Source: Streptomyces griseochromogenes (GTDB lineage: Bacteria; Actinomycetota; Actinomycetes; Streptomycetales; Streptomycetaceae). Taken from it: DNA of 64,000 nucleotides. Below are positions 1-64,000 of this stretch, one piece after another. A program made the position numbers and the translations under genes. The stretch covers positions 3,348,001-3,412,000 of the forward strand of contig NZ_CP016279.1 of NCBI RefSeq assembly GCF_001542625.1, in the 5' to 3' direction. Numbering within the stretch: position 1 is the first letter of the stretch; the number at the start of each line of letters is the position of its first letter. The notes below the pieces were generated by a model. It had not been told where the DNA came from. It was given only the letters and a program-made list of their open reading frames with translations, and made no database searches.

Positions 1-633
1 CGTCAACTCCTGGACGACGCCGGGCATCTGCTCGCGAGTGCGGACGCCGCCCGCCGTCGGGTGCGGCGGGCCGCCCGCGGCCCGGGGCGCTTCGTCGTCG
101 GGTTTCGGGCCGGGGTGGTCGTCACCCGCGCGCTGCGGGACTTCGGAGCCGCCCATCCGCACGTCGACGTGCACGCGCGCCGGGTCGAGTGGGACGACCA
201 GGAGGAGCTGATCCTCGACGGCACCGTCGACATCGCCTTTGTACGACGCCCGGTCCGGGACCGGGGACTGCGGCTGCTGCCGCTCTACAGCGAGGCACGG
301 GTGGCGATGCTGCCCGCCGACCACCGGCTCTCCGGGAAGCAGGAGCTGTCCCTCGCCGACCTGGCGGACGAGCCGAGGCTCAGCTACGCCCACCCGGGCC
401 CCGACGACGTGCCGATCCGCACGATCGAGGAGAAGTTCGAGTGCGTGGCGAGCGGAGCCGGCATCACGCTCGTACCGGAGTCCATCGCCCTGCAGTACTC
501 CCGCCCGGACATCACCTACGTGCCGGTGTCGGACGCGGAGCCCGACGAGGTGCTCCTGGCCTGGGAGGCGCGCCGGAGGTCACCACTGATCGCCGCTTTC
601 GTGACCGCTGCCCGGCCGGAGACAGCCGGCTGA
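1..633 (+). CDS. LysR-family transcriptional regulator, C-terminal part (5' end outside window)
   Basis: The frame is open from the first base, so this is the last 210 residues of a gene that starts to the left. What is visible is the effector-binding (periplasmic-binding-like) half of a LysR regulator. It begins with GRFVVGF and continues with the typical IAFVRRP, LSLADLADEP, VASGAGITLVPES blocks. The N-terminal winged helix that would bind DNA is not in the window. It converges on fdhD and ends just before a GC-rich hairpin. Its targets cannot be inferred, because the usual divergent partner lies outside the window. Confidence 0.85.
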   Translation, partial: RQLLDDAGHLLASADAARRRVRRAARGPGRFVVGFRAGVVVTRALRDFGAAHPHVDVHARRVEWDDQEELILDGTVDIAFVRRPVRDRGLRLLPLYSEARVAMLPADHRLSGKQELSLADLADEPRLSYAHPGPDDVPIRTIEEKFECVASGAGITLVPESIALQYSRPDITYVPVSDAEPDEVLLAWEARRRSPLIAAFVTAARPETAG

Positions 634-639
634 GGCGGG

Positions 640-658
640 GCCCCTGCGGCGCAGGGGC
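640..658. terminator. Hairpin between convergent LysR and fdhD genes
   Basis: GCCCCTGC (640-647) and GCAGGGGC (651-658) form a perfect 8 bp stem with a 3 nt loop, 7 bp after the LysR stop. There is no T-tract, which is usual for Streptomyces. It probably serves both converging genes. Confidence 0.5.
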
Positions 659-702
659 GCTCCCCGCCGGTCGGGCCCCGCCGCCGTGCCGAGGGGAACC
701 GG

Positions 703-1551
703 TCAGCCCTGGGCGGCCGAGGCCCCCAGGGCGACGCGGTCCTCGCCCGCGTACACGTTCATCGAGCTGCCCCGCAGGAAACCCACCAGGGTCAGACCCG
801 TCTCGACGGCCAGGTCAACCGCCAGCGACGAGGGCGCCGACACCGCCGCCAGCACCGGGATCCCCGCCATCACGGCCTTCTGCGCCAGCTCGAACGACGC
901 CCGGCCCGACACGAGCAGGACCGTCCGGGACAGCGGCAGATCACCGTTCTGCAGCGCCCGCCCGACCAGCTTGTCCACCGCGTTGTGCCGGCCCACGTCC
1001 TCCCGTATGTCCAGCAGCTCCCCGTCCTCGGTGAACAGGGCGGCCGCGTGCAGGCCCCCGGTCCGGTCGAACACCTGCTGGGCCGCCCGCAGCCGGTCGG
1101 GGAGGCTCGCCAGCAGCTCGGGGGTGACCCGCACCGGGGGAGTGTCGGCGATCGGCCAGCGGGCGGTCGTACGGACGGCGTCCAGGCTGGCCTTGCCGCA
1201 CAGCCCGCACGAGGAGGAGGTGTAGACGTTCCGCTCCAGCGTGAAGTCGGGCAGGGCGACCTCCGGGGCGGTCTTCACGTCGACCACGTTGTAGGTGTTC
1301 GAACCGTCGGCCGTCGCCCCCGCGCAGTAGACGATGTTCCGCAGATCGGCCGCGGCCGCGAGGACGCCCTCGCTCACCAGGAACCCCGCCGCCAGCGCGA
1401 AGTCGTCGCCCGGTGTGCGCATGGTGATCGCGAGCGGCTTACCGTTCAGCCGGATCTCCAGGGGTTCCTCGGCGACGAGTGTGTCCGGCCGGGTGGAGAC
1501 GGCCCCGTCCCGGATCCGGAGGACCTTGCGTCGTTCCGTGACTCGTCCCAT
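703..1551 (-). CDS. fdhD: Formate dehydrogenase accessory sulfurtransferase FdhD
   Basis: FdhD transfers sulfur from a cysteine desulfurase to the molybdenum cofactor and is needed for active formate dehydrogenase. The 282-residue protein is full length for the family. It carries the CGLCG motif whose cysteines carry the persulfide (SSCGLCGKAS), the EDVGRHNAVDK block and the LVSGRASFELAQKA block. It starts at ATG 1551, with AGGA just upstream. The gene begins only 7 bp beyond the stop of a broken formate dehydrogenase gene, so the chaperone appears intact while its natural client here is destroyed. It may serve another molybdoenzyme elsewhere in the genome. Confidence 0.95.
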   Translation of the reverse strand: MGRVTERRKVLRIRDGAVSTRPDTLVAEEPLEIRLNGKPLAITMRTPGDDFALAAGFLVSEGVLAAAADLRNIVYCAGATADGSNTYNVVDVKTAPEVALPDFTLERNVYTSSSCGLCGKASLDAVRTTARWPIADTPPVRVTPELLASLPDRLRAAQQVFDRTGGLHAAALFTEDGELLDIREDVGRHNAVDKLVGRALQNGDLPLSRTVLLVSGRASFELAQKAVMAGIPVLAAVSAPSSLAVDLAVETGLTLVGFLRGSSMNVYAGEDRVALGASAAQG

Positions 1552-1558
1552 GTCCTGA

Positions 1559-2072
1559 TCAGCCCCGGTTCTGTACGTGCTGGTAGCCGAAACGGCCCTT
1601 GATGCAGAGACTGCCGTGGGTCACCGGGTTGTCGTGCGGCGAGGTGACCTTCACGATCTCATTGTCCTGCACATGGAGCGTGAGGTTGCAGCCCACTCCG
1701 CAGTACGCGCACACCGTGGTCGTCTCCGTCTGCCGCTCCTCGTCCCAGATGCCCGGCGATCCGCGCGTCGAAGCCGCGCCCGGCCACCGAGATCGCGAAG
1801 GTGTTCTGCCACTGGTCGCCGCAGGCGTCGACGCACTTGTAGCACAGGGCGCACTTGTCGTAGTCGCGCACATACAGCTCGTTGTCGACGTTCGGCTCCT
1901 CGTTCAGCCGGGCCGCGCCGGGGCCGAAACGGTCCGGCTTCGCCTCGTACTCCTTGATCCACTCGGCGGCCCTCGGAGTCGTCGACAAGTCGACCGAGGA
2001 GGCGAGCAGCTTCCGGGTGGGCGCACCCTTCGCGTACGGGGTGTGCGAACTCGTGCAGAAGATGACAAAGCT
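1559..2072 (-). pseudogene. Remnant of NAD-linked formate dehydrogenase alpha subunit (iron-sulfur region)
   Basis: Two reading frames together give parts of one protein. The upstream frame (from about 2072 down to about 1757) reads a ferredoxin-like stretch with CALCYKCVDACGDQWQ. The downstream frame (about 1757 to 1559) reads WDEERQTETTTVCAYCGVGC, then HGSLCIKGRFG, the entry of the molybdopterin domain. The switch near 1755-1762 coincides with loss of the segment that normally holds the second 4Fe-4S motif. The N-terminal 2Fe-2S domain is missing. The frame ends at HVQNRG, where a real enzyme would continue for several hundred residues. It therefore has at least three lesions and cannot be functional. 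Confidence 0.8.
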
Positions 2073-2232
2073 GTTCAACGGGTGACCGACGGGAAAGCTC
2101 GGGCGTCCGAGGAGCTGAGGGAAGCCGACAACTCGGGCGCCCGATTCCTGTGGCCTCACCTGCCGTCGTACCCGTGAGTCACTGATCAGACTGGTGGATC
2201 CCGCTACCCACGGCACCGAGGGGACCCACGAC

Positions 2233-3180
2233 ATGCACGGCTCGCGCATCGCCGCCATCGGCCACTATCAGCCCGCCAGGGTCCTCACCAACGAGGACCT
2301 GGCGGAACTGGTCGACACCAGTGACGAGTGGATCCGCAGCCGGGTGGGCATCCGCACCCGGCACATCGCCGGACCCGACGAACCGGTCGACGAGCTGGCC
2401 GCGCACGCCGCCGCCAAGGCGCTCGCCGCCGCCGGCCTCACCCCCGGCGACATCGACCTGGTCCTGGTCGCCACCTCGACCGCGATCGACCGTTCGCCGA
2501 ACACCGCCGCCCGGGTCGCCGCCCGGCTCGGCATTCCGCGGCCCGCCGCGATGGACGTCAACGTGGTGTGCGCCGGGTTCACCCACGCGCTGGCCACCGC
2601 CGACCACACGGTCCGCGCCGGTGCGGCCACCCGGGCCCTGGTCATCGGCGCCGACAAGATGTCCGACGTCGCCGACTGGACGGACCGCTCCACCTGCGTC
2701 CTCGTCGGCGACGGCGCCGGGGCCGCCGTGGTCGAGGCGTGCGCGCCGGGCGAGGAGCCCGGGATCGGGCCCGTGCTGTGGGGATCGGTGCCGGAGATGG
2801 GCGAGGCGGTACGCATCGAGGGCACACCGCCCCGGTTCGCCCAGGAGGGGCAGAGCGTGTACCGCTGGGCCACCACCCAGTTGCCGCCCATCGCCCGGCG
2901 CGCCTGCGAGAAGGCCGGTGTCGACCCCGCCGACCTGGCCGCGGTCGTCCTGCACCAGGCCAACCTGCGCATCATCGAGCCGCTCGCGGACAAGATCGGC
3001 GCCGTCAACGCGGTGATCGCACGCGATGTCACCGAGTCGGGCAACACCTCCGCGGCCAGCGTTCCGCTCGCCCTGTCCAAGCTGATCGAACGGGGCGCGG
3101 TGCGCAGCGGCGACGCGGCCCTGCTGTTCGGCTTCGGCGGCAACCTGTCGTACGCCGGGCAGGTCGTGCGGTGTCCGTGA
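2233..3180 (+). CDS. Beta-ketoacyl-ACP synthase III (FabH-like)
   Basis: FabH-type enzymes condense an acyl-CoA starter with malonyl-ACP, or make related acyl transfers. This 315-residue protein is full length. The catalytic triad is visible: Cys113 in NVVCAGF, His241 in LHQANLR and Asn271 in ESGNTSAAS. The start is the ATG at 2233, with GAGGGGA about 8 nt upstream, rather than an in-frame start 39 bp earlier that would add a non-homologous tail. It is a lone paralogue, not next to other fatty-acid genes, so a role in a minor lipid or a secondary metabolite is as likely as housekeeping synthesis. A GntR regulator follows 163 bp downstream on the same strand. Confidence 0.92.
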   Translation: MHGSRIAAIGHYQPARVLTNEDLAELVDTSDEWIRSRVGIRTRHIAGPDEPVDELAAHAAAKALAAAGLTPGDIDLVLVATSTAIDRSPNTAARVAARLGIPRPAAMDVNVVCAGFTHALATADHTVRAGAATRALVIGADKMSDVADWTDRSTCVLVGDGAGAAVVEACAPGEEPGIGPVLWGSVPEMGEAVRIEGTPPRFAQEGQSVYRWATTQLPPIARRACEKAGVDPADLAAVVLHQANLRIIEPLADKIGAVNAVIARDVTESGNTSAASVPLALSKLIERGAVRSGDAALLFGFGGNLSYAGQVVRCP

Positions 3181-3343
3181 AGCCGTCCTCAGGGGCGCAC
3201 GGGGCGGCGTGACGCGCTCAACTCCCGCTTCCTCCGGCTTTTGTGCACCGGAGCCTGTAGACGAAAGACAATCCCTGGTGGAGTCCACCGTGGACCGTGC
3301 GCAGCCCGCTGCGCACGGCAGCCGGCTCAGGAAGGGGACCGCG

Positions 3344-4021
3344 ATGTTGCCGACCGGACTGCCGCAGGGAACCGTGCCCAAGCTGGAACGGCCCGGCCCG
3401 CTGCGCGACCGTGTCTACGAGGCGCTGCTGGAGCTGATCACCACCAGGGCCCTGCGGCCCGGCCGGCATCTGGTGGAGAGCGAACTCGCCGGCCATCTCG
3501 GTGTCTCCCGGCAACCGGTGCGCGAGGCGCTGCAGCGGCTGAACACCGAGGGCTGGGTCGAACTGCGGCCCGCGCAGGGCGCGTTCGTCCACGAACCCAC
3601 CGAGGAGGAGGCCGACCAGCTGCTGACGGTCCGCACGCTCCTGGAGGCGGAGGCGGCCCGGCTCGCCGCCCTGAACGCCGGCCGACCGGGCGTCGAAGCG
3701 CTGGAAGAGCTGTGCGCCGAGGGCGAGAAGGCGGTCGAGGCCGAGGACGTCGACCGTGCGGTCGCCCTCAACGCGGCCTTCCACGCCAAAGTGATGGAAC
3801 TGGCGGGCAACACGGTCCTCGCCGAACTGGCCGCCCAGGTCGACCGCCGGGTGCGCTGGTACTACACGCCGGTGGCTCACCAGCGCGGCCGGCAGTCCTG
3901 GATCGAGCACCGCGGTCTGATCACCGCGATCGCGGACCGTGACGAGCAGCGCGCCACCCACCTGATGCGCGAACACACCGAGCACACCCGACGCTCCTAC
4001 CACGAGCGCAACGCTTCCTGA
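3344..4021 (+). CDS. GntR-family transcriptional regulator with FCD domain
   Basis: A 225-residue FadR-subfamily regulator. The N-terminal winged helix (residues about 20-85) contains LGVSRQPVREALQRL. The all-helical FCD ligand domain (about 95-215) retains the usual metal-binding histidines (NAAFHAKV, WIEHRGLI, REHTEHT). ATG 3344 is preferred over an upstream in-frame start at 3209 because AGGAAGGGG lies about 7 nt before it. A 13 bp palindrome, GGTGGAGTCCACC, sits at 3277-3289 and is a candidate operator. FCD ligands are usually small carboxylates; the actual ligand here is unknown. Confidence 0.9.
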   Translation: MLPTGLPQGTVPKLERPGPLRDRVYEALLELITTRALRPGRHLVESELAGHLGVSRQPVREALQRLNTEGWVELRPAQGAFVHEPTEEEADQLLTVRTLLEAEAARLAALNAGRPGVEALEELCAEGEKAVEAEDVDRAVALNAAFHAKVMELAGNTVLAELAAQVDRRVRWYYTPVAHQRGRQSWIEHRGLITAIADRDEQRATHLMREHTEHTRRSYHERNAS

Positions 4022-4051
4022 CCCGGCACCGGCCCGCCGGCGAAGGGCCGT

Positions 4052-4090
4052 TCCCCCTGCGGCGATCGGCGAACGGATCGCGGAGGGGGA
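4052..4090 (+). terminator. Imperfect hairpin after GntR gene
   Basis: TCCCCCTGCGGCGATC at 4052-4067 pairs with GATCGCGGAGGGGGA at 4076-4090, with one bulge and one mismatch and a short loop. It lies 31 bp after the GntR stop, so it is a plausible terminator. Confidence 0.5.
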
Positions 4091-4116
4091 GTGGCGGGGA
4101 GCCGTGGGGCGGCGTC

Positions 4117-4581
4117 GTGACCGGTCGTCACGAGGTCGGCCGCGGCTCCACGGCCGGTGTCGTCCCGTTGCCGGTGCGGCCCGGCTGCCGCAGCAGCAGC
4201 GCGAGGGCCGCCGACGCCGGCATCGGCCTCGCGGTCGTGATCACCGAAGGCGTCCCGGTCCACGACACCGTCACCCTCACCGCCCACGCCGAGCGGCGCG
4301 GCACCCGCGTCATCGGCCCCAACCGCCCCGGCCTGATCACGCCCGGCCGGTCCGTCGCAGGCGTCATCCCCGCCGGCATCACCAAGCCCGTCGTCGGCTG
4401 CATCGCCGGATTCACCGCGCCCGAGGGCCGCACCATGGGGCACGCGGGCGCCATCGTCTCCGGCTCCACCGACACCGCGCGGGCGACGCAGGAGGCGCTG
4501 GAGGCGATCGGCGTCAGGGTCGGCGGCACCCCGACCGAGACGGCACGGCTGGTACTCGCACAGCTGCCCCGGACACAGTGA
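4117..4581 (+). pseudogene. Internally deleted succinyl-CoA ligase alpha subunit-like remnant (sucD-like)
   Basis: From about 4213 the frame reads clear SucD sequence: VVITEGVPVHDT, RVIGPNRPGLITPGRS, then AGVIPAGIT joined directly to KPVVGCIAGFTAPEG, TMGHAGAIVSG and the C-terminal end. The N-terminal CoA-binding Rossmann domain is absent. Roughly 70-90 residues that normally lie between the PAGIT and KPVVG blocks are also missing. The active-site histidine (TMGHAGAI) survives. The frame is still open, so a 154-residue product could be made, but it would lack the CoA site. The Cys usual in GPNCPG is Arg. It is best read as a decaying gene; an expressed fragment cannot be excluded. Confidence 0.7.
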
Positions 4582-4761
4582 TGTCACTCATAGTCCACCC
4601 CGGGTGACTGTCGGCTTCCATGCCCCTTCGGTAGCTTCTCGCACGACGTCCGGCGCACCAGGGTGCGAGTCGTACGCCGGACAGCCAGGCACCTCCAGCA
4701 GGCACGTCTTCCCCGAGATCAGCCATTTCTCTCGACCGTGCACCGAGAGCGGAGCAATCGC

Positions 4762-6303
4762 ATGGCACCCACCCTCACCCTCAAAACAGGAACGTCCTGG
4801 GCCGAGGCCTGGCGGCGCTGTCTCGCCGTCGCGCCGGAGGCCTTCCGGGACGATCGCGTTCTCAACCTCTGGGACACCGCCTGGCGGGCGGACGGCCGGG
4901 CGCTGCCCGCCACCAGCCCGGTCGACGGGGGCCCCATCGCGGGCCCGCCCCGCCTGGACCGGGCCGCCGCACGCCAGGCCGTCCGCGCCTCGCTCGACCG
5001 GCACCGCGCCTGGCGGCACCTTCCGCTCGCCGAGCGCCGCGCACGGGTCGCGGCCACCCTCGACGCGCTCACGGAACACCGCGACCTCCTCGCACTGCTC
5101 CTCGTCTGGGAGATCGGCAAGCCGTGGCGGCTCGCCCGGGCGGACGTCGACCGGGCCGTCGACGGGGTGCGCTGGTACCTGGACGGAATCGAGCCGATGC
5201 TGGCCGGCCGGACGCCGCTGGACGGCCCGGTCTCCAACATCGCGAGCTGGAACTACCCGATGAGCGTGCTCGTTCACGCCATGCTGGTCCAAGCGCTCGC
5301 CGGCAACGCGGTCATCGCCAAGACCCCGACCGACGGCGGCGTCGCCTGCCTGACCCTGGCCTGCGCGCTCGCCGCCCGCGAAGGGCTTCCCGTCAGCCTC
5401 GTCAGCGGAAGCGGAGGTGAGCTGTCCCAGGCGCTGGTCCGGGCGCCCGAGATCGGCTGTGTCTCCTTCGTCGGCGGCCGCGACACCGGCGCCGCGGTGG
5501 CCACCGCCGTCGCCGACCTCGGCAAGCGCCACATCCTGGAACAGGAGGGACTGAACACCTGGGGAATCTGGAACTACTCAGACTGGGACGCCCTCACCGC
5601 CCTCGTCCCCAAACTCTTCGACTACGGCAAACAGCGCTGCACGGCCTATCCGCGGTTCGTGGTCCAGCGGGACCTCTTCGACGAGTTCCTCCGCGCCTAC
5701 CTCCCCGCGGTGCGCCGGGTGCGCGTCGGCCACCCCCTGGCGGTGGAGCGCAGGGACGATCCGTACCCGGAGCTGGACTTCGGCCCGGTGATCAACGCGG
5801 CGAAGGCGAAGGAACTGCGGGACCAGGTCGCGGAGGCCATCGACCGCGGCGCCGTCCCCCTGCACCGCGCACGGCCGGCGGAGGCCCGCTTCCTGCCCGG
5901 CCAGGACACGGCGGCCTATGTCCAGCCGGTCACCCTCCTCAATCCGCCGCGCTCCTCCCCCCTCCACCACGCGGAGCCCTTCGGCCCGGTCGACACGATC
6001 GTCCTGGTCGACACGGAGGCCGAGCTGCTGGCCGCGATGAACGCCTCCAACGGCGCCCTGGTCGCGACCCTCTCCACGGACGACAGGACCACGTTCGACC
6101 GGCTGGCGCCGCAGATCCGAGCCTTCAAGATCGGCCACGGCAAACCGCGCTCGCGCGGCGACCGCGACGAGCTGTTCGGCGGCTTCGGCGCGTCCTGGCG
6201 CGGCGCCTTCGTGGGCGGGGAACTGCTCGTGAGGGCGGTGACCCAGGGGCCGGCGGGGGAGCGGCTGCCGGGGAACTTCCCGGAATACCAGCTCATGCCC
6301 TGA
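4762..6303 (+). CDS. Aldehyde dehydrogenase family protein (divergent)
   Basis: A 513-residue NAD(P)-dependent aldehyde dehydrogenase-fold protein. The Rossmann region (ASWNYPMSVLVH, AKTPTDGG, FVGGRDTG) and the C-terminal catalytic domain are present. The active-site cysteine is in GKQRCTAYPRFV, in place of the common GQxC context. The normally strict LELGG motif reads LEQEGLN, which keeps a Glu but not the canonical spacing. Start ATG 4762 has GGAG 7 nt upstream. Substrate cannot be told. It stands alone between the sucD-like remnant and tRNA-Leu, and the altered motif suggests an atypical subfamily. Confidence 0.85.
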   Translation: MAPTLTLKTGTSWAEAWRRCLAVAPEAFRDDRVLNLWDTAWRADGRALPATSPVDGGPIAGPPRLDRAAARQAVRASLDRHRAWRHLPLAERRARVAATLDALTEHRDLLALLLVWEIGKPWRLARADVDRAVDGVRWYLDGIEPMLAGRTPLDGPVSNIASWNYPMSVLVHAMLVQALAGNAVIAKTPTDGGVACLTLACALAAREGLPVSLVSGSGGELSQALVRAPEIGCVSFVGGRDTGAAVATAVADLGKRHILEQEGLNTWGIWNYSDWDALTALVPKLFDYGKQRCTAYPRFVVQRDLFDEFLRAYLPAVRRVRVGHPLAVERRDDPYPELDFGPVINAAKAKELRDQVAEAIDRGAVPLHRARPAEARFLPGQDTAAYVQPVTLLNPPRSSPLHHAEPFGPVDTIVLVDTEAELLAAMNASNGALVATLSTDDRTTFDRLAPQIRAFKIGHGKPRSRGDRDELFGGFGASWRGAFVGGELLVRAVTQGPAGERLPGNFPEYQLMP

Positions 6304-6402
6304 CCGGACGCACAGCGTAGATGTCCGGCCACCCTCCGTACGGCTCGGTGGCCGGGGCGCTCCCGGCTCCCCGGCCACCCGCCCGAGGCACGGATACGCA
6401 GG

Positions 6403-6431
6403 TGAAACGCACTCCGAAACCTTGCTATTGT
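6403..6431 (+). promoter_or_regulatory. Candidate promoter of tRNA-Leu
   Basis: TGAAAC (6403-6408) and TATTGT (6426-6431) are separated by 17 bp, about 50 bp before the tRNA. This is a reasonable housekeeping sigma-factor match in an otherwise GC-rich stretch. Confidence 0.35.
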
Positions 6432-6479
6432 TGTCCCTGTCGCCGCGGGGAACAGCCCCGGCAAGGCGGCAGACACCTG

Positions 6480-6564
6480 GTCCGGGTGGCGGAATGGCAG
6501 ACGCGCTAGCTTGAGGTGCTAGTGCCCTTTATCGGGCGTGGGGGTTCAAGTCCCCCCTCGGACA
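6480..6564 (+). tRNA. tRNA-Leu (anticodon GAG)
   Basis: An 85 nt class II tRNA without encoded CCA. The acceptor stem is GTCCGGG (6480-6486) against CTCGGAC (6557-6563), with discriminator A6564. The anticodon stem is CTAGC/GCTAG around loop TTGAGGT, with anticodon GAG at 6513-6515. There is a long variable arm (TGCCCTTTATCGGGCG), and the T arm GGGGGTTCAAGTCCCCC is intact. It decodes CUC/CUU. A recombinase-like relic just downstream suggests its 3' end was used as an integration site. Confidence 0.95.
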
Positions 6565-6579
6565 CTCTCCATAGAGACA

Positions 6580-6760
6580 CGAAAACGAGGGCCTCGACCT
6601 TACGGTCGCGGTCCTCGTCGCGTTGTGCGTGGTCGATCCGCTGGGTGACGATCGCCGGGTCGGCGTCGGTGTCGAGGGCGGCCTGGCAGCGGGCGAGGTG
6701 TCGCTCGCATTCCTTGATCGCCTGGCGAGCCTGGGCCTGCTTGCCGCGGATCGGCGAGGG
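6580..6760 (-). pseudogene. Relic of a serine recombinase C-terminal coiled-coil region
   Basis: On the minus strand, 6739-6596 reads KQAQARQAIKECERHLARCQ followed by AALDTDADPAIVTQRIDHAQ. This resembles the alpha-helical segment near the C-terminus of large serine integrases of actinomycete elements (typically ALDAGADPxxVxxWI). No catalytic domain is present and the frame has no convincing start. Its position within 40 bp of the tRNA 3' end fits a decayed integrative element. The assignment rests on a short match and is tentative. Confidence 0.45.
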
Positions 6761-7452
6761 CTGCGTCTTGCGTCCGCACCGCTTCCCCCTGGCCCGCGAC
6801 GGCCTTCGCCGGCTCCTCGACCCGCTCCCGGCGGCTCGCGACCGGAGCCACAGGCGGACATGCACGGACCAGGTCGACGTTCAGGCATGTTCGAACATGC
6901 GCAGTTTCGTTTAAAACAACCTACAGAGGCCTTGACAGTCTTGAGTGGGGGCGCGGTACAACTACCGCACCGCACATGAGGCAATGACCGACCACTGAGG
7001 TGGGTGAGGGCCTCGCCGCCAGTCGGGGCAACGCTGGAAGCGCCATGCGTGGACTGCTGCTCCACGATGTCGAAGAGGGGGCGTCAAACAAAATCCAACT
7101 GATCCCTTCGTCGCGTCGTCGGCAGGGATCACTGATGGCGAGCTCTCGTTCGCGTTCGCCGACCGAACCGACCGCCTCAACGCGGATCACATGCGGCTGA
7201 ACGCCAACGTTCCACCGTCGTTCGCCTGTTCAGGCAAGTGCCCACATCACGCAGCTCCGCTTCGTTCTCAATGACTCGCCGCACAACGGGGATGCCCAGC
7301 TCCAGCTCTCTCGCGCGCGTCATCTGCTGTAGCCGCATGCGGCGGGACGGCCCCGAGGTCCACGGCATGCGGGCCGAAGGCGCCTTCCCCCCGAAACGCC
7401 GACCGCTTGCCGTTCGGTATCGCTGAAGTTCTCCTCAGGAAGGACGATCCTG
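6761..7452. other. Gene-poor stretch of about 690 bp between recombinase relic and GH59 gene
   Basis: I see no convincing gene here. Base composition is visibly less GC-rich than the neighbours around 6890-7280. The stretch holds one good promoter-like sequence (6932-6962). Short open frames on both strands (for example 7177-7368, minus) have no recognisable motifs. The region looks like degraded mobile-element DNA. The end (7437-7444, AGGAAGGA) is the ribosome binding site of the GH59 gene. Confidence 0.5.
6932..6962 (+). promoter_or_regulatory. Promoter-like sequence without an obvious gene
   Basis: A perfect TTGACA (6932-6937) is followed after 19 bp by TACAAC (6957-6962). It points right toward a region with no clear gene until 7453. 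It may be the GH59 promoter with a long leader, or a leftover of the decayed element. Confidence 0.4.
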
Positions 7453-9954
7453 ATGCCTGTCAGAACGCACCCCCATCCCGTCGGCATGAGAGCCCCACGC
7501 CTTTGGGCGGCTGCCCTCGCCGTCGTCGGGCTCTGCCTGGCGCTGGTCACCGGAGTGGCACCAGGCCGCGCTCACGCCGCGACCGCGACCGCGATCAGCG
7601 TCGACGGCAACTCCCAGGGCCGCACGTTCGACGGCGTGGGAGCCATCAGCGGTGGCGGGGGCAACACCCGCCTGCTCGTCGACTACCCCGAGCCGCGGCG
7701 CAGCCAGATCCTCGACTACCTCTTCAAGCCCGGCTACGGCGCATCCCTGCAGATTCTGAAGGTGGAGATCGGCGGCGACACCAACACCACCGACGGCGCC
7801 GAGTCCAGCATCGAACACTCGCCCGGCACCATCAACTGCAACAACGGGTACGAGTGGTGGCTGATGCGGCAGGCCAAGCAGCGCAACCCGCACATCAAAC
7901 TGTACGGTCTCGCCTGGGGCGCTCCGGGCTTCCTCGGCGGCCACGACTTCTGGTCCACCACCTCTCCCTCGACGGTGGACTACCTCATGAACTGGCTCGA
8001 CTGCGCCAAGCAGCACAACTTCACCATCGACTACCTCGGCGGCTGGAACGAGAGGTACGACCGCGCGAAAAGCCCCGCCTGGTACGAAGCCCTGCACGCC
8101 GCCCTCGCGAAGCACGGCTATGCCACGAAGGTGGTCGGCGCCGACAACGACTGGGCGATAGCGGACGACATCGCGTCCGACTCCGCGCTGTCCTCGGCGG
8201 TGGACATCGTCGGCGCGCACTACGTCTGCGGCTACCGAAGCAGCCAGACCAACTGCTCCAGCACGGCCAACGCGCAAGCCTCCGGAAAGCAACTGTGGGC
8301 GAGCGAGAACGGCTCGGACGACGCCGATGCCGGAGCCATGGCGATGGCCCGTGGCATCAACCACGGCTATCTGGACGCCAAGTTGACCGCCTACATCAAC
8401 TGGCCGCTCGTCGCCTCGATCTCCCCCAACCTCGACTACAACGGGGTGGGCCTGGTCCAGGCCAACCAGCCCTGGTCCGGCGCCTACAACGTCGGCCGCA
8501 GCACCTGGACGATGGCGCAGACCAGCCAGTTCACCTCCCCAGGGTGGAAGTACCTGGACACCTCCAGCGGCTATCTCGGCGGCAACCGGGCGGGCGGCAG
8601 CTACGTCAGTTACGCGGCCCCGGACAAGTCCGCCTGGAGCACGGTGTTCGAGACCATGGACGCCACCGCCGACCAGACCGTCTCCCTCTCCGTCACGGGC
8701 GGGCTGCCCGGCGGCACCCTGCACGTCTGGACGACCGACCAGAATGCCGGCCAGCCGCGCATGGTGGCCGCGCCGGACCTGTCGGCCACCGGCGGCACCT
8801 ACCAGCTCACCCTGCAGCCCAAGCACCTCTACACCGTCACCACGACCACCGGGCAGGCACCCGGCACCGTCACGGGCCCGCAGCGCACCCCGCAGCCGCT
8901 CCCGTACTCCGACAGCTTCGCCGGCTACCCCTCAGGCGCGGAGGCCAAGTACTTCGCCGGCATGAACGGTGCCTTCGAGGCGGCGCCCTGCGGCGGAGGG
9001 CGCAGCGGCCAGTGCCTGCGCCAGATGACCACCACCCCGCCGATCCAGTGGACCAACGAGACCGCGAACCAGCCCTACACCACGATGGGCGACGTCAACT
9101 GGTCCGACTACACCGTCTCCACCGACGTACTGCTGGAAAGGTCCGGAGGCGCAGCCGACCTGCTCGGCCACGTCGGCTGGCAGAAACAGAACAACAACGG
9201 CCTCAACGCCTACCACCTGACGCTGGACACCACGGGCACATGGGCTCTGCAGAAGAGCGACCAGTCGTGGAACTTCACCACGCTGTCCAAGGCAAGCGGC
9301 AAAATCGCCAAGGTCCACGGCACCGACACCTGGCACAAGCTCTCGCTCACCTTCCAGGGCAGCACCATCACCGCGAAGATCGACGGTACCCAGGTCGCCA
9401 GCGTCACCGACACCAGCTACGGCGCCGGACAGATCGGACTCGGCACCGTCTGGGACACCAAGACCCACGGATACTACGGCGTCCAGTACTCCAACCTGTC
9501 CGTCACCCCTGGTACGGCACCGAGCCTGAAGGGGACGTACAACCTCGTCAACGTCAACAGCGGCATGCTGCTCGACGCTGCCGACGAAGGCACCTCGGAC
9601 GGAACGCCGATCATCCAGTGGCCGGCCAACGGCGGGGCGAACCAGAAGTGGACGCTGACCGCCAACGCGGACGGCTACTACACCATCACCAACGTCGGCA
9701 GCGACAAGACACTGGACGTCCCGGCCGAAACCATGTTGCCCGGCACCCAACTGGACCTGTGGGGAGCCAACGGAGGTACGAACCAACAATGGGCGGTGAC
9801 ACCTTCGACCAACGGGGCCTACACCATCGAATCCCGTAACAGCGGCCACCTGGTCGATGTATCGGGCGCTTCGACCAGCCAGAACACCCCGGTGATCCAG
9901 TGGAATCCGAACGGAGGCAGCAACCAGCAGTGGAAGCTGGTGAAGGCCGGATGA
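7453..9954 (+). CDS. Secreted GH59-type galactocerebrosidase-like glycosidase with C-terminal ricin-type lectin domain
   Basis: An 833-residue exported protein. A signal peptide ends near AHA (residues about 1-43). The catalytic part begins with GRTFDGVGAISGGGG, characteristic of GH59 galactosylceramidases, and continues with GLAWGAPGFLGG. The expected acid/base Glu is E200 in GGWNERY and the nucleophile Glu is E285 in WASENGS. A beta-sandwich region (about 470-690) follows. The last ~140 residues form a ricin-type trefoil (CBM13) with NQKW and two NQQW repeats. AGGAAGGA lies 8 nt before ATG 7453. Likely substrates are terminal beta-galactosides on glycans or glycolipids, outside the cell. 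It is not in an operon and is followed by a strong hairpin. Confidence 0.88.
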   Translation: MPVRTHPHPVGMRAPRLWAAALAVVGLCLALVTGVAPGRAHAATATAISVDGNSQGRTFDGVGAISGGGGNTRLLVDYPEPRRSQILDYLFKPGYGASLQILKVEIGGDTNTTDGAESSIEHSPGTINCNNGYEWWLMRQAKQRNPHIKLYGLAWGAPGFLGGHDFWSTTSPSTVDYLMNWLDCAKQHNFTIDYLGGWNERYDRAKSPAWYEALHAALAKHGYATKVVGADNDWAIADDIASDSALSSAVDIVGAHYVCGYRSSQTNCSSTANAQASGKQLWASENGSDDADAGAMAMARGINHGYLDAKLTAYINWPLVASISPNLDYNGVGLVQANQPWSGAYNVGRSTWTMAQTSQFTSPGWKYLDTSSGYLGGNRAGGSYVSYAAPDKSAWSTVFETMDATADQTVSLSVTGGLPGGTLHVWTTDQNAGQPRMVAAPDLSATGGTYQLTLQPKHLYTVTTTTGQAPGTVTGPQRTPQPLPYSDSFAGYPSGAEAKYFAGMNGAFEAAPCGGGRSGQCLRQMTTTPPIQWTNETANQPYTTMGDVNWSDYTVSTDVLLERSGGAADLLGHVGWQKQNNNGLNAYHLTLDTTGTWALQKSDQSWNFTTLSKASGKIAKVHGTDTWHKLSLTFQGSTITAKIDGTQVASVTDTSYGAGQIGLGTVWDTKTHGYYGVQYSNLSVTPGTAPSLKGTYNLVNVNSGMLLDAADEGTSDGTPIIQWPANGGANQKWTLTANADGYYTITNVGSDKTLDVPAETMLPGTQLDLWGANGGTNQQWAVTPSTNGAYTIESRNSGHLVDVSGASTSQNTPVIQWNPNGGSNQQWKLVKAG

Positions 9955-9983
9955 CCGATCGGCACTGACCACTGTCCACCGCG

Positions 9984-10023
9984 CTGGATTCCCCGCCCCT
10001 TCGCCTTTCCGCGGGGAATCCAG
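9984..10023 (+). terminator. Terminator of the GH59 gene
   Basis: CTGGATTCCCCGC (9984-9996) and GCGGGGAATCCAG (10011-10023) form a perfect 13 bp stem with a 14 nt loop, 30 bp after the stop codon. Confidence 0.8.
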
Positions 10024-10318
10024 CCGAGCAGGCCATCCGGGTGACGGCCGCGGTCCTCGTCGCGCTGTCGTGGACGGGACGCCGATCAGTGCTTCCACCG
10101 CCCCCGCCGAGTCGGCCTCATCCCCACCCGAGAACACACCTTCCTCGCCGATCTCACCCAGCTCACCCTCCTCACCCGACCCCCGCCCATCCGGCCTGAC
10201 ACCCCCGGGCCGAGGCGCGCGGCGGCCGCCTCCTTCATGCCTCTGAACTCCCTTTCCGTACCAGTCGGGGCCGGATAGCCTGCCCTGGCTCGGGCACAGC
10301 GATACAGGGGGAGCCAGC

Positions 10319-12832
10319 ATGTCCATCCGGCCGCAGTACCGGCGGGTGTCAGCCCTGCAGCGGCAGTTCTTCAATCGGGAAGGCACGCTCGCCGCTTACG
10401 ACGAGGAACTGCGGACTCTCGGGGAGGGACCCCGCATCCTGAACGTCGTCGGCATCGGCGGAATCGGGAAGTCCCGGCTGCTGCAGGAGTTACGCAACCG
10501 CAGTCCGAAAAACTGCCGGACCGCCCGCCTCGACCTGCAGTTGCCGACGATGCGCCAGCAGGAGGACGCTCTCGCCGTGCTGCGCATGGAATTCGGCGCA
10601 CAGGGGCTAAAGTTCGACCGGTTCGACATCGCCTATGCCGTGCTCTGGCAACGGGTGCACCCGCAACTACAGCTGAACCGGCGGAACACCCCCTTCGCCG
10701 AGGAGAGCGACATCCTCATGAAGATCCTCGACGATGCGATGGGCCTCCCGGTCTTCGGAACGGCGGCCGGCCTGGTCCGGCTGACCGGCCGTGCGGTCAA
10801 GAACCGCCAGCGCCGTCAGCGGATCGAGGCCGACCCCACCCTGAACGAGCTCGACGGACTCAGCAACGCCGAGCTGGGGCACGCGGTTTCGTACCTCTTC
10901 GCCGATGAGCTGAGGGCCTCCGCGCAGGAGGCACCCTACGTCGTGTACGTCGACGCCTATGAGGCGCTCGTGCCCACGCCCCTGCCCGGCGGCCGCAGCT
11001 TCGGCACGGACGCCTGGCTGCGCGACCTGCTCGGTCAGCTCCACGGCGGTCTGACCGTGCTGGCCAGCCGCGAGCCCCTGCCCTGGGCGGCGTACGACCC
11101 CGAATGGGAGTCGGTGATCTGCCGGACCGACATCGACGGCCTCCCCATGCCCGCCCGGCTGGAACTGCTCGCCCAGGCGGGCATCACGGAGATCCCCCGG
11201 CAGCGCTCGATCGCCGAAGCCAGTGAAGGCGTGCCCTTCTACCTCCATCTGGCCGTCGACACCCATCTGCAGAACCCGGCACGGCTCGAGCACGCCGCCA
11301 CGTCCGAGGAGATCGTCCAGCGGTTCCTGCAGCATGTCGCCCCCGACGAAGTGCGGATCCTGGAGCTGCTCAGTGTGGCCCGGACCTTCGACTTCGTGGT
11401 GTTCCAGACCATTTCCCGCGCCTTCGACCTGCCCGCGAACCTCCTGATCTGGGAATCGCTCACCGCCTACTCCTTCGCCTACCCCCTGACCGACGGCTGG
11501 TACCGGCTGCACCAGCTCATGATCGGTGCGCTGCAGCGCCACCTTTCGCCCGCGGTCCGGCGGCGGGTGCACGCCGTGCTCCGCGCCCACTGGGAGGGCC
11601 TCGCGGACCGGATGGAGCGAGGCCAGGGGCCGGGCGGCGGCAGGACCCGCCTCTCCCCGCTCCGGGAGGCCGTCTACCACGGGCTGCGTGCCGCCGACAT
11701 CACCCCGGACGAGATCCAGAGGCACGCCGACAGGTCCGTCGTGCTGAGCGGCAGGCAGGCCGTCGACGGCATCGTGAAGGACCTCAGGCACCATCTGGCC
11801 GCGAGGAGGGCGGACCGGGTCGAGGGCCAGGACGACGAGGCGGTGGCCGGCCTCCACAACGCCGCGGACTGCCTCGACGCGGAGTCGAGACTGGAGCTGG
11901 GTGACGCCGCCGGCGCCATCGCGCTCACCCCGCACCTGGACCGGCCGGTACGCGAGCTGGTGTCCGCGAGGCTCGCGCTCGCGGGGGCCAACGCCCGCCG
12001 CATCGCCGGTGAGAGCACCCTGGCCGCCACGATCTTCGAACGGGTCTGGGCGGAGCACGAAGGCGAGGCGCGGCCCACCGCGGGCTTCTGCGTCGCCGAC
12101 ATCCGTATGTGGCAGGGCGACTTCGCGGGGGCGTTCTCGCTGGCCGAGGAGGTGCACGGGATCTGCGCCGCCGACGAGGCGGTCATCCGGGCCGACCTGA
12201 AGCGGCTCATGCACCTCGGACACCGCTTCCTGATGGACTTCGACAGCTCGGCGCGGCTCCTCGCCGAGGCCGAGGCCGAATACCAGGCGTCGAACGCGCT
12301 GGTGGGCCTGGCCAACATCAGGACCAACCACGCCGAGCTGTACGCCTTCACCGATCCGGAAGCGGCGGTGGAGGCCGCCTCCTCGGCGCTTGAGGTGCAG
12401 CGCGATCTGGGGGCGCAGCACGAGATCGGCAAGGCGTACACTGCCATGGCCATGGCACAGACCAGACTGGGGCAGTACGAGAGGGCCTCATCCTCGTTCC
12501 TGAACGCCAATGCGGCCCTCGACCGGGCGGGTTACCGCTCCGGCAGGGCCCGGGCCGACATGTTCCGGGCGTTCCTCATGCTGCGGCAGGGCGACCGGCA
12601 GGGCACCCGGGAACTCCTGGTGCACGCGGCCCGCGAGTTCGTGGCCTGCCAGGTCTATCCGTCGCTGATCCTGGCGATCCACCGGGCCGCCGAGCGGATC
12701 GGCGTCGACGAACCCGAGCTGACGGCACTCGCCGGGCGGGCCCGGCCCGCCGTACGCCCGCTCGGTTCCCTCGACGAACTCCAGCGTCGTACCGACTCGG
12801 TCCTGTCGATGTTCCTCGAGGTGGGCGCATGA
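10319..12832 (+). CDS. STAND-type P-loop ATPase with helical/TPR-like C-terminal half
   Basis: An 837-residue protein. Walker A is VVGIGGIGKSRLL (P-loop residues about 45-52) and the Walker B-like strand is YVVYVDAYEAL (D212). An LTVLASREPL sensor strand and a winged-helix-like stretch follow (about 340-420). Residues about 510-830 are helical with TPR character (AYTAMAMAQTRLGQYERASS). This architecture is that of STAND switches, which couple ligand sensing on the repeats to nucleotide-driven oligomerisation. No effector domain is fused; the two kinases encoded immediately downstream, the first overlapping by ATGA, may be the output. Codon 58 is TTA (10490-10492), rare in Streptomyces and read by the bldA tRNA, so translation is probably developmentally limited. 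Confidence 0.8.
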   Translation: MSIRPQYRRVSALQRQFFNREGTLAAYDEELRTLGEGPRILNVVGIGGIGKSRLLQELRNRSPKNCRTARLDLQLPTMRQQEDALAVLRMEFGAQGLKFDRFDIAYAVLWQRVHPQLQLNRRNTPFAEESDILMKILDDAMGLPVFGTAAGLVRLTGRAVKNRQRRQRIEADPTLNELDGLSNAELGHAVSYLFADELRASAQEAPYVVYVDAYEALVPTPLPGGRSFGTDAWLRDLLGQLHGGLTVLASREPLPWAAYDPEWESVICRTDIDGLPMPARLELLAQAGITEIPRQRSIAEASEGVPFYLHLAVDTHLQNPARLEHAATSEEIVQRFLQHVAPDEVRILELLSVARTFDFVVFQTISRAFDLPANLLIWESLTAYSFAYPLTDGWYRLHQLMIGALQRHLSPAVRRRVHAVLRAHWEGLADRMERGQGPGGGRTRLSPLREAVYHGLRAADITPDEIQRHADRSVVLSGRQAVDGIVKDLRHHLAARRADRVEGQDDEAVAGLHNAADCLDAESRLELGDAAGAIALTPHLDRPVRELVSARLALAGANARRIAGESTLAATIFERVWAEHEGEARPTAGFCVADIRMWQGDFAGAFSLAEEVHGICAADEAVIRADLKRLMHLGHRFLMDFDSSARLLAEAEAEYQASNALVGLANIRTNHAELYAFTDPEAAVEAASSALEVQRDLGAQHEIGKAYTAMAMAQTRLGQYERASSSFLNANAALDRAGYRSGRARADMFRAFLMLRQGDRQGTRELLVHAAREFVACQVYPSLILAIHRAAERIGVDEPELTALAGRARPAVRPLGSLDELQRRTDSVLSMFLEVGA

Positions 12833-13821
12833 ACTGGCAGACGGTGTACGCAGAGGCCCAAAGAGCGGGCGAGGCCGCGGCCGGGTACTACAACCGGAAC
12901 GTCGGCGTGTGGACGCCCGAAGGGAAGGTGAACGTCCGCATCCCCCTCGCAGCCGCAGACGTCATGGACGTACGCGTGTGGCACGAGGAGGACGTGCTCG
13001 CCTGTATCCGGCCCTATGTCGCGCGGGCACCCGAGCTGCGCCATGTGTCGGGGTCTCCCCGGTTCCAGGTCCACCACTTCATCGAGGGGCGGGTACTGGA
13101 CAGTTTCTCCCCCCGGAAAAGCGCCGTCCCCGCTCATGTGATCGATGACGTGGTGGAGGTGATGGACCAGCTCACCCGCATCCCGCAGGAGAAGACGCCG
13201 TCCCTGCCGGACGACTGGCCGGAATCGGGGGACAGCGGCGGGTTCGGCCGCCTGCTGGCCCGCCTCACCCAGCAGGTCTACGACGCCCACCGGGAGGAGT
13301 ACGGGGCCGTGTTCGCCGACTTCGGGATCCCGGACGAGCCGCTCGCGGTCGTCGAGCCGCTGTGGGACGGGCTCACCTCCCGCCCGTTCGCGGTACTCCA
13401 CGCCGACCTGCACCGCAAGAACATGATCGTCTCCAGCGGGTCGACCTGGTTCCTCGACTGGGAGCTGGCGCTGTGGGGCGATCCCATGTACGAGATCGGA
13501 ATCCACCTCCACAAGATGGATTACCCCGACGACCAGCGCGCCGAGGCCCTCCGGCAGTGGCGTGCGTGCCTGCCGGCGGCGTCCACGGCCGGACCGGTGG
13601 CGGACCTGGATCTGTACCTGGCGCACGAGCGCGTCAAGTCGGGGATCGTCGACACGATCCGCTACTCCAAACAGCTCGCGGCGGCCGACGAACCGGAACG
13701 GGAGTTCCTCATCGGCCGGCTGGCGCGGAAGCTGAACGTGGCCCGGGCGGTGTGGGGCGAGAAACCGACGATGACTCCGGAGCGGGTCGCTCGGGCACTG
13801 GCGCCGTGGGCAGAGAGATAG
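12829..13821 (+). CDS. Aminoglycoside phosphotransferase/choline kinase-fold protein, copy 1
   Basis: 330 residues. The kinase-fold signature is intact: HADLHRKNMI with catalytic Asp193 and Asn198, then FLDWELALWGDP with the metal-binding Asp210. The N-terminal lobe is short, and no classical nucleotide-positioning lysine is obvious. Such proteins phosphorylate small molecules such as antibiotics, amino sugars or choline, or occasionally act as unusual protein kinases. Its ATG overlaps the ATPase stop (ATGA), implying translational coupling. It is a tandem paralogue of the next gene, sharing the Tyr-Asn-Arg-Asn / Tyr-His-Arg-Asn and DWELALWGDP blocks. Substrate is unknown. Confidence 0.82.
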   Translation: MNWQTVYAEAQRAGEAAAGYYNRNVGVWTPEGKVNVRIPLAAADVMDVRVWHEEDVLACIRPYVARAPELRHVSGSPRFQVHHFIEGRVLDSFSPRKSAVPAHVIDDVVEVMDQLTRIPQEKTPSLPDDWPESGDSGGFGRLLARLTQQVYDAHREEYGAVFADFGIPDEPLAVVEPLWDGLTSRPFAVLHADLHRKNMIVSSGSTWFLDWELALWGDPMYEIGIHLHKMDYPDDQRAEALRQWRACLPAASTAGPVADLDLYLAHERVKSGIVDTIRYSKQLAAADEPEREFLIGRLARKLNVARAVWGEKPTMTPERVARALAPWAER

Positions 13822-13823
13822 TC

Positions 13824-14822
13824 ATGGACGCCATGGCGCTGTACGAAGAGGCACGCGCGCACGAGAACGCGCTCTCCGGCTTCTACCACCGCAACGTACG
13901 GGTGGAGGACGACTCCGGGCCCTTACTGGTGCGGATCCCGGGCCCCGGCGCCGAGCCGATGGACCTCACCCTCTGGCCGGAGCCCGAAGTGCTCCGGGCC
14001 ATCCGCCCGTTCGTGTCCCGGGCACCACGACTCGTCCACGCAGGAGTCAGCCCGGACTTCCAGATCCACGAGTTCATCGCCGGACGCCGGGTCGACGAGA
14101 TCGCGCAGGACGGCAAGCCGTTGCCGGACGTCGTCCTCGACGGTGTGGAACAGTTCTTCGGCGAGGTCCTGCGGGTGCCGACCGCCGCTCTTGCCGCCGT
14201 GCCGCCCGGCTGGCCGGACGACGGGGACACACCCGGCTTCGCGCGGTGCCTCCTCGACTTCGCACGCCATCTGCGGGACCGGGCGGACGCTTCGGTGGAC
14301 GCCCTGTACCAGGCGCTGGGCGTGCCCGCGGACCCCTGTGGCCCGCTCTTGGAGCGGGCGGGCCGGGAGCTCGCACGGCGGCCGTTCCGCCTGCTGCACG
14401 GCGACATCCATCGCAAGAACATGATCCTTTCCGGTCGGGCCGGACTGGTCGTTCTGGACTGGGAACTCGCCCTGTGGGGGGATCCCCTCTACGACCTGGC
14501 GGATCATCTGCACAAGACCGCGTACACGGCGGCGGACCGCCAACGGACCGTCGCGGGCTGGGAGCGGGCGGCCCCCGCCGACTGTCGTGCGGGCGCGCCG
14601 GCCGGCCTCGGCTTCTACCTCGCCTACGAGGAGATGAAATCGGCCCTGGTGGACACCGTCCGCTGGGGCCGTCGCATCGTGGAAGCCCCAGCGGGCCGCG
14701 AGCGCCAGGCGCTGGCCGCGGAACTCCGGACGAAGCTCCTCGCGGCGCGCCCGCACTGGGACGCCGGGCCTCTGCCCGAGGCGGCGGAGATCGAGGACAC
14801 CACGCTGCGCCTGCTGGGGTGA
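13824..14822 (+). CDS. Aminoglycoside phosphotransferase/choline kinase-fold protein, copy 2
   Basis: 332 residues, starting 2 bp after the stop of the first kinase. Motifs are RLLHGDIHRKNMI (catalytic Asp194) and VVLDWELALWGDPLYDLADHL. It aligns end to end with copy 1, including the N-terminal ALSGFYHRNVRV versus AAGYYNRNVGV, so the pair arose by tandem duplication. Both active sites look complete, so both may be catalytic on related substrates. Codon 34 is TTA (13923-13925), so like the ATPase it should need bldA. A GC-rich hairpin follows directly. Confidence 0.82.
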   Translation: MDAMALYEEARAHENALSGFYHRNVRVEDDSGPLLVRIPGPGAEPMDLTLWPEPEVLRAIRPFVSRAPRLVHAGVSPDFQIHEFIAGRRVDEIAQDGKPLPDVVLDGVEQFFGEVLRVPTAALAAVPPGWPDDGDTPGFARCLLDFARHLRDRADASVDALYQALGVPADPCGPLLERAGRELARRPFRLLHGDIHRKNMILSGRAGLVVLDWELALWGDPLYDLADHLHKTAYTAADRQRTVAGWERAAPADCRAGAPAGLGFYLAYEEMKSALVDTVRWGRRIVEAPAGRERQALAAELRTKLLAARPHWDAGPLPEAAEIEDTTLRLLG

Positions 14823-14824
14823 CC

Positions 14825-14856
14825 CGCCCCGCCGCCCCAGCGCGGAGGGCGGGGCG
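14825..14856 (+). terminator. Hairpin ending the ATPase-kinase operon
   Basis: CGCCCCGCC (14825-14833) pairs with GGCGGGGCG (14848-14856) across a 14 nt loop, starting 3 bp after the stop codon. Confidence 0.5.
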
Positions 14857-14969
14857 CCGCCGAGCACCGGGAGACCGTCGCCGGAGTACGGCGGCGGGCC
14901 CGTACGGAAGCGTTCCGCAGGGCGAACAACCCGAGGACGGCTGATCCGTCGGCCGGACACACCGCCGGG

Positions 14970-15167
14970 ATGACTCATCATGATCGAGACGTTCCGGTCG
15001 CGGGGTTCCGCTTCAAGCCCACGCTGAGCTGGTCCTGCTGCGGCCGGTCCGACCAGGACGACCGTCTGGACCTCGCCGTGGTGGAGAAGGCGACGGGGGA
15101 CGCCGTCGTCATGTCGATCCTCGCGCCGGAGTGGGTCGAGCACGGCGGGCTGCCCAGGGGAGCGTGA
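14970..15167 (+). CDS. Small hypothetical protein
   Basis: A 65-residue frame with strong Streptomyces codon bias. It reads FRFKPTLSWSCCGRSDQDDR, then a C-terminal half rich in acidic and hydrophobic residues. I do not recognise a family, and no signal or membrane segment is evident. The ribosome-binding site is weak (CCGGGA). It may be a small conserved actinomycete protein or a fragment. A 9 bp-stem hairpin follows at 15230-15257. Confidence 0.4.
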   Translation: MTHHDRDVPVAGFRFKPTLSWSCCGRSDQDDRLDLAVVEKATGDAVVMSILAPEWVEHGGLPRGA

Positions 15168-15229
15168 CCAGACCGCACGGCCCTGAAAGGGGCTCGGAAG
15201 GCGTGTCGCGCAGGCCGGCCGGCCAAAGG

Positions 15230-15257
15230 GCGGGCACGCCGAAAATGACGTGCCCGC
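15230..15257 (+). terminator. Hairpin between small ORF and EF-G leader
   Basis: GCGGGCACG (15230-15238) pairs perfectly with CGTGCCCGC (15249-15257) around CCGAAAATGA. It could end the upstream transcript. Confidence 0.5.
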
Positions 15258-15355
15258 GGCCGATCTCCCCGCCTACACTCGCCACGCACCCGGCCGAGCG
15301 CCCGATCAGGGCCCGCCGTGTGCCGATCAGTCCGACGAACGAGGGGAGCCCGGCC

Positions 15356-15472
15356 GTGTGTGAGCGCACCGTTGCCGCCGCTTCCCGTTCCCGGTACGAG
15401 GTGATCCTGGTGTCCTCGTCCGGCCGGTGCCCGCTGCGCGGCCGGCACCGGACACCCGTGACGCAAGGCTGA
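15356..15472 (+). CDS. Possible leader peptide upstream of EF-G paralogue
   Basis: A GTG-initiated frame of 38 codons preceded by GAGGGGAG at an 8 nt spacing, a better ribosome-binding site than many genes here. The peptide is Arg/Ser-rich ([17 protein letters not shown]). The last third of the frame spans CCGGTGCC (15424-15431) and GGCACCGG (15444-15451), an 8 bp perfect hairpin, and a T5 run lies at 15555-15559. Position, size and hairpin fit a ribosome-sensing attenuator controlling the translation-factor gene that starts at 15610. This is inference; no homologue was checked. Confidence 0.35.
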
Positions 15473-15609
15473 CGTCCTCGCCCTTCCCGTCCGGCTCCAC
15501 CGCCGGTCCAGGGTGCCTTCATGCCCAAGCCGCCGCGGGAAATCGCGCTGCCCCTTTTTCTCAGGACATCTCCGGGTATCTCCGGATCCTTTACGAAAGG
15601 CATCGGGCC

Positions 15610-17667
15610 GTGCGCACGAACGCCAACCCTCTCACCGCCGTCCGCAACCTCGGCATCCTCGCCCACGTGGACGCGGGCAAGACCACCGTCACCGAGCGGA
15701 TCCTGTACGCGACGGGCATCACCCACAAGCGCGGCGAGGTGCACGACGGCACCACCGTCACCGACTTCGACCCCCAGGAACGCGACCGCGGCATCACCAT
15801 CTTCGCCGCGGCCGTCAGTTGCGCCTGGGACGGCCACCGCGTCAACCTCATCGACACACCCGGCCACGTCGACTTCGCCGACGAAGTGGAACGCTCGCTA
15901 CGGGTCCTCGACGGGGCGATCGCCGTCTTCGACGCCGTCGCCGGGGTCGAGCCGCAGAGCGAGTCCGTGTGGCGGCAGGCCGACCGGCACGGCGTACCGA
16001 GGATCGCCTTCGTGAACAAGCTGGACCGCGCGGGCGCCGACCTAGACCGGGCCGTCGGCTCGATCCGGGAGCGGCTGCATCCCGCCCCGCTCGTCGTCCA
16101 GTTGCCGATCGGGGCCGAGGACGCCTTCACCGGGGTCGTGGACCTGGTGCGCATGCGCTCCCTGGTCTGGGGCGACGGAAGCGGTACGGCGGTGGAGGGG
16201 CCGGTTCCCGAGGGGCAGCGGGAAGAGGCACTGCGGCGGCGCCGGGCACTGGAGGAGGCCGTGGCGGAACTGCATCCGGCCGCGCTGGAGGAGTTCTGCG
16301 CGCGGTCCGCGCTGTCCGAGCCGACCCTGGTGGCCGCCCTGCGCGAACTCACCCGTACCGGCGAGGGCGTGGTCGTACTCTGCGGCTCCGCCTACCGCAA
16401 CCGCGGTATCGAACCGCTCCTGGACGCGGTGGTGGCCTATCTGCCGTCGCCGCTGGACGTGCCCGCCGTACGCGGCGTGCACGAGGGCGGCGGACAGCGG
16501 CGGGCCGCCGATCCCGACGCGCCGTTCGCGGCGCTCGCCTTCAAGGTGAACGTGAGCGGCACCGGGCGCCTGACCTATGTGCGCGTCTACTCGGGCACGA
16601 TCGAGAAGGGAGACACCCTGTGGGACCCGGGCACCGGGCGCACCGAGCGGGCGGCGCGGATCCTGCGCGTCATGGCGGACCGGCATGTCCAGCTGGACCG
16701 GGCGGTCGCCGGGGACATCGTCGCGCTGGCGGGGCTGAAATCGGCGCGGGCCGGTTCGACCCTGTGCGATCCGGGCGCCCCGCTGCTCCTGGAGCCGCCC
16801 GTCGTCGCCGAGCCCGTGGTGTCCGTGGCCGTCGAGGCGCGGCGCGGCACGGACACCGGGCGACTGGCGGCCGCGCTGGCCCGGCTGGTGGAGGAGGATC
16901 CCTCGCTGATGGTGCGCACCGACGCCGAGACCGGGCAGACCGTGCTGTCCGGGATGGGGGAACTCCATCTGGAGGTCGCGGCGGAGAAGATCCGCCGGAA
17001 CGGAGGACCGGAGCTCGCCGTGGGCCGGCCGCGGGTCGCCCACCGCGAGACGGTCGCGGACGGAGTGACCGGGTTCGTGTTCCGGCACGTCAAACAGGAC
17101 GGCGGGGCGGGGCAGTTCGCCCATGTCGTGCTCGACGTGGAGCCGCTCGGCCCCGGAGCCGGCGTCACCGGCTTCGCGTTCCGGTCCGCCGTGGTCGGCG
17201 GGCGGGTGCCGCAGGAGTATGTGCGTGCGGTGGAGGCCGGGTGCCGGGACGCGCTCGCCGAGGGGCCGCTGGACGGGCACCCGGTGACCGGGTTGCGGGT
17301 CACGCTGACCGACGGCTCGACCCATGTGAAGGACTCCTCCGACACGGCGTTCCGCACGGCCGGCCGACTGGGGCTGCGCGCGGCGCTCCGCGCCTGCGTG
17401 ATGGCCCTGCTGGAACCGGTGGCCGAGGTCACGGTCACCGTGCCGGACGATGCCGTCGGCTCGGTGCTCGGGGACCTGGCCGCCCGGCGCGGCAGGGTCA
17501 CCGGCTCCGAGAACCGGGGCGGCGCGGCGGTGCTGACCGCCACCGTGCCGCTGGCCGAACTGTTCGGCTACGCGACCCGGTTGCGCAGCCGCACCCAGGG
17601 CCGGGGCACCTTCACGACCCGGCCCGCGGGCTACGCCCCGGCGCCGCGACCGGTGCCGGTCCGGTAG
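15610..17667 (+). CDS. Elongation factor G paralogue (second EF-G)
   Basis: A 685-residue translational GTPase with all EF-G parts. G1 is AHVDAGKT, G2 lies in the [11 protein letters not shown] region, G3 is DTPGH, G4 is NKLD and G5 is CGSAY. Domain II ([19 protein letters not shown]) follows, then domains III-V ([29 protein letters not shown]). It starts at GTG 15610, with GAAAGG at 9 nt; an upstream in-frame start would add a non-homologous tail. It is more divergent than housekeeping fusA and is not in the str operon, so it is a duplicate such as the S. coelicolor SCO6589 type. It may act in ribosome rescue, stress or drug tolerance; none of this can be shown from sequence. Confidence 0.9.
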
Positions 17668-17674
17668 CAAGGAC

Positions 17675-17725
17675 GCATGGTTTCCGCACCACGAGCCGGC
17701 GCGGTTCGTGGTGCGGAAACCGTGC
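17675..17725 (+). terminator. Long perfect hairpin after EF-G paralogue
   Basis: Bases 17675-17694 pair with 17706-17725 over 20 bp with a single G-T wobble and an 11 nt loop. The core reads GGTTTCCGCACCACGA. It begins 8 bp after the stop codon. This is unusually long for a simple terminator but is best explained as one. Confidence 0.8.
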
Positions 17726-17826
17726 CTCGGCGTCCTGGCGCCCCCTTGGCGGCCCCACGCGCCGCTCGCCCGGGTCGAGGCCGACCCGTATTGCAACGGA
17801 CGATTCAAAACGGTTAGGGTCACGTC

Positions 17827-18423
17827 ATGGCCCGACCGAGGACTTTCGACGAGGAGCGGGCCCTGGACGCGGCGATGCGGACGTTCTGGGAGAAGGGCTA
17901 CGAGGCCACCTCCACGCAGGACCTGTGTGACGCCACCGGGCTGGGGCGCAGCAGCATCTACAACACGTTCAAGAGCAAGCACGACCTGTTCCAGCGGGCG
18001 CTGCATCGCTACATGACCACGATGAACGCCGTTCAGCTGGCCGTCCTGGAGGACATCGGCCGCAGCGGCGCCGACCGTATCCGCGCCCTGTTCGCGCTGG
18101 TGCTCGACGGTGACGCGGAGAACCGCCCGCAGGGTCACAGCCTGGGCTGTCTCAGTGTGAACACGACGGTCGAACTGGCCGCCCGTGACGCCGTCGCGGC
18201 CAGGATCCTGGAGAGCGACACGGCTCGCCGGCTCGACGTCCTGCGTGCGGCGGTCGAGGCGGGCCGCCGTGACGGCAGCATCACGTCCGCCAGGGACGCG
18301 GGCGACCTGGCCAGGTTCATCAACGCCACCGTGGCGGGCCTGCGCGTCTCCGCGCAGGGCGGCGCCGACCGCGCGGCCCTGGAGTCGGTCGTGGCGATCG
18401 CTCTGGACGCGCTGACCGCCTGA
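17827..18423 (+). CDS. TetR-family transcriptional repressor
   Basis: 198 residues with an N-terminal helix-turn-helix (FWEKGYEATSTQDLCDATGL, then GRSSIYNTFKSKHDLF) and a TetR ligand domain of the AefR-like type (GHSLGCLSVNTTVELA). It is followed by an MFS exporter on the same strand, the usual repressor-pump arrangement. The sequence before it contains CGATTCAAAACGG (17801-17813). A related GTTTTGAA element, in the opposite orientation, sits before the MFS gene, so the repressor may control both. Confidence 0.92.
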   Translation: MARPRTFDEERALDAAMRTFWEKGYEATSTQDLCDATGLGRSSIYNTFKSKHDLFQRALHRYMTTMNAVQLAVLEDIGRSGADRIRALFALVLDGDAENRPQGHSLGCLSVNTTVELAARDAVAARILESDTARRLDVLRAAVEAGRRDGSITSARDAGDLARFINATVAGLRVSAQGGADRAALESVVAIALDALTA

Positions 18424-18479
18424 GTCCGCTCGCTCCAGGGACTCCCTCGCGTGGCGCTCGCCCGTGGGCTGTCTCTCGG

Positions 18480-18519
18480 CTGCCCAAGTTTTGAACCAAT
18501 CGATCCATAACCGAGTTCG
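18480..18519. promoter_or_regulatory. Candidate TetR-controlled promoter region of the MFS gene
   Basis: An AT-rich patch in the 156 bp gap contains GTTTTGAACCAATCGATCC (18487-18505). Its reverse complement shares CGATT and TTCAAAAC with the element upstream of the tetR gene. This makes it a plausible shared operator, though two sites are too few to define a motif. Confidence 0.35.
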
Positions 18520-18579
18520 CAACCAGATCCGCAGCCAGACCCATGACGCCTGCCTCCAGCACAGCAAGGAGAACCCACC

Positions 18580-19791
18580 GTGCCCCGTGCCGTATACGTT
18601 CTGGCGCTCGGCATCTTCGCCATGGTGACCAGTGAGTTCGCGGTCGCCGGACTGATGCCGCAGATGGCCGACGGCCTGCACGCCACCGTGCCGCAGATCG
18701 GATATCTCATCACCGCGTTCGCCTCCGCGATGGCCCTCGGCGGGCCGGTCATGACCGTGGCGGTGATGAAACTCCCGCCGCGCACGGCCCTGTTGGTACT
18801 CTTCGCGGTCTTCCTCGCGGGCAATGTCCTGGCCGCCACCGCGACCGGCTACGGTGTGATGCTGGCCGCCCGTGTCGTCACCGGCGTCGCGTCCCAGGCC
18901 TTCTTCGGCGTCGGGATCTCCCTGTGTGCCCGGCTGACCCGGCCGGAGATACGGGGACGCGCCGTCGCCGTGGCCATGAACGGACTGATGCTCGGCACAC
19001 TGCTCGGCCTGCCCCTGTCCACACTGATCGGTGAACGGCTCGGCTGGCGCGCGGCGTTCTGGGCCGTCTCCGTTCTCGCCCTGGTCGCGGCTGGGGCCAC
19101 CATGGCCGGTGTGCCCCGGCTGGAGAACGCCCCGAGCGGGGGTCTGCGCGCCGAGGCCGGTGTCTTCGCGCGGCCCCGGCTGTGGCTGGTGCTTGCCACC
19201 AGCACCCTGATCATCGGGGCCACCTTCGCCGCGTTCAGTTACTTCAACCCCATCCTGACCGGCCTCACCGGTTTCTCCGCCGGCACCGTGCCGCTGCTGC
19301 TCATCGCCTACGGCGCCGCCACCGTCGTCGGCAACATGGTCGTCGGCCGCCTCGCCGACCGGCACGCCGTGCCCGTGCTCGTCGTGGGCCTTCTGCTCAA
19401 CCTGCTCTTCCTGGCGGGCTTCGCGCTTCTCGCCGACGTGCCCGCCGCGGCCGTGGTCTGCCTGCTCGGCATCGGCCTCGTCGGCGTCACCATGAACCCG
19501 GCGATGGCCACCCGCGTCCAGCGCGCCGGCAACGCCGGGCCGCTAGTCAACACCGTGCACACCTCCTTCATCACGCTCGGCGTCATCATCGGCTCGTCCC
19601 TCGGCGCGGTCGCCATCGATGCCGGGAGCCTGCGCGGTCCCCTCTGGTTCGGCGCCGCCCTGGCCGCCCTCGGCCTCCTCACCCTCCTGCCCGAGATGCG
19701 CCGCCCCGGCCGCGCGGCGGGGCGGCGAGGCAGGACGGTGGCCCGCGGAGGCACGGGGCGGGAGGCGCGGGAAAGGGCGAGGAGGGGCTGA
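18580..19791 (+). CDS. MFS drug/sugar efflux transporter (DHA1, AraJ-like)
   Basis: 403 residues with 12 predicted hydrophobic segments, starting with VYVLALGIFAMVTSEFAVAG, the DHA1 signature region. A cytoplasmic loop (GRLADRHAVPV) and an Arg-rich cytoplasmic tail follow. It begins at GTG 18580 after CAAGGAGAA. Proteins of this type export drugs or sugars by proton antiport. The upstream TetR gene is its likely repressor. The substrate is not identifiable. It converges on the ROK gene with a hairpin between. Confidence 0.9.
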   Translation: MPRAVYVLALGIFAMVTSEFAVAGLMPQMADGLHATVPQIGYLITAFASAMALGGPVMTVAVMKLPPRTALLVLFAVFLAGNVLAATATGYGVMLAARVVTGVASQAFFGVGISLCARLTRPEIRGRAVAVAMNGLMLGTLLGLPLSTLIGERLGWRAAFWAVSVLALVAAGATMAGVPRLENAPSGGLRAEAGVFARPRLWLVLATSTLIIGATFAAFSYFNPILTGLTGFSAGTVPLLLIAYGAATVVGNMVVGRLADRHAVPVLVVGLLLNLLFLAGFALLADVPAAAVVCLLGIGLVGVTMNPAMATRVQRAGNAGPLVNTVHTSFITLGVIIGSSLGAVAIDAGSLRGPLWFGAALAALGLLTLLPEMRRPGRAAGRRGRTVARGGTGREARERARRG

Positions 19792-19801
19792 ACGGCACAC
19801 G

Positions 19802-19836
19802 GGGTGCGGGCCATTGCTCCGGCACGGCCCGCACCC
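19802..19836. terminator. Terminator after MFS gene
   Basis: GGGTGCGGGCC (19802-19812) pairs perfectly with GGCCCGCACCC (19826-19836), with a 13 nt loop, 10 bp after the MFS stop. It lies between convergent genes. Confidence 0.7.
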
Positions 19837-19868
19837 GCACACCTGGCCTGCGTTCCACCTCGCCTGTG

Positions 19869-19896
19869 TCCCGGCCTTGCGGTCCCGGCCTTGCGG
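19869..19896. repeat. Two tandem copies of a 14 bp unit
   Basis: TCCCGGCCTTGCGG occurs at 19869-19882 and again at 19883-19896 with no mismatch, in the spacer between convergent genes. No function is apparent. Confidence 0.8.
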
Positions 19897-19980
19897 CCCC
19901 GCCCGGCTTCCGCTCACGCGTGCGTCGGGCGGGGGCCAACGGACCGTCGAGCCTTGTCGATCGGCGGCCTCCTGCCCCTC

Positions 19981-21270
19981 TCAGACCAACCGTCGCTCCA
20001 CCGCCGCCCGCCAAGCCGGAGTCGGTGACGTGTCCAGTGCGGGCCGCGGGCGGTGGCCGCCGGCCGAGAAGAACGCGGCCAGGGGAAGGACCGCCGCGCC
20101 CACGGTGACCGCGTCCGGGCCGAGGTGGCCGAGGGCGATGCCGACCCGGCTCGCGGGGAAGCGGAGGGCGTGCGCGAGGGCGTGGGTGCGAACCTCGTCC
20201 AGGAAGCCGCCGCCGAGCTGGAGCCCCGCCCAGCCGCCGATCAGGAGCCGTTCCGGCTGGAAGAGGTTGATCAGGTCGGCCAGGCCCGCGCCCAGATACT
20301 CGGCGGTCTCGGCGAGGACGGCCGCCGCCACCGGGTCGGGCTCCCGGCCGTCGTCGGGGCGGGCCGCGGCGAGGAGTTCGGTCAGCGCCCGTTCCTCGCC
20401 GGCCCCGGCCGACGGTCGCCCGCCCGCCTCCCGCCACCGTGCCACCAGCGCCTCCGCGCCCGCGTACGCCTCCAGGCAGCCGAGGGCGCCGCACCGGCAC
20501 CGGCGGCCGCCGACCCGTACCGTCAGATGTCCCCACTCCGCGGCCCGCCCCTCGGCCGCCTCCTCGGTGACCACGCAGGCGCCGACGCCGGAGCCGAACA
20601 GGACCACGACGGCGCTCCGCGCCCCGCGTCCGGCGCCGAACCACATCTCGGCCTGGCCCAGTGTCTTGGCACCGTTGTCGATGAAGTACGGGATGTGGGA
20701 GGGGAGTTGACCGGTGGTCCGGAGCAGGTGTTCCAAGGGGACCGCGTCCCAGCCGGTCGTCTGGCCGTGCACGACGGCGCCCAGCTCGGCGGTGTCCTCG
20801 ATGATGCCGGGCACGCCGATGCCGATGCCGAGCAGGTCGCCGGGGGAGAGGCGGGCCGCGGTCAGCACCTCGGCGACGCCCTCGTGCACATGGCCGACGA
20901 CGGCGTCGACGTCGTACCCGCGTGGCCCCAGAGGCCGTTCCGTGCGGGCCAGTTCGGTCAGGGCGAGGTCCAGCAGCTCCACGCGGACCCGGGTCTCGCC
21001 GACGTCGACCCCGATCAGCCGCCCGCTGTCCGGCCGTATCCGCAGCAACCGGCGCGGCCGGCCCGCGTCGGAGCCGACGCTGCCCGCCTCCTCCACCAGG
21101 CCGTCGGCGAGGAGTTCGGCGACGACGTTGCTCACGGAGCCCGAACTCAGCCCGGTCGCCGGACCGAGGGCGTGCCGGCTCGTCGGGCCGTCGAAATACA
21201 ACCGTTGCAGAACGGCACCGCGGCTCACCCGCCGCAGGTCACGCACCGTACGGCCGCCCAGCCCTGCCAC
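19981..21270 (-). CDS. ROK-family transcriptional regulator (sugar-responsive repressor)
   Basis: 429 residues. An N-terminal winged helix (LYFDGPTSRHALGPATGLSS) is followed by a ROK domain. This has the DVGETRVRVELLD nucleotide-binding strand, GIGVPGIIE and the zinc-binding CRCGALGCLEAY motif. The GxG.K/R phosphate loop is present, so sugar-kinase-like ligand binding is likely. The start is GTG 21270, with GGGAGG upstream. It is divergent from an ABC sugar importer and GH1 gene, the typical place for the regulator of that system. Confidence 0.92.
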   Translation of the reverse strand: MAGLGGRTVRDLRRVSRGAVLQRLYFDGPTSRHALGPATGLSSGSVSNVVAELLADGLVEEAGSVGSDAGRPRRLLRIRPDSGRLIGVDVGETRVRVELLDLALTELARTERPLGPRGYDVDAVVGHVHEGVAEVLTAARLSPGDLLGIGIGVPGIIEDTAELGAVVHGQTTGWDAVPLEHLLRTTGQLPSHIPYFIDNGAKTLGQAEMWFGAGRGARSAVVVLFGSGVGACVVTEEAAEGRAAEWGHLTVRVGGRRCRCGALGCLEAYAGAEALVARWREAGGRPSAGAGEERALTELLAAARPDDGREPDPVAAAVLAETAEYLGAGLADLINLFQPERLLIGGWAGLQLGGGFLDEVRTHALAHALRFPASRVGIALGHLGPDAVTVGAAVLPLAAFFSAGGHRPRPALDTSPTPAWRAAVERRLV

Positions 21271-21331
21271 CTGGCCTCCCTGGCTCGCATGATTCCGAGG
21301 CCCGCTCGGCCGGATGCCGCTGCCGGATCCC

Positions 21332-21378
21332 TTGACGAGCGTTTCTCTTGAGGTTTAACTCACATCCTAAATTAAGCC
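21332..21378. promoter_or_regulatory. Promoter/operator between ROK gene and sugar importer
   Basis: TTGACG (21332-21337) and TTTAAC (21354-21359) with 16 bp spacing form a rightward promoter candidate. Overlapping it is an AT-rich inverted repeat, GGTTTAA (21352-21358) and TTAAGCC (21372-21378), with one mismatch between arms. It is a good candidate for the ROK operator. Confidence 0.45.
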
Positions 21379-21465
21379 ATGAGGGGCTTCGGGGGCCGAA
21401 CGGGGTGTCGGCTCCCACGAGTCGCCCCGAGGGTTCTCGACTCCCGGAAAGGGACACCAGGAGCC

Positions 21466-22782
21466 ATGCGCAGCATCCGAGCCGCGGCCGTAGGCGCCGT
21501 CACCATGTCTCTCGCCCTCGCGGCCACGGCCTGCGGAGGCGGTTCGGCCGGCGGCGGAGGGTCCGACGACTCGCCGAAGACGCTCACCTACTGGGCCTCC
21601 AACCAGGGCTCCAGCATCGCGGTCGACAAGAAGGTCCTGCAGCCCGAACTCGACAAGTTCGAGAAGCAGACCGGCATCAAGGTGAAGCTGGAGGTCGTGC
21701 CCTGGTCCGACCTGCTCAACCGGATCCTCACCGCGACCACCTCCGGCCAGGGCCCCGACGTGCTGAACATCGGCAACACCTGGAGCGCCTCCCTGCAGGC
21801 CACCGGCGCGCTGCTGCCGTGGGACGCGAAGAACTTCGCCGAGATCGGCGGCAAGGACCGGTTCGTCGATTCGGCGCTCGGCTCGACGGGCGCCCAGGGC
21901 AAGGACCCGGCCGCGGTCCCGCTCTACTCGATGGCGTACGCGCTCTACTACAACAAGCAGATCTTCGCCGACGCCGGGATCTCCAAGCCCCCGGCCACCT
22001 GGGACGAGCTGATCGCCGACGGCAAGAAGATCAAGGCGAGGGGCAAGTCGGTGCTCGGCGCCGAGGGCTCCAACCTGGCGGAGAACATCCACCACGTCTT
22101 CGTCTTCGCCAAGCAGCACGGCGCCGACTTCTTCACCCCCGACGGCAAGCCGGACTTCACCGACCCCAAGGTGGTCGACGCGGTCGAGCAGTACGTCGAC
22201 CTGATGGCCAAGGACAAGGTCATCCCGCCCGGTGACGCCGAGTACGCGCAGAACCAGTCCGTCAGCGACTTCGCCAAGGGCAGGCAGGCCATGCTGCTGT
22301 GGCAGTCCGCCGCCGCCAACCTCAAGTCCCAGGGCATGAGCGAGGACGCCTACGGCATCGCACCCGTGCCCGTGCGGTCCGGCACCCCCGGCGCCGGCAC
22401 CCAGACCAACTCGATGGTCGCCGGCATCGACATCGCCGTCTTCAAGAACAGTCACAACCTGGACGGCGCCACCCGGTTCGTGAAGTTCATGACCGGCGAC
22501 GCCGAGCAGAAGATCCTCAACACGGCCTACAGCTCCATCCCGCCGGTCAAGACCGCCCAGGGCGACGCGGCGTTCGGCAGCCCGTCCAACGCGGTGCTGA
22601 AGAACACCCTCGCCACCAGCGCCGCCGCGCTGCCGCAGGTGGCGACCGAGTCGCAGTTCGAGACGGTGGTCGGCACGGCCGTCAAGGATCTGTTCGCCGA
22701 CGCCGCCGCCGGACGCGCGGTGACCACCGACTCCGTCAAGGCGAAGCTGGTGAAGGCCCAGCAGCAGATGCCGGCGGCCTGA
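21466..22782 (+). CDS. ABC transporter extracellular sugar-binding lipoprotein
   Basis: A 438-residue family 1 solute-binding protein. The N-terminal lipoprotein signal ends at Cys23 (LAATAC, then a Gly-rich linker). The mature part has the TLTYWASNQGSS start and the AYALYYNKQIFADAGI hinge block of sugar binders. ATG 21466 is chosen because it begins the signal peptide; AAAGGGA and AGGAG lie upstream. It is the first gene of an importer operon with two permeases and a beta-glycosidase, so the ligand is probably a beta-linked disaccharide or oligosaccharide. No ATPase is encoded here; a shared MsiK-type ATPase elsewhere would be expected. Confidence 0.93.
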   Translation: MRSIRAAAVGAVTMSLALAATACGGGSAGGGGSDDSPKTLTYWASNQGSSIAVDKKVLQPELDKFEKQTGIKVKLEVVPWSDLLNRILTATTSGQGPDVLNIGNTWSASLQATGALLPWDAKNFAEIGGKDRFVDSALGSTGAQGKDPAAVPLYSMAYALYYNKQIFADAGISKPPATWDELIADGKKIKARGKSVLGAEGSNLAENIHHVFVFAKQHGADFFTPDGKPDFTDPKVVDAVEQYVDLMAKDKVIPPGDAEYAQNQSVSDFAKGRQAMLLWQSAAANLKSQGMSEDAYGIAPVPVRSGTPGAGTQTNSMVAGIDIAVFKNSHNLDGATRFVKFMTGDAEQKILNTAYSSIPPVKTAQGDAAFGSPSNAVLKNTLATSAAALPQVATESQFETVVGTAVKDLFADAAAGRAVTTDSVKAKLVKAQQQMPAA

Positions 22783-22787
22783 GCACG

Positions 22788-23774
22788 ATGACCACCACCG
22801 CTCTGAAGGAGCCGGTACGCGAGACCTCCCCCGGTGCGGCGCGCGAACCTCACCGCCGCACCGGGCGGATCCGCCGCCTCTCCCTGCCGTACCTGCTGCT
22901 CCTGCCCGCCCTGCTCCTCGAACTCCTCGTCCATCTGGTGCCGATGGCCATCGGCATCGTGATGAGCTTCAAGGAACTCACCCAGTTCTACATCCGCGAC
23001 TGGGGGAGCGCCCCCTGGTCCGGCGTCGGCAACTACAAGGTGTCGGTGGACTTCGACGCCCCCGTCGGCGAGGCCCTGCTGCACTCCTTCTTCGTCACCG
23101 TCGGCTTCACACTGCTGTCGGTCGGCCTGTGCTGGCTGATCGGCACCGCGGCCGCCGTCTTCATGCAGGACACCTTCCGCGGCCGCGGTCTGCTGCGCGC
23201 CCTGTTCCTGGTGCCGTACGCGCTGCCCGTCTACGCGGCCGTCATCACCTGGGTGTTCATGTTCCAGCACGACAACGGCCTGGTGAACCACGTCCTGCAC
23301 GACCAGCTGCACCTCACCGGCAAGCCCTCGTTCTGGCTCATCGGCGACAACAGCTTCTACGCCCTGCTGACGGTGTCGGTGTGGAAGGGCTGGCCGTTCG
23401 CGTTCCTCATCGTGACGGCCGCACTGCAGAACATCCCGCACGAGCTGTACGAGGCGGCCGCGCTGGACGGCGCCGGGACATGGCAGCGGATCCGCCGCAT
23501 CACCCTGCCCTCGCTGCGCCCGGTCAACCAGGTCCTGGTCCTCGTGCTGTTCCTGTGGACGTTCAACGACTTCAACACGCCGTACGTGCTGTTCGGCAAG
23601 TCCGCCCCCGAGGCCGCCGACCTCGTCTCGGTGCACATCTACCAGGCCTCGTTCGTCACCTGGAACTTCGGCACGGGATCCGCGATGTCCGTGCTCCTGC
23701 TGCTGTTCCTGCTGGTGGTGACGGGTGTGTACCTCCTGCTCACCTCGCGCGGACGGAGGGCCGCCGATGCCTAG
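22788..23774 (+). CDS. ABC sugar transporter permease 1 (MalF-like)
   Basis: 328 residues, with a cytoplasmic N-terminus and six hydrophobic segments beginning PYLLLLPALLLELLVHLV. The EAA loop that contacts the ATPase is YEAAALDGAGTWQRIRRITL. It starts at ATG 22788, 5 bp after the binding-protein stop. It forms the membrane channel with the next gene product. Confidence 0.93.
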   Translation: MTTTALKEPVRETSPGAAREPHRRTGRIRRLSLPYLLLLPALLLELLVHLVPMAIGIVMSFKELTQFYIRDWGSAPWSGVGNYKVSVDFDAPVGEALLHSFFVTVGFTLLSVGLCWLIGTAAAVFMQDTFRGRGLLRALFLVPYALPVYAAVITWVFMFQHDNGLVNHVLHDQLHLTGKPSFWLIGDNSFYALLTVSVWKGWPFAFLIVTAALQNIPHELYEAAALDGAGTWQRIRRITLPSLRPVNQVLVLVLFLWTFNDFNTPYVLFGKSAPEAADLVSVHIYQASFVTWNFGTGSAMSVLLLLFLLVVTGVYLLLTSRGRRAADA

Positions 23775-24621
23775 GTCACCCATGGCCCCGTCGGGTTCCT
23801 TCCTCTGGTCCCGGCGGATCTTCCTCACGCTGCTCACCGGGTTCGTGCTGATCCCGGTGTACGTGATGGTCTCCAGCTCGCTGAAGCCGCTCGCCGACGT
23901 CACGGGCAAGTTCCGCTGGCTGCCGAGCGGGCTGACCTTCCGGCCGTACATCGACATCTGGTCGACGGTCCCGCTCGCGAAGTACTTCATGAACTCGCTG
24001 ATCGTGGCGGGCGCGGCGACGATCTGCTCGGTGGTCGTCGCGGTCTTCGCCGCCTACGCCGTCAGCCGCTACGACTTCCGCGGCAAACGGGTCTTCACGG
24101 TGACCGTGCTGTCCACGCAGATGTTCCCCGGCATCCTCTTCCTCCTCCCGCTGTTCCTGATCTACGTCAACATCGGCAACGCCACCGGCATCGCCCTGTT
24201 CGGCTCGCGCGGCGGCCTGATCCTCACCTATCTGACGTTCTCGCTGCCGTTCTCCATCTGGATGCTCATCGGCTACTTCGACTCGGTGCCGCGCGAGCTG
24301 GACGAGGCGGCGCTGGTGGACGGCTGCGGCCCGCTCGGCGCACTGCTGAGGATCGTCGTACCGGCCGCGATCCCCGGCATCGTCGCGGTCGCCGTGTACG
24401 CCTTCATGACCGCGTGGGGAGAGGTGCTCTTCGCGTCCGTCATGACCAATGACACCACCCGCACCCTCGCCGTCGGCCTCCAGGGCTACTCCACCCTCTA
24501 CGACGTCTACTGGAACCAGATCATGGCCGCCTCGCTCGTGGTGAGCGTGCCGGTGGTCGCCGGGTTCCTGCTCCTGCAGCGCTATCTCGTCGCCGGTCTG
24601 ACGGCGGGCGCCGTCAAGTGA
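23767..24621 (+). CDS. ABC sugar transporter permease 2 (MalG-like)
   Basis: 284 residues with six hydrophobic segments and the EAA loop [20 protein letters not shown]. The start ATG 23767 lies inside the end of the preceding gene (8 bp overlap), so translation is coupled. It pairs with permease 1 in carbohydrate uptake (CUT1 family). Confidence 0.93.
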
Positions 24622-26015
24622 CCGACACCCCGTATTCCGAAGGGACTTCCGTGTCCGAACCCATCGACCTCGCCGCACTCCCGCACGACTTCCTGTGGGG
24701 CACGGCGACAGCGGCGTACCAGATCGAGGGGGCCGTCGCCGAGGACGGCCGTTCACCGTCGATCTGGGACACCTTCTCGCACACCCCGGGGAAGATCGCG
24801 AACGACGACACCGGTGACGTCGCCTGCGACCACTACCACCGCTGGCGCGAGGACATCGGCCTGATGCGGCAACTGGGCGTCAACGCCTACCGGTTGTCGG
24901 TGGCCTGGCCGCGGGTGCTCCCGGGCGGGGACGGTCCGGTCAACGCCAAGGGCCTCGCCTTCTACGACGAGTTGGTGGACGCCCTGCTGGAGGCGGGCAT
25001 CACCCCGTCGGTCACCCTCTACCACTGGGACCTGCCGCAGGTGCTCCAGGACCGCGGCGGCTGGCCGGAGCGGGCCACCGCGTTCACGTTCGCCGAGTAC
25101 GCCTCGGCCGTCGCCGAACGCCTCGGCGACCGCGTGGGGCTCTGGGCCACCCTCAACGAGCCCTCCTGCTCTGCCTGGATCGGCCACCTGGAGGGCAAGA
25201 TGGCCCCGGGCTGGACGGATCTCACGGCCGCCGTCCGCGCCTCCTACCATCTGCTGCTCGGCCACGGCCTCGCCACGCAGGCGATCCGCGCCGCCGTTCC
25301 CGGCGCCCAGGTCGGCATCGTCAACAACCTCTCCACCGTCCACGCGGCCACCGGTCGTCCCGAGGACCTGGCGGCCGCCCGCCGCCACGACGGCCATGTC
25401 AACCGCTGGTGGCTCGACCCGGTGCACGGCCGCGGCTTCCCCGCCGACATGATCGAGACGTACGGCGTCGAACTCCCCGAGCGGCCCGGCGACTTGAAGA
25501 CCATCGCGGCCCCGCTGGACTGGCTCGGCCTCAACTACTACTTCCCCGCCTACGTTGCCGACGACCCCGACGGACCCGCCCCCCGCGTCCGTTCCGTGCG
25601 CCGCCCGGACGTCCCGCGCACCGGCATGGACTGGGAGATCGACGCGGGCGGCATCGAGACGCTGCTGCTGCGCCTGACCGAGGAGTACGGGGCACGGAAG
25701 ATCTACGTCACCGAGAACGGCTCGGCCTACCCGGACGTGGTCCACCCCTACGGCACCGTCGACGATCCCGAGCGCCAGGACTACCTGGAGCGGCACCTCG
25801 CCGCCTGCGCCTCGGCGGCCCGCAAGGGTGCCCCGCTGGCCGGCTACTTCGCCTGGTCGCTGCTGGACAACTTCGAGTGGGCGTACGGCTACGCCAAGCG
25901 CTTCGGCCTGATCCATGTCGACTACCGCACCCAGGTGCGCACGATCAAGGGCAGCGGACACCGGTACGCGGACATCGTCCGTGTCCACCGCGGCCAGTCA
26001 CGCCGGGCCGCCTGA
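24618..26015 (+). CDS. GH1 beta-glucosidase/beta-glycosidase
   Basis: 465 residues, intracellular (no signal). GH1 hallmarks are the N-terminal [15 protein letters not shown], acid/base Glu181 in TLNEP and nucleophile Glu366 in TENGS, then the [15 protein letters not shown] aglycone region. GTG 24618 overlaps the permease stop (GTGA). GTG 24651, preceded by GAAGGGAC, is an equally good alternative start that removes 11 residues. It hydrolyses the imported beta-glycoside inside the cell. The operon resembles the cellobiose cebEFG-bglC system but is governed by a ROK rather than a LacI-type regulator. Confidence 0.95.
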
Positions 26016-26029
26016 GCCGGGGCCCGGAC

Positions 26030-26069
26030 GGCCGGTGCGCGGGGGTGCCAGAGCCCCTGCCCACCGGCC
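26030..26069 (+). terminator. Terminator of the beta-glycoside operon
   Basis: GGCCGGTG (26030-26037) and CACCGGCC (26062-26069) bound a stem that continues inward with two mismatches (GCGGGG against CCCCTGC). It lies 15 bp past the GH1 stop. Confidence 0.6.
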
Positions 26070-26303
26070 CGCAGGGCGGAACAGAGGGGCTGACCTGTCG
26101 TTCCCTTCAGCGGCTCGGTGATCGCGCGCCCCGCTTCATGCATATCCAGTGCAAGTGCAGAAGATAAGCATTAGGCCAGCCCCCCCAGACGACCTCGACG
26201 GTGCCCGTTCCGTCATCCTGCCGCCCGTCACCCGCCACGCCCCGCTGACTGAACGGAGCGCCGGTGCCTCACGTACCTCCCGACCGTGGGAGGATCCCTC
26301 ACC

Positions 26304-26918
26304 ATGAGCGCGTCGCCGGCGGTACGGAGCCTGCGCGCCGCGGTGTTCGCCGCGGTGTGCGTGCTGCTGGCTGCCGCCGGACACGGCCTGGCCATGGGCG
26401 CCATGCCGCCCCTGTGGGCCGACGCCGCCGGCTTCTGCGCCGTCTTCGCGCTCGGCTGGGCGCTCGGCGGACGGGAGCGGTCGCTGCCCGGCATCGGCGC
26501 GGCCATGCTCCTCACCCAGGCCGGGCTGCACCTCGCCTTCGACGCGGCCCACCGGGACATCGGTCCGGGCCGTGCGCAGGCCATGCACATGGCCTCCATG
26601 CCGGGTCACACCATGGCGGCGATGCACCTCCACCCCGTGGCTCACACCGGCGCCGCCCACGCCACCGCCGCGCACCTCCTCGCCGCGCTGGCCGCCTCCT
26701 GGTGGCTCAGGCGGGGCGAGGCCGCCCTGTGGTCGCTGCTGCGCCGCGCGGTCACGCTCCTGCCGGGCCTCGTCGCCTGGTGGCGGCGCACCCCGCTGCC
26801 CGTTTCCGCCGGCCCCGCCCTGTGCGCCCCGGCCGGCCCCGAGCCGCCCCGCCGGCCCGCCCTGCGGCACGCGGTGAGCCGCCGCGGACCCCCGGCCCCG
26901 ATCCCGTACCCGATCTGA
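26304..26918 (+). CDS. His/Met-rich integral membrane protein next to YcnI
   Basis: 204 residues with about four hydrophobic segments (AAVFAAVCVLLAAAGHGLAM; FCAVFALGWALGG; AAHLLAALAASWWL). The middle is rich in His and Met (AMHMASMPGHTMAAMHLHP), and the tail is Arg/Pro-rich and cytoplasmic. It starts at ATG 26304 with GGGAGGAT before it. No named family is recognised. The metal-binding residue pattern, and a YcnI gene 40 bp downstream on the same strand, suggest a role in copper handling at the membrane. Confidence 0.75.
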   Translation: MSASPAVRSLRAAVFAAVCVLLAAAGHGLAMGAMPPLWADAAGFCAVFALGWALGGRERSLPGIGAAMLLTQAGLHLAFDAAHRDIGPGRAQAMHMASMPGHTMAAMHLHPVAHTGAAHATAAHLLAALAASWWLRRGEAALWSLLRRAVTLLPGLVAWWRRTPLPVSAGPALCAPAGPEPPRRPALRHAVSRRGPPAPIPYPI

Positions 26919-26958
26919 CCATCTGACCCACGTCACTCGTACGGAGATCCACTCACTC

Positions 26959-27672
26959 ATGTCCGCGACACGCATCGCCCTGCGCCGTGCCGGTACCCTC
27001 ACCGCCCTGACCGCCGCCGGGCTCCTCGCCGCCGCCGGCGTCGCCTCCGCGCACGTCACCGTCCACCCGGAGAGCTACGCCAAGGGAGCCACCGACGGCC
27101 TGCTGACCTTCCGCGTCCCCAACGAGGAGGACAGCGCCTCCACCACCAAGGTGCAGGTCTTCCTGCCGACCGACCACCCCGTCCTCGGCGTCCTGGTCCA
27201 CCCACGGGACGGCTGGACCGCCAAGGTGACCACCACCAAGCTCAAGAAGCCGGTCAAGACCGACGACGGCACCATCACCGACGCCGTCTCCCAGATCACC
27301 TGGACCGGCGGGAAGATCGGCGCCGGACAGTACGAGGACTTCGACGTCGCCTTCGGCCAGCTGCCCGACGACACCGGCCAGTTGTCGTTCAAGACGCTGC
27401 AGACCTACTCCGACGGCAAGGTCGCCCGCTGGATCGAGGAGTCGGCCGGCGGGGACGAGCCGGAGAACCCGGCGCCGGTGCTCAAGCTCACCGCGGGCGG
27501 GCAGACCCCGGCCGCCGCGGCGGCGAAGAGCGACAGCGGGGGCAGCACGAAGACGACGGACGCGAGCGACTCCACGGCCCGCGGCCTGGGCGTCGCCGGG
27601 CTCGTGGTCGGCGTACTGGGCCTGGCGGCGGCCGCCTTCGCGATCGTACGAAGCCGGGCCGCGCGGTCGTAA
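26959..27672 (+). CDS. YcnI family (DUF1775) copper-associated exported protein
   Basis: 237 residues. A signal peptide ends at VASA, leaving HVTVHPESY as the mature N-terminus; in this family the N-terminal histidine ligates copper. The DUF1775 domain spans about 32-175 (GLLTFRVPNEEDSASTTKVQ; WTGGKIGAGQYEDF). A low-complexity linker and one C-terminal membrane anchor (GVAGLVVGVLGLAAAAFAIV) follow. It is surface-anchored and probably cotranscribed with the His-rich membrane protein. Confidence 0.93.
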   Translation: MSATRIALRRAGTLTALTAAGLLAAAGVASAHVTVHPESYAKGATDGLLTFRVPNEEDSASTTKVQVFLPTDHPVLGVLVHPRDGWTAKVTTTKLKKPVKTDDGTITDAVSQITWTGGKIGAGQYEDFDVAFGQLPDDTGQLSFKTLQTYSDGKVARWIEESAGGDEPENPAPVLKLTAGGQTPAAAAAKSDSGGSTKTTDASDSTARGLGVAGLVVGVLGLAAAAFAIVRSRAARS

Positions 27673-27695
27673 CCGCGCGCCCACGGGGCACGGGA

Positions 27696-27728
27696 AAGGG
27701 CCCGGACCGCTCGTCGGTCCGGGCCCTT
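27696..27728. terminator. Bidirectional terminator
   Basis: AAGGGCCCGGACC (27696-27708) and GGTCCGGGCCCTT (27716-27728) make a perfect 13 bp stem with a 7 nt loop. It sits between the convergent ycnI-like and phosphatidyltransferase genes, with A and T flanks suiting both directions. Confidence 0.85.
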
Positions 27729-27747
27729 CGCCGTGCGCCGGGTGCCC

Positions 27748-28545
27748 TCAGCGAGCCGCCAGCTCCAGCAGGCGCGGCTCCGCCGACGCCTCCTCGGCGG
27801 CGGCAGCAGGAGCGGCAGTGGCAGCGGCGGCGCTAGGACGGGAGTTCCGCCACAGCCACAGCACGTCCCGGCCGAACGACCAGACCAGCGAGCCCAGCGC
27901 CAGCAGCACGACCGCCAGATTGGCCGCGTGCGGCAGCAGCTCGGCGCCCGCCAGCAGCAGGCAGACGCCCTGGATCGCGGCGACCGTCTTGCGGGCGAAG
28001 GACGGCGGCAGCGGGGCGTTCAGCCAGGGGGCGACACGAGCCGCTGCCACGAACGCGTAGCGCATGGACCCGATCAGCAGCACCCACGGCCCCAGCTGCA
28101 TCGCCACGTACACGCTCAGCACCAGGATCAGGAACGCGTCGACCTCCATGTCGAAGCGGGCGCCGAGCGCGGAGGAGGTGCCGGTGCGGCGGGCCACCTT
28201 GCCGTCCACCCCGTCCAGAAGGAGCGCCACGGCGGTCAGCCCGACCAGCAGTGTGACCGGCGGCGCGCTCTGGAAGGAGTCGGCGACCAGCGCGGTCACC
28301 CCGCCGACCAGGGTGGCCCGGCCGAGGGTGACCCGGTTGGCTGGCCCGAAGGAACTGAGCCGGGAGCGGTGCAGGGCACGGGAGAGAACCGCCCAGGTGG
28401 CGAACGCGAAGCCCAGTCCCGTCAGCCAGCCGGCCACGCCCATGCCGATCGCCGTGCCGATCAGGGACAGCAGCAGGATCTGCGCGCCCGCTCCCACAGC
28501 GGTCTCCTGCTGAAGCCTCGCGTCAAAAGTGTTGTTCAGGGCCAC
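27748..28545 (-). CDS. CDP-alcohol phosphatidyltransferase family membrane protein
   Basis: 265 residues. The complete family motif is visible, DGVDGKVAR, then eight residues, G-x3-D-x3-D (GARFDMEVD). This motif binds CDP and catalyses transfer of a phosphatidyl or related group to an alcohol. About six membrane segments are present, and the C-terminal tail is Ala-rich. The GTG at 28545 is preferred because GGAGGG lies about 7 nt before it; the longer open frame would add a non-homologous stretch. It is divergent from the dehydrogenase-led cluster, and its product could be the lipid acceptor or anchor for the cluster metabolite. Confidence 0.88.
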   Translation of the reverse strand: MALNNTFDARLQQETAVGAGAQILLLSLIGTAIGMGVAGWLTGLGFAFATWAVLSRALHRSRLSSFGPANRVTLGRATLVGGVTALVADSFQSAPPVTLLVGLTAVALLLDGVDGKVARRTGTSSALGARFDMEVDAFLILVLSVYVAMQLGPWVLLIGSMRYAFVAAARVAPWLNAPLPPSFARKTVAAIQGVCLLLAGAELLPHAANLAVVLLALGSLVWSFGRDVLWLWRNSRPSAAAATAAPAAAAEEASAEPRLLELAAR

Positions 28546-28564
28546 CGCACACCCTCCGGCCGAG

Positions 28565-28593
28565 TGACAGAGTCGATCAACGCCGCGTACTGT
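28565..28593 (+). promoter_or_regulatory. Candidate promoter of the dehydrogenase/PTPS cluster
   Basis: TGACAG (28565-28570) and TACTGT (28588-28593) lie 17 bp apart, about 60 bp before the first gene, in the short divergent gap. Confidence 0.4.
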
Positions 28594-28652
28594 GCGCGGC
28601 CTGTGCACTTCTCGGTACGTGAACAACTTCCCGATCGTTCAGGAGGATGCCG

Positions 28653-29642
28653 ATGAACCGGTCGGCCCGCGCGTTCTGGCTCCGCTCACCCGGCGTCGGC
28701 GAGCTGCGCGACGTCACTCTCGCGGACCCCGCCGAGGGCGAGATCGTCGTGCGCGCCCTCTACTCCGGAGTCAGCCGCGGCACGGAGACACTGGTCTTCC
28801 GCGGCAGGGTGCCCGAGAGCCAACACGCCGTCATGCGGGCGCCGTTCCAGGAGGGCGACTTCCCGGGCCCGGTGAAGTACGGCTACCTGAACGTCGGGAT
28901 CGTCGAGGAAGGACCGGAGGCGCTCCTCGGGCGCACGGTCTTCTGCCTGTATCCGCATCAGAGCCGTTACGCCGTTCCGGTGAGCGCCGTGACCGTGGTG
29001 CCCGAGCGGGTGCCCGCCCGGCGGGCCGTTCTCGCGGGCACCGTGGAGACCGCCGTGAACGCCCTGTGGGACGCGGCACCGCAGATCGGCGACCGGATCG
29101 CGGTGGTCGGCGGCGGCATGGTCGGCTGCTCCGTGGCGGCCCTGCTCGCCCGCTTCCCCGGCATACGGCTGCAGCTGGTCGACGCCGACCCGGCCCGCGC
29201 CAAGACCGCCGAGGCGCTAGGCGTGGACTTCGCCGCACCCGCGGACGCGCTGGGCGACTGTGACCTCGTCATCCACGCCAGCGCCACCGAGCAGGGCCTC
29301 GCCCGCTCCCTCGAACTCCTCGCCGCCGAGGGCACGGTCGTCGAACTGAGCTGGTACGGCGACCGGCGCATCGCCCTGCCGCTCGGCGAGGCCTTCCACT
29401 CGCGCCGGCTCACCGTGCGCAGCAGCCAGGTCGGCACCGTCTCCCCGGCGGCCCGCCCCGGCCGCGGCTACGCCGAGCGGATGGCGCTCGCCCTCGATCT
29501 GCTCGCCGACCCGGCGCTGGACGCCCTCATCACCGGGGAGAGCACCTTCGAGGAGCTGCCGGAACTGATGCCGAGACTCGCCTCCGGTGAGATCCCGGCA
29601 CTGTGCCACCGGATCTCGTACGGCGAAGACGGCCTGACCTGA
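28653..29642 (+). CDS. MDR-superfamily dehydrogenase, zinc-free BchC-like type
   Basis: 329 residues of the medium-chain dehydrogenase fold. The N-terminal catalytic half has YSGVSRGTETLVF, where zinc-dependent alcohol dehydrogenases have a zinc cysteine. The NAD(P)-binding half starts AVVGGGMVGCSVAALLA. The overall pattern resembles BchC-like or threonine-dehydrogenase-like oxidoreductases. ATG 28653 is chosen because CAGGAGG ends 6 nt before it, whereas ATG 28647 directly abuts the Shine-Dalgarno. It is the first gene of a rightward cluster and probably oxidises a cyclitol, sugar or pterin-like side chain; its substrate is unknown. Confidence 0.82.
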   Translation: MNRSARAFWLRSPGVGELRDVTLADPAEGEIVVRALYSGVSRGTETLVFRGRVPESQHAVMRAPFQEGDFPGPVKYGYLNVGIVEEGPEALLGRTVFCLYPHQSRYAVPVSAVTVVPERVPARRAVLAGTVETAVNALWDAAPQIGDRIAVVGGGMVGCSVAALLARFPGIRLQLVDADPARAKTAEALGVDFAAPADALGDCDLVIHASATEQGLARSLELLAAEGTVVELSWYGDRRIALPLGEAFHSRRLTVRSSQVGTVSPAARPGRGYAERMALALDLLADPALDALITGESTFEELPELMPRLASGEIPALCHRISYGEDGLT

Positions 29643-29664
29643 GAAAAGAGTGAGAGAGGGCTGA

Positions 29665-31363
<1,699 letters not shown>

Positions 31364-31367
<4 letters not shown>

Positions 31368-32365
31368 AGGACACGACGACGGTGACCGGGGGGATCCCGG
31401 CCCAACCCGGGCCCCGCGAGACGCAGTCGGCGGCCGACGGCGACCCGTCCCAGGTCATCGCCGGGGCCGGGCCCGTGGCCCGCCCCGGCGAACGGGCCAC
31501 GGTGCGGCTGCGCGAGGGCGGGCAGGAGGAGGAGCCGTCCCGGTACGCACCCGAGTGGCTGCAACTGCGCGAAGGGGCCGACGCGGCCGCCCGGGCGCAG
31601 GACCTGCTGGACCCGCTGCGGATCCGGCTGGCCAATCTGCCGGGCCGCGCGGGCGGTCTGGTCGTGCACGACCTGGGCTGTGGCACCGGCTCCATGGGCC
31701 GCTGGCTGGCGCCCCGCCTGGACGGCGCGCAGCACTGGATCCTGCACGACCGTGACCCCTACCTGCTGCACTTCGCCGCGGTGGCCTCGGCGCGCTCCGC
31801 CGCCGACGGCAGCCGGATCACGGTCGAGACACGGCGCGGCGACATCGCCCGGCTCACCCCCGACGCGCTGTCCGGGGCTTCGCTGGCGACCGCGTCGGCG
31901 CTGCTGGACGTCCTCACCCGTGAGGAGATCGAGGCCCTCGCCGACGCGTGCACCGGCGCCGGCTGTCCGGCGCTGCTCACGCTGTCCGTCGCGGGACGCG
32001 TCGAACTCACCCCCGCCCACCCCCTGGACGCCGAGATCGCCGAGGCGTTCGACGCCCACCAGCGGCGAGGCGGTCTGCTCGGCCCGGACGCGGTGACCGT
32101 GGCCTGCGAGGTGTTCGCCGAGCGCGGGGCGACGGTACGGCTGCAGCCGAGCCCCTGGCGGCTCGGCCCCGCGGAGTCCGCGCTGACCGAGCAGTGGCTG
32201 CGCGGATGGGTCGGCGCGGCCGTCGAACAGCGGCCCGGCCTGCGCGAACGCGCCGAACGCTATCTGGACGAGCGCCTGGCCGCCTGCGCGGCGGGCGAGT
32301 TGCACGTGGTCGTCCACCACAGCGACCTGCTGGCACTGCCCCGGCCGAGGGGCGGGGCGTCATGA
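31364..32365 (+). CDS. SAM-dependent methyltransferase
   Basis: 333 residues. The class I SAM motif is VVHDLGCGTGSMGRWLAPRL, with an acidic motif II (WILHDRDP) and motif IV region (SLATASALLDVL). The N-terminal ~60 residues are low complexity. The ATG overlaps the glycosyltransferase stop (ATGA). Substrate is unknown; a carbon, nitrogen or oxygen acceptor on the cluster metabolite is possible. Confidence 0.82.
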
Positions 32366-33618
32366 ACGGACCGACGGTGCCCACGGCCTCCGCACGGGCG
32401 GGGAGCCTCGGCCCGGCACCCGCCCCCGAAACCGTGACGGCACTGCTGGAACCGCCCGTCGGCGAGGCCACGCCCGCACCCGCGTTCCCGCGCCCCCGCA
32501 CCCCCGAGCCCGCGGAGCTCAACACCCCCCGCGTCCCCCGTACCCTCCTCTCCCGTCTCAACTCCCGTGCCCTGCACACTCACTTCGGCACGGGGGTCGG
32601 GGTCGTCATCCTCGCCGTCCTGCTCTGGCGGCTGGGTACCGGCGTCCTTCTCGACGGGCTGCGGCGGATCGACACGGTGACGTTGCTGGCGGCTCTGGCG
32701 ATCGGCGTGGTCACCACCGTGTTCAGCGCGTGGCGCTGGCAGCTGGTGGCCCGCGGGCTGCGGATCCGGCTGCCGTTCGGGCCCGCGCTGGCCGACTACT
32801 ACCGCGCGCTGTTCCTGAACGCGGCGCTGCCCGGCGGGATCCTGGGCGATGTGCACCGGGCGGTCCGGCACGGGCAGAGCGCCGGTGACCTGCGGCGCGG
32901 AGTGAAGACGGTGGTGCTGGAGCGGGTCGCCGGGCAGATCGCGCTGACCGTGTTCGGCGCCGCGGTGCTGCTGACCCTGCCCTCGCCCGTCCGCGACGAC
33001 GTCCGGGGCTTCGCCCCGCTCGCGGCCCTCGCCGCCATGGGCGCGCTCGCCGTCGTCGTCGCCGTCCGCATGAACCGTGCGTCCACCCGGCGCCGCGGCG
33101 CGCTGCGCGCCACCCTCGGCGAGGCGCGGCAGGGGCTCCTGTCCCGGCAGGCCGGGCCGGGTGTGGCGCTGTCCTCGGCCGTCATCCTCGCCGGACACGT
33201 GGCGATGTTCGTCGTCGCGGCACGGGTCGCCGGATCGGCCGCCTCCGTGCCGGTGCTGCTGCCGCTCGCGGTCCTCGCCCTGGTCGCCATGGGCCTGCCG
33301 CTGAACGTCGGCGGTTTCGGCCCCCGCGAGGGCGTCACCGCCTGGGCGTTCGGCGCCGCCGGGCTCGGCGCGAGCAACGGAGTGGCCGTCGCCGTGGTGT
33401 ACGGCGTGCTCAGCTTCGTGGCGAGCCTGCCCGGCGCCGTCGTCCTCGTCGCCCGCTGGTACACCGGACTGCGCGGCTACCCCCGTACGCCCTCGCCGTC
33501 GCCCGACGTGAGCAACGCGTACGTCGCGCCGAAGGATTCCACCAGACTCGCCAGCAGTTCCTTCCCCTTTTCCGCGGACCCCAGGGAAGGACGGCCGATG
33601 ACGCCCGATTCGGTATAG
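32362..33618 (+). CDS. Lysylphosphatidylglycerol synthase TM-region/flippase-like (UPF0104) membrane protein
   Basis: 418 residues. After a Pro-rich cytoplasmic N-terminus there are about eight membrane segments (VGVVILAVLLWRLGTG onward). Family blocks NAALPGGILGDVHRAVR and NVGGFGPREGVTAWAF are present. No synthase domain is attached, so a role in lipid or lipid-linked intermediate flipping is more likely than aminoacylation. The ATG overlaps the methyltransferase stop. The last ~45 codons run antisense through the 3' end of the convergent hydrolase gene (overlap 33477-33618) and do not look like family sequence. Confidence 0.85.
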   Translation: MNGPTVPTASARAGSLGPAPAPETVTALLEPPVGEATPAPAFPRPRTPEPAELNTPRVPRTLLSRLNSRALHTHFGTGVGVVILAVLLWRLGTGVLLDGLRRIDTVTLLAALAIGVVTTVFSAWRWQLVARGLRIRLPFGPALADYYRALFLNAALPGGILGDVHRAVRHGQSAGDLRRGVKTVVLERVAGQIALTVFGAAVLLTLPSPVRDDVRGFAPLAALAAMGALAVVVAVRMNRASTRRRGALRATLGEARQGLLSRQAGPGVALSSAVILAGHVAMFVVAARVAGSAASVPVLLPLAVLALVAMGLPLNVGGFGPREGVTAWAFGAAGLGASNGVAVAVVYGVLSFVASLPGAVVLVARWYTGLRGYPRTPSPSPDVSNAYVAPKDSTRLASSSFPFSADPREGRPMTPDSV

Positions 33619-34250
33619 GCGGACATTCCCACGGTGAGCAGATGACGACGGTCGTCCGCGGTGAAATCAGCGGACTCGTAACCAGGGCGGACGAATTCGG
33701 GATGAGCGTGCAGCAGAATGGAGGTCTCGATTTCCCCCGCGTGCATGTCGGTGAGCAGCGAGGTGAGCACACCCGCCCGCTCCCGGGCCGTCTCCCAGTC
33801 CTCCGCGGCGGGGAACAGCGCCGCCTTCTCGCCGCGCGCGGAGGCCTCCTGGACGACGTTGCCCAGCACGTAGTTGCCGCCGTGCCCGTTGACCACGACC
33901 AGCGCGTCCACGCCGGAGCGGCCGAGCGACGCCGCGATGTCCCGGACCACCGCGTGCAGGGTCACGGCGGAGATGCTGACGGTCCCCGGCCAGGCCGCGT
34001 GCTCGTGCGAGCAGGAGACCGTCAGCGGAGGAAGGAGGTGCACCGGATACGCCTCGGCGATCTCCCGTGCCACGGCACAGGCGACGAGCGTGTCGGTCGC
34101 CAGCGGAAGGAAGGGACCATGCTGTTCGAAGCTGCCGACGGGAAGGACGGCGACCTGTGCTGAAACGCCCGCCCCCCGCATCCGTACGTCCTCCGTGGTG
34201 TCCGCCGGCACCACCCCGTATGCCGCCGTACGCGCGCCCGAACCACTCAT
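33477..34250 (-). CDS. Creatininase-family amidohydrolase (candidate FAPy deformylase)
   Basis: 257 residues with complete family metal-site motifs: [15 protein letters not shown] (Glu42, His44, Asp53), [19 protein letters not shown] and [12 protein letters not shown]. This family includes creatininase, the mycofactocin protease MftE and archaeal ArfB, which removes formate from the formamidopyrimidine made by type III GTP cyclohydrolase. It is divergent from, and only 39 bp away from, a GTP cyclohydrolase II predicted to stop at the same formamidopyrimidine, so deformylation is an attractive role. ATG 34250 follows GGGGAAAAG. Its 3' end overlaps the convergent membrane protein gene by 142 bp. 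Confidence 0.85.
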
Positions 34251-34289
34251 CTTTTCCCCGGCCTTTCGTCTCTGCTTAGGAATCAGATC

Positions 34290-34949
34290 ATGACAGAAAA
34301 CATCGGCGTCCTCGGCAAGAAGTCCCAGCGGCGTTCGGGCGCGGAACGCGTCGTGAATGCCCCGCTGCCCACCGTGTACGGGAAATTCCAGGCGATCGGC
34401 TACCTGGACCACGACCGCGGTGACGAGCAAGTCGCCCTCGTCCACGGCGAGATCGGCTCCGAGAACGTTCTGGTCCGGCTGCACTCGGAGTGCCTGACCG
34501 GGGACGCGTTCGGCTCGCAGCACTGCGAGTGCGGGGACCAGCTGGCCTCGTCGCTGCGCGCGGTGGTCGCCGAAGGCAGCGGCATCGTCGTCTACTTGCG
34601 GGGTCACGAGGGCCGTGGCATCGGCCTCCTCGCCAAGCTGCGCGCGATGGCCCTGCAGGCGGAGGGCCTGGACACGGTCGAGGCGAACCTGGCGCTCGGC
34701 CTGCCCGTCGACGCCCGCGACTACGGCGTCGCGGCCGAGATCCTGCGCGACCTCGGGGTGCGCTCGGTCCGGCTGATGTCCAACAACCCGCGCAAGCGCG
34801 AGGCGCTGGTCCGGCACGGCATCCAGGTGGCCGAGCAGGTGCCGCTGCTGATCGAGCCGTGCGAGAGCAACATCACCTATCTGCGCACCAAGCGGGAGCG
34901 GATGGACCACATCCTGCCTCACCTGGACGCGGTCGCCCACGGCTCCTGA
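34290..34949 (+). CDS. GTP cyclohydrolase II homologue with Tyr-to-Met change (FAPy-forming type)
   Basis: 219 residues. The zinc cysteines are Cys68, Cys79 and Cys81 ([20 protein letters not shown]), and the catalytic loop is [11 protein letters not shown]. At the position of the conserved Tyr105 of E. coli RibA (LRAYALQ), this protein has Met120 (LRAMALQ). Published work on S. coelicolor SCO6655 (recalled, not looked up) showed that this same Met makes the enzyme release the formylated pyrimidine FAPy instead of the riboflavin precursor. No other riboflavin genes are nearby, so a specialised pathway is likely. ATG 34290 has TAGGA 8 nt before it; it is divergent from the creatininase-family gene. 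Confidence 0.93.
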
Positions 34950-34982
34950 TTCGGCGGGCTGCCGTCCGGACAGGATCAGAGG

Positions 34983-35957
34983 ATGACCGACGACGACGTC
35001 CTCTTCCTCTCCGGCGCCGAGGTGACGCGGCTGCTCGGAGCGGACGCGGCGATCGCCTCCCAGCGGACGGCCTTCACGGCGCTCGGCACCGGCGAGGCCG
35101 ATCTGCCCGGGAAGATCATGGAGCCGAGCCGCTTCGACGACAGTGTGGTCTTCGCCTACGTCTCCCGGCTGTCCGAGGACACCGGGGCGGTGGCGAAGTT
35201 CGGCAGCGTCAACCCGGGCAACGCGGCGGCCGGACTGCCCACCGTGCACGCGGTCGTCACCGCGCTGGACCCGGCGACCGGCCGGCTCGCCGCCGTCCTG
35301 GACGGCACGGCCGTGACCACGCTGCGCACGGCCGCCGGGAGCGCCGTCGCCGTGGACGCCCTCGCCGTGCCCGGCCGCACCGAACTGGCCCTGCTGGGCT
35401 CCGGCACCCAGGCCCTCGCCCACGCCCGCATGATCGCCCGGGTCCGGGAGCTGACGGCGGTACGGCTGTGGAGCCCGGACCCGCACCGGCGCGCCGCGGC
35501 CGCCGGCACCCTCGCCCGCGAACTCGGCGTGCCCGTCCGGGCGGCGGACAGCGCCGAGGAGGCCGTGACCGGGGCATCCGTGGTCGCCGCCTGCACGCTC
35601 AGCACGACACCCGTGGTGCGCGGCGCGTGGCTGGCACCCGGTTGCACCGTGGTCAGCGTCGGCTCCTTCGAGCCCACCCGCCGAGAGGTCGACACCGACG
35701 TCGTACGGCGGGCCGCGGCCGTCGTCGTCGACGACCCCGGGACGGCGGCCGGGCACGCCGGACCGATCGTGGACGCCCTGCGCGACGGCCTGCTCGACCC
35801 GGACGCCCTCGTCCCGCTGGGCGAGGTGCTCACCGGACACCGCACCGCCCGCACCACCCCCCAGGACGTCCTGTATTACAACAGCGTCGGACTCGGCATC
35901 CAGGACGCGGCGGCCGCCTGGGCCGTGATCCGTGCCGCGAGGGAGGCGGGGGCGTGA
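34983..35957 (+). CDS. Ornithine cyclodeaminase/mu-crystallin family protein
   Basis: 324 residues. The substrate half has DLPGKIM and VAKFGSVNPGNAAAGLPTV, and the Rossmann half starts LALLGSGTQALAHARMI. Members are NAD(P)-dependent ornithine cyclodeaminases, imine reductases or alanine/2,3-diaminopropionate enzymes, so the exact substrate is open. It begins 33 bp after the GTP cyclohydrolase gene and overlaps the next gene by GTGA. Confidence 0.88.
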   Translation: MTDDDVLFLSGAEVTRLLGADAAIASQRTAFTALGTGEADLPGKIMEPSRFDDSVVFAYVSRLSEDTGAVAKFGSVNPGNAAAGLPTVHAVVTALDPATGRLAAVLDGTAVTTLRTAAGSAVAVDALAVPGRTELALLGSGTQALAHARMIARVRELTAVRLWSPDPHRRAAAAGTLARELGVPVRAADSAEEAVTGASVVAACTLSTTPVVRGAWLAPGCTVVSVGSFEPTRREVDTDVVRRAAAVVVDDPGTAAGHAGPIVDALRDGLLDPDALVPLGEVLTGHRTARTTPQDVLYYNSVGLGIQDAAAAWAVIRAAREAGA

Positions 35958-37099
35958 ACCTCCGGGCCCGTGTGGTCGTCGTCGGCGGCGGTGTGATGGG
36001 CACGAGCATCGCCTGCCATCTCGCGCGCGCCGGGGTGCGGGACGTCGTCCTGGTCGAGCGGGACGAACTCGCCGCCGGGTCCACCTCCAAGGCCGCGGGC
36101 GGGGTACGGGCGCAGTTCTCCGACGAGCTGAACATCCGGCTCGGTGCGCGCAGCCTGGAGGCCTTCGCCCGGTTCGAGGAGGAGACCGGCCAGGACATCG
36201 GGCTGCACCGGGTCGGCTATCTCTTCCTGCTGTCCACACCCGAGCAGGTCGCCTCGTTCGAGGCGGGGGTCCGGCTGCAGAACTCCCTCGGCGTGCCGAG
36301 CCGGATGCTCACCCCGAAGCAGGCCCGCCGCCTCTCCCCGCTGATCACCACCGACGGCCTGCTGGCCGCCGCCCACTCCCCGGACGACGGCCACTGCACG
36401 CCCGAGGCGGTCGTCCACGGCTACGCGGCCACCGCCCGCGCACACGGCGCCCGCATCCTGCGCCACACCGAGGTCACCGGCATCGAACGGCAGGGCGCCA
36501 CCATCACCGCCGTCGGCACCACTCTCGGCCGCATCCGCACCGATACGGTGATCTGCGCGGCCGGCGCCTGGTCGAGGGCGGTCGGCGCGATGGCGGGCGT
36601 CGACCTTCCGGTCGAACCGCTGCGCCGCCAGATCGCGGTCACCGAGCCGGTGCCGGGGCTGCCGCCCGCCCTGCCCATGACGATCGACTTCACCACCAGC
36701 CTGTACTTCCACGCCGAGGGCCCCGGCCTGCTGCTCGGCATGTCCGACCCGGACGAGCGGCCGGGCTTCGCCACCGACACCCACGACCGCTGGATCCCCC
36801 GGCTGTGCGAGGCGATGCAGCGACGCGCCCCCGCCCTGCTCGAGCTGCGCCGCACCGGCGGCTGGGCGGGCCTGTACGAGAACACCCCCGACCACAACGC
36901 GCTGATCGGCGAGGCGACTTCGGTGTCCCGCTTCCTGTACGCGACCGGCTTCTCCGGGCACGGCTTCCTGCAGGGCCCCGCCGTGGGCGAGATCGTCCGC
37001 GACCTCTATCTGGGCCGCCCGCCCTTCCTGGACGTCCGCCCCCTGAGCGCCGACCGGTTCGTGGCCGGCGCCCCGCGCCCGGAGGCCAATGTGGTGTGA
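35954..37099 (+). CDS. FAD-dependent amine/amino-acid oxidoreductase (DAO family)
   Basis: 381 residues. The N-terminal dinucleotide fold is VVVVGGGVMGTSIACHLARAG, then SKAAGGVRAQFSDELNIRLG, typical of sarcosine-oxidase-like or proline-dehydrogenase-beta-like flavoproteins. The C-terminal FLYATGFSGHGFLQGPAVGE block closes over FAD. GTG 35954 overlaps the cyclodeaminase stop, so the two are coupled. They may form an imino/amino acid interconversion pair: one enzyme makes the imine, the other reduces or cyclises it. Confidence 0.9.
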   Translation: MNLRARVVVVGGGVMGTSIACHLARAGVRDVVLVERDELAAGSTSKAAGGVRAQFSDELNIRLGARSLEAFARFEEETGQDIGLHRVGYLFLLSTPEQVASFEAGVRLQNSLGVPSRMLTPKQARRLSPLITTDGLLAAAHSPDDGHCTPEAVVHGYAATARAHGARILRHTEVTGIERQGATITAVGTTLGRIRTDTVICAAGAWSRAVGAMAGVDLPVEPLRRQIAVTEPVPGLPPALPMTIDFTTSLYFHAEGPGLLLGMSDPDERPGFATDTHDRWIPRLCEAMQRRAPALLELRRTGGWAGLYENTPDHNALIGEATSVSRFLYATGFSGHGFLQGPAVGEIVRDLYLGRPPFLDVRPLSADRFVAGAPRPEANVV

Positions 37100-37126
37100 C
37101 CGTGCCGCACCTCGCCCCGCGGCCGG

Positions 37127-37729
37127 TCAGTAGATCGTGAGGGAGACGCCGCACAGGCCCATTCCGGCTTGTGCGGCGAGCCGCCACATGCGCAACGGGC
37201 CGTCCAGGACCGACTCCTCCTCGGGTGAGTAGCCGAGCCAGTCCCGTCGGCGCGCGGCGGCCCGTTCCGCCGGGTCGAACGTCAGGGCGCGTTCCAGCCG
37301 GGGCAGGGTGTCACGTACTTCGGCGGACGTGAGCAGGAAGTTGCCGCACCAGCCGGGCAGCAGCGCGGCCCGGGCCGGCCCGATGGCGTGGAAGAAGGAC
37401 CAGACCGCCCAGTCCTTGCTCTGCACGGAGATGAACAGGCGGTCCCCGATACCCTCCTGGTCCCACACGTCGTGCAGCACGGAGAACGGGTCGTCGGCGG
37501 ACAGCCCGTCGTACATCTTCTGGACGTGATCGCCGCCGCGGACCAACTCCAGGAAGTCCTCGGAGGGTTCGCCGGGCCAGGTGTCCCCGGTCGTCCAGCG
37601 TGCCCACCGCTCCCGGGCGAGCGGCTCGTTGCGCTCCGCCTCGATCAACGGCAGGAAGCGCGGCGCCAGTTCATTGCCGAGGTAACCGTCGTCGTGGGCG
37701 CTGATGCTCCAGGCGGTGGTGATTCCCAT
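37127..37729 (-). CDS. Hypothetical protein, about 200 aa
   Basis: 200 residues with good codon bias and the conserved-looking segments WSISAHDDGYLGNEL, HVQKMYDGLSADDPF and WAVWSFFHAIGPARAALLPG. No signal, membrane or catalytic motif is recognised. It resembles uncharacterised actinomycete proteins that are soluble and single-domain. It converges on the FAD oxidase and precedes no obvious partner. Confidence 0.75.
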   Translation of the reverse strand: MGITTAWSISAHDDGYLGNELAPRFLPLIEAERNEPLARERWARWTTGDTWPGEPSEDFLELVRGGDHVQKMYDGLSADDPFSVLHDVWDQEGIGDRLFISVQSKDWAVWSFFHAIGPARAALLPGWCGNFLLTSAEVRDTLPRLERALTFDPAERAAARRRDWLGYSPEEESVLDGPLRMWRLAAQAGMGLCGVSLTIY

Positions 37730-37752
37730 GGGGCAGGACCGTAGCCGAGCCG

Positions 37753-38976
37753 TCAGTCCGCCAAAGCCTCGTGCACCAGCCGGCGCAGCTCCGGGAAGAC
37801 CTTCAGCTTCTTCGGCCGTACCTGGGTCATGAACTGCACGGTCAGATCGTGGCTCGGGTCGACCCAGAAGGCGGTGGTGGCCACGCCGGTCCAGCCGTAG
37901 GTGCCGAGGCCCTGCGGGACGACGGTGCGGGCCGGGTCGACGACCACGGAGACGTTGAAGCCGAAGCCGAGGCCCTCATTGTTCCGCTCCTGGTGGACGG
38001 GGGCGCCGAAGGAGCGCCGGTCGGCGCCGCCGGGCAGCTGGTTGCGGGTCATGCCCGCGAGCGTGCCGGGTCTCAGTACGCGGGTGCCGTCCAGCTCGCC
38101 GCCCCGGCGCAGCATCTCCATGAACCGGTGGAAGTCCTGTGCCGTGGCGACGATGCCGCCGCTGCCGGACAGGAACCGCGGCCGGCTCCGCACGGGCAGC
38201 CCCGGGACCGGTGCGATGCCGCCGTCGTCCGTCTCGCCGTACAACTCGGCCAGACGTCCGCACTGTTCGGGGGTGAGGTGGAAGCCGGCGTCGGTCATGC
38301 CGAGCGGGCGGAAGATCCGCTCGGCGAAGAACTCGTCCAGCGGCTGCCCGGAGACCAGCTCGATCACCCGGCCCAGCACATTGGAGGCGACCGAGTAGTT
38401 CCACTGCGTGCCCGGCTCGAACTGCAGCGGCAGGCTCGCGTACACCTCGACGGTCTCGGCGAGGTCGGCGCCCGGCGGTACGGAGAACTCCAGGCCCGCG
38501 GCGCGGTAGAGCGCGTCGACGGGGTGGTCGTGGTAGAAGCCGAAGGTCAGGCCCGCCGTGTGGGTGAGCAGATGACGGATCAGGATCGGGCCGTCGGCCG
38601 GACGCGTCCGCACATCGGCGCCCGAACCGCTCTCGTACACACGGGGGTCGGCGAACGCGGGAACGTAGCGGTCGACCGGGTCGTCCAGGGACAGCAGGCC
38701 CTGCTCCACCAGTTGGAGCACCGCGACCGCCGTGACCGGTTTGGTCATGGAGTAGACGCGCCACAGGGTGTCGGCCTCCACCGGCAGCCCGGCCGCGAGG
38801 TCGCGGTGGCCGTGCGTGGTGAGGTGGGCGACACGGCCGCCGCGGGCCACGGCGACCAGATAGCCGGGCAGGCGCCCTTCGTCGACGTGGCGGGCGAAGT
38901 GCTGGTCGAGGCGGTCAAGGGCCCTCGCGTCGAGCCCGACCTCGCTCGGGTCGACTTCCTGTCGCAGCTGTGCCAT
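37753..38976 (-). CDS. Beta-lactamase-fold serine hydrolase (EstB-like esterase)
   Basis: 407 residues of the class C beta-lactamase/esterase VIII family. Nucleophile Ser lies in SMTK (YSMTKPVTAVAVLQLVEQG), and the Tyr motif is WNYSVASNVLG, with family block HLLTHTAGL. The KTG-like motif is not obvious, favouring esterase or peptidase over beta-lactamase activity. No signal peptide is visible, so it is probably cytoplasmic. Confidence 0.9.
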   Translation of the reverse strand: MAQLRQEVDPSEVGLDARALDRLDQHFARHVDEGRLPGYLVAVARGGRVAHLTTHGHRDLAAGLPVEADTLWRVYSMTKPVTAVAVLQLVEQGLLSLDDPVDRYVPAFADPRVYESGSGADVRTRPADGPILIRHLLTHTAGLTFGFYHDHPVDALYRAAGLEFSVPPGADLAETVEVYASLPLQFEPGTQWNYSVASNVLGRVIELVSGQPLDEFFAERIFRPLGMTDAGFHLTPEQCGRLAELYGETDDGGIAPVPGLPVRSRPRFLSGSGGIVATAQDFHRFMEMLRRGGELDGTRVLRPGTLAGMTRNQLPGGADRRSFGAPVHQERNNEGLGFGFNVSVVVDPARTVVPQGLGTYGWTGVATTAFWVDPSHDLTVQFMTQVRPKKLKVFPELRRLVHEALAD

Positions 38977-39039
38977 CGCTCTCCTTCGGTCGCGTCGTGC
39001 GCGTGCGGTCCGGCTCGCCGGCCGGGACGACCTGACGCC

Positions 39040-40425
39040 TCATCGTCGCGCAGGAACACCGGCTCGGACCCGCTCATCAGGGGTGTGTGTGATCGACGCG
39101 ACGCCGCGACCCGGCAGGGCGCGGGCGGCCGGCACGGCACACGCGGCCACGGCGGCGAGCGCGAGCAGTGCCGTACCCGGTCCCGCGTCCATCAGCGCGG
39201 TGCCCGCGGCCACACCGATGACCGGGCCGACGTTCAGCGCGGTCTGCTGCAGCCCGCCCGCCACTCCGGCCGCCGCCACGTCCGCATGCCGTACGACGAC
39301 ATGGGTGGCCGCCACCATCACCGTGCCGAACCCGGCGCCGAGCAGCGCGAAGGCGCAGCAGAGCGCGAGGGTGCCGGTGGCCCGGGACAGCACGAGGACG
39401 CCCAGCGCGAGCGCCGCCGTCGCCGCTCCCGCCGTCCACCGCGCACCCACTCGGCGCAGCAGTGCCGGGCACAGCGGGGCGGACAGCACCATCAGCACCG
39501 CCAACGGCAGGCTGCGCAGGGCGCTGTGGAACGGATCGAGACCGAGCCTGCGCTGCAGCACGTACGTCTCGACGAACAGTGTGCCGAACAGCGAGGCCGA
39601 CACGGCGACGAGCAGGCCGAGCGCCGCGCCGACGGCGGGGGAGCCGATGACCTCGGGCGGCAGCAGCGGGCTCGCGGTCCGCCGTTCGTGCCGTAGGAAG
39701 GCGGCACCGGCCAGCGCGGCGCCCCCGAACCCGGCCGCGGTGGCCGCACCGGAGCCGGGCGGCGCGACCAGCGTGTGCACGAAACAGGCCAGGGTGACCG
39801 CGAGGAGCAGCGCACCGGGGAGGTCCAGGGACGCCGAGGGCCGGAACCGGACCTCGTCTCCCGGGGCGGCGGCCGTCGTACGCTCCCCGCCCGCCAGGGC
39901 CGCGAGCCCGAAGCCCAGCGCCGGCAGCACACCGAGGAAGAACACCGACCGCCAGCCCAGGCCGCTCACCAGCGCACCGCCCACCAGCGGTCCCGCGGCC
40001 GCCGCCAGGCCGATCGCGCTGGTGCGCACCGCGAGCGGCATGGCCAGCCGGTCCGGCGGGAAGGCGGTCCGCAGCATGCCGAGCGTGGCCGGCTGCAGCA
40101 GCGCTCCGCACACCCCCTGCGCCACCCGCAGCCCGATCACCCAGCCGATCCCGGGCGCGAGACCGATGCCCGCCGAGGTCGCGCCGAACCCCAGCATGCC
40201 GAGCGCGAACAACCGCCGCTGCCCGTACCGGTCGCCGAGCCGCCCCGCGAACACCAGCAGGCTCGCCACCGCGACGAGATACGCGGTACTGGTCCACTGC
40301 ACCTGCGTGTACGACGCGTGCAGCGCCCGTTGCAGGGAGGGCTGGGCGACCGTGAGGACCGTACCGTCCAGGGCGACGAGCACCGCGCCCGCCACGCTTG
40401 CGGCCAGCGTGAGGCGGCGGTTCAC
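39040..40425 (-). CDS. MFS multidrug exporter (DHA2, 14-TM type)
   Basis: 461 residues with about 14 hydrophobic segments. DHA2 signatures are ALDGTVLTVAQPSL in TM1 and AGRLGDRYGQRRLF in the A-loop, with QPATLGMLRTAFPP following. GTG 40425 follows GGGAGG and overlaps the stop of the TetR gene (GTGA), so it is translationally coupled to its likely repressor. It is a proton-driven export pump; the substrate is unknown. Confidence 0.92.
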   Translation of the reverse strand: MNRRLTLAASVAGAVLVALDGTVLTVAQPSLQRALHASYTQVQWTSTAYLVAVASLLVFAGRLGDRYGQRRLFALGMLGFGATSAGIGLAPGIGWVIGLRVAQGVCGALLQPATLGMLRTAFPPDRLAMPLAVRTSAIGLAAAAGPLVGGALVSGLGWRSVFFLGVLPALGFGLAALAGGERTTAAAPGDEVRFRPSASLDLPGALLLAVTLACFVHTLVAPPGSGAATAAGFGGAALAGAAFLRHERRTASPLLPPEVIGSPAVGAALGLLVAVSASLFGTLFVETYVLQRRLGLDPFHSALRSLPLAVLMVLSAPLCPALLRRVGARWTAGAATAALALGVLVLSRATGTLALCCAFALLGAGFGTVMVAATHVVVRHADVAAAGVAGGLQQTALNVGPVIGVAAGTALMDAGPGTALLALAAVAACAVPAARALPGRGVASITHTPDERVRAGVPARR

Positions 40426-41000
40426 CGGGCCTCCCGCGGGCTCAGATGGGCGAGCAGGGCCGCCTCCAGCAGGGGCGCGAAGTCCTCGCCTCCGGTGGCC
40501 AGTTGGAGACTGCCCCAGTGCCACAGCTGGGCGATGCCGTGCAGGTTGGCCCACAGAGCGCCGGCCACGCGGCGGGCGTCCGCCTCGGGCCGGACGCGGC
40601 CCAGCAGATCCACGAGCAGTCCGAAGAGCGGCAGACTCGTCTCGCGCAGCCCCAGGTGTCCGCTCTCCAGCAGGTCATGACGGAACATCAGCTCGTACAT
40701 GCCCGGGTTGTTTAGCGCGAACTCCAGGTAGGCGCGGGACAGTTCCGACACCTGCGTGCGCGGATCGCCACCGGCCGCCAGTGTCGCCTCGACCCGGCCG
40801 GCCAGGTCCGCGAAGCCCCGCCGGGCGATGGCGGAGAGCAGCTCCAGGTGGGTGGGGAAGTAGCGCCGGGGCGCCCCGTGCGAGACCCCCGCACGGCGGG
40901 CGATCTCCCGCAGCGTCAACGCCTGGGCGCCCTCGGCGGCCACCAGCTCCACGCCGACGTCGACCAGGCGGGCCCGCAGGCCCGTGTCGGATTCACTCAT
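40422..41000 (-). CDS. TetR-family repressor of the adjacent MFS pump
   Basis: 192 residues. The helix-turn-helix is LTLREIARRAGVSHGAPRRYF and the C-terminal domain is of the TetR_C WHG type (WANLHGIAQLWHWGSL). ATG 41000 is preferred; GTG 41006 is possible, and neither has a clear Shine-Dalgarno, so the mRNA may be leaderless. A long palindrome overlaps the start, indicating autorepression and control of the downstream pump. Confidence 0.92.
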   Translation of the reverse strand: MSESDTGLRARLVDVGVELVAAEGAQALTLREIARRAGVSHGAPRRYFPTHLELLSAIARRGFADLAGRVEATLAAGGDPRTQVSELSRAYLEFALNNPGMYELMFRHDLLESGHLGLRETSLPLFGLLVDLLGRVRPEADARRVAGALWANLHGIAQLWHWGSLQLATGGEDFAPLLEAALLAHLSPREAR

Positions 41001-41001
41001 G

Positions 41002-41037
41002 GACACTGTCTACCAGTCGGTGGTAGACAGTGTCTAC
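41002..41037. promoter_or_regulatory. TetR operator overlapping the repressor start
   Basis: GACACTGTCTACCA (41002-41015) and TGGTAGACAGTGTC (41021-41034) are perfect 14 bp arms around a 5 bp centre. A second nested near-palindrome, GTAGACAGTGTCTAC, spans 41023-41037. It lies immediately before ATG 41000, so bound repressor would block transcription of the whole tetR-MFS pair. Confidence 0.85.
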
Positions 41038-41090
41038 TCGGTCGGCGGGTGCCGGGAATGCGCGGACCGCCCCGCCGAGTTGAGGTGGTT

Positions 41091-41166
41091 ATGACTCAGG
41101 ACGCCACGCAGGACGCACTGCTGAAGCTGCTCTCCGAGCAGGACGGCGGGGTGCTGGTCACCCTCA
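41091..41166 (+). pseudogene. 5' part of PPOX-class F420-dependent flavoprotein gene, interrupted by transposon
   Basis: ATG 41091 (GAGG upstream) starts MTQDATQDALLKLLSEQDGG and runs 25 complete codons before the transposon. The other part is at 51964-52325. Removing the element plus one CCTCA copy joins the two in frame to give a 145-residue protein, the normal length of this family. Translation now runs into the element and stops about 15 codons later. Confidence 0.92.
41162..41166. repeat. Target-site duplication, left copy (CCTCA)
   Basis: CCTCA directly precedes the left terminal repeat and recurs at 51959-51963 directly after the right one. Five base pairs is the standard Tn3-family duplication. 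Confidence 0.95.
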
Positions 41167-41212
41167 GGGGTATCGCCGAGGTGAGCCCAAAAGGGGCCAT
41201 GGGATGATCTTG
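41167..41212 (+). repeat. Left terminal inverted repeat (IRL) of Tn3-family element
   Basis: It begins GGGGTATCGCCGAGGTGAGC and ends TGATCTTG. It matches the right repeat over 46 bp except at positions 6 and 33. Confidence 0.96.
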
Positions 41213-41253
41213 CTCCGTGATTGATGAGCAGAATCCTGGTGAGCGGGGTGGCT

Positions 41254-41299
41254 GGGGTGTCGCCGAGATAAGCGCCAAGGCCGCCAGTAGTTGATCTTG
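41254..41299 (+). repeat. Second, diverged 46 bp terminal repeat inside the left end
   Basis: It begins GGGGTGTCGCCGAG (identical to the right repeat for 14 bp) and ends TTGATCTTG. It has the same 46 bp length and the same orientation as IRL, with roughly a dozen internal differences. It starts 87 bp inside the element. This is most likely the end of an older, related Tn3 element into or beside which the present one was assembled. Confidence 0.75.
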
Positions 41300-41384
41300 A
41301 GCGGCCCGGGGTCAGTGAGGCCGCAGTTGGCGCTGGGATCGATCATGGCCGTCGCCGGTCCTCTGTGCTTCTAGGATTGCGAGG

Positions 41385-42362
41385 GTGACGGCAAGAACCA
41401 GTGACATCGAGAAGGCGGCCGGTGTGCTGCGTGCCGGCGGCCTGGTGGCTCTCCCGACCGAGACCGTCTACGGACTGGGCGCCAACGCTGAGGACCCCGC
41501 CGCCGTCTCGCACATCTTCCAGGTCAAGGGGCGTCCGCCCTCGCACCCGCTGATCGTCCACATTGGGAGCGCGGAGCACCTGGACGACTGGGTCGAGGAC
41601 GTGCCCGCGACGGCCCGCCTGCTGGCCGAACGCTTCTGGCCGGGGCCCCTCACGCTGGTCCTGCGGCGCGGTCGCCGGGTGCCCCTGGAAGCGACCGGTG
41701 GCTTGGAGACGGTGGCCGTGCGCGTGCCCGACCACCCCGTGGCACTCGCGCTGCTGTCGGCCTTCGGTGGTGGTGTCACGGCCCCGTCCGCCAACCGCTT
41801 CGGCTCGGTGAGCCCCACGACCGCGGACGACGTCCGTGCCGAGCTCGGCGACGGGGTCGACTTCGTGCTGGACGGCGGCCCCTGCGAGGTCGGTGTCGAG
41901 TCGACCATCGTCGACGCCACGGGCGAGATCCCGACCATCCTGCGGCCCGGCGGGGTGACGCGTGAGGACCTCGAAGCGGTGCTGGGGTGCCCGCTCGTGG
42001 TCCCTGCGACCAGCCACATCCGGGTGCCGGGCCAGCATCCGTCGCACTACGCGCCGCGTGCTCGGGTCGTCCTGGTCGAGCCGGAGAAGGTCGTCGCCGA
42101 GGCGGAGCTGGCGCAGGAGCTGGGGCACCGGGTCGGCGTCTTTCTTCCGCCCGCCTTCGCCGGCGCCGAGGTGAAGGCGCACGCGGTGGTGCAGGTCCCC
42201 GGTTCGATGGCCGCCTATGCGCGCGGGTTGTACGGGTTCCTGCGCGAACTCGACCTGCGGGGGTGCGACCTCATCGTCGCGTCCCTGCCGGCGGAGGAGG
42301 GGCTGGGACTGGCGATCGCCAACCGGCTCCGCCGCGCCGCGGGGCCCCGGACCACCGTGTGA
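41385..42362 (+). CDS. Threonylcarbamoyl-AMP synthase, Sua5/YrdC type (transposon cargo)
   Basis: 325 residues. The N-terminal YrdC domain has the ATP/bicarbonate-binding residues in VKGRPPSHPLIVHI, plus ALPTETVYGLGANA and APSANRFGSVSPT. The C-terminal Sua5 domain (about 210-320) is present. The enzyme makes threonylcarbamoyl-AMP from Thr, bicarbonate and ATP, the first step of tRNA t6A37 formation. The gene starts at GTG 41385. A t6A enzyme is essential and normally chromosomal, so a copy as cargo is unusual. The nearby carbonic anhydrase could supply its bicarbonate. Confidence 0.93.
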   Translation: MTARTSDIEKAAGVLRAGGLVALPTETVYGLGANAEDPAAVSHIFQVKGRPPSHPLIVHIGSAEHLDDWVEDVPATARLLAERFWPGPLTLVLRRGRRVPLEATGGLETVAVRVPDHPVALALLSAFGGGVTAPSANRFGSVSPTTADDVRAELGDGVDFVLDGGPCEVGVESTIVDATGEIPTILRPGGVTREDLEAVLGCPLVVPATSHIRVPGQHPSHYAPRARVVLVEPEKVVAEAELAQELGHRVGVFLPPAFAGAEVKAHAVVQVPGSMAAYARGLYGFLRELDLRGCDLIVASLPAEEGLGLAIANRLRRAAGPRTTV

Positions 42363-42382
42363 CCAGCGCCGACACCCTGCCC

Positions 42383-42634
42383 TTACTGCTCCCGGGCGCC
42401 GGGGTCTGGCGGATTCGTGGCGGATTCGGCTGAGCTTCCGCCGGTCTGGCAGACCGGGCACAGCTCGTGCCGCCCGTCGTCGGTGACGACCGTTCCCCAT
42501 CCCAGGCACACCTCGCAGCCCGCGGCCGCGCCAAGTCGGCGCGGGGGACGGTGCTGGACGCGTGGTCGGCTCCGTGAGCCATCGGGCGGTGCCCTTCCGG
42601 GGTAATCGAGCGGTGAACCCGGTGGGTTCCCCAT
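42383..42634 (-). CDS. Small CxxC-CxxC zinc-ribbon-like protein
   Basis: 83 residues. The core is CEVCLGWGTVVTDDGRHELC followed by PVCQ, two CxxC pairs likely to bind zinc. Flanks are Arg/Pro-rich and disordered. It ends 20 bp from the convergent Sua5 gene. I recognise similar small Streptomyces proteins but no function. The start is uncertain; the N-terminal 35 residues may not be translated. Confidence 0.5.
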   Translation of the reverse strand: MGNPPGSPLDYPGRAPPDGSRSRPRVQHRPPRRLGAAAGCEVCLGWGTVVTDDGRHELCPVCQTGGSSAESATNPPDPGAREQ

Positions 42635-42696
42635 CCGCGTATACGGGTCTCCTCACACCGGGGCAAATCACGCTGGGGCAGCCACAGCCGGGATGG

Positions 42697-43338
42697 TCAG
42701 GACGCGGCAGGGACCGCCGCATCAAGGCCGCGAGAGGCGACGAGCTGTGCACTGCCGTCGGCCAGCCGGTAGGACAGCCCCACCACGCCGAGGCGGCCTG
42801 CGGCCACCCGTTCGGCCAGGGCGCGAGAGCGCTCGAGCAGCAGGTCCACGGTGTGCTCGATGTGCTCGGCCAGGATCTCGTCGGCCTGGTCGCGTCCGGC
42901 GGCGCGGGCTGCCAGCACGCTCGGGGTCACCCGTTCGACAACGTCACGGACGAAGCCGCCGGGCACCCTGCCGCCGTCGGCTGCGGCACGGGCGGCTGCG
43001 ATGGCCCCGCACGAGTCGTGGCCGAGCACGACGACGAGCGGGGCGTCGAGCACGCTCACGCCGTACTCGATGGAACCAAGGGCTTCTGCACCGGCGACAT
43101 GCCCCGCGGTGCGCACCACGAACAGGTCGCCCAGGCCGCGGTCGAAGATGATTTCGGCGGCCAGCCGGGAGTCGGAGCACCCGAACAGCACGGCGAAGGG
43201 CTGCTGTGCCGGTGCGATCTCGGTGCGGCGTATGGCGTCCTGGTTCGGGTGCTCGGGGGCGCCTGAGACGAAGCGCTGGTTACCGGCCATGAGCAGCTCG
43301 AAGGCGCCGCGGGGCGTCGGGTTCTGGATCTCGGTCAT
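42697..43338 (-). CDS. Beta-carbonic anhydrase (transposon cargo)
   Basis: 213 residues, full length. Zinc ligands are visible: Cys and Asp of FGCSDSRLAAE, and His and Cys of VVLGHDSCGAI. It interconverts CO2 and bicarbonate. No signal peptide is present, so it is cytoplasmic. It is carried with the Sua5 enzyme, which consumes bicarbonate. Confidence 0.95.
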   Translation of the reverse strand: MTEIQNPTPRGAFELLMAGNQRFVSGAPEHPNQDAIRRTEIAPAQQPFAVLFGCSDSRLAAEIIFDRGLGDLFVVRTAGHVAGAEALGSIEYGVSVLDAPLVVVLGHDSCGAIAAARAAADGGRVPGGFVRDVVERVTPSVLAARAAGRDQADEILAEHIEHTVDLLLERSRALAERVAAGRLGVVGLSYRLADGSAQLVASRGLDAAVPAAS

Positions 43339-43596
43339 GGCGGCAGCCTACGAGCCGGCACCAGCCGTCGCACCGCCTGGTCCCGCCGGAGCTCACCAGG
43401 TCGGGCCACACCGACGGCCTTGCCATCACCCCCAGGCGCCCGGCGAGAGCGGCCTCGGTAGGGAACCTCAGCGCGCGACGGTGCTGCCCCGCCCCGTACG
43501 CCGACCGGTCCAGGACCCTCCGTTCGTCGTCCACATCCGCACAACGAGCCAGGTGCCGCCCGCGCTGTCGGCCGAACGAGGGTGGACCGCCCGGGA
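43339..43596. other. Non-coding gap between carbonic anhydrase and recombinase
   Basis: 258 bp in which I see no supported gene, hairpin or promoter. Short frames on the minus strand lack motifs. Confidence 0.4.
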
Positions 43597-44697
43597 TCAC
43601 TCGCCATCCCCGCCGTTGCGGGCCTGCGCCAGCAGCTGGGCCACCACGTCCTTCGCTCCGTCGTCGGTCTGCTCAGTGAGCGCGTCAATCACCTCGTCGC
43701 TCGTGCCGTCGAGAACCTGCTGCGTGAGGCGATCCATCAGCTCGGGGTCGGTGCCGCTGCCGGGGCCGGTGAGGTCCACCCGGGGCGGCCGACGCGGGGC
43801 GATGATCTTCGGCCCGGCCGGTGCCTCGGTCGCCTCGGCTTCGGCGAGCGCGCGGTACAGCGAGGCGATCGAAGGATGTTTGCCTGCGTTCTTGCCGGTC
43901 TTGATCGTCAGCTTCTTCGCGATCTCCGGTACAGGGACACCGCGGTCCTTCAGCGCACGGGCGAAGAGAAGCATGTCCTCGTCGATGACCTTGGGGCGTC
44001 CGCCGTGGTTGCCCTTGGCCGCGGCGGTCACCTGGCCCTCCAGGGTCTTCTCCCGGATGTAGTTGCGTTCGATCTGGGCTGCGGCGGCCAGGACGGCGAA
44101 GAACATCGCGCCCATGCCATTGGGGTCGTAGATGCCGCTGAGCGGTCCGGTGAGGAGTTCGAGCTGGACGCCGACCGCCTGGAGCTGTCCGGACAGCGTC
44201 ATCAGTTCGGCGGCGTTGCGGGCCAGGCGCTTGAGCTCGTGGACGGTGAGGATGACCTCCTGGTCGGGGGCGGCCTCCTTGATGTCGTACGCCAGCTTCA
44301 GCGCCTCCTGAAGCTTCGGCCGGGCCTTCACCCGGGTGCTGATCTTCTCGGAGAAGATCCGCTTGCAGACCGGTTCCAGCGCGTCGAGTTGGGACTGGAG
44401 TTCCTGCTGGGCGGTCAAGCAGCGCGCGTACCCGATCCGGATCGGCTTTGCCGCCGAGGCGGCAGGCAGAGCCTCGGCGGGCGGGCCCGGCTTCCACGGC
44501 CGTCCCGGGCCGCGGTCCTCCGGCACGAGGACGTCGAGTTCCTCCCGGAGCGCGGGCACGAGGATGAAGCGGGCGGTGTGGTACTTCGTGGCGGTCTTCC
44601 CGCCGCGGGTGCGGCACGGGCCGCCGGCCTGGGCTTCACACTTCGGACAGTCGTTTCGTTCTACCGCGATTGCGGCTTGATCGGGCGTCAGATCCAC
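43597..44697 (-). CDS. Serine recombinase (resolvase) with catalytic Ser replaced by Leu
   Basis: 366 residues. An N-terminal zinc-finger-like segment (CPKCEAQAGGPCRTRGGKTA, then YHTARF) precedes a resolvase domain (about 86-240). The catalytic region reads IGYARCLTAQQE where the family has YAR-x-Ser-T, so residue 94 is Leu (TTG; the Ser codon TCG is one base away). Other parts look intact: the Arg in KRLARNAAEL, the GNHGGRPKV hinge to the DNA-binding helix-turn-helix, and PSIASLYRAL. Without Ser the protein should bind DNA but not cut it. It starts at GTG 44697. Normally it would resolve cointegrates at the adjacent repeats (44711-44802). Confidence 0.88.
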   Translation of the reverse strand: MDLTPDQAAIAVERNDCPKCEAQAGGPCRTRGGKTATKYHTARFILVPALREELDVLVPEDRGPGRPWKPGPPAEALPAASAAKPIRIGYARCLTAQQELQSQLDALEPVCKRIFSEKISTRVKARPKLQEALKLAYDIKEAAPDQEVILTVHELKRLARNAAELMTLSGQLQAVGVQLELLTGPLSGIYDPNGMGAMFFAVLAAAAQIERNYIREKTLEGQVTAAAKGNHGGRPKVIDEDMLLFARALKDRGVPVPEIAKKLTIKTGKNAGKHPSIASLYRALAEAEATEAPAGPKIIAPRRPPRVDLTGPGSGTDPELMDRLTQQVLDGTSDEVIDALTEQTDDGAKDVVAQLLAQARNGGDGE

Positions 44698-44710
44698 CCC
44701 GGAAGTCTGT

Positions 44711-44810
44711 CAGAACTGTCTCGCACAACACCTAGGTTTTGAGAGGACTTCTGCGAGTCGCGACCTGCGGAAACGTGATCGCCCCGAGGCTCTCGCAGAA
44801 CTCTCGCAAC
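44711..44810. other. Putative res (recombination) site of the transposon
   Basis: The AT-richer gap before the recombinase start has CAGAACT at 44711 and 44796, each followed by CTCGCA. It also has a perfect inverted pair, TTCTGCGAG (44749-44757) and CTCGCAGAA (44792-44800). Clustered direct and inverted subsites next to the recombinase gene are typical of Tn3-family res. Confidence 0.5.
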
Positions 44811-44826
44811 CGGTCATTTATGAGAA

Positions 44827-45174
44827 TCACGGTGCGTGCTTCCCGGGCCCTGACCCGCCCTCCGGGGCAAGATCCTCGCGGTCCCCGCCGGTGAACAACT
44901 CCAGCAGGGCCCTGACAGGCAGGTGGGCCTCCGTCGAATGACGCAGCCTGCCGTCCAGATGGAGGATGTAGCGCGTGCGCCGTCCCTCTCGCTCCCGGCT
45001 GAGGTAGCCGGCCTGTTCGAGGTCGCCGACGATGCTCTGGGCGGTGCGTTCGGTGATGTGGCAGGCCGCGCCGATGTCACGGATACGCGCGGTGGGATCG
45101 CGTGCGGCGGCCAGCAGCACGCGCGCGTGGTTGGTGAGAAAGTCCCATCCTCTGGCCTGCTGGTCCACGATCAA
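44827..45174 (-). CDS. Winged-helix transcriptional regulator (MarR/ArsR-like)
   Basis: 115 residues. The helix-turn-helix is IRDIGAACHITERTAQSIVG followed by the wing LSREREGRRTRYILHLDG. The N-terminal WDFLTNHARVLLAAA helix is typical of small dimeric winged-helix repressors. No metal-binding cysteine pair is seen. It is the likely local regulator of a cargo gene; the target is unknown. Confidence 0.8.
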   Translation of the reverse strand: MIVDQQARGWDFLTNHARVLLAAARDPTARIRDIGAACHITERTAQSIVGDLEQAGYLSREREGRRTRYILHLDGRLRHSTEAHLPVRALLELFTGGDREDLAPEGGSGPGKHAP

Positions 45175-45364
45175 CGCTGCCCCCTCGATGCTGCCGTGCC
45201 GGGAACACCGGCAGCGAACTTCCCGAAACCCGCTTCATCCATTGTCTACGGGGATGCAGGATCCGTGGTGAAGGCATCCGGCTCTTCTGTCGTGGTCGGA
45301 CGGGCCTTGCCGGATAGGCTCGACGGCATTCTCAGGTCCCGGGTGAGACGGTTGGGCAGGCGTT

Positions 45365-45715
45365 GTGGAAGATCTTTCTTCGGTCGAGACGACCATGTCG
45401 GGTCCCTGCCTGGTGGCGAAGGTGCGCGGGGCCATGGATTACGTCACGCAGCCGGAGATGCGTGAGCGGCTGGAGCAAGTGATCGCTCGCGCGGAGCGGG
45501 CCGTCGTCGTGGACCTGGCGGATGTGTCGTTCTGCGACTCGGCGGGGCTGAACGTCTTGCTGGGAGCACATCGCGAGGCGGAGAAGGCAGCGGTGGCACT
45601 GGTCCTGGCCTGCGTCCCGGGCCTGTTGCACCGGGTCCTGGAGATGACTGGAGCCGATCAGGTCCTGCGGGTCTTTGCCACCGTCGCCGACGCCGAGGCC
45701 GCCCTGAGCAGCTGA
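45365..45715 (+). CDS. Anti-sigma factor antagonist (STAS domain)
   Basis: 116 residues, a single STAS domain. The phosphorylatable serine is in the canonical FCDSAGLNVLL, and the N-terminal strand is LVAKVRGAMDY. Proteins of this family bind an RsbW-like kinase anti-sigma factor when unphosphorylated and so free a stress sigma factor. No kinase or sigma gene is on the element, so it would have to plug into the host network. It starts at GTG 45365. Confidence 0.9.
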   Translation: MEDLSSVETTMSGPCLVAKVRGAMDYVTQPEMRERLEQVIARAERAVVVDLADVSFCDSAGLNVLLGAHREAEKAAVALVLACVPGLLHRVLEMTGADQVLRVFATVADAEAALSS

Positions 45716-46062
45716 CGGCACCCCGAATGAGTCCGCCCCGGTGTGCGGCCTGCGGTGACGGGGAAAGTGGCCGGTAGCCAGGGGCAAGCCGCTGCACATC
45801 GCGGCTCTGGCAGGCCGCTCCGGTCCGAACAGCGGAGCCGCCCCCTCGGGGCCCCGTAGCCGAGCCGACGGGCCGCAGGACCTCGAGGCGCCCGGCGGAA
45901 CTCGCCCCGCGTCGTCCGCGGCGGCCGGGCCGCGCAGCGGGGCGCAGGCCGCCGCCGGCCAGCCGTTGGCCCTCACCTGTGACCCGAGGCCGGAACCTCA
46001 CGCTGAGCTACTTGCCCCTTCGCGGCGGCTTCGGGACGCGTACAGAGCCTCCACTCACACCA

Positions 46063-46079
46063 TGTCAAAAGTTTTGACA
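46063..46079. promoter_or_regulatory. Perfect 17 bp palindrome, probable operator
   Basis: TGTCAAAA (46063-46070), a central G, then TTTTGACA (46072-46079). Each arm contains TTGACA, a consensus -35 hexamer, in opposite directions. It is AT-rich in a 70% GC context, so it is likely a regulator binding site. Confidence 0.55.
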
Positions 46080-46105
46080 GCTACGCCGGTTCTCTGTTCC
46101 GTTCC

Positions 46106-46150
46106 TACTGGTGAAGTCCCCGATCGCGCGGATCGGGGACTTCACCAGTA
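46106..46150. terminator. Perfect 20 bp hairpin downstream of first DUF2267 gene
   Basis: Bases 46106-46125 are exactly complementary to 46131-46150, with a 5 nt GCGCG loop; the stem includes GTGAAGTCCCCGATC. It lies 56 bp after the leftward DUF2267 stop and ends transcription from that side, possibly both. Confidence 0.75.
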
Positions 46151-46205
46151 CGAGACCGGCCGGCGGGGGTCGGGGCGGGCCTCTGTTACGGCTCCGGGTG
46201 CCCGC

Positions 46206-46649
46206 TTACGCGGCCGGGGCGAGTTCGGCGCGACCGAACAGCAGGGCGTAGCCGGTGGGAAGCTGGTGCAGGATGCGGGTGATCAGGTCGGGGCCGGCGT
46301 GGGCTGTGACGGCGGCGAATACGGAGCCGGTGTCCCAGCGGGTGGTGGCCAGGGAGGCGCCGGAGCGGGCGGCGAGGTCCTTGACGAAGGCCCAGCCGGT
46401 CAGCGGCTGGGTGTCGGGGATCTGTGCGGTCAGGACCCGTGCGGCCTCCAGGGGCAGGCAGGCGGCCAGGTCGACGCGTTCGTCGCCGGTCAGCTGACGC
46501 CCGAGCCCTCCCAGGACGAGGCGGACGGCTTCGTCGGCCTTCTCGCGGGTGGGGTAGGCGCCCTCGTAGCGGACTTTCTCCAGCATCTGCTCGTACGCCG
46601 TCCCGTACGGCTGCTGGTGCCCTTGAGGTGCGCGTACGTCGGTGATCAC
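46206..46649 (-). CDS. DUF2267 protein, copy A
   Basis: 147 residues. DUF2267 blocks are YEQMLEKVRYEGAYPTREKA, VLGGLGRQLTGDERVDLAAC LP-type helix and the C-terminal ILHQLPTGYALLFGRAE. Members are small helical proteins common near stress genes; their function is unknown. It is a paralogue of the next gene; the two share the C-terminal QLPxGYxLLFGR ending. It probably shares a leftward transcript with copy B and hsp20 upstream. Confidence 0.85.
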   Translation of the reverse strand: MITDVRAPQGHQQPYGTAYEQMLEKVRYEGAYPTREKADEAVRLVLGGLGRQLTGDERVDLAACLPLEAARVLTAQIPDTQPLTGWAFVKDLAARSGASLATTRWDTGSVFAAVTAHAGPDLITRILHQLPTGYALLFGRAELAPAA

Positions 46650-46720
46650 TGCGGTGCATGCCTTTCATCGGAGCCGAGATGGGGTGGCGCCCGGGGGTGT
46701 GGCACCACCCCAGGTCTTGG

Positions 46721-47116
46721 TCAGGTGGGTTGTGGGCGGCCGAAGAGGAGGTCGTAGCCGGCGGGGAGCTGGAGCAGGATCTGCCCCATCAGGTCGTCGT
46801 CGGCGGTGTCGGCGACCGTGGACAGGACGGCGCTGACGTCCCAGGTCGCGGTGTGCTCGGTGGCGCCTTCGATCCAGGCCGCGGTCGCGCGGACGAACCG
46901 TTCGGGGGGCAGCGGTTCGGCGCTCTGCAGCGGGTTGAGCAGGATCAGTGCGAATTCATCCGGCAGGCGTGCGGCGAGCTGGGCTCGGACCTCGCCGACC
47001 AGGTGCGCGCCGAGCAGGGCGAGGACCACGCGGGCCGCCCGCTCCGCTTCCTGCACGGTCTCGTACTCACCGCGTTCTCTCACGTGATCGAGGAACGCTT
47101 CGCGTCGCAGAGTCAT
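46721..47116 (-). CDS. DUF2267 protein, copy B
   Basis: 131 residues with FLDHVRERGEYETVQEAERA, VLALLGAHLVGEVRAQLAAR LP and ILLQLPAGYDLLFGRPQ. It is shorter at the N-terminus than copy A and clearly diverged, so the duplication is old. It lies between copy A and the hsp20 gene on the same strand. Confidence 0.85.
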   Translation of the reverse strand: MTLRREAFLDHVRERGEYETVQEAERAARVVLALLGAHLVGEVRAQLAARLPDEFALILLNPLQSAEPLPPERFVRATAAWIEGATEHTATWDVSAVLSTVADTADDDLMGQILLQLPAGYDLLFGRPQPT

Positions 47117-47218
47117 CTCGGCCGCCCCTTTCCTGTTCGGACTGTCCAGGGGTGCGGAGGACGGGTGATGAGGGGGAGATCAGGTGCCTGTCCTCCGCAC
47201 CGGTCCGGCGGGCTGGTG

Positions 47219-47650
47219 TCAGCCGGAGATCTCCTTGCGGCCGGAGCCGACGCCGATGGAGATCTTGCGGGGCTTGGCGCGCTCGGCGATCGGGATGCGC
47301 AGGGTGAGCACGCCCGCGTCGTAGTCGGCCTGGATGTGCTCGGTGTCGAGGGTGTCGGCGAGCACGATCTGGCGGGAGAAGACGCCTAGCGGCCGCTCGG
47401 ACAATTCCATCTGCACGTCGTCGGCCTTCGCCACCGGCCGGCGCTCGGCCTTGACGGTGAGCATGTTCCGCTCGACGTCGATGTCGATCGCGTCCGCGGT
47501 CATACCGGGGAGGTCGAAGGCCACCACGTACTCGTCGCCCTCGCGGTAGGCGTCCATCGGCATCGCCGACGGCTTGGACCAGGTGCCCGGGCCCATCAGC
47601 TGCTGTGCCAGCCGGTCCAGCTCACGGAAGGGGTCAGTGCGCATCAACAT
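47219..47650 (-). CDS. Small heat-shock protein, Hsp20 (alpha-crystallin) family
   Basis: 143 residues. The alpha-crystallin domain spans about 35-125 ([20 protein letters not shown] to [14 protein letters not shown]), with the C-terminal I-x-I-like motif ISIGV. These ATP-independent holdases bind unfolding proteins in the cytoplasm. ATG 47650 has GGAGGT 8 nt upstream. It is divergent from a regulator gene across a gap with a perfect palindrome, so heat or stress induction by relief of repression is likely. It heads a leftward run with two DUF2267 genes. Confidence 0.95.
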
Positions 47651-47716
47651 CGTGAAACACCTCCAGCGGTTTGTAGGCAGTTGCTGCCAATGCGCTGCAC
47701 TGACACCGTTGTAACA

Positions 47717-47735
47717 TGTCATCCAATGGATGACA
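47717..47735. promoter_or_regulatory. Perfect 19 bp palindrome between hsp20 and its regulator
   Basis: TGTCATCCA (47717-47725), central A, TGGATGACA (47727-47735). It is in the middle of the divergent promoter region, the expected operator of the regulator at 47779. Confidence 0.75.
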
Positions 47736-47778
47736 AACATGATGTCGTCGACGTGATGACACAACGAGGGAGGTGCCC

Positions 47779-48408
47779 GTGACCGCAGCAGACCAGCCGT
47801 CCACAACCAGCACCGACGCCCACAGCCCGGCGTCGTTCCTCGCCGCCGCGGCGGCCCTCAACGCCATAAACGACGCCCTGCACACAGCCCAGCACGAGAC
47901 CCCTGGCAGCCCCGGCACCGGGCCGGGCCCGGAGCAGGCCCTGGCCTCCCTGATGCTGCTGCGGCAGGTCCGCGAGCAGCTCGCCGGATGGGAGACCGGC
48001 TTGATCGAAACCGCCCGCGACGCGGGCGCCAGCTGGGCCGACCTCGCCCACCCCCTCGGCGTCACCAGCCGCCAGGCCGCCGAACGCCGCTACCTGCGCG
48101 GCCGACCCGGCCCCGCCGGAACCACCGGCGAACAGCGCGTCACTGCCACCCGCCAGGCCCGGGCCGCCAAGCGCACCACCGCCACCTGGGCCCGCCGCAA
48201 CGCCGCCGACCTGCGCCGCCTCGCCGGCCAGATCACCGCCCTCACCGACCTGCCCCCCACCGCCCGCCGCCCGCTCAGCGAGCTCCACGCGGCTCTCGCC
48301 CACAACGATCCCGCAGACCTCATCGCCCCCCTGACCGCCGCCCGCCCCCACCTGGCCGCCACCCACCCCGACCTCGCCGCCCAACTCGACAGCCTCACTC
48401 CCCCCTGA
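47779..48408 (+). CDS. Hsp18-type transcriptional regulator, divergent from hsp20
   Basis: 209 residues. The central helix-turn-helix-like segment is [20 protein letters not shown] followed by [10 protein letters not shown]. The flanks are helical and Ala-rich ([31 protein letters not shown]). Proteins of this kind next to hsp20 in Streptomyces are annotated as regulators of the 18 kDa heat-shock gene. GTG 47779, with CGAGGGAGG at 7 nt, is chosen over GTG 47773. Confidence 0.72.
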
Positions 48409-48611
48409 CCCCGCCTGGTGCACCGCAACACCATCCAGTCAGCCTCCGCCCCCGGGCGAACGAGTTGTGGCCTGGAGACCGACGGGGCCGGCCGGCGGTC
48501 TCACCTGGCCCGTTCCCTCAATGGGCAGGGCCTGGTGAGGGGCTGATGTAGTTGGCGGCCAGAGTGCCGAGGCTCCGGTTCGTGCCGGGTCTGCCGACCG
48601 GCCCCGGCCTT

Positions 48612-51600
48612 TCAGGCGGCCTGACCGAATCCGGCCGCGGCCGGGTCCGTCTCGCGCAGTGGGGTGAAGTCCACGTCCAGCTTCGGGTCGTACGCCTCCG
48701 GCTGGATGCCGAGCTCGTGCGTGCTGTACTCGCCGAACCGGTTGATGTGCTCGGTCAGGTACGGCGAGATGTGCGCCAGGTCCTCCGGCTCGATCGTCCA
48801 GCCCTCCTCCAGCAGCTGGCGGACGATCTCGGCGATATCCAGGGCGTTGTGGAAGATCACCGCGTTCGTCAGCAGCGCGTTGAACTTCATCGCCTTCTCC
48901 TGCTCGACGGGGTCGTTGTGGGCGATGACGCCGCGGTTGCCGAAGCCGACCCACTGGGAGAACCGGTTGAACGACTCGACCTTGTTCGTCGCCGCGGTCA
49001 CCCGCCGCCGCAGCGGGGCGTCGGTGAGGTAGCGCAGCAGCTGCACGGTGCGGATGACGCGGCCGAACTCGCGGAAGGCGGTGTAGGTGGCGTTCTTCCG
49101 CGATCCCGACCGCAGCCGCTTGAGCAGCGTGGACGAGGAGATCGCTCCTTCCCGCACCGAGACGGCCACCCGCATCAGGTGCCCGAACTGCGACTCGATC
49201 AGGTCCCAGTCGATGACGTTCTTGCCCGGCTCGCCGAACAGGGCGTCGATGTGCACGTACTCGCTCTGCTTGCTGGGCCGGTAGAACGTGGAGTCCTTCC
49301 AGTTCCGGATGCTGGGCATCAGGTCGAAGCCCAGCAGATGGGCGAGTGCGAACACCGGGAAGGACTGGCCCTGGGTGTCGGCGTGCACGGTGGTCGGCTT
49401 GACCTCGGAGGTGTTCTTCAGCAGGCCCTCGATGATGTAGACCGCCTCCCACACCCCGCACGGGATGAAGTGCGTGAATAGCGCGATGTACGTGTCGGAG
49501 ATGTGGTGGTAGGCGATCCCGCCCGGCTTGCCGTACCTGACGGAGGTCTCGGCGAGCAGGTTGTCGAGGTAGGTGTCCATGTGCGTGCCGTCGGCGGCCA
49601 CCGCGGTGCCATCGCCCCACGCCTGGGAGATGCCGAGCTGGGCGTGCGCGTTGACCAGGTCGGCGATCGCCTCGTTCAGCAGCACAATCGAGAAGTGCCG
49701 GTTCGCCGTGTACGACAACTCATGCCCGGAGACGCCGGGGATGTGGCGCGCGGCCTCGTACGGGCCCATGTTCGTGCCCTTCACGAACGTCGTGATCACG
49801 TAGCGGCCGAAGGGGTCGGCCAGCTTCGGCTCGTTGCCGGAGGCCGGCCCGAAGCGCCGCCACCACTCCACCCAGTACGCCGTGCGGGCCAGGATGCCCA
49901 TCAGCGACCGCTCCGGCATCCTGGCCTTGATCTCCTCCTCCAGCCGCTTCGCCGAGGGCCGCTGCCCCTCCGCGCGGTGCGGCTTGAGCGACGGGATGCC
50001 CGTCTCCGGGTCGATGACCAGGCCCTCGTTGTCCGGGTATCCGGCGTCCGCCGCCGCGGCGGCGTCCCGCAGCTTGTCCTCCAACTGCCGGCGGAAGAAC
50101 CCGGCGTCGAACTCGGCCCTCTCGCCCTCCTCGGCGAGGCCGACCTCCACCAGGTAGGCACCCAGCTTCTCCTGCACGGCCTCCCACGCGAGCAGCTGCT
50201 TGGACCAGTCGGCGTACTCCTCCGAGCCGACGACCGCGACGTCGCCGGTGCGCAGTTCCTCGGCGAGGGCGGTGAAGACCATCGCCTCGAAGTGCTTGCG
50301 GACGAACTGGCCCGGGCGGGTCTTGTCGAGTACGGCCTTGCGCCAGTTCTGGGTGGTGAAGGAGATGTCCACCTCCCGGCCCGTCTCGTCGAAGGCGGTG
50401 ATGTACTCCCCGCGGGCGGCCTGGTGCCGCTGGGCGTGCGCGAGCGCGTCCAGCACCCGCCCGTCCTCGCTGGTGGCGGTGAACTCCAGCTTCTCGGCGA
50501 GGTCGAACATCACCGCCCGGTCCCGGCCGATCTGCCCATACAGCAGCACCTCCCAGAAGTTGCCGTGATGGGCGGAGACCTTCTCGATCTGCTCGTACTG
50601 CTTGTCGAAACCGCCGAACTCCTCCACGGTCTGGGTGACCGCGCCGAGCCCGCCAGCCTGCACCACCAGGGCCTTCGTAAGGGCCAGCAGGGCCGGGGAG
50701 ACGTCGCCGTCGAGCCGCATGGCCACCTCCTCGGCCGTCGCCGCCTCGTCCAGGCCGTCCAGCGCCTGCCGGGCCTCGGCGGTCATGGCCGCGGCCTTGA
50801 CCAGCGCGGCCTGAGCCGGGCCGCCCTCGTCGATGTTCTTCAGCACCGTGCGGTAGTTGCCGATCAGTGCCTCGACTATCTCCCGCTCGGCCAGCCGGAT
50901 CTCCTCCAGCTCCTGCTTCGCCTTCTTGACCTTCGTCGCCACCCGCTTGCAGAACATCGTCGCCAGGTCGTCACGGACCCGCATCCGTGCCTTGTGCACC
51001 AGGCAGGCCACCAGCGCCATGCGCTTGACGGGCCGGTAGTCCCGCAGCTCCGCCACATCGGCGGCGTCCGCCTCCCCGGCGAAGTCGGTGATCTTCCCCG
51101 CGGCCACCCCGTCCATCCACACGTCCGTGTCGCCGAGGCCGTCCACCCACTCCAGGCGCTTGGTCAGATTCTTGAAGTGCGACCAGCTCGGGCCTTGCGC
51201 GGGCCTCTTCAGCCGGTTGAACAGCGTGGTGCCGTCGCCGTCGCGGTCCTCCAGCAGCCGTGCCAGGCCAGCCCGCTCGGCCGGGCTGACCCGGTCGTGG
51301 ATGCCGTCGCAGATCGCGGTGTTCACCTCGCGGCGGATCTTCGAGGCCATCGCGTCGAAGGTGGAGAACGCCGGCAGCTCCAGCCCGGCCTCCACCACCT
51401 TCTCCAGCGCGATGTTGATCAGATCCGCCGGGCGGTTCTTCGCCGCGGCCTCCCTGCGGATCGACTGCTCGGCGATCCGCCGGGCCTCCGCCTGGTCGTA
51501 GAGCACCCCGACCCGCTTGCGGACCAGGCCCCGGTGGTTCTTGGCGGTCTTCTCCGCCTGGTACACCGGCAGCGTGCCCTCCGGCAGCTCCACCTGGCGC

Positions 51601-51827
51601 CGGACGAAGTCCACCACCATGGCCGGGACGTCCTCCAGCTTCGGGAAGCACCCCATGCGCTGATACGACTTCAGCATCAGCAGCAGGGCCAGCAGATGTT
51701 CATCGCAGTCCGTGGCATCGGACGCCCACTGAAGCTCATCGATCGTCGGCGAGAAGAACAGATGCGGCTCATACGCGGTGATCAGCCGCTTGAACCGCGG
51801 GTACGCGGTCCGCTCGATCGAGGTCAC
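48612..51827 (-). CDS. tnpA: Tn3-family DDE transposase
   Basis: About 1071 residues. It starts SIERTAYPRFKRL, the typical N-terminus of these enzymes, so GTG 51827 is preferred; the frame is open to GTG 51875. The catalytic residues, counted from 51827, are Asp739 (AWGDGTAVAADG), Asp817 (VHADTQGQSFPVF) and Glu951 (NKVESFNRF). The spacings (78 and 134) are close to Tn3 itself. The protein binds the 46 bp ends and performs replicative transposition, forming cointegrates. The gene looks intact and ends 85 bp from the right terminal repeat. Confidence 0.95.
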   Translation of the reverse strand: MTSIERTAYPRFKRLITAYEPHLFFSPTIDELQWASDATDCDEHLLALLLMLKSYQRMGCFPKLEDVPAMVVDFVRRQVELPEGTLPVYQAEKTAKNHRGLVRKRVGVLYDQAEARRIAEQSIRREAAAKNRPADLINIALEKVVEAGLELPAFSTFDAMASKIRREVNTAICDGIHDRVSPAERAGLARLLEDRDGDGTTLFNRLKRPAQGPSWSHFKNLTKRLEWVDGLGDTDVWMDGVAAGKITDFAGEADAADVAELRDYRPVKRMALVACLVHKARMRVRDDLATMFCKRVATKVKKAKQELEEIRLAEREIVEALIGNYRTVLKNIDEGGPAQAALVKAAAMTAEARQALDGLDEAATAEEVAMRLDGDVSPALLALTKALVVQAGGLGAVTQTVEEFGGFDKQYEQIEKVSAHHGNFWEVLLYGQIGRDRAVMFDLAEKLEFTATSEDGRVLDALAHAQRHQAARGEYITAFDETGREVDISFTTQNWRKAVLDKTRPGQFVRKHFEAMVFTALAEELRTGDVAVVGSEEYADWSKQLLAWEAVQEKLGAYLVEVGLAEEGERAEFDAGFFRRQLEDKLRDAAAAADAGYPDNEGLVIDPETGIPSLKPHRAEGQRPSAKRLEEEIKARMPERSLMGILARTAYWVEWWRRFGPASGNEPKLADPFGRYVITTFVKGTNMGPYEAARHIPGVSGHELSYTANRHFSIVLLNEAIADLVNAHAQLGISQAWGDGTAVAADGTHMDTYLDNLLAETSVRYGKPGGIAYHHISDTYIALFTHFIPCGVWEAVYIIEGLLKNTSEVKPTTVHADTQGQSFPVFALAHLLGFDLMPSIRNWKDSTFYRPSKQSEYVHIDALFGEPGKNVIDWDLIESQFGHLMRVAVSVREGAISSSTLLKRLRSGSRKNATYTAFREFGRVIRTVQLLRYLTDAPLRRRVTAATNKVESFNRFSQWVGFGNRGVIAHNDPVEQEKAMKFNALLTNAVIFHNALDIAEIVRQLLEEGWTIEPEDLAHISPYLTEHINRFGEYSTHELGIQPEAYDPKLDVDFTPLRETDPAAAGFGQAA

Positions 51828-51912
51828 AACCCACCCCAGGCCCCAGACGATGGTCAACATCACCACCAACGACACTGAGCCGAACGGGTGACGGGCCGGG
51901 ACCTTACGCCTT

Positions 51913-51958
51913 CAAGATCATCCCACGGCCCCTTTTGGGCTCACCTCGGCGACACCCC
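51913..51958 (-). repeat. Right terminal inverted repeat (IRR) of Tn3-family element
   Basis: Read inward on the minus strand it begins GGGGTGTCGCCGAGGTGAGC and ends TGATCTTG. It differs from IRL at 2 of 46 positions. Confidence 0.96.
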
Positions 51959-51963
51959 CCTCA
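51959..51963. repeat. Target-site duplication, right copy (CCTCA)
   Basis: Direct repeat of 41162-41166. Confidence 0.95.
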
Positions 51964-52325
51964 GGAAGGACGGCCGCCCCCAGCTGTCCAATGTCAACCA
52001 CGCCTACTACCCGGACGAGCGGATCATCCGGGTCTCGCTCACCGACGACCGCGCCAAGACCCGCAACCTGCGCCGCGACCCCCGCGCCTCGTACCACGTC
52101 ACCACCGCGGACCGGTGGGCGTACACGGTCGCCGAGGGCGCCGCGGACCTGTCGCCGGTCGCCGGGGACCCCCACGACGAGACGGTCGAGGAACTGGTCC
52201 GGCTCTACCGGGACGTGCGGGGCGAGCATCCGGACTGGGACGACTACCGGGCCGCCATGGTCCGCGATCGCCGGCTCGTCCTGAGGCTGCGCGTGGAGCG
52301 GGCGTACGGAATTCCCGAGGGCTGA
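51964..52325 (+). pseudogene. 3' part of PPOX-class F420-dependent flavoprotein gene
   Basis: It continues the frame broken at 41166: [56 protein letters not shown] and a C-terminal [15 protein letters not shown]. These are hallmarks of split-barrel flavin/F420-binding oxidoreductases of about 140 residues. The intact enzyme would be a small soluble F420-dependent reductase of unknown substrate. This fragment has no start of its own. Confidence 0.92.
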
Positions 52326-52358
52326 TCTCCCCCGGGACGGGCAACCCCCGGGCGCGGC

Positions 52359-52600
52359 CTACGGCGCCTCGGCGGTCCGTGCCTCGATGGCCCGCAGCAC
52401 GGCCACCATGTCCTGGCCGCCGTGGCCCTGCGCTGCGGTCTCCTCGAACAGGGCGTGGCAGACATTCCAGGAACCGACGCTGGTCCAGGCCTTGCCGCTC
52501 GGCGAAGTGGAACGCCTCGGTCAGCCCGGTCACCAGGGTGATCAGGAACAGGTTCACCGACAGTTTCACCAGCAGGGCACCCGGGACCGCACCGACTATG
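52359..52600 (-). pseudogene. Remnant of 3-hydroxyisobutyrate dehydrogenase-like NAD-binding oxidoreductase
   Basis: On the minus strand, 52600 to about 52490 reads [20 protein letters not shown] followed by [13 protein letters not shown], the helical dimer domain of this family. After a frame change, 52465-52359 reads [20 protein letters not shown], then VLRAIEA and a stop, the usual C-terminus. The NAD-binding domain and the middle of the helical domain are gone. The 5' break falls within a few bases of the operator of the divergent TetR gene. Confidence 0.75.
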
Positions 52601-52639
52601 ACAGCGGTCATAGTAGCGGCGTTATGACGCCGGTCATAG
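52596..52639. promoter_or_regulatory. Tandem pair of TetR operators
   Basis: CTATGAC-AGCG-GTCATAG (52596-52613, perfect) and TTATGAC-GCCG-GTCATAG (52622-52639, one mismatch) have centres 26 bp apart. They lie 28 bp before the TetR gene, which probably binds both and represses itself and whatever was once divergent. Confidence 0.85.
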
Positions 52640-52666
52640 GGTGGGCGCGACGATCGGAGGTCGGAC

Positions 52667-53263
52667 ATGGCCGAGTCGCGGCACGGACCCCGCGAGCGGA
52701 TGGTCTTCAGCGCGGCCCAGCTGATCCGGCGCGACGGGGTGGGTGCGACCGGCATGCGGGACGTCGCCGCACACGCCGGGGCGCCGCGCGGGTCGCTCCA
52801 GCACTACTTCCCGGGCGGCAAGGAACAGCTGGTCAACGAAGCCGTCGCCTGGGCCGGCCGGTACGCGGGCAAGCGCGTCGCCCGCTTTCTCGCGGGGCTC
52901 GACGAGCCGACGCCGAGCGGCCTGTTCGCGGCGATGGCGGCCCAGTGGACCCACGAGTACGAGTCGGAGGGCTTCGCCGGCGGGTGCCCGGTCGCCGCCG
53001 CCACGGTGGACCGCGCCGCCACGGGCCCCTCCACCCGCGAGGCCGCGGCCGCCGCGTTCGCCACCTGGAGCGGCCCCGTCGCCGAGGCCCTGACCGGCAT
53101 GGGTGTCCCCGCCGCCCGCGCCGGCTCACTCGCCACCTTGATGATCAGCGCGCTGGAGGGGGCGATCCTGATGGCCCGGGCCGAACAGGACGTACGCCCG
53201 CTGACGACCGTCGTGACGGAGCTCGGGCCGCTGCTCGACGCCTCGACGGTCTCCTCACGGTGA
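52667..53263 (+). CDS. TetR-family repressor (LmrA/YxaF-like)
   Basis: 198 residues. The helix-turn-helix is [20 protein letters not shown] followed by [13 protein letters not shown], the LmrA/YxaF variant. The ligand domain has [14 protein letters not shown]. The oxidoreductase it would normally control (divergent) is a remnant, so it is now possibly an orphan regulator. Its operators are intact. Confidence 0.92.
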
Positions 53264-53316
53264 GACGCGGGACGGAGGTGCTTGTACCGCCAGGCGTCCC
53301 GCACTAGCCTCCGCCC

Positions 53317-53658
53317 GTGATCAATGGGGCACATGTGGTGATCTACAGCCGGGACGCCGAGGCCGACCGGACCTTCCTGCGGGACGTACTCGGGTGGGCG
53401 CACGTCGACGCCGGCCATGGATGGCTGATCTTCCAGGCGCCGCCCGCCGAGGTGGCCTGCCACCCCACCGACGGCGAACCGTCGCACGAGCTGATGCTGA
53501 TGTGCGACGACCTGGAGGCGACCCGGGAGCAACTCGCCGAGCGAGGCGTGGAGTTCGCGGAGCCGGTCGAGGAGGCGCGCTGGGGCCGGGTCACCGCGCT
53601 CCGGCTGCCCGGCGGCGGGCGGCTCGGTCTGTACGAGCCGCGCCACCCACGGCCGTAG
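53317..53658 (+). CDS. VOC-superfamily (glyoxalase-like) protein
   Basis: 113 residues, one vicinal-oxygen-chelate module: HVVIYSRDAEADRTFLRDVL, CHPTDGEPSHELMLMCDDLE and LPGGGRLGLYEPRHP. It starts at GTG 53317 without a strong ribosome-binding site. The family covers glyoxalases, dioxygenases and drug-binding resistance proteins; the exact role is not evident. It converges on the next TetR gene with a 6 bp gap. Confidence 0.85.
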   Translation: MINGAHVVIYSRDAEADRTFLRDVLGWAHVDAGHGWLIFQAPPAEVACHPTDGEPSHELMLMCDDLEATREQLAERGVEFAEPVEEARWGRVTALRLPGGGRLGLYEPRHPRP

Positions 53659-53664
53659 AGGCGC

Positions 53665-54330
53665 TCAGTCCGCGGCCCCTTCGGCGGTGAGCCAGGCGAC
53701 CAGCATGTCGCCGACCATCGTCCGGTAGTGCTCGCGCCGCGCCGGGTCCAGCAGGTCGCGGCCGAAGAGGGCGCCGAAGGTGTGCCGATTGGCCACCCGG
53801 AAGAAGCAGAACGAGCTGATCATCGCGTGCACGTCGACGGCGTCGAGATCGGCCCTGAACCGGCCCGCCCGCTGACCGGCCTCCAGGGTCCGCCGGATCA
53901 CACCCAGGGCGGGCGAGCCGACCCTGCCCAGCTTGCGCAGGGCGGCGATGTGCTGTGCCTCGTGGACATTCTCGATGCTCACCAGGCGGACGAAGTCGGG
54001 GTGGCGTTCGAGATGGTCGAAGACGAGTTCGGCCAGGCGCCGGATGGCCGTCACCGCGTCCAGGTGCTCGACGTCCAGCTGTTGCTCCGCCTCGTGCAGG
54101 TCCCCGTACAGCCGTTCCAGTACGGCCGTGAACAACTGCTCCTTGCCACCGAAGTAGTAGTAGATCATCCGCTTCGTGGTGCGGGTGCGGGCCGCGATCT
54201 CGTCCACCCGGGCGCCGTCGTAGCCGGCCCTGGCGAACTCCTGCGTCGCCACGTCGAGGATCTCGGCCCTGGTGCGCGCGGCGTCACGCGTCCGCGCGTC
54301 GGGTCCTGCCGGTTCGTCGACGATGGTCAT
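53665..54330 (-). CDS. TetR-family transcriptional regulator
   Basis: 221 residues. The helix-turn-helix is YDGARVDEIAARTRTTKRMI followed by YYYFGGKEQLF, and the C-terminal part is TetR_C of the RutR-like type. ATG 54330 has GAAGGAA upstream. No adjacent target on either side is obvious. Confidence 0.92.
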   Translation of the reverse strand: MTIVDEPAGPDARTRDAARTRAEILDVATQEFARAGYDGARVDEIAARTRTTKRMIYYYFGGKEQLFTAVLERLYGDLHEAEQQLDVEHLDAVTAIRRLAELVFDHLERHPDFVRLVSIENVHEAQHIAALRKLGRVGSPALGVIRRTLEAGQRAGRFRADLDAVDVHAMISSFCFFRVANRHTFGALFGRDLLDPARREHYRTMVGDMLVAWLTAEGAAD

Positions 54331-54486
54331 GGAGTTCCTTCGGGCAAGGGGCGGGCGATGCTCGCTCGCGTGCCGGTGATTGTAGAAGCAGGGCCCGGCG
54401 ACGCGGCCGAGTTCTTCGTCACGCCCACGGCGTCCACGGTCCGTCCGCTGCCCACGGCCCGGGGACCGGACCCGGCCACGGGAACA

Positions 54487-54523
54487 CCGCGGCCCGGGTC
54501 ACACGGGGTGACCCGGGCCGCGG
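54487..54523. terminator. Terminator at end of pentose-phosphate operon
   Basis: CCGCGGCCCGGGTCA (54487-54501) and TGACCCGGGCCGCGG (54509-54523) form a perfect 15 bp stem with a 7 nt loop, just beyond the stop of the leftward histidine phosphatase gene. Confidence 0.85.
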
Positions 54524-54533
54524 GGCGGGGCTG

Positions 54534-55127
54534 TCAGGGGCGCCGGTTCCACTCGGCGATCACGGGCCGTCCGTGCTCCGTGGAGAGCCGGCTGACGGTG
54601 CCGGTCGCCAGCTGGAACAGACGGCCCTCGGCGGGCGGCAGACCCAGCCGGCGGGCGGTGAGCACCCGCAGGACGTGGGCGTGCGCGACCAGGATCACGT
54701 CTCCGCTGTCCGTGGCGAGCGCCCGCTCCACCCGGGCCAGCACCCGGTCGGCGCGCGCCCCGGTCTCCTCGGGCGACTCGCCGGGGTGCCCCTCGGGGCC
54801 GGGCGGTACGCCGTCGGTCCACAGGTCCCAGGCGGGGCGGGCACGATGGATGTCGACCGTGGTGACGCCCTCGTAGCCGCCGTAGTCCCACTCGTGCAGA
54901 TCGGGGTCGGCCACGGCCCCGGTCAGACCCGCCAGTTCGGCGGTGCGGATCGCGCGGCCCAGCGGGCTGGTCAGCGCGAGGGCGTAGGCCCGTCCGGTGA
55001 GGAGCGGAGCGAGGGACTTGGCCTGTTCCTCACCGTGTGTGGTGAGGGGCAGGTCGGTCCAGCTGGTGTGCTGTCCCGACAGGCTCCACTCCGTCTCACC
55101 GTGGCGGACCAGCAGGAGGTCGCCCAC
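54534..55127 (-). CDS. Histidine phosphatase family protein
   Basis: 197 residues. The phosphohistidine motif is LLVRHGETEWS, with TSPLGRAIRTAEL and the second histidine in ILVAHAHVLRVL. It resembles bacterial acid phosphatases or fructose-2,6-bisphosphatase-like enzymes. It is the last gene of the leftward pentose-phosphate operon, only 6 bp after gnd, so sugar-phosphate dephosphorylation is a reasonable guess. Confidence 0.9.
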   Translation of the reverse strand: MGDLLLVRHGETEWSLSGQHTSWTDLPLTTHGEEQAKSLAPLLTGRAYALALTSPLGRAIRTAELAGLTGAVADPDLHEWDYGGYEGVTTVDIHRARPAWDLWTDGVPPGPEGHPGESPEETGARADRVLARVERALATDSGDVILVAHAHVLRVLTARRLGLPPAEGRLFQLATGTVSRLSTEHGRPVIAEWNRRP

Positions 55128-55133
55128 GGTTGC

Positions 55134-56012
55134 TCAGTCCTTCTTCTCGACGGCGTGTCCGCCGAACTGGTTGCGCAGCGCCGCGATCATCTTCATCTGC
55201 GGGGAGTCGTCCTGCCGGGAGGCGAACCGGGCGAACAGCGAGGCGGTGATCGCCGGGAGCGGCACCGCGTTGTCGATGGCGGCCTCGACCGTCCAGCGGC
55301 CCTCGCCGGAGTCCTCCGCGTACCCGCGCAGCTTCTCCAGGTGTTCGTCCTCGTCCAGGGCGTTGACCGCGAGGTCCAGGAGCCAGGAGCGGATGACGGT
55401 CCCTTCCTGCCAGGAGCGGAACACCTCGCGGACGTTCTCCACCGAGTGGACCTTCTCGAGCAGCTCCCAGCCCTCGGCGTAGGCCTGCATCATGGCGTAC
55501 TCGATGCCGTTGTGGACCATCTTCGAGAAGTGCCCGGCACCGACCCGGCCGGCGTGGACGTAACCGTAGGGGCCCTCCGGCTTCAGCGCCTCGAAGATCG
55601 GCTTCAGCCGCTCCACGTGTTCCTTGTCGCCGCCGACCATGAGGGCGTAGCCGTTCTGCAGGCCCCACACGCCGCCGGAGACGCCCGCGTCGACGAAGCC
55701 GATGCCCTTGATGCCGAGTTCGGCGGCGTGCTTCTCGTCGTCGGTCCAGCGGGAGTTGCCGCCGTCCACCACCACGTCGCCCGGGGACAGCAGGTCCTTC
55801 AGTTCGTCGACGACGGTCTGGGTGGCGGTGCCGGCCGGGACCATCACCCAGAGGGTGCGCGGCGCGTCGAGCTGCTGGACCAGCTCTTCGAGGCTCTTGA
55901 CGTCGGAGACCTCGGGGTTGCGGTCGTAGCCGATGACGGTGTGGCCGGCGCGGCGGATCCGCTCGCGCATGTTGCCGCCCATCTTGCCGAGACCGATGAG
56001 ACCGAGCTGCAT
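55134..56012 (-). CDS. gnd: 6-phosphogluconate dehydrogenase, decarboxylating (short type)
   Basis: 292 residues, the short bacterial form (the common form is about 470). The Rossmann start is MQLGLIGLGKMGGNM, with VVVDGGNSRWTDDE and the substrate block GAGHFSKMVHNGIEYAMMQA containing the catalytic Lys. It oxidatively decarboxylates 6-phosphogluconate to ribulose 5-phosphate; the short form is often NAD-linked. ATG 56012 has AGGAAG 9 nt upstream, and it starts 6 bp after pgi ends. Confidence 0.94.
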   Translation of the reverse strand: MQLGLIGLGKMGGNMRERIRRAGHTVIGYDRNPEVSDVKSLEELVQQLDAPRTLWVMVPAGTATQTVVDELKDLLSPGDVVVDGGNSRWTDDEKHAAELGIKGIGFVDAGVSGGVWGLQNGYALMVGGDKEHVERLKPIFEALKPEGPYGYVHAGRVGAGHFSKMVHNGIEYAMMQAYAEGWELLEKVHSVENVREVFRSWQEGTVIRSWLLDLAVNALDEDEHLEKLRGYAEDSGEGRWTVEAAIDNAVPLPAITASLFARFASRQDDSPQMKMIAALRNQFGGHAVEKKD

Positions 56013-56017
56013 GTCGT

Positions 56018-57670
56018 TCACTTCCTGAGATTGCGGTAGGCGGCGACGAGGGCCGTCGTGGACGGGTCGAGACCGGGCACGTCCGCGCCCATGGTCAGGG
56101 CGGGCTCGATGCGCTTGGCGAGGACCTTGCCCAGCTCCACGCCCCACTGGTCGAAGGAGTCGATGTTCCAGACCGCGCCCTGCACGAACACCTTGTGCTC
56201 GTAGAGGGCGATCAGCTGGCCGAGCACGGACGGGGTCGGCTCGGCGGCGAGGATCGTGGTGGTGGGGTGGTCGCCGCGGAAGGTGCGGTGCGGCACCTGC
56301 TCCTCGGGCACGCCCTCCGCGCGGACCTCCTCGGCCGTCTTGCCGAAGGCGAGGGCCTGGGTCTGGGCGAAGAAGTTGGCCATCAGCAGGTCGTGCTGGC
56401 CCTTGAGGGTGTCGCCCAGCTCGGCGACCGGCCGGGCGAAGCCGATGAAGTCGGCCGGGATCAGCTTGGTGCCCTGGTGGATCAGCTGGTAGTAGGCGTG
56501 CTGCCCGTTGGTGCCGGGTGTGCCCCACACGACCGGCCCGGTCTGCCAGTGCACGGGCCGGCCCTGCCGGTCCACCGACTTGCCGTTGGACTCCATGTCC
56601 AGCTGCTGGAGATAGGCGGTGAACTTGGAGAGGTAGTGGCTGTACGGCAGCACCGCGTGCGACTGGGCGTCGTGGAAGTTGTTGTACCAGATGCCCAACA
56701 GGCCGAGGATCAGCGGCGCGTTGGCCTCGGCGGGTGCGGTGCGGAAGTGATCGTCGATCAGGTGGAAGCCGTCGAGCATCTCCCGGAAGCGGTCCGGGCC
56801 GATGGCGATCATCAGGGACAGGCCGATCGCGGAGTCGTACGAGTACCGGCCGCCGACCCAGTCCCAGAACTCGAACATGTTGTCCGGGTCGATGCCGAAC
56901 TCGGTGACCTTCTCCGCGTTGGTCGACAGGGCCACGAAGTGCTTGGCCACCGCCTTGTCCTCGCCGTCCAGGCCCGCCAGCAGCCAGGAGCGGGCCGAGG
57001 TGGCGTTGGTGATCGTCTCGATCGTGGTGAAGGTCTTGGACGCGACGATGAACAGGGTCTCCGCCGGGTCCAGGTCGCGGGTGGCCTCGTGCAGGTCGGC
57101 GCCGTCCACGTTCGACACGAACCGGAACGTCAGCTCCCGTGCCGTGTAGGCGCGCAGGGCCTCGTACGCCATCGCGGGCCCGAGGTCGGAGCCGCCGATG
57201 CCGATGTTGACGACGTTGCGGATCCGCCTGCCGGTGTGGCCGGTCCACTCGCCCGAGCGGATCCGCTCGGCGAAGGCGGCCATCTTGTCCAGGACGGCGT
57301 GCACGCGGGGCACGACGTTCTCGCCGTCGACCTCGATCACCGCGTCGCGCGGGGCGCGCAGCGCGGTGTGCAGTACGGCCCGCCGCTCCGTGATGTTGAT
57401 CCTCTCGCCCCGGAACATGGCGTCCCGCAGCGCGAACACCCCGGTGGCGGTGGCGAGTTCCGTCAGGAGGGCCAGGGTCTCGTCGGTGATCAGGTGTTTG
57501 CTGTAGTCGATGTGCAGATCGCCGGCCCGTACGACGTACCGCTCGGCGCGGCCGGGGTCCGTCGCGAACAGCTCACGCAGGTGCGGCCGGCCCTCGGCAC
57601 GGTGGTCGGCGAGGGCCGTCCACTCGGGCCTGCGGGTGAGCTCGGGGGTGTCTGACGGTGCGTCGGACAT
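56018..57670 (-). CDS. pgi: Glucose-6-phosphate isomerase
   Basis: 550 residues, full length. Signatures are [64 protein letters not shown] and [18 protein letters not shown]. It interconverts glucose 6-phosphate and fructose 6-phosphate and links the operon to glycolysis. The start is 2 bp from the opcA stop. Confidence 0.97.
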
Positions 57671-57671
57671 G

Positions 57672-58598
57672 TCAGGCGTTCTCCTTGGCGGCCTCGCCCT
57701 TGAGGGCGATGGCGTACATCTCGTCGGCGTCGAGGCGGCGCAGCTCCTCGGCGATGAGTTCGGAGGTGGAGCGGACCTTCAGGGCGAGGGTGCGCGGCGG
57801 CTGGCCCGGCAGGGTCAGGGTCGCGAGCGGGCCCTCGGGGCGGTCGATGACGATCTCGCCGCTCGCGGTACCGAGGCGCACGGCCGTGACGACCGGTCCG
57901 GCGGTGACCACGCGGTCCACCTTGATGCTCAGGCGGGCCTCCAGCCAGCGGGCGAGGAGTTCGGCGCTGGGGTTGTCCGCCTCGGCCTCCACGGCCGCCG
58001 ACGTCACCTTCGCACGGGCCTGGTCCAGGGCGGCGGCCAGCATGGACCGCCACAGCGTGAGCCGGGTCCAGGCGAGGTCGGTGTCGCCGGGAGCGTAGTT
58101 GCGGGCCCGGGTCTCCAGTACCTCCATCGGCCGTTCGACCGCGTACAGGTCGGTGATCCGGCGCTGGGCGAGCGCGCCGAGGGGGTCCTTCGAGGGGGTG
58201 TCGGGCGCCTCCACCGGCCACCACACGACCACCGGGGCGTCCGGCAGCAGCAGCGGCAGGACCACCGAGTCGGCGTGGTCGGAGACATCGCCGTAGGTCC
58301 GCAGCACGACCGTCTCGCCGGTGCCGGCCTCCGAGCCGACCCGGACCTCGGCGTCGAGGCGGGAGGAGGTGCGGTCGCGCAGGGTACGGGCGTGGCGCTT
58401 GATGACCACCAGGGTCCGCGAGGGGTGCTCGTGCGAGGCCTCCTCGGCGGCCCTGATCGAGTCGTAGGCGTTCTCCTCGTCCGTGACGATGACCATCGTC
58501 AGGACCATGCCCACGGCCGGGGTGCCGATGGCGCGGCGGCCCTGCACCAGCGCCTTGTTGATCTTGCTTGCCGTGGTGTCGGTCAGGTCGATCTTCAT
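57672..58598 (-). CDS. opcA: OpcA, glucose-6-phosphate dehydrogenase assembly protein
   Basis: 308 residues. OpcA-family blocks are [39 protein letters not shown] and [12 protein letters not shown]. OpcA activates or assembles Zwf and is regularly encoded next to it. The ATG at 58598 overlaps the zwf stop by 4 bp. Confidence 0.95.
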
Positions 58599-60187
58599 GG
58601 CCTGCGCCAGCTCCGTCCGTCTCGTGCGAGCATCTCGTCTGCCTCCTCGGGACCCCATGTGCCCGACGGGTACTGCGCCGGCCTGCCGTGCCGCCCCCAG
58701 TACTCCTCGATCGGGTCGAGGATCTTCCAGGACTCTTCCACTTCCTGGTGACGGGGGAACAAATTGGCGTCGCCGAGCAGCACGTCCAGGATGAGCCGCT
58801 CGTACGCCTCCGGGCTCGACTCGGTGAACGACTCGCCGTAGGCGAAGTCCATGGACACGTCCCGGATCTCCATCGAGGTGCCCGGCACCTTCGAACCGAA
58901 CCGCACGGTCATGCCCTCGTCGGGCTGGACGCGGATGACGATCGCGTTCTGGCCCAGTTCCTCGGTCGCGGTGGAGTCGAACGGGGAGTGCGGGGCCCGC
59001 TTGAAGACGACCGCGATCTCCGTGACCCGGCGGCCGAGACGCTTGCCGGTGCGCAGATAGAAGGGGACGCCCGCCCAGCGGCGGTTGTCGATGCCCAGCT
59101 TGACGGCCGCGAACGTGTCGGTCTTCGACTTCGGGTCGATGCCGTCCTCTTCGAGGTAGCCGACGACCTTCTCGCCGCCCTGCCAGCCGGCCGCGTACTG
59201 CGCCCGCACGGTGTGGCTGCCCAGGTCCTCGGGCAGCCGCACCGACTTGAGCACCTTCAGCTTCTCGGTGAGCAGCGCCTCCGCGTCGAACGCGATCGGC
59301 TCCTCCATGGCGGTGAGCGCCATCAGCTGGAGCAGATGGTTCTGGATGACGTCACGGGCCGAGCCGATGCCGTCGTAGTAGCCGGCCCGGCCGCCGATGC
59401 CGATGTCCTCGGCCATGGTGATCTGCACATGGTCGACGTAACTGCGGTTCCAGATCGGCTCGTACATCTGGTTGGCGAAGCGCAGCGCCAGGATGTTCTG
59501 GACCGTCTCCTTGCCGAGGTAGTGGTCGATGCGGAAGACCTGGTCCGGCCCGAACACGTCGTGCACGACCGCGTTCAGCTCGTGCGCCGACTTCAGGTCG
59601 TGGCCGAACGGCTTCTCGATGACCGCGCGCCGCCAGGAACCCTGCGGCGGGCTCGCCAGGCTGTGCTTCTTCAGCTGCTGCACGACCTTGGGGAAGAACT
59701 TCGGCGGGACGGAGAGGTAGAAGGCGAAGTTGCCGCCGGTGCCCCGGGAGGCGTCCAGCTCCTCGACGGCGTCCTTGAGCGCCTTGAAGGCGGTGTCGTC
59801 GTCGAAGTCGCCCGGGATGAACCGCATGCCCTCGGCGAGCTGCTGCCACACCTCCTCCCGGAACGGGGTCCGCGAGTGCTCGCGCACCGCGTCGTGGACG
59901 ACCTGCGCGAAGTCCTGGTCCTCCCAGTCCCGGCGGGCGAAGCCCACCAGCGAGAAGCCCGGCGGCAGCAGGCCGCGGTTGGCCAGGTCGTACACGGCCG
60001 GCATCAGCTTCTTGCGGGACAGGTCGCCGGTCACACCGAAGATGACCAGGCCGGAGGGGCCCGCGATACGGGGCAGCCGGCGGTCGCGGGCGTCCCGCAG
60101 CGGGTTCACCCAGTCGGTGGCAGGGGCGAGGGGAACCGGCGCCGCCGCGGTGGGGGGCGTCTCGGGTTCCGGAGCCTTGGTCGTCAT
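58595..60187 (-). CDS. zwf: Glucose-6-phosphate 1-dehydrogenase
   Basis: 530 residues. The NADP-binding motif is FGVTGDLSRKKLMPAVYDL, the active site is RIDHYLGKETVQN (catalytic His region) and the EKPFGHDLKSA block is present. It catalyses the first step of the oxidative pentose phosphate pathway. The N-terminal ~25 residues are Pro/Ala-rich. The start overlaps the tal stop by 1 bp (TAATG), and the opcA start overlaps its end. Confidence 0.97.
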   Translation of the reverse strand: MTTKAPEPETPPTAAAPVPLAPATDWVNPLRDARDRRLPRIAGPSGLVIFGVTGDLSRKKLMPAVYDLANRGLLPPGFSLVGFARRDWEDQDFAQVVHDAVREHSRTPFREEVWQQLAEGMRFIPGDFDDDTAFKALKDAVEELDASRGTGGNFAFYLSVPPKFFPKVVQQLKKHSLASPPQGSWRRAVIEKPFGHDLKSAHELNAVVHDVFGPDQVFRIDHYLGKETVQNILALRFANQMYEPIWNRSYVDHVQITMAEDIGIGGRAGYYDGIGSARDVIQNHLLQLMALTAMEEPIAFDAEALLTEKLKVLKSVRLPEDLGSHTVRAQYAAGWQGGEKVVGYLEEDGIDPKSKTDTFAAVKLGIDNRRWAGVPFYLRTGKRLGRRVTEIAVVFKRAPHSPFDSTATEELGQNAIVIRVQPDEGMTVRFGSKVPGTSMEIRDVSMDFAYGESFTESSPEAYERLILDVLLGDANLFPRHQEVEESWKILDPIEEYWGRHGRPAQYPSGTWGPEEADEMLARDGRSWRRP

Positions 60188-61329
60188 TACGCGTCAACTC
60201 CCTTGCTGTCCAGGGACTTGGTGACGGCGTCCAGCAGGTCCTGCCAGGCCGTCTCGAACTTGGCGACGCCCTCGTCCTCCAGCTGCTGGACGACCTCGTC
60301 GTAGGAGATGCCGAGCCGCTGGACGGCGGTGAGGTCCGCGCGGGCCTCGGCGTAGCCGCCGGTCACCGTGTCGCCGGTGATCCTGCCGTGGTCCGCGGTG
60401 GCCTTCAAGGTGGCCTCCGGCATGGTGTTGACGGTGCCGGGCGCGACCAGCTCGTCCACGTACAGCGTGTCCTTGTAGGCGGGGTCCTTCACCCCGGTGG
60501 AGGCCCACAGCGGGCGCTGCCTGTTCGCCCCGCCCCCGGCGAGCGCCTGCCAGCGGTCGGACGCGAACACCTCCTCGTAGGCCTCGTAGGCCAACCGCGC
60601 GTTGGCGAGCGCCGCCCGGCCCTTGAGCGCGAGGGCCTCGTCGGTGCCGAGGACGGTCAGCCGCTTGTCGATCTCGGTGTCCACGCGGGAGACGAAGAAG
60701 GACGCCACCGAGTGAATCCGGGACAGGTCCAGGCCTCGCTCGCGGGCCTTCTCCAGACCGGCCAGGTAGGCGGCCATGACCTCGCGGTAGCGCTCCAGGG
60801 AGAAGATCAGCGTCACGTTGACGCTGATGCCGAGGCCGATGACCTCGGTGATCGCCGGGAGACCCGCCCGGGTCGCCGGGATCTTGATCATCACGTTGGG
60901 GCGGTCGACCAGCCAGGCCAGCTGCTTGGCCTCGGCGACCGTCGCCCGGGTGTCGTGGGCGAGACGGGGGTCGACCTCGATGGAGACACGGCCGTCGCGG
61001 CCGTCCGAGGCGGTGTACACGGACCGCAGGATGTCGGCGGCCGCACGCACGTCGGCGGTCGTCATCATCCGCACCGCTTCGTCCACCGTCACATCGCGCA
61101 CGGCCAGGTCCGTGAGCTGCTCCTCGTAGCCCTCGCCGGAGCCGATGGCCGCCTGGAAGATCGACGGGTTGGTGGTGACGCCGACGACGCCCCCGCTCTT
61201 CACCAGCTCGGCCAGGCCGCCCGAGGTGATCCGCTTGCGCGACAGGTCGTCCAGCCAGATCGAGACGCCTTCGTCGGCGAGGCGCTCAAGGGCTGCCGGG
61301 GTCGCGATTGCTTCGGTCACAGTGATCAT
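60187..61329 (-). CDS. tal: Transaldolase
   Basis: 380 residues, the long actinobacterial form. The Schiff-base lysine is in [12 protein letters not shown]. Other blocks are [28 protein letters not shown] and [20 protein letters not shown]. It transfers the dihydroxyacetone unit between sugar phosphates. ATG 61329 is chosen; it lies 19 bp after tkt. Confidence 0.97.
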
Positions 61330-61348
61330 CTTTCTGGTCGCGTCGGTA

Positions 61349-63424
61349 TCAGGCGCGCGCGGCGGCCAGCGACTCGCGGGCAGCGGCGGCGACGTTCTCG
61401 GGGGTGAAGCCGAATGCGGCGAACAGGGTCTTCGCGTCGGCGGAGGCACCGAAGTGTTCGAGGGACACGATCCGTCCCGCGTCGCCCACGAACCGGTACC
61501 AGGTCAGGCCGATACCGGCCTCGACCGCGACCCGGGCCCTCACGGACGGCGGCAGGACGTGCTCGCGGTAGGACCGCGGCTGCTGTTCGAACCACTCCAC
61601 GGACGGCATCGACACGACCCGCGTGCCGATGCCCTCGGCCTCCAGCCGCTCCCGCGCGGCGACGGCCAGCTGCACCTCGGAGCCGGTCGCGATGATGATC
61701 ACCTCCGGGGTCTCGGTGGAGGACTCGCGCAGCACATAGCCGCCCTTGGCCGCGTCCTGGTCGGGCGCGTACGTCGGCACGCCCTGGCGGGTGAGCGCGA
61801 GCCCGTGGGGGGCCGGGTCGGTGGCGTGCCTCTTCAGGATCTCGGCCCAGACGACCACGGTCTCGTTGGCGTCGGCCGGGCGGACGACGTTCAGGCCCGG
61901 GATGGCGCGCAGTGAGGCCAGGTGCTCGACCGGCTGGTGGGTCGGGCCGTCCTCACCGAGGCCGATGGAGTCGTGCGTCCACACGTACGTCACCGGCAGC
62001 TGCATCAGCGCCGACATCCGCACCGCGTTGCGCATGTAGTCGGAGAACACCAGGAAGGTGCCGCCGTAGACGCGGGTGTTGCCGTGCAGGGCGATGCCGT
62101 TCATCTCCGCGGCCATGGAGAACTCGCGGATGCCGAAGTGGACGGTTCGGCCGTACGGGTCCGCCTCGGGCAGCGGGTTGCCCTCGGGCAGGAAGGAGCT
62201 GGTCCCGTCGATGGTGGTGTTGTTCGAGCCCGCCAGGTCGGCGGAGCCGCCCCACAGCTCCGGGAGGACCGGGCCGAGCGCCTGCAGCACCTTGCCGGAG
62301 GCGGCGCGGGTGGCGACGGACTTGCCCTCCTCGAACACCGGCAGGGCGTCCTCCCAGCCCTCGGGCAGCTCGCCCTTGCCGACCCGGTCGAAGAGCGCGG
62401 CCCGCTCGGGGTCGACCGCGCGCCACTCGGCGATCCGCTTGTCCCAGGCCGCGTGCGCCTCGGCACCCCGGTCCAGGGCCCGGCGGGTGTGCCGCAGGAC
62501 CTCCTCCGTGACCTCGAAGGACTGCTCGGGGTCGAAGCCGAGGACACGCTTGGTGGCGGCGATCTCGTCCGCGCCGAGCGCGGAGCCGTGGGAGGCCTCG
62601 GTGTTCCGCGCGTTCGGGGCCGGCCAGGCGATGATCGTGCGCATCGCGATGATCGAGGGCCGGCCGGTCTCGGCCCGCGCGGCCTTCAGCGCCGTGTACA
62701 GCGCGGGCACGTCGATGTCGCCGTCGGCGGTGGGCTCGATGCGCTGGGTGTGCCAGCCGTAGGCCTCGTACCGCTTCAGCACGTCCTCGGAGAAGGCGGT
62801 CGCGGTGTCGCCCTCGATGGAGATGTGGTTGTCGTCGTAGAGGAAGACCAGGTTGCCGAGCTTCTGGTGGCCCGCGAGAGAGGAGGCCTCGGCGGAGACG
62901 CCCTCCTCCAGGTCGCCGTCGGAGACGATCGCCCAGACGGTGTGGTCGAAGGGGGAGGTGCCCTCGGGAGCCTCGGGGTCGAACAGGCCGCGCTCGTAGC
63001 GGGCGGCCATCGCCATGCCGACGGCGTTGGCGGCGCCCTGGCCGAGCGGACCGGTGGTGGTCTCGACCCCGGCGGTGTGCCCGTACTCGGGGTGACCGGG
63101 CGTCCTGGAGCCATGGGTGCGGAACGCCTTCAGGTCGTCCAGCTCCAGCTCGTACCCGGCGAGGAAGAGCTGGGTGTAGAGGGTCAGCGAGGTGTGGCCG
63201 GGAGAGAGGACGAAGCGGTCACGGCCGGCCCACTCCGGGTCGGCCGGGTCATGCCTCATCACCTTCTGAAAGATCGTGTACGCGGCGGGAGCCAGGCTCA
63301 TCGCGGTGCCCGGGTGGCCGTTGCCGACCTTCTGCACGGCATCGGCCGCCAGAAGCCGGGCGGTGTCCACGGCACGCCGGTCGAGGTCGGTCCACTCGAA
63401 GCCGTCGGGTGTCTGCGTGCTCAT
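61349..63424 (-). CDS. tkt: Transketolase
   Basis: 691 residues. Thiamine diphosphate motif: [20 protein letters not shown] with the Asn of [12 protein letters not shown]. Substrate blocks are [47 protein letters not shown] and [22 protein letters not shown] 63424 (MSTQTPDG) follows GAGGACTT; an in-frame TTG at 63445 is less likely. It is the first gene of the leftward operon and is driven from the divergent region shared with the AraC-type gene. Confidence 0.97.
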
Positions 63425-63477
63425 CTTCAAGAAGTCCTCGTTCAATGCGTGATTGCTGGCCGGACGCGTTCAAACTT

Positions 63478-63492
63478 AAAAGTCTGACTTTT
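63478..63492. promoter_or_regulatory. AT-rich palindrome in the tkt/AraC divergent promoter region
   Basis: AAAAGTC (63478-63484), T, GACTTTT (63486-63492) is a perfect 15 bp palindrome in GC-rich surroundings, 54 bp upstream of tkt and 79 bp before the AraC-type gene. It is a good operator candidate for this operon. Confidence 0.5.
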
Positions 63493-63570
63493 TCGGGGGA
63501 AGGGCGGGGTGTGTCAGCCTGTGGTGAATCTGGGACAGCGATCGCGTGACAGGAACGGCACGAAGAGAAC

Positions 63571-64000
63571 ATGGCGGACAGAACATCCCAAGCCGGTGGC
63601 GGCGGCATGGACGGCGACGGGATCCGGACCTTCCCCTTCCCGACCGAGTTGGCGGTCGGCGGCGTCGGCATGCAGGTCGGCCCCATGGGTACCGGCCACA
63701 CCTGGCACGCCGACGCCCCGCTGCACCGCGTCCATCGCATCGACTTCCACGTGGTCATGCTCTTCACCGGCGGACCCGTACGGCACATGGTCGACTTCGC
63801 CGAGCACGAGGCCGTGGCCGGCGACCTCCTGTGGATCCGGCCCGGGCAGGTCCACCGCTTCTCCCGGACGAGCGAGTACCGCGGAACCGTCCTGACCATG
63901 CAGCCCGGCTTCCTGCCCCGCGCCACCGTCGAGGCCACCGGCCTGTACCGCTACGACCTGCCGCCCCTGCTGCACCCCGGCCCGGCCCAACTCTCCGCGC
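63571..64000 (+). CDS. AraC-family regulator, N-terminal part (3' end outside window)
   Basis: The first 143 residues of a gene that runs off the right edge. An N-terminal cupin-like AraC sensor is visible: HRVHRIDFHVVMLFTGGPVR, VAGDLLWIRPGQVHRFS and GTVLTMQPGFLP. The DNA-binding helices would follow beyond the window. It is divergent from tkt, with 146 bp between, so it is the likely local regulator of the pentose-phosphate operon. Confidence 0.85.
   Translation, partial: MADRTSQAGGGGMDGDGIRTFPFPTELAVGGVGMQVGPMGTGHTWHADAPLHRVHRIDFHVVMLFTGGPVRHMVDFAEHEAVAGDLLWIRPGQVHRFSRTSEYRGTVLTMQPGFLPRATVEATGLYRYDLPPLLHPGPAQLSA

What the first reader, a model, noticed from the sequence alone, without database searches (positions are those of the whole stretch)
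10319..14822. Operon of a STAND ATPase with two tandem phosphotransferase-fold kinases: a candidate undescribed signalling or self-protection system
The three genes are coupled (ATGA overlap, then a 2 bp gap) and end in a terminator. STAND proteins are molecular switches in regulation, cell death and phage defence. Here no effector is fused, and the kinases may be the output. The tandem kinases are paralogues with both active sites complete. I know of no named system with this composition.
Basis: partly seen in the sequence, partly recalled or inferred. Interest (0 to 1): 0.85.

Follow-up and report, generated by a model that had tools for sequence, protein, structure and literature searches.

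The report
Molecular switch driving small-molecule kinases
This is a compact, mobile three-gene unit in Streptomyces in which an immune-receptor-like molecular switch is tied to two enzymes that look like small-molecule kinases; it is conserved and apparently undescribed, but what triggers it and what it phosphorylates are unknown.

Summary
A STAND ATPase (837 aa, 10319-12832) is coupled to two paralogous APH-fold kinases (12829-13821; 13824-14822), catalytic residues intact. Only the claimed terminator is weak: a GC-rich hairpin without a T-run.

The unit is real. All 14 Streptomycetaceae loci read hold ATPase-K1-K2 in that order. In 17 loci outside that family the same ATPase has one kinase, adjacent (10) or fused behind its TPR domain (7). 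The fusions make the kinase the likely output arm. Flanking genes are shared only between close loci; the window's copy lies in an 11-kb variable site. It is sporadic: 6 of 295 sampled genomes of the genus, own included.

AlphaFold models: the ATPase resembles a solved STAND-TPR protein (6mfv); the kinase resembles choline kinase LicA and antibiotic kinases. Distant relatives of the STAND-TPR chassis carry an ADP-ribosylglycohydrolase where the kinase sits, or an N-terminal rhomboid domain: a switch with swappable outputs.

Most likely mechanism: NLR-like switching that recruits and activates metabolite kinases. An anti-phage role is plausible (about 0.4) but unproven: no PADLOC model fits, and the neighbour scan was inconclusive. 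The paper searches brought up no description of it.

The parts
10319..12832 (+). STAND ATPase with C-terminal TPR region (837 aa)
   Evidence: Walker A and B residues, GxP and WHD histidine invariant in 46 of 46 aligned relatives
10451..10474 (+). Walker A (P-loop) GIGGIGKS, residues 45-52
   Evidence: sequence; G45, G47, G48, G50, K51 invariant in 46 of 46
11657..12817 (+). TPR / alpha-solenoid region (about residues 447-833), presumed sensor
12829..13821 (+). kinase 1 (K1), APH / choline-kinase fold
13399..13422 (+). K1 catalytic loop HADLHRKN
   Evidence: sequence; H191, D193, H195, R196, N198 invariant in 37 of 37 aligned kinases
13824..14822 (+). kinase 2 (K2), paralogue of K1, 39% identical
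   Evidence: Pfam APH E 8e-21; K2 rows form one clade, 13 of 13
14397..14420 (+). K2 catalytic loop HGDIHRKN
   Evidence: sequence, alignment
10273..10281 (+). GGATAGCCT, possible -10 element of the operon's own promoter
   Evidence: upstream alignment of 10 loci: T77, A78, C81, T82 invariant; promoter function inferred; the sigma-70 consensus scan found nothing
14810..14870 (+). GC-rich hairpin at and after the last stop, possible terminator without T-run
   Evidence: fold (z -1.9); pattern scan negative
4021..15341 (.). variable cargo site that holds the operon
   Evidence: alignment to relative G016 stops at window 4021 and resumes at 15341, with about 17 kb of other DNA between in G016; within the site, 4733-6303 is shared with G009

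Best explanation
A two-component, NLR-like switch. (1) The TPR region of the ATPase senses an inducer [inferred from fold]. (2) The ATPase goes from an ADP-bound monomer to an ATP-bound oligomer, as established for other STANDs [inferred from intact motifs and fold]. (3) The kinase, docked at the TPR end (it is fused there in other lineages), is thereby brought together or activated [linkage and fusion shown; activation inferred]. (4) It phosphorylates a small molecule, K1 and K2 acting on the same or a similar substrate [fold and shared signature shown; substrate unknown]. (5) The whole works as a mobile conflict unit, most likely against phages or another intracellular threat [weakly supported, about 0.4]. 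The stated confidence is for steps 1-4.
For: All 14 Streptomycetaceae loci read keep ATPase-K1-K2; 17 loci outside have one adjacent kinase, in 7 of them fused as ATPase-kinase, and 5 such fusions were also read among database proteins. STAND motifs invariant in 46 of 46, kinase motifs in 37 of 37. ATPase fold: Foldseek's first PDB hit is 6mfv, a STAND protein with a TPR sensor. Kinase fold: LicA, Mph, APH(2''). STAND-linked kinases form a supported clade (95/97) and keep H228, K229 and K270 in 43 of 43 rows; K229 and K270 are absent from all 10 HAD-linked kinase rows, H228 from 6 of those 10. The same chassis carries an ADP-ribosylglycohydrolase in the kinase's place or an N-terminal rhomboid domain. 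Sporadic occurrence, flanks shared only between close loci.
Against: No experiment. No PADLOC model fits. The PADLOC scan of 78 flanking proteins was inconclusive and had no control set. ATPase and K1 have no relative in 50,697 phage records (K2 not searched). Two class genomes (G520, G625) have a complete kinase of this clade with no ATPase in the stretches read, and a third (G502) only an ATPase remnant, so the kinase can exist alone. The ATPase model is of moderate confidence (pTM 0.62) and its match to 6mfv is modest over the whole length (TM 0.31/0.38).
Confidence: 0.6

Rival explanations
1. Drug or toxin self-protection: the kinases inactivate an intracellular antibiotic, and the STAND protein is the drug-sensing gate. 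The two kinases would cover two positions or two compounds.
For: Solved folds nearest to K1 include macrolide, APH(2'') and corramycin kinases; the only sub-threshold PDB sequence relatives at E about 0.01 are hygromycin kinase; mobile, sporadic cargo.
Confidence: 0.22
2. Signalling or development: the STAND switch controls phosphorylation of an endogenous metabolite (nucleoside, sugar, lipid head group) or of a protein or peptide, tuning physiology rather than defence.
For: Other STAND-TPR proteins regulate metabolism or antibiotic synthesis (MalT, AfsR; starts of abstracts of PMC10427625, PMC4381067 and PMC10936776). Paralogous kinases belong to a HAD-GntR-kinase locus in Streptomyces. TvaE in complex with TvaLP is among the fold matches (that TvaE acts on a RiPP peptide is recalled).
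Against: 6 of 295 occurrence in the genus, non-syntenic sites and decayed copies (L043, L068) are unusual for housekeeping control.
Confidence: 0.28
3. Chance neighbours: an ATPase and two kinases that merely sit together.
For: Two genomes hold the kinase without the ATPase.
Against: 14 of 14 and 17 of 17 loci with a full ATPase, repeated fusion, kept stop/start overlap, correlated divergence of ATPase and K1 (r 0.92, 13 loci).
Confidence: 0.01

Closest known systems
STAND ATPases with TPR sensor (PH0952/6mfv, MalT, AfsR)
   Same: NOD with Walker A, Walker B, GxP and WHD histidine, then a TPR region
   Different: no DNA-binding effector found; the output is a separate or C-terminally fused APH-fold kinase
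APH / choline-kinase-like small-molecule kinases (LicA, Mph, APH(2''))
   Different: paired with a STAND protein in 19 of the 22 class genomes with a kinase of at least 458 bits; own signature H228-K229 and K270; 9-16% identity to the solved chains listed
STAND-TPR-ADP-ribosylglycohydrolase proteins (e.g. Nonomuraea L069; P0241, P0306)
   Same: same STAND-TPR chassis: the profile of kinase-linked ATPases matches P0241 over positions 9-790, 109.8 bits
   Different: an ARH domain in place of the kinase; NadD-like, SIR2-like or PfkB genes nearby in some
vWA-MoxR ternary conflict systems with rare APH-kinase effectors (Kaur et al. 2020, PMC7159879, passages seen)
   Different: different NTPase (MoxR) and adaptor (vWA); neither appears in the Pfam scan of these three proteins
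HAD-APH kinase-GntR loci of Streptomyces
   Same: paralogous kinases, also in tandem or fused pairs at several loci
   Different: no match to the STAND profiles in the stretches read; lack K229 and K270; separate in the tree

Membership tests
STAND ATPase | P-loop NBD (Walker A and B) | tested here: met
   G45, G47, G48, G50, K51, D212, E215 invariant in 46 of 46
STAND ATPase | GxP motif in the helical domain | tested here: met
   G304 and P306 in 46 of 46; motif named in PMC6468293 (passages)
STAND ATPase | winged-helix domain with nucleotide-sensing histidine | tested here: met
   H398 in 46 of 46, L/F-H-Q context; equivalence to PH0952 H382 inferred from position
STAND ATPase | repeat sensor after the NOD | tested here: met
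STAND ATPase | curated STAND/NB-ARC/AAA profile above cut-off | tested here: not met
   AAA_16, nSTAND6 and NB-ARC all below cut-off; the class is defined by motifs and fold, the profiles cover only some clades
STAND ATPase | inducer-dependent oligomerisation | not testable with these tools
   needs protein
APH-fold kinase superfamily | family profile and fold | tested here: met
APH-fold kinase superfamily | catalytic residues (R37, E53, HxDxHRKN, D210) | tested here: met
   37 of 37; the roles of R37 and E53 in ATP binding are recalled, not tested
Known aminoglycoside or macrolide resistance kinase | NCBIfam family cut-off | tested here: not met
   all far below cut-off
Known anti-phage system in PADLOC-DB | match to a PADLOC model | tested here: not met
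   0 families at E up to 1 for the three proteins; library of 2023
Anti-phage STAND (Avs-like) | protection against phage, phage-protein trigger | not testable with these tools
   no assay
Ternary conflict systems (Kaur et al.) | MoxR plus vWA or other adaptor domains | tested here: not met
   no such domain in the three proteins; K1 shows only a sub-threshold TCAD9 match, 12.4 bits against 40; no gene outside the system was shared by all 30 loci compared

The most novel reading that the evidence does not exclude
A new branch of bacterial NLR-like conflict systems in which the effector is a metabolite kinase: an inducer-sensing STAND-TPR hub switches on APH-fold kinases that phosphorylate a key small molecule and so stop an intruder or the cell. 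It would be one member of a modular STAND-TPR family that swaps its enzyme output (APH kinase, ADP-ribosylglycohydrolase, rhomboid protease).
Probability: 0.38. Interest if true: 0.82.

Novelty: new variant of a known kind. Interest (0 to 1): 0.62.

Why it matters
Known STAND or NLR-like outputs are mostly nucleases, proteases, NADases, DNA-binding or adhesion domains (recalled). A small-molecule kinase as the dedicated output would add a chemistry, and its substrate would point to an unrecognised vulnerable or signalling metabolite. The separate, fused, single and tandem forms give a ready comparative set, and the swap with ADP-ribosylglycohydrolase makes the chassis idea testable.

Tried and rejected
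Chance neighbours: rejected by conservation and fusion. Canonical terminator and sigma-70 promoter: none found. Extra conserved component: among 30 loci compared, the gene clusters present in all 30 were the system itself and its antisense frames; the best cluster outside the system was in 6 of 30. Defence island: 78 flanking proteins from 22 loci were scanned with PADLOC (chosen by eye as the nearest, from 190 candidate ORFs of at most 650 aa, themselves from 211). 46 families matched at E 1e-5 or better, the 25 shown each in one protein; no control set was scanned, so this is inconclusive. The variable site in relative G016 holds genes that read like condensation, acyl-carrier and acyl-CoA-dehydrogenase genes (reading only), so it is not a dedicated defence site. 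Phage carriage: none for ATPase or K1. Plasmid carriage: only distant STAND hits in Nonomuraea and Priestia, and kinase relatives in 8 records, the best on a Nocardia plasmid beside a helix-turn-helix gene. Priestia's neighbour is called HEPN only by its annotator; Pfam gave no match, so I do not rely on it. Charge of the kinase C-lobe gave no clear substrate hint. Kinase alone in G520 and G625, kinase with an ATPase remnant in G502, and a partial kinase without ATPase in G578 speak against a strictly obligate pair. The viral structure library returned choline/ethanolamine kinases and protein kinases and added no function. One search (genus of G436) gave 1 of 2 genomes and added nothing. Literature: brought up no paper describing an APH kinase with a STAND protein as a system (listings seen; open-licence PMC papers only); one related passage is in PMC7159879.

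Full report
OBSERVATION. ATPase and K1 share ATGA; K1 and K2 are 2 bp apart. K1 and K2 are 39% identical and match Pfam APH well above cut-off. The ATPase matches no Pfam or NCBIfam model above cut-off and no PADLOC model at E up to 1. Each is present once in the genome apart from the K1/K2 pair itself, at E up to 0.001 for the ATPase and 0.01 for the kinase. A pattern scan found no terminator; a GC-rich hairpin lies at the end. A GGATAGCCT element lies at a spot where T, A, C and T are kept in 10 of 10 aligned upstream regions, which suggests the operon's own promoter (inference).

THE UNIT IS CONSERVED. A scan of genome contigs gave 10 loci, all titled Streptomyces or Yinghuangia, all with ATPase-K1-K2. 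With the window and L046, L047 and L049 this makes 14 of 14 (L048 repeats L012 and is not counted). Sampled genomes with an ATPase match: 6 of 295 in the genus, own included, and 22 of 394 in the class. Of the 22, 19 have a substantially complete ATPase (G609 only as two pieces at contig ends) and all 19 have the kinase next to it or fused; G446, G511 and G529 hold fragments or decayed copies. Outside Streptomycetaceae 17 loci with a full ATPase have one adjacent kinase: 10 separate (two of them in genome G478, one cut by the contig end), 7 in one open frame of 1,152-1,254 codons with the ATPase first (L051, L053, L054, L055, L059, L061, L065). L056 has a further kinase fragment about 7 kb away. 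In the database search 5 of the best 120 relatives listed are ATPase-kinase fusions on reading (P0107, P0110, P0113, P0116, P0118). Conversely, of 22 class genomes with a kinase of at least 458 bits, 19 have the ATPase, one (G502) has only a C-terminal remnant of it next to the kinase, and two (G520, G625) have none in the stretches read.

EVOLUTION. In a tree of 53 kinase domains, K1 (13 of 13 rows) and K2 (13 of 13) are each one clade, and the 43 STAND-linked kinases group together (95/97) apart from the HAD-linked kinases (the tool warns of long branches there). K2 falls with the single and fused kinases at weaker support (85/94), so the duplication may predate Streptomycetaceae. Yinghuangia nests among Streptomyces rows, which suggests transfer. 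ATPase and K1 distances correlate (r 0.92), ATPase and K2 less (0.80); K2 is the most divergent. Relatedness alone gives some correlation, so this is supporting only. Flanking genes are shared only between close loci. In G000 the operon sits between backbone points 4021 and 15341; relative G016 has other cargo there.

MODULAR CHASSIS. A Nonomuraea relative found by tblastn (26% identity) is the same STAND-TPR followed by an ADP-ribosylglycohydrolase domain. A search with that protein aligned to a Priestia relative found 176 proteins and listed 120, of which 69 carry PF03747. A profile built only from kinase-linked ATPases, run on those 120, matches P0241 over positions 9-790 (109.8 bits) and P0306 over 66-802 (132 bits); in 10 of the 120 one stretch runs from before position 60 to beyond 300 at over 30 bits, while in others the P-loop piece is matched weakly and apart. 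The added domain thus occupies the place of the kinase. Other relatives carry an N-terminal rhomboid domain (L072, P0357). A Streptomyces STAND-TPR gene is followed by a separate ADP-ribosylglycohydrolase gene (L175), though its STAND match is weak (E 1e-10). This fits a switch with interchangeable outputs, as in conflict systems, but does not prove conflict.

FUNCTION. Shown: conserved coupling, fusion, intact active-site residues, predicted folds, variable genomic sites. Inferred: switch-gated kinase activity. Open: inducer, substrate, biological role. I give about 0.4 to anti-phage or similar conflict, 0.28 to endogenous signalling, 0.22 to drug detoxification, the rest to other roles. Against defence: no PADLOC match, inconclusive neighbours without a control, no phage relatives of ATPase or K1.

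KNOWN WORK. PMC6468293 (passages) gives the STAND-TPR architecture used for the membership test. PMC7159879 (passages) reports APH kinases as rare effectors in vWA-MoxR systems and an APH kinase coupled in an operon with a HAD protein in actinobacteria; the latter resembles the HAD-GntR-kinase locus seen here in Streptomyces. The paper searches brought up no paper naming a STAND-APH-kinase system; the library lacks most subscription papers.

Noticed in passing
L069:5716-9306; P0241, P0306; L197-L200: A large family of STAND-TPR proteins fused to ADP-ribosylglycohydrolase. Genes that read like NadD lie nearby in L197-L200 (Pfam cytidylyltransferase-like for L197), and a SIR2-like gene directly follows one (L199:7724-8548).
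   Followed up: partly
L119-L126: Streptomyces locus with GntR-like regulators, a HAD hydrolase and tandem or fused APH kinases, paralogues of K1 and K2.
   Followed up: partly
window 15619-17667: Elongation factor G-like gene (TIGR00484, 770 bits) next to a TetR-like gene and a Cmx/CmrA-like MFS gene below cut-off (18580-19791).
   Followed up: partly
window 7453-9954: Glycosyl hydrolase family 59 protein with ricin-type lectin domain; a broken second copy lies at about 5.50 Mb of the same genome.
   Followed up: partly
L128:1065-8603: An orphan kinase of this clade (G625) close to genes that read like a DUF1156-type methyltransferase and a large partner, a possible defence locus (reading only).
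   Followed up: no
L072, P0357: Rhomboid protease domain N-terminal to the same STAND-TPR chassis.
   Followed up: partly
P0086: A relative labelled Mycobacterium tuberculosis in a public record; 51% identical to this ATPase, like the Actinomadura members listed around it, so possibly mislabelled.
   Followed up: no
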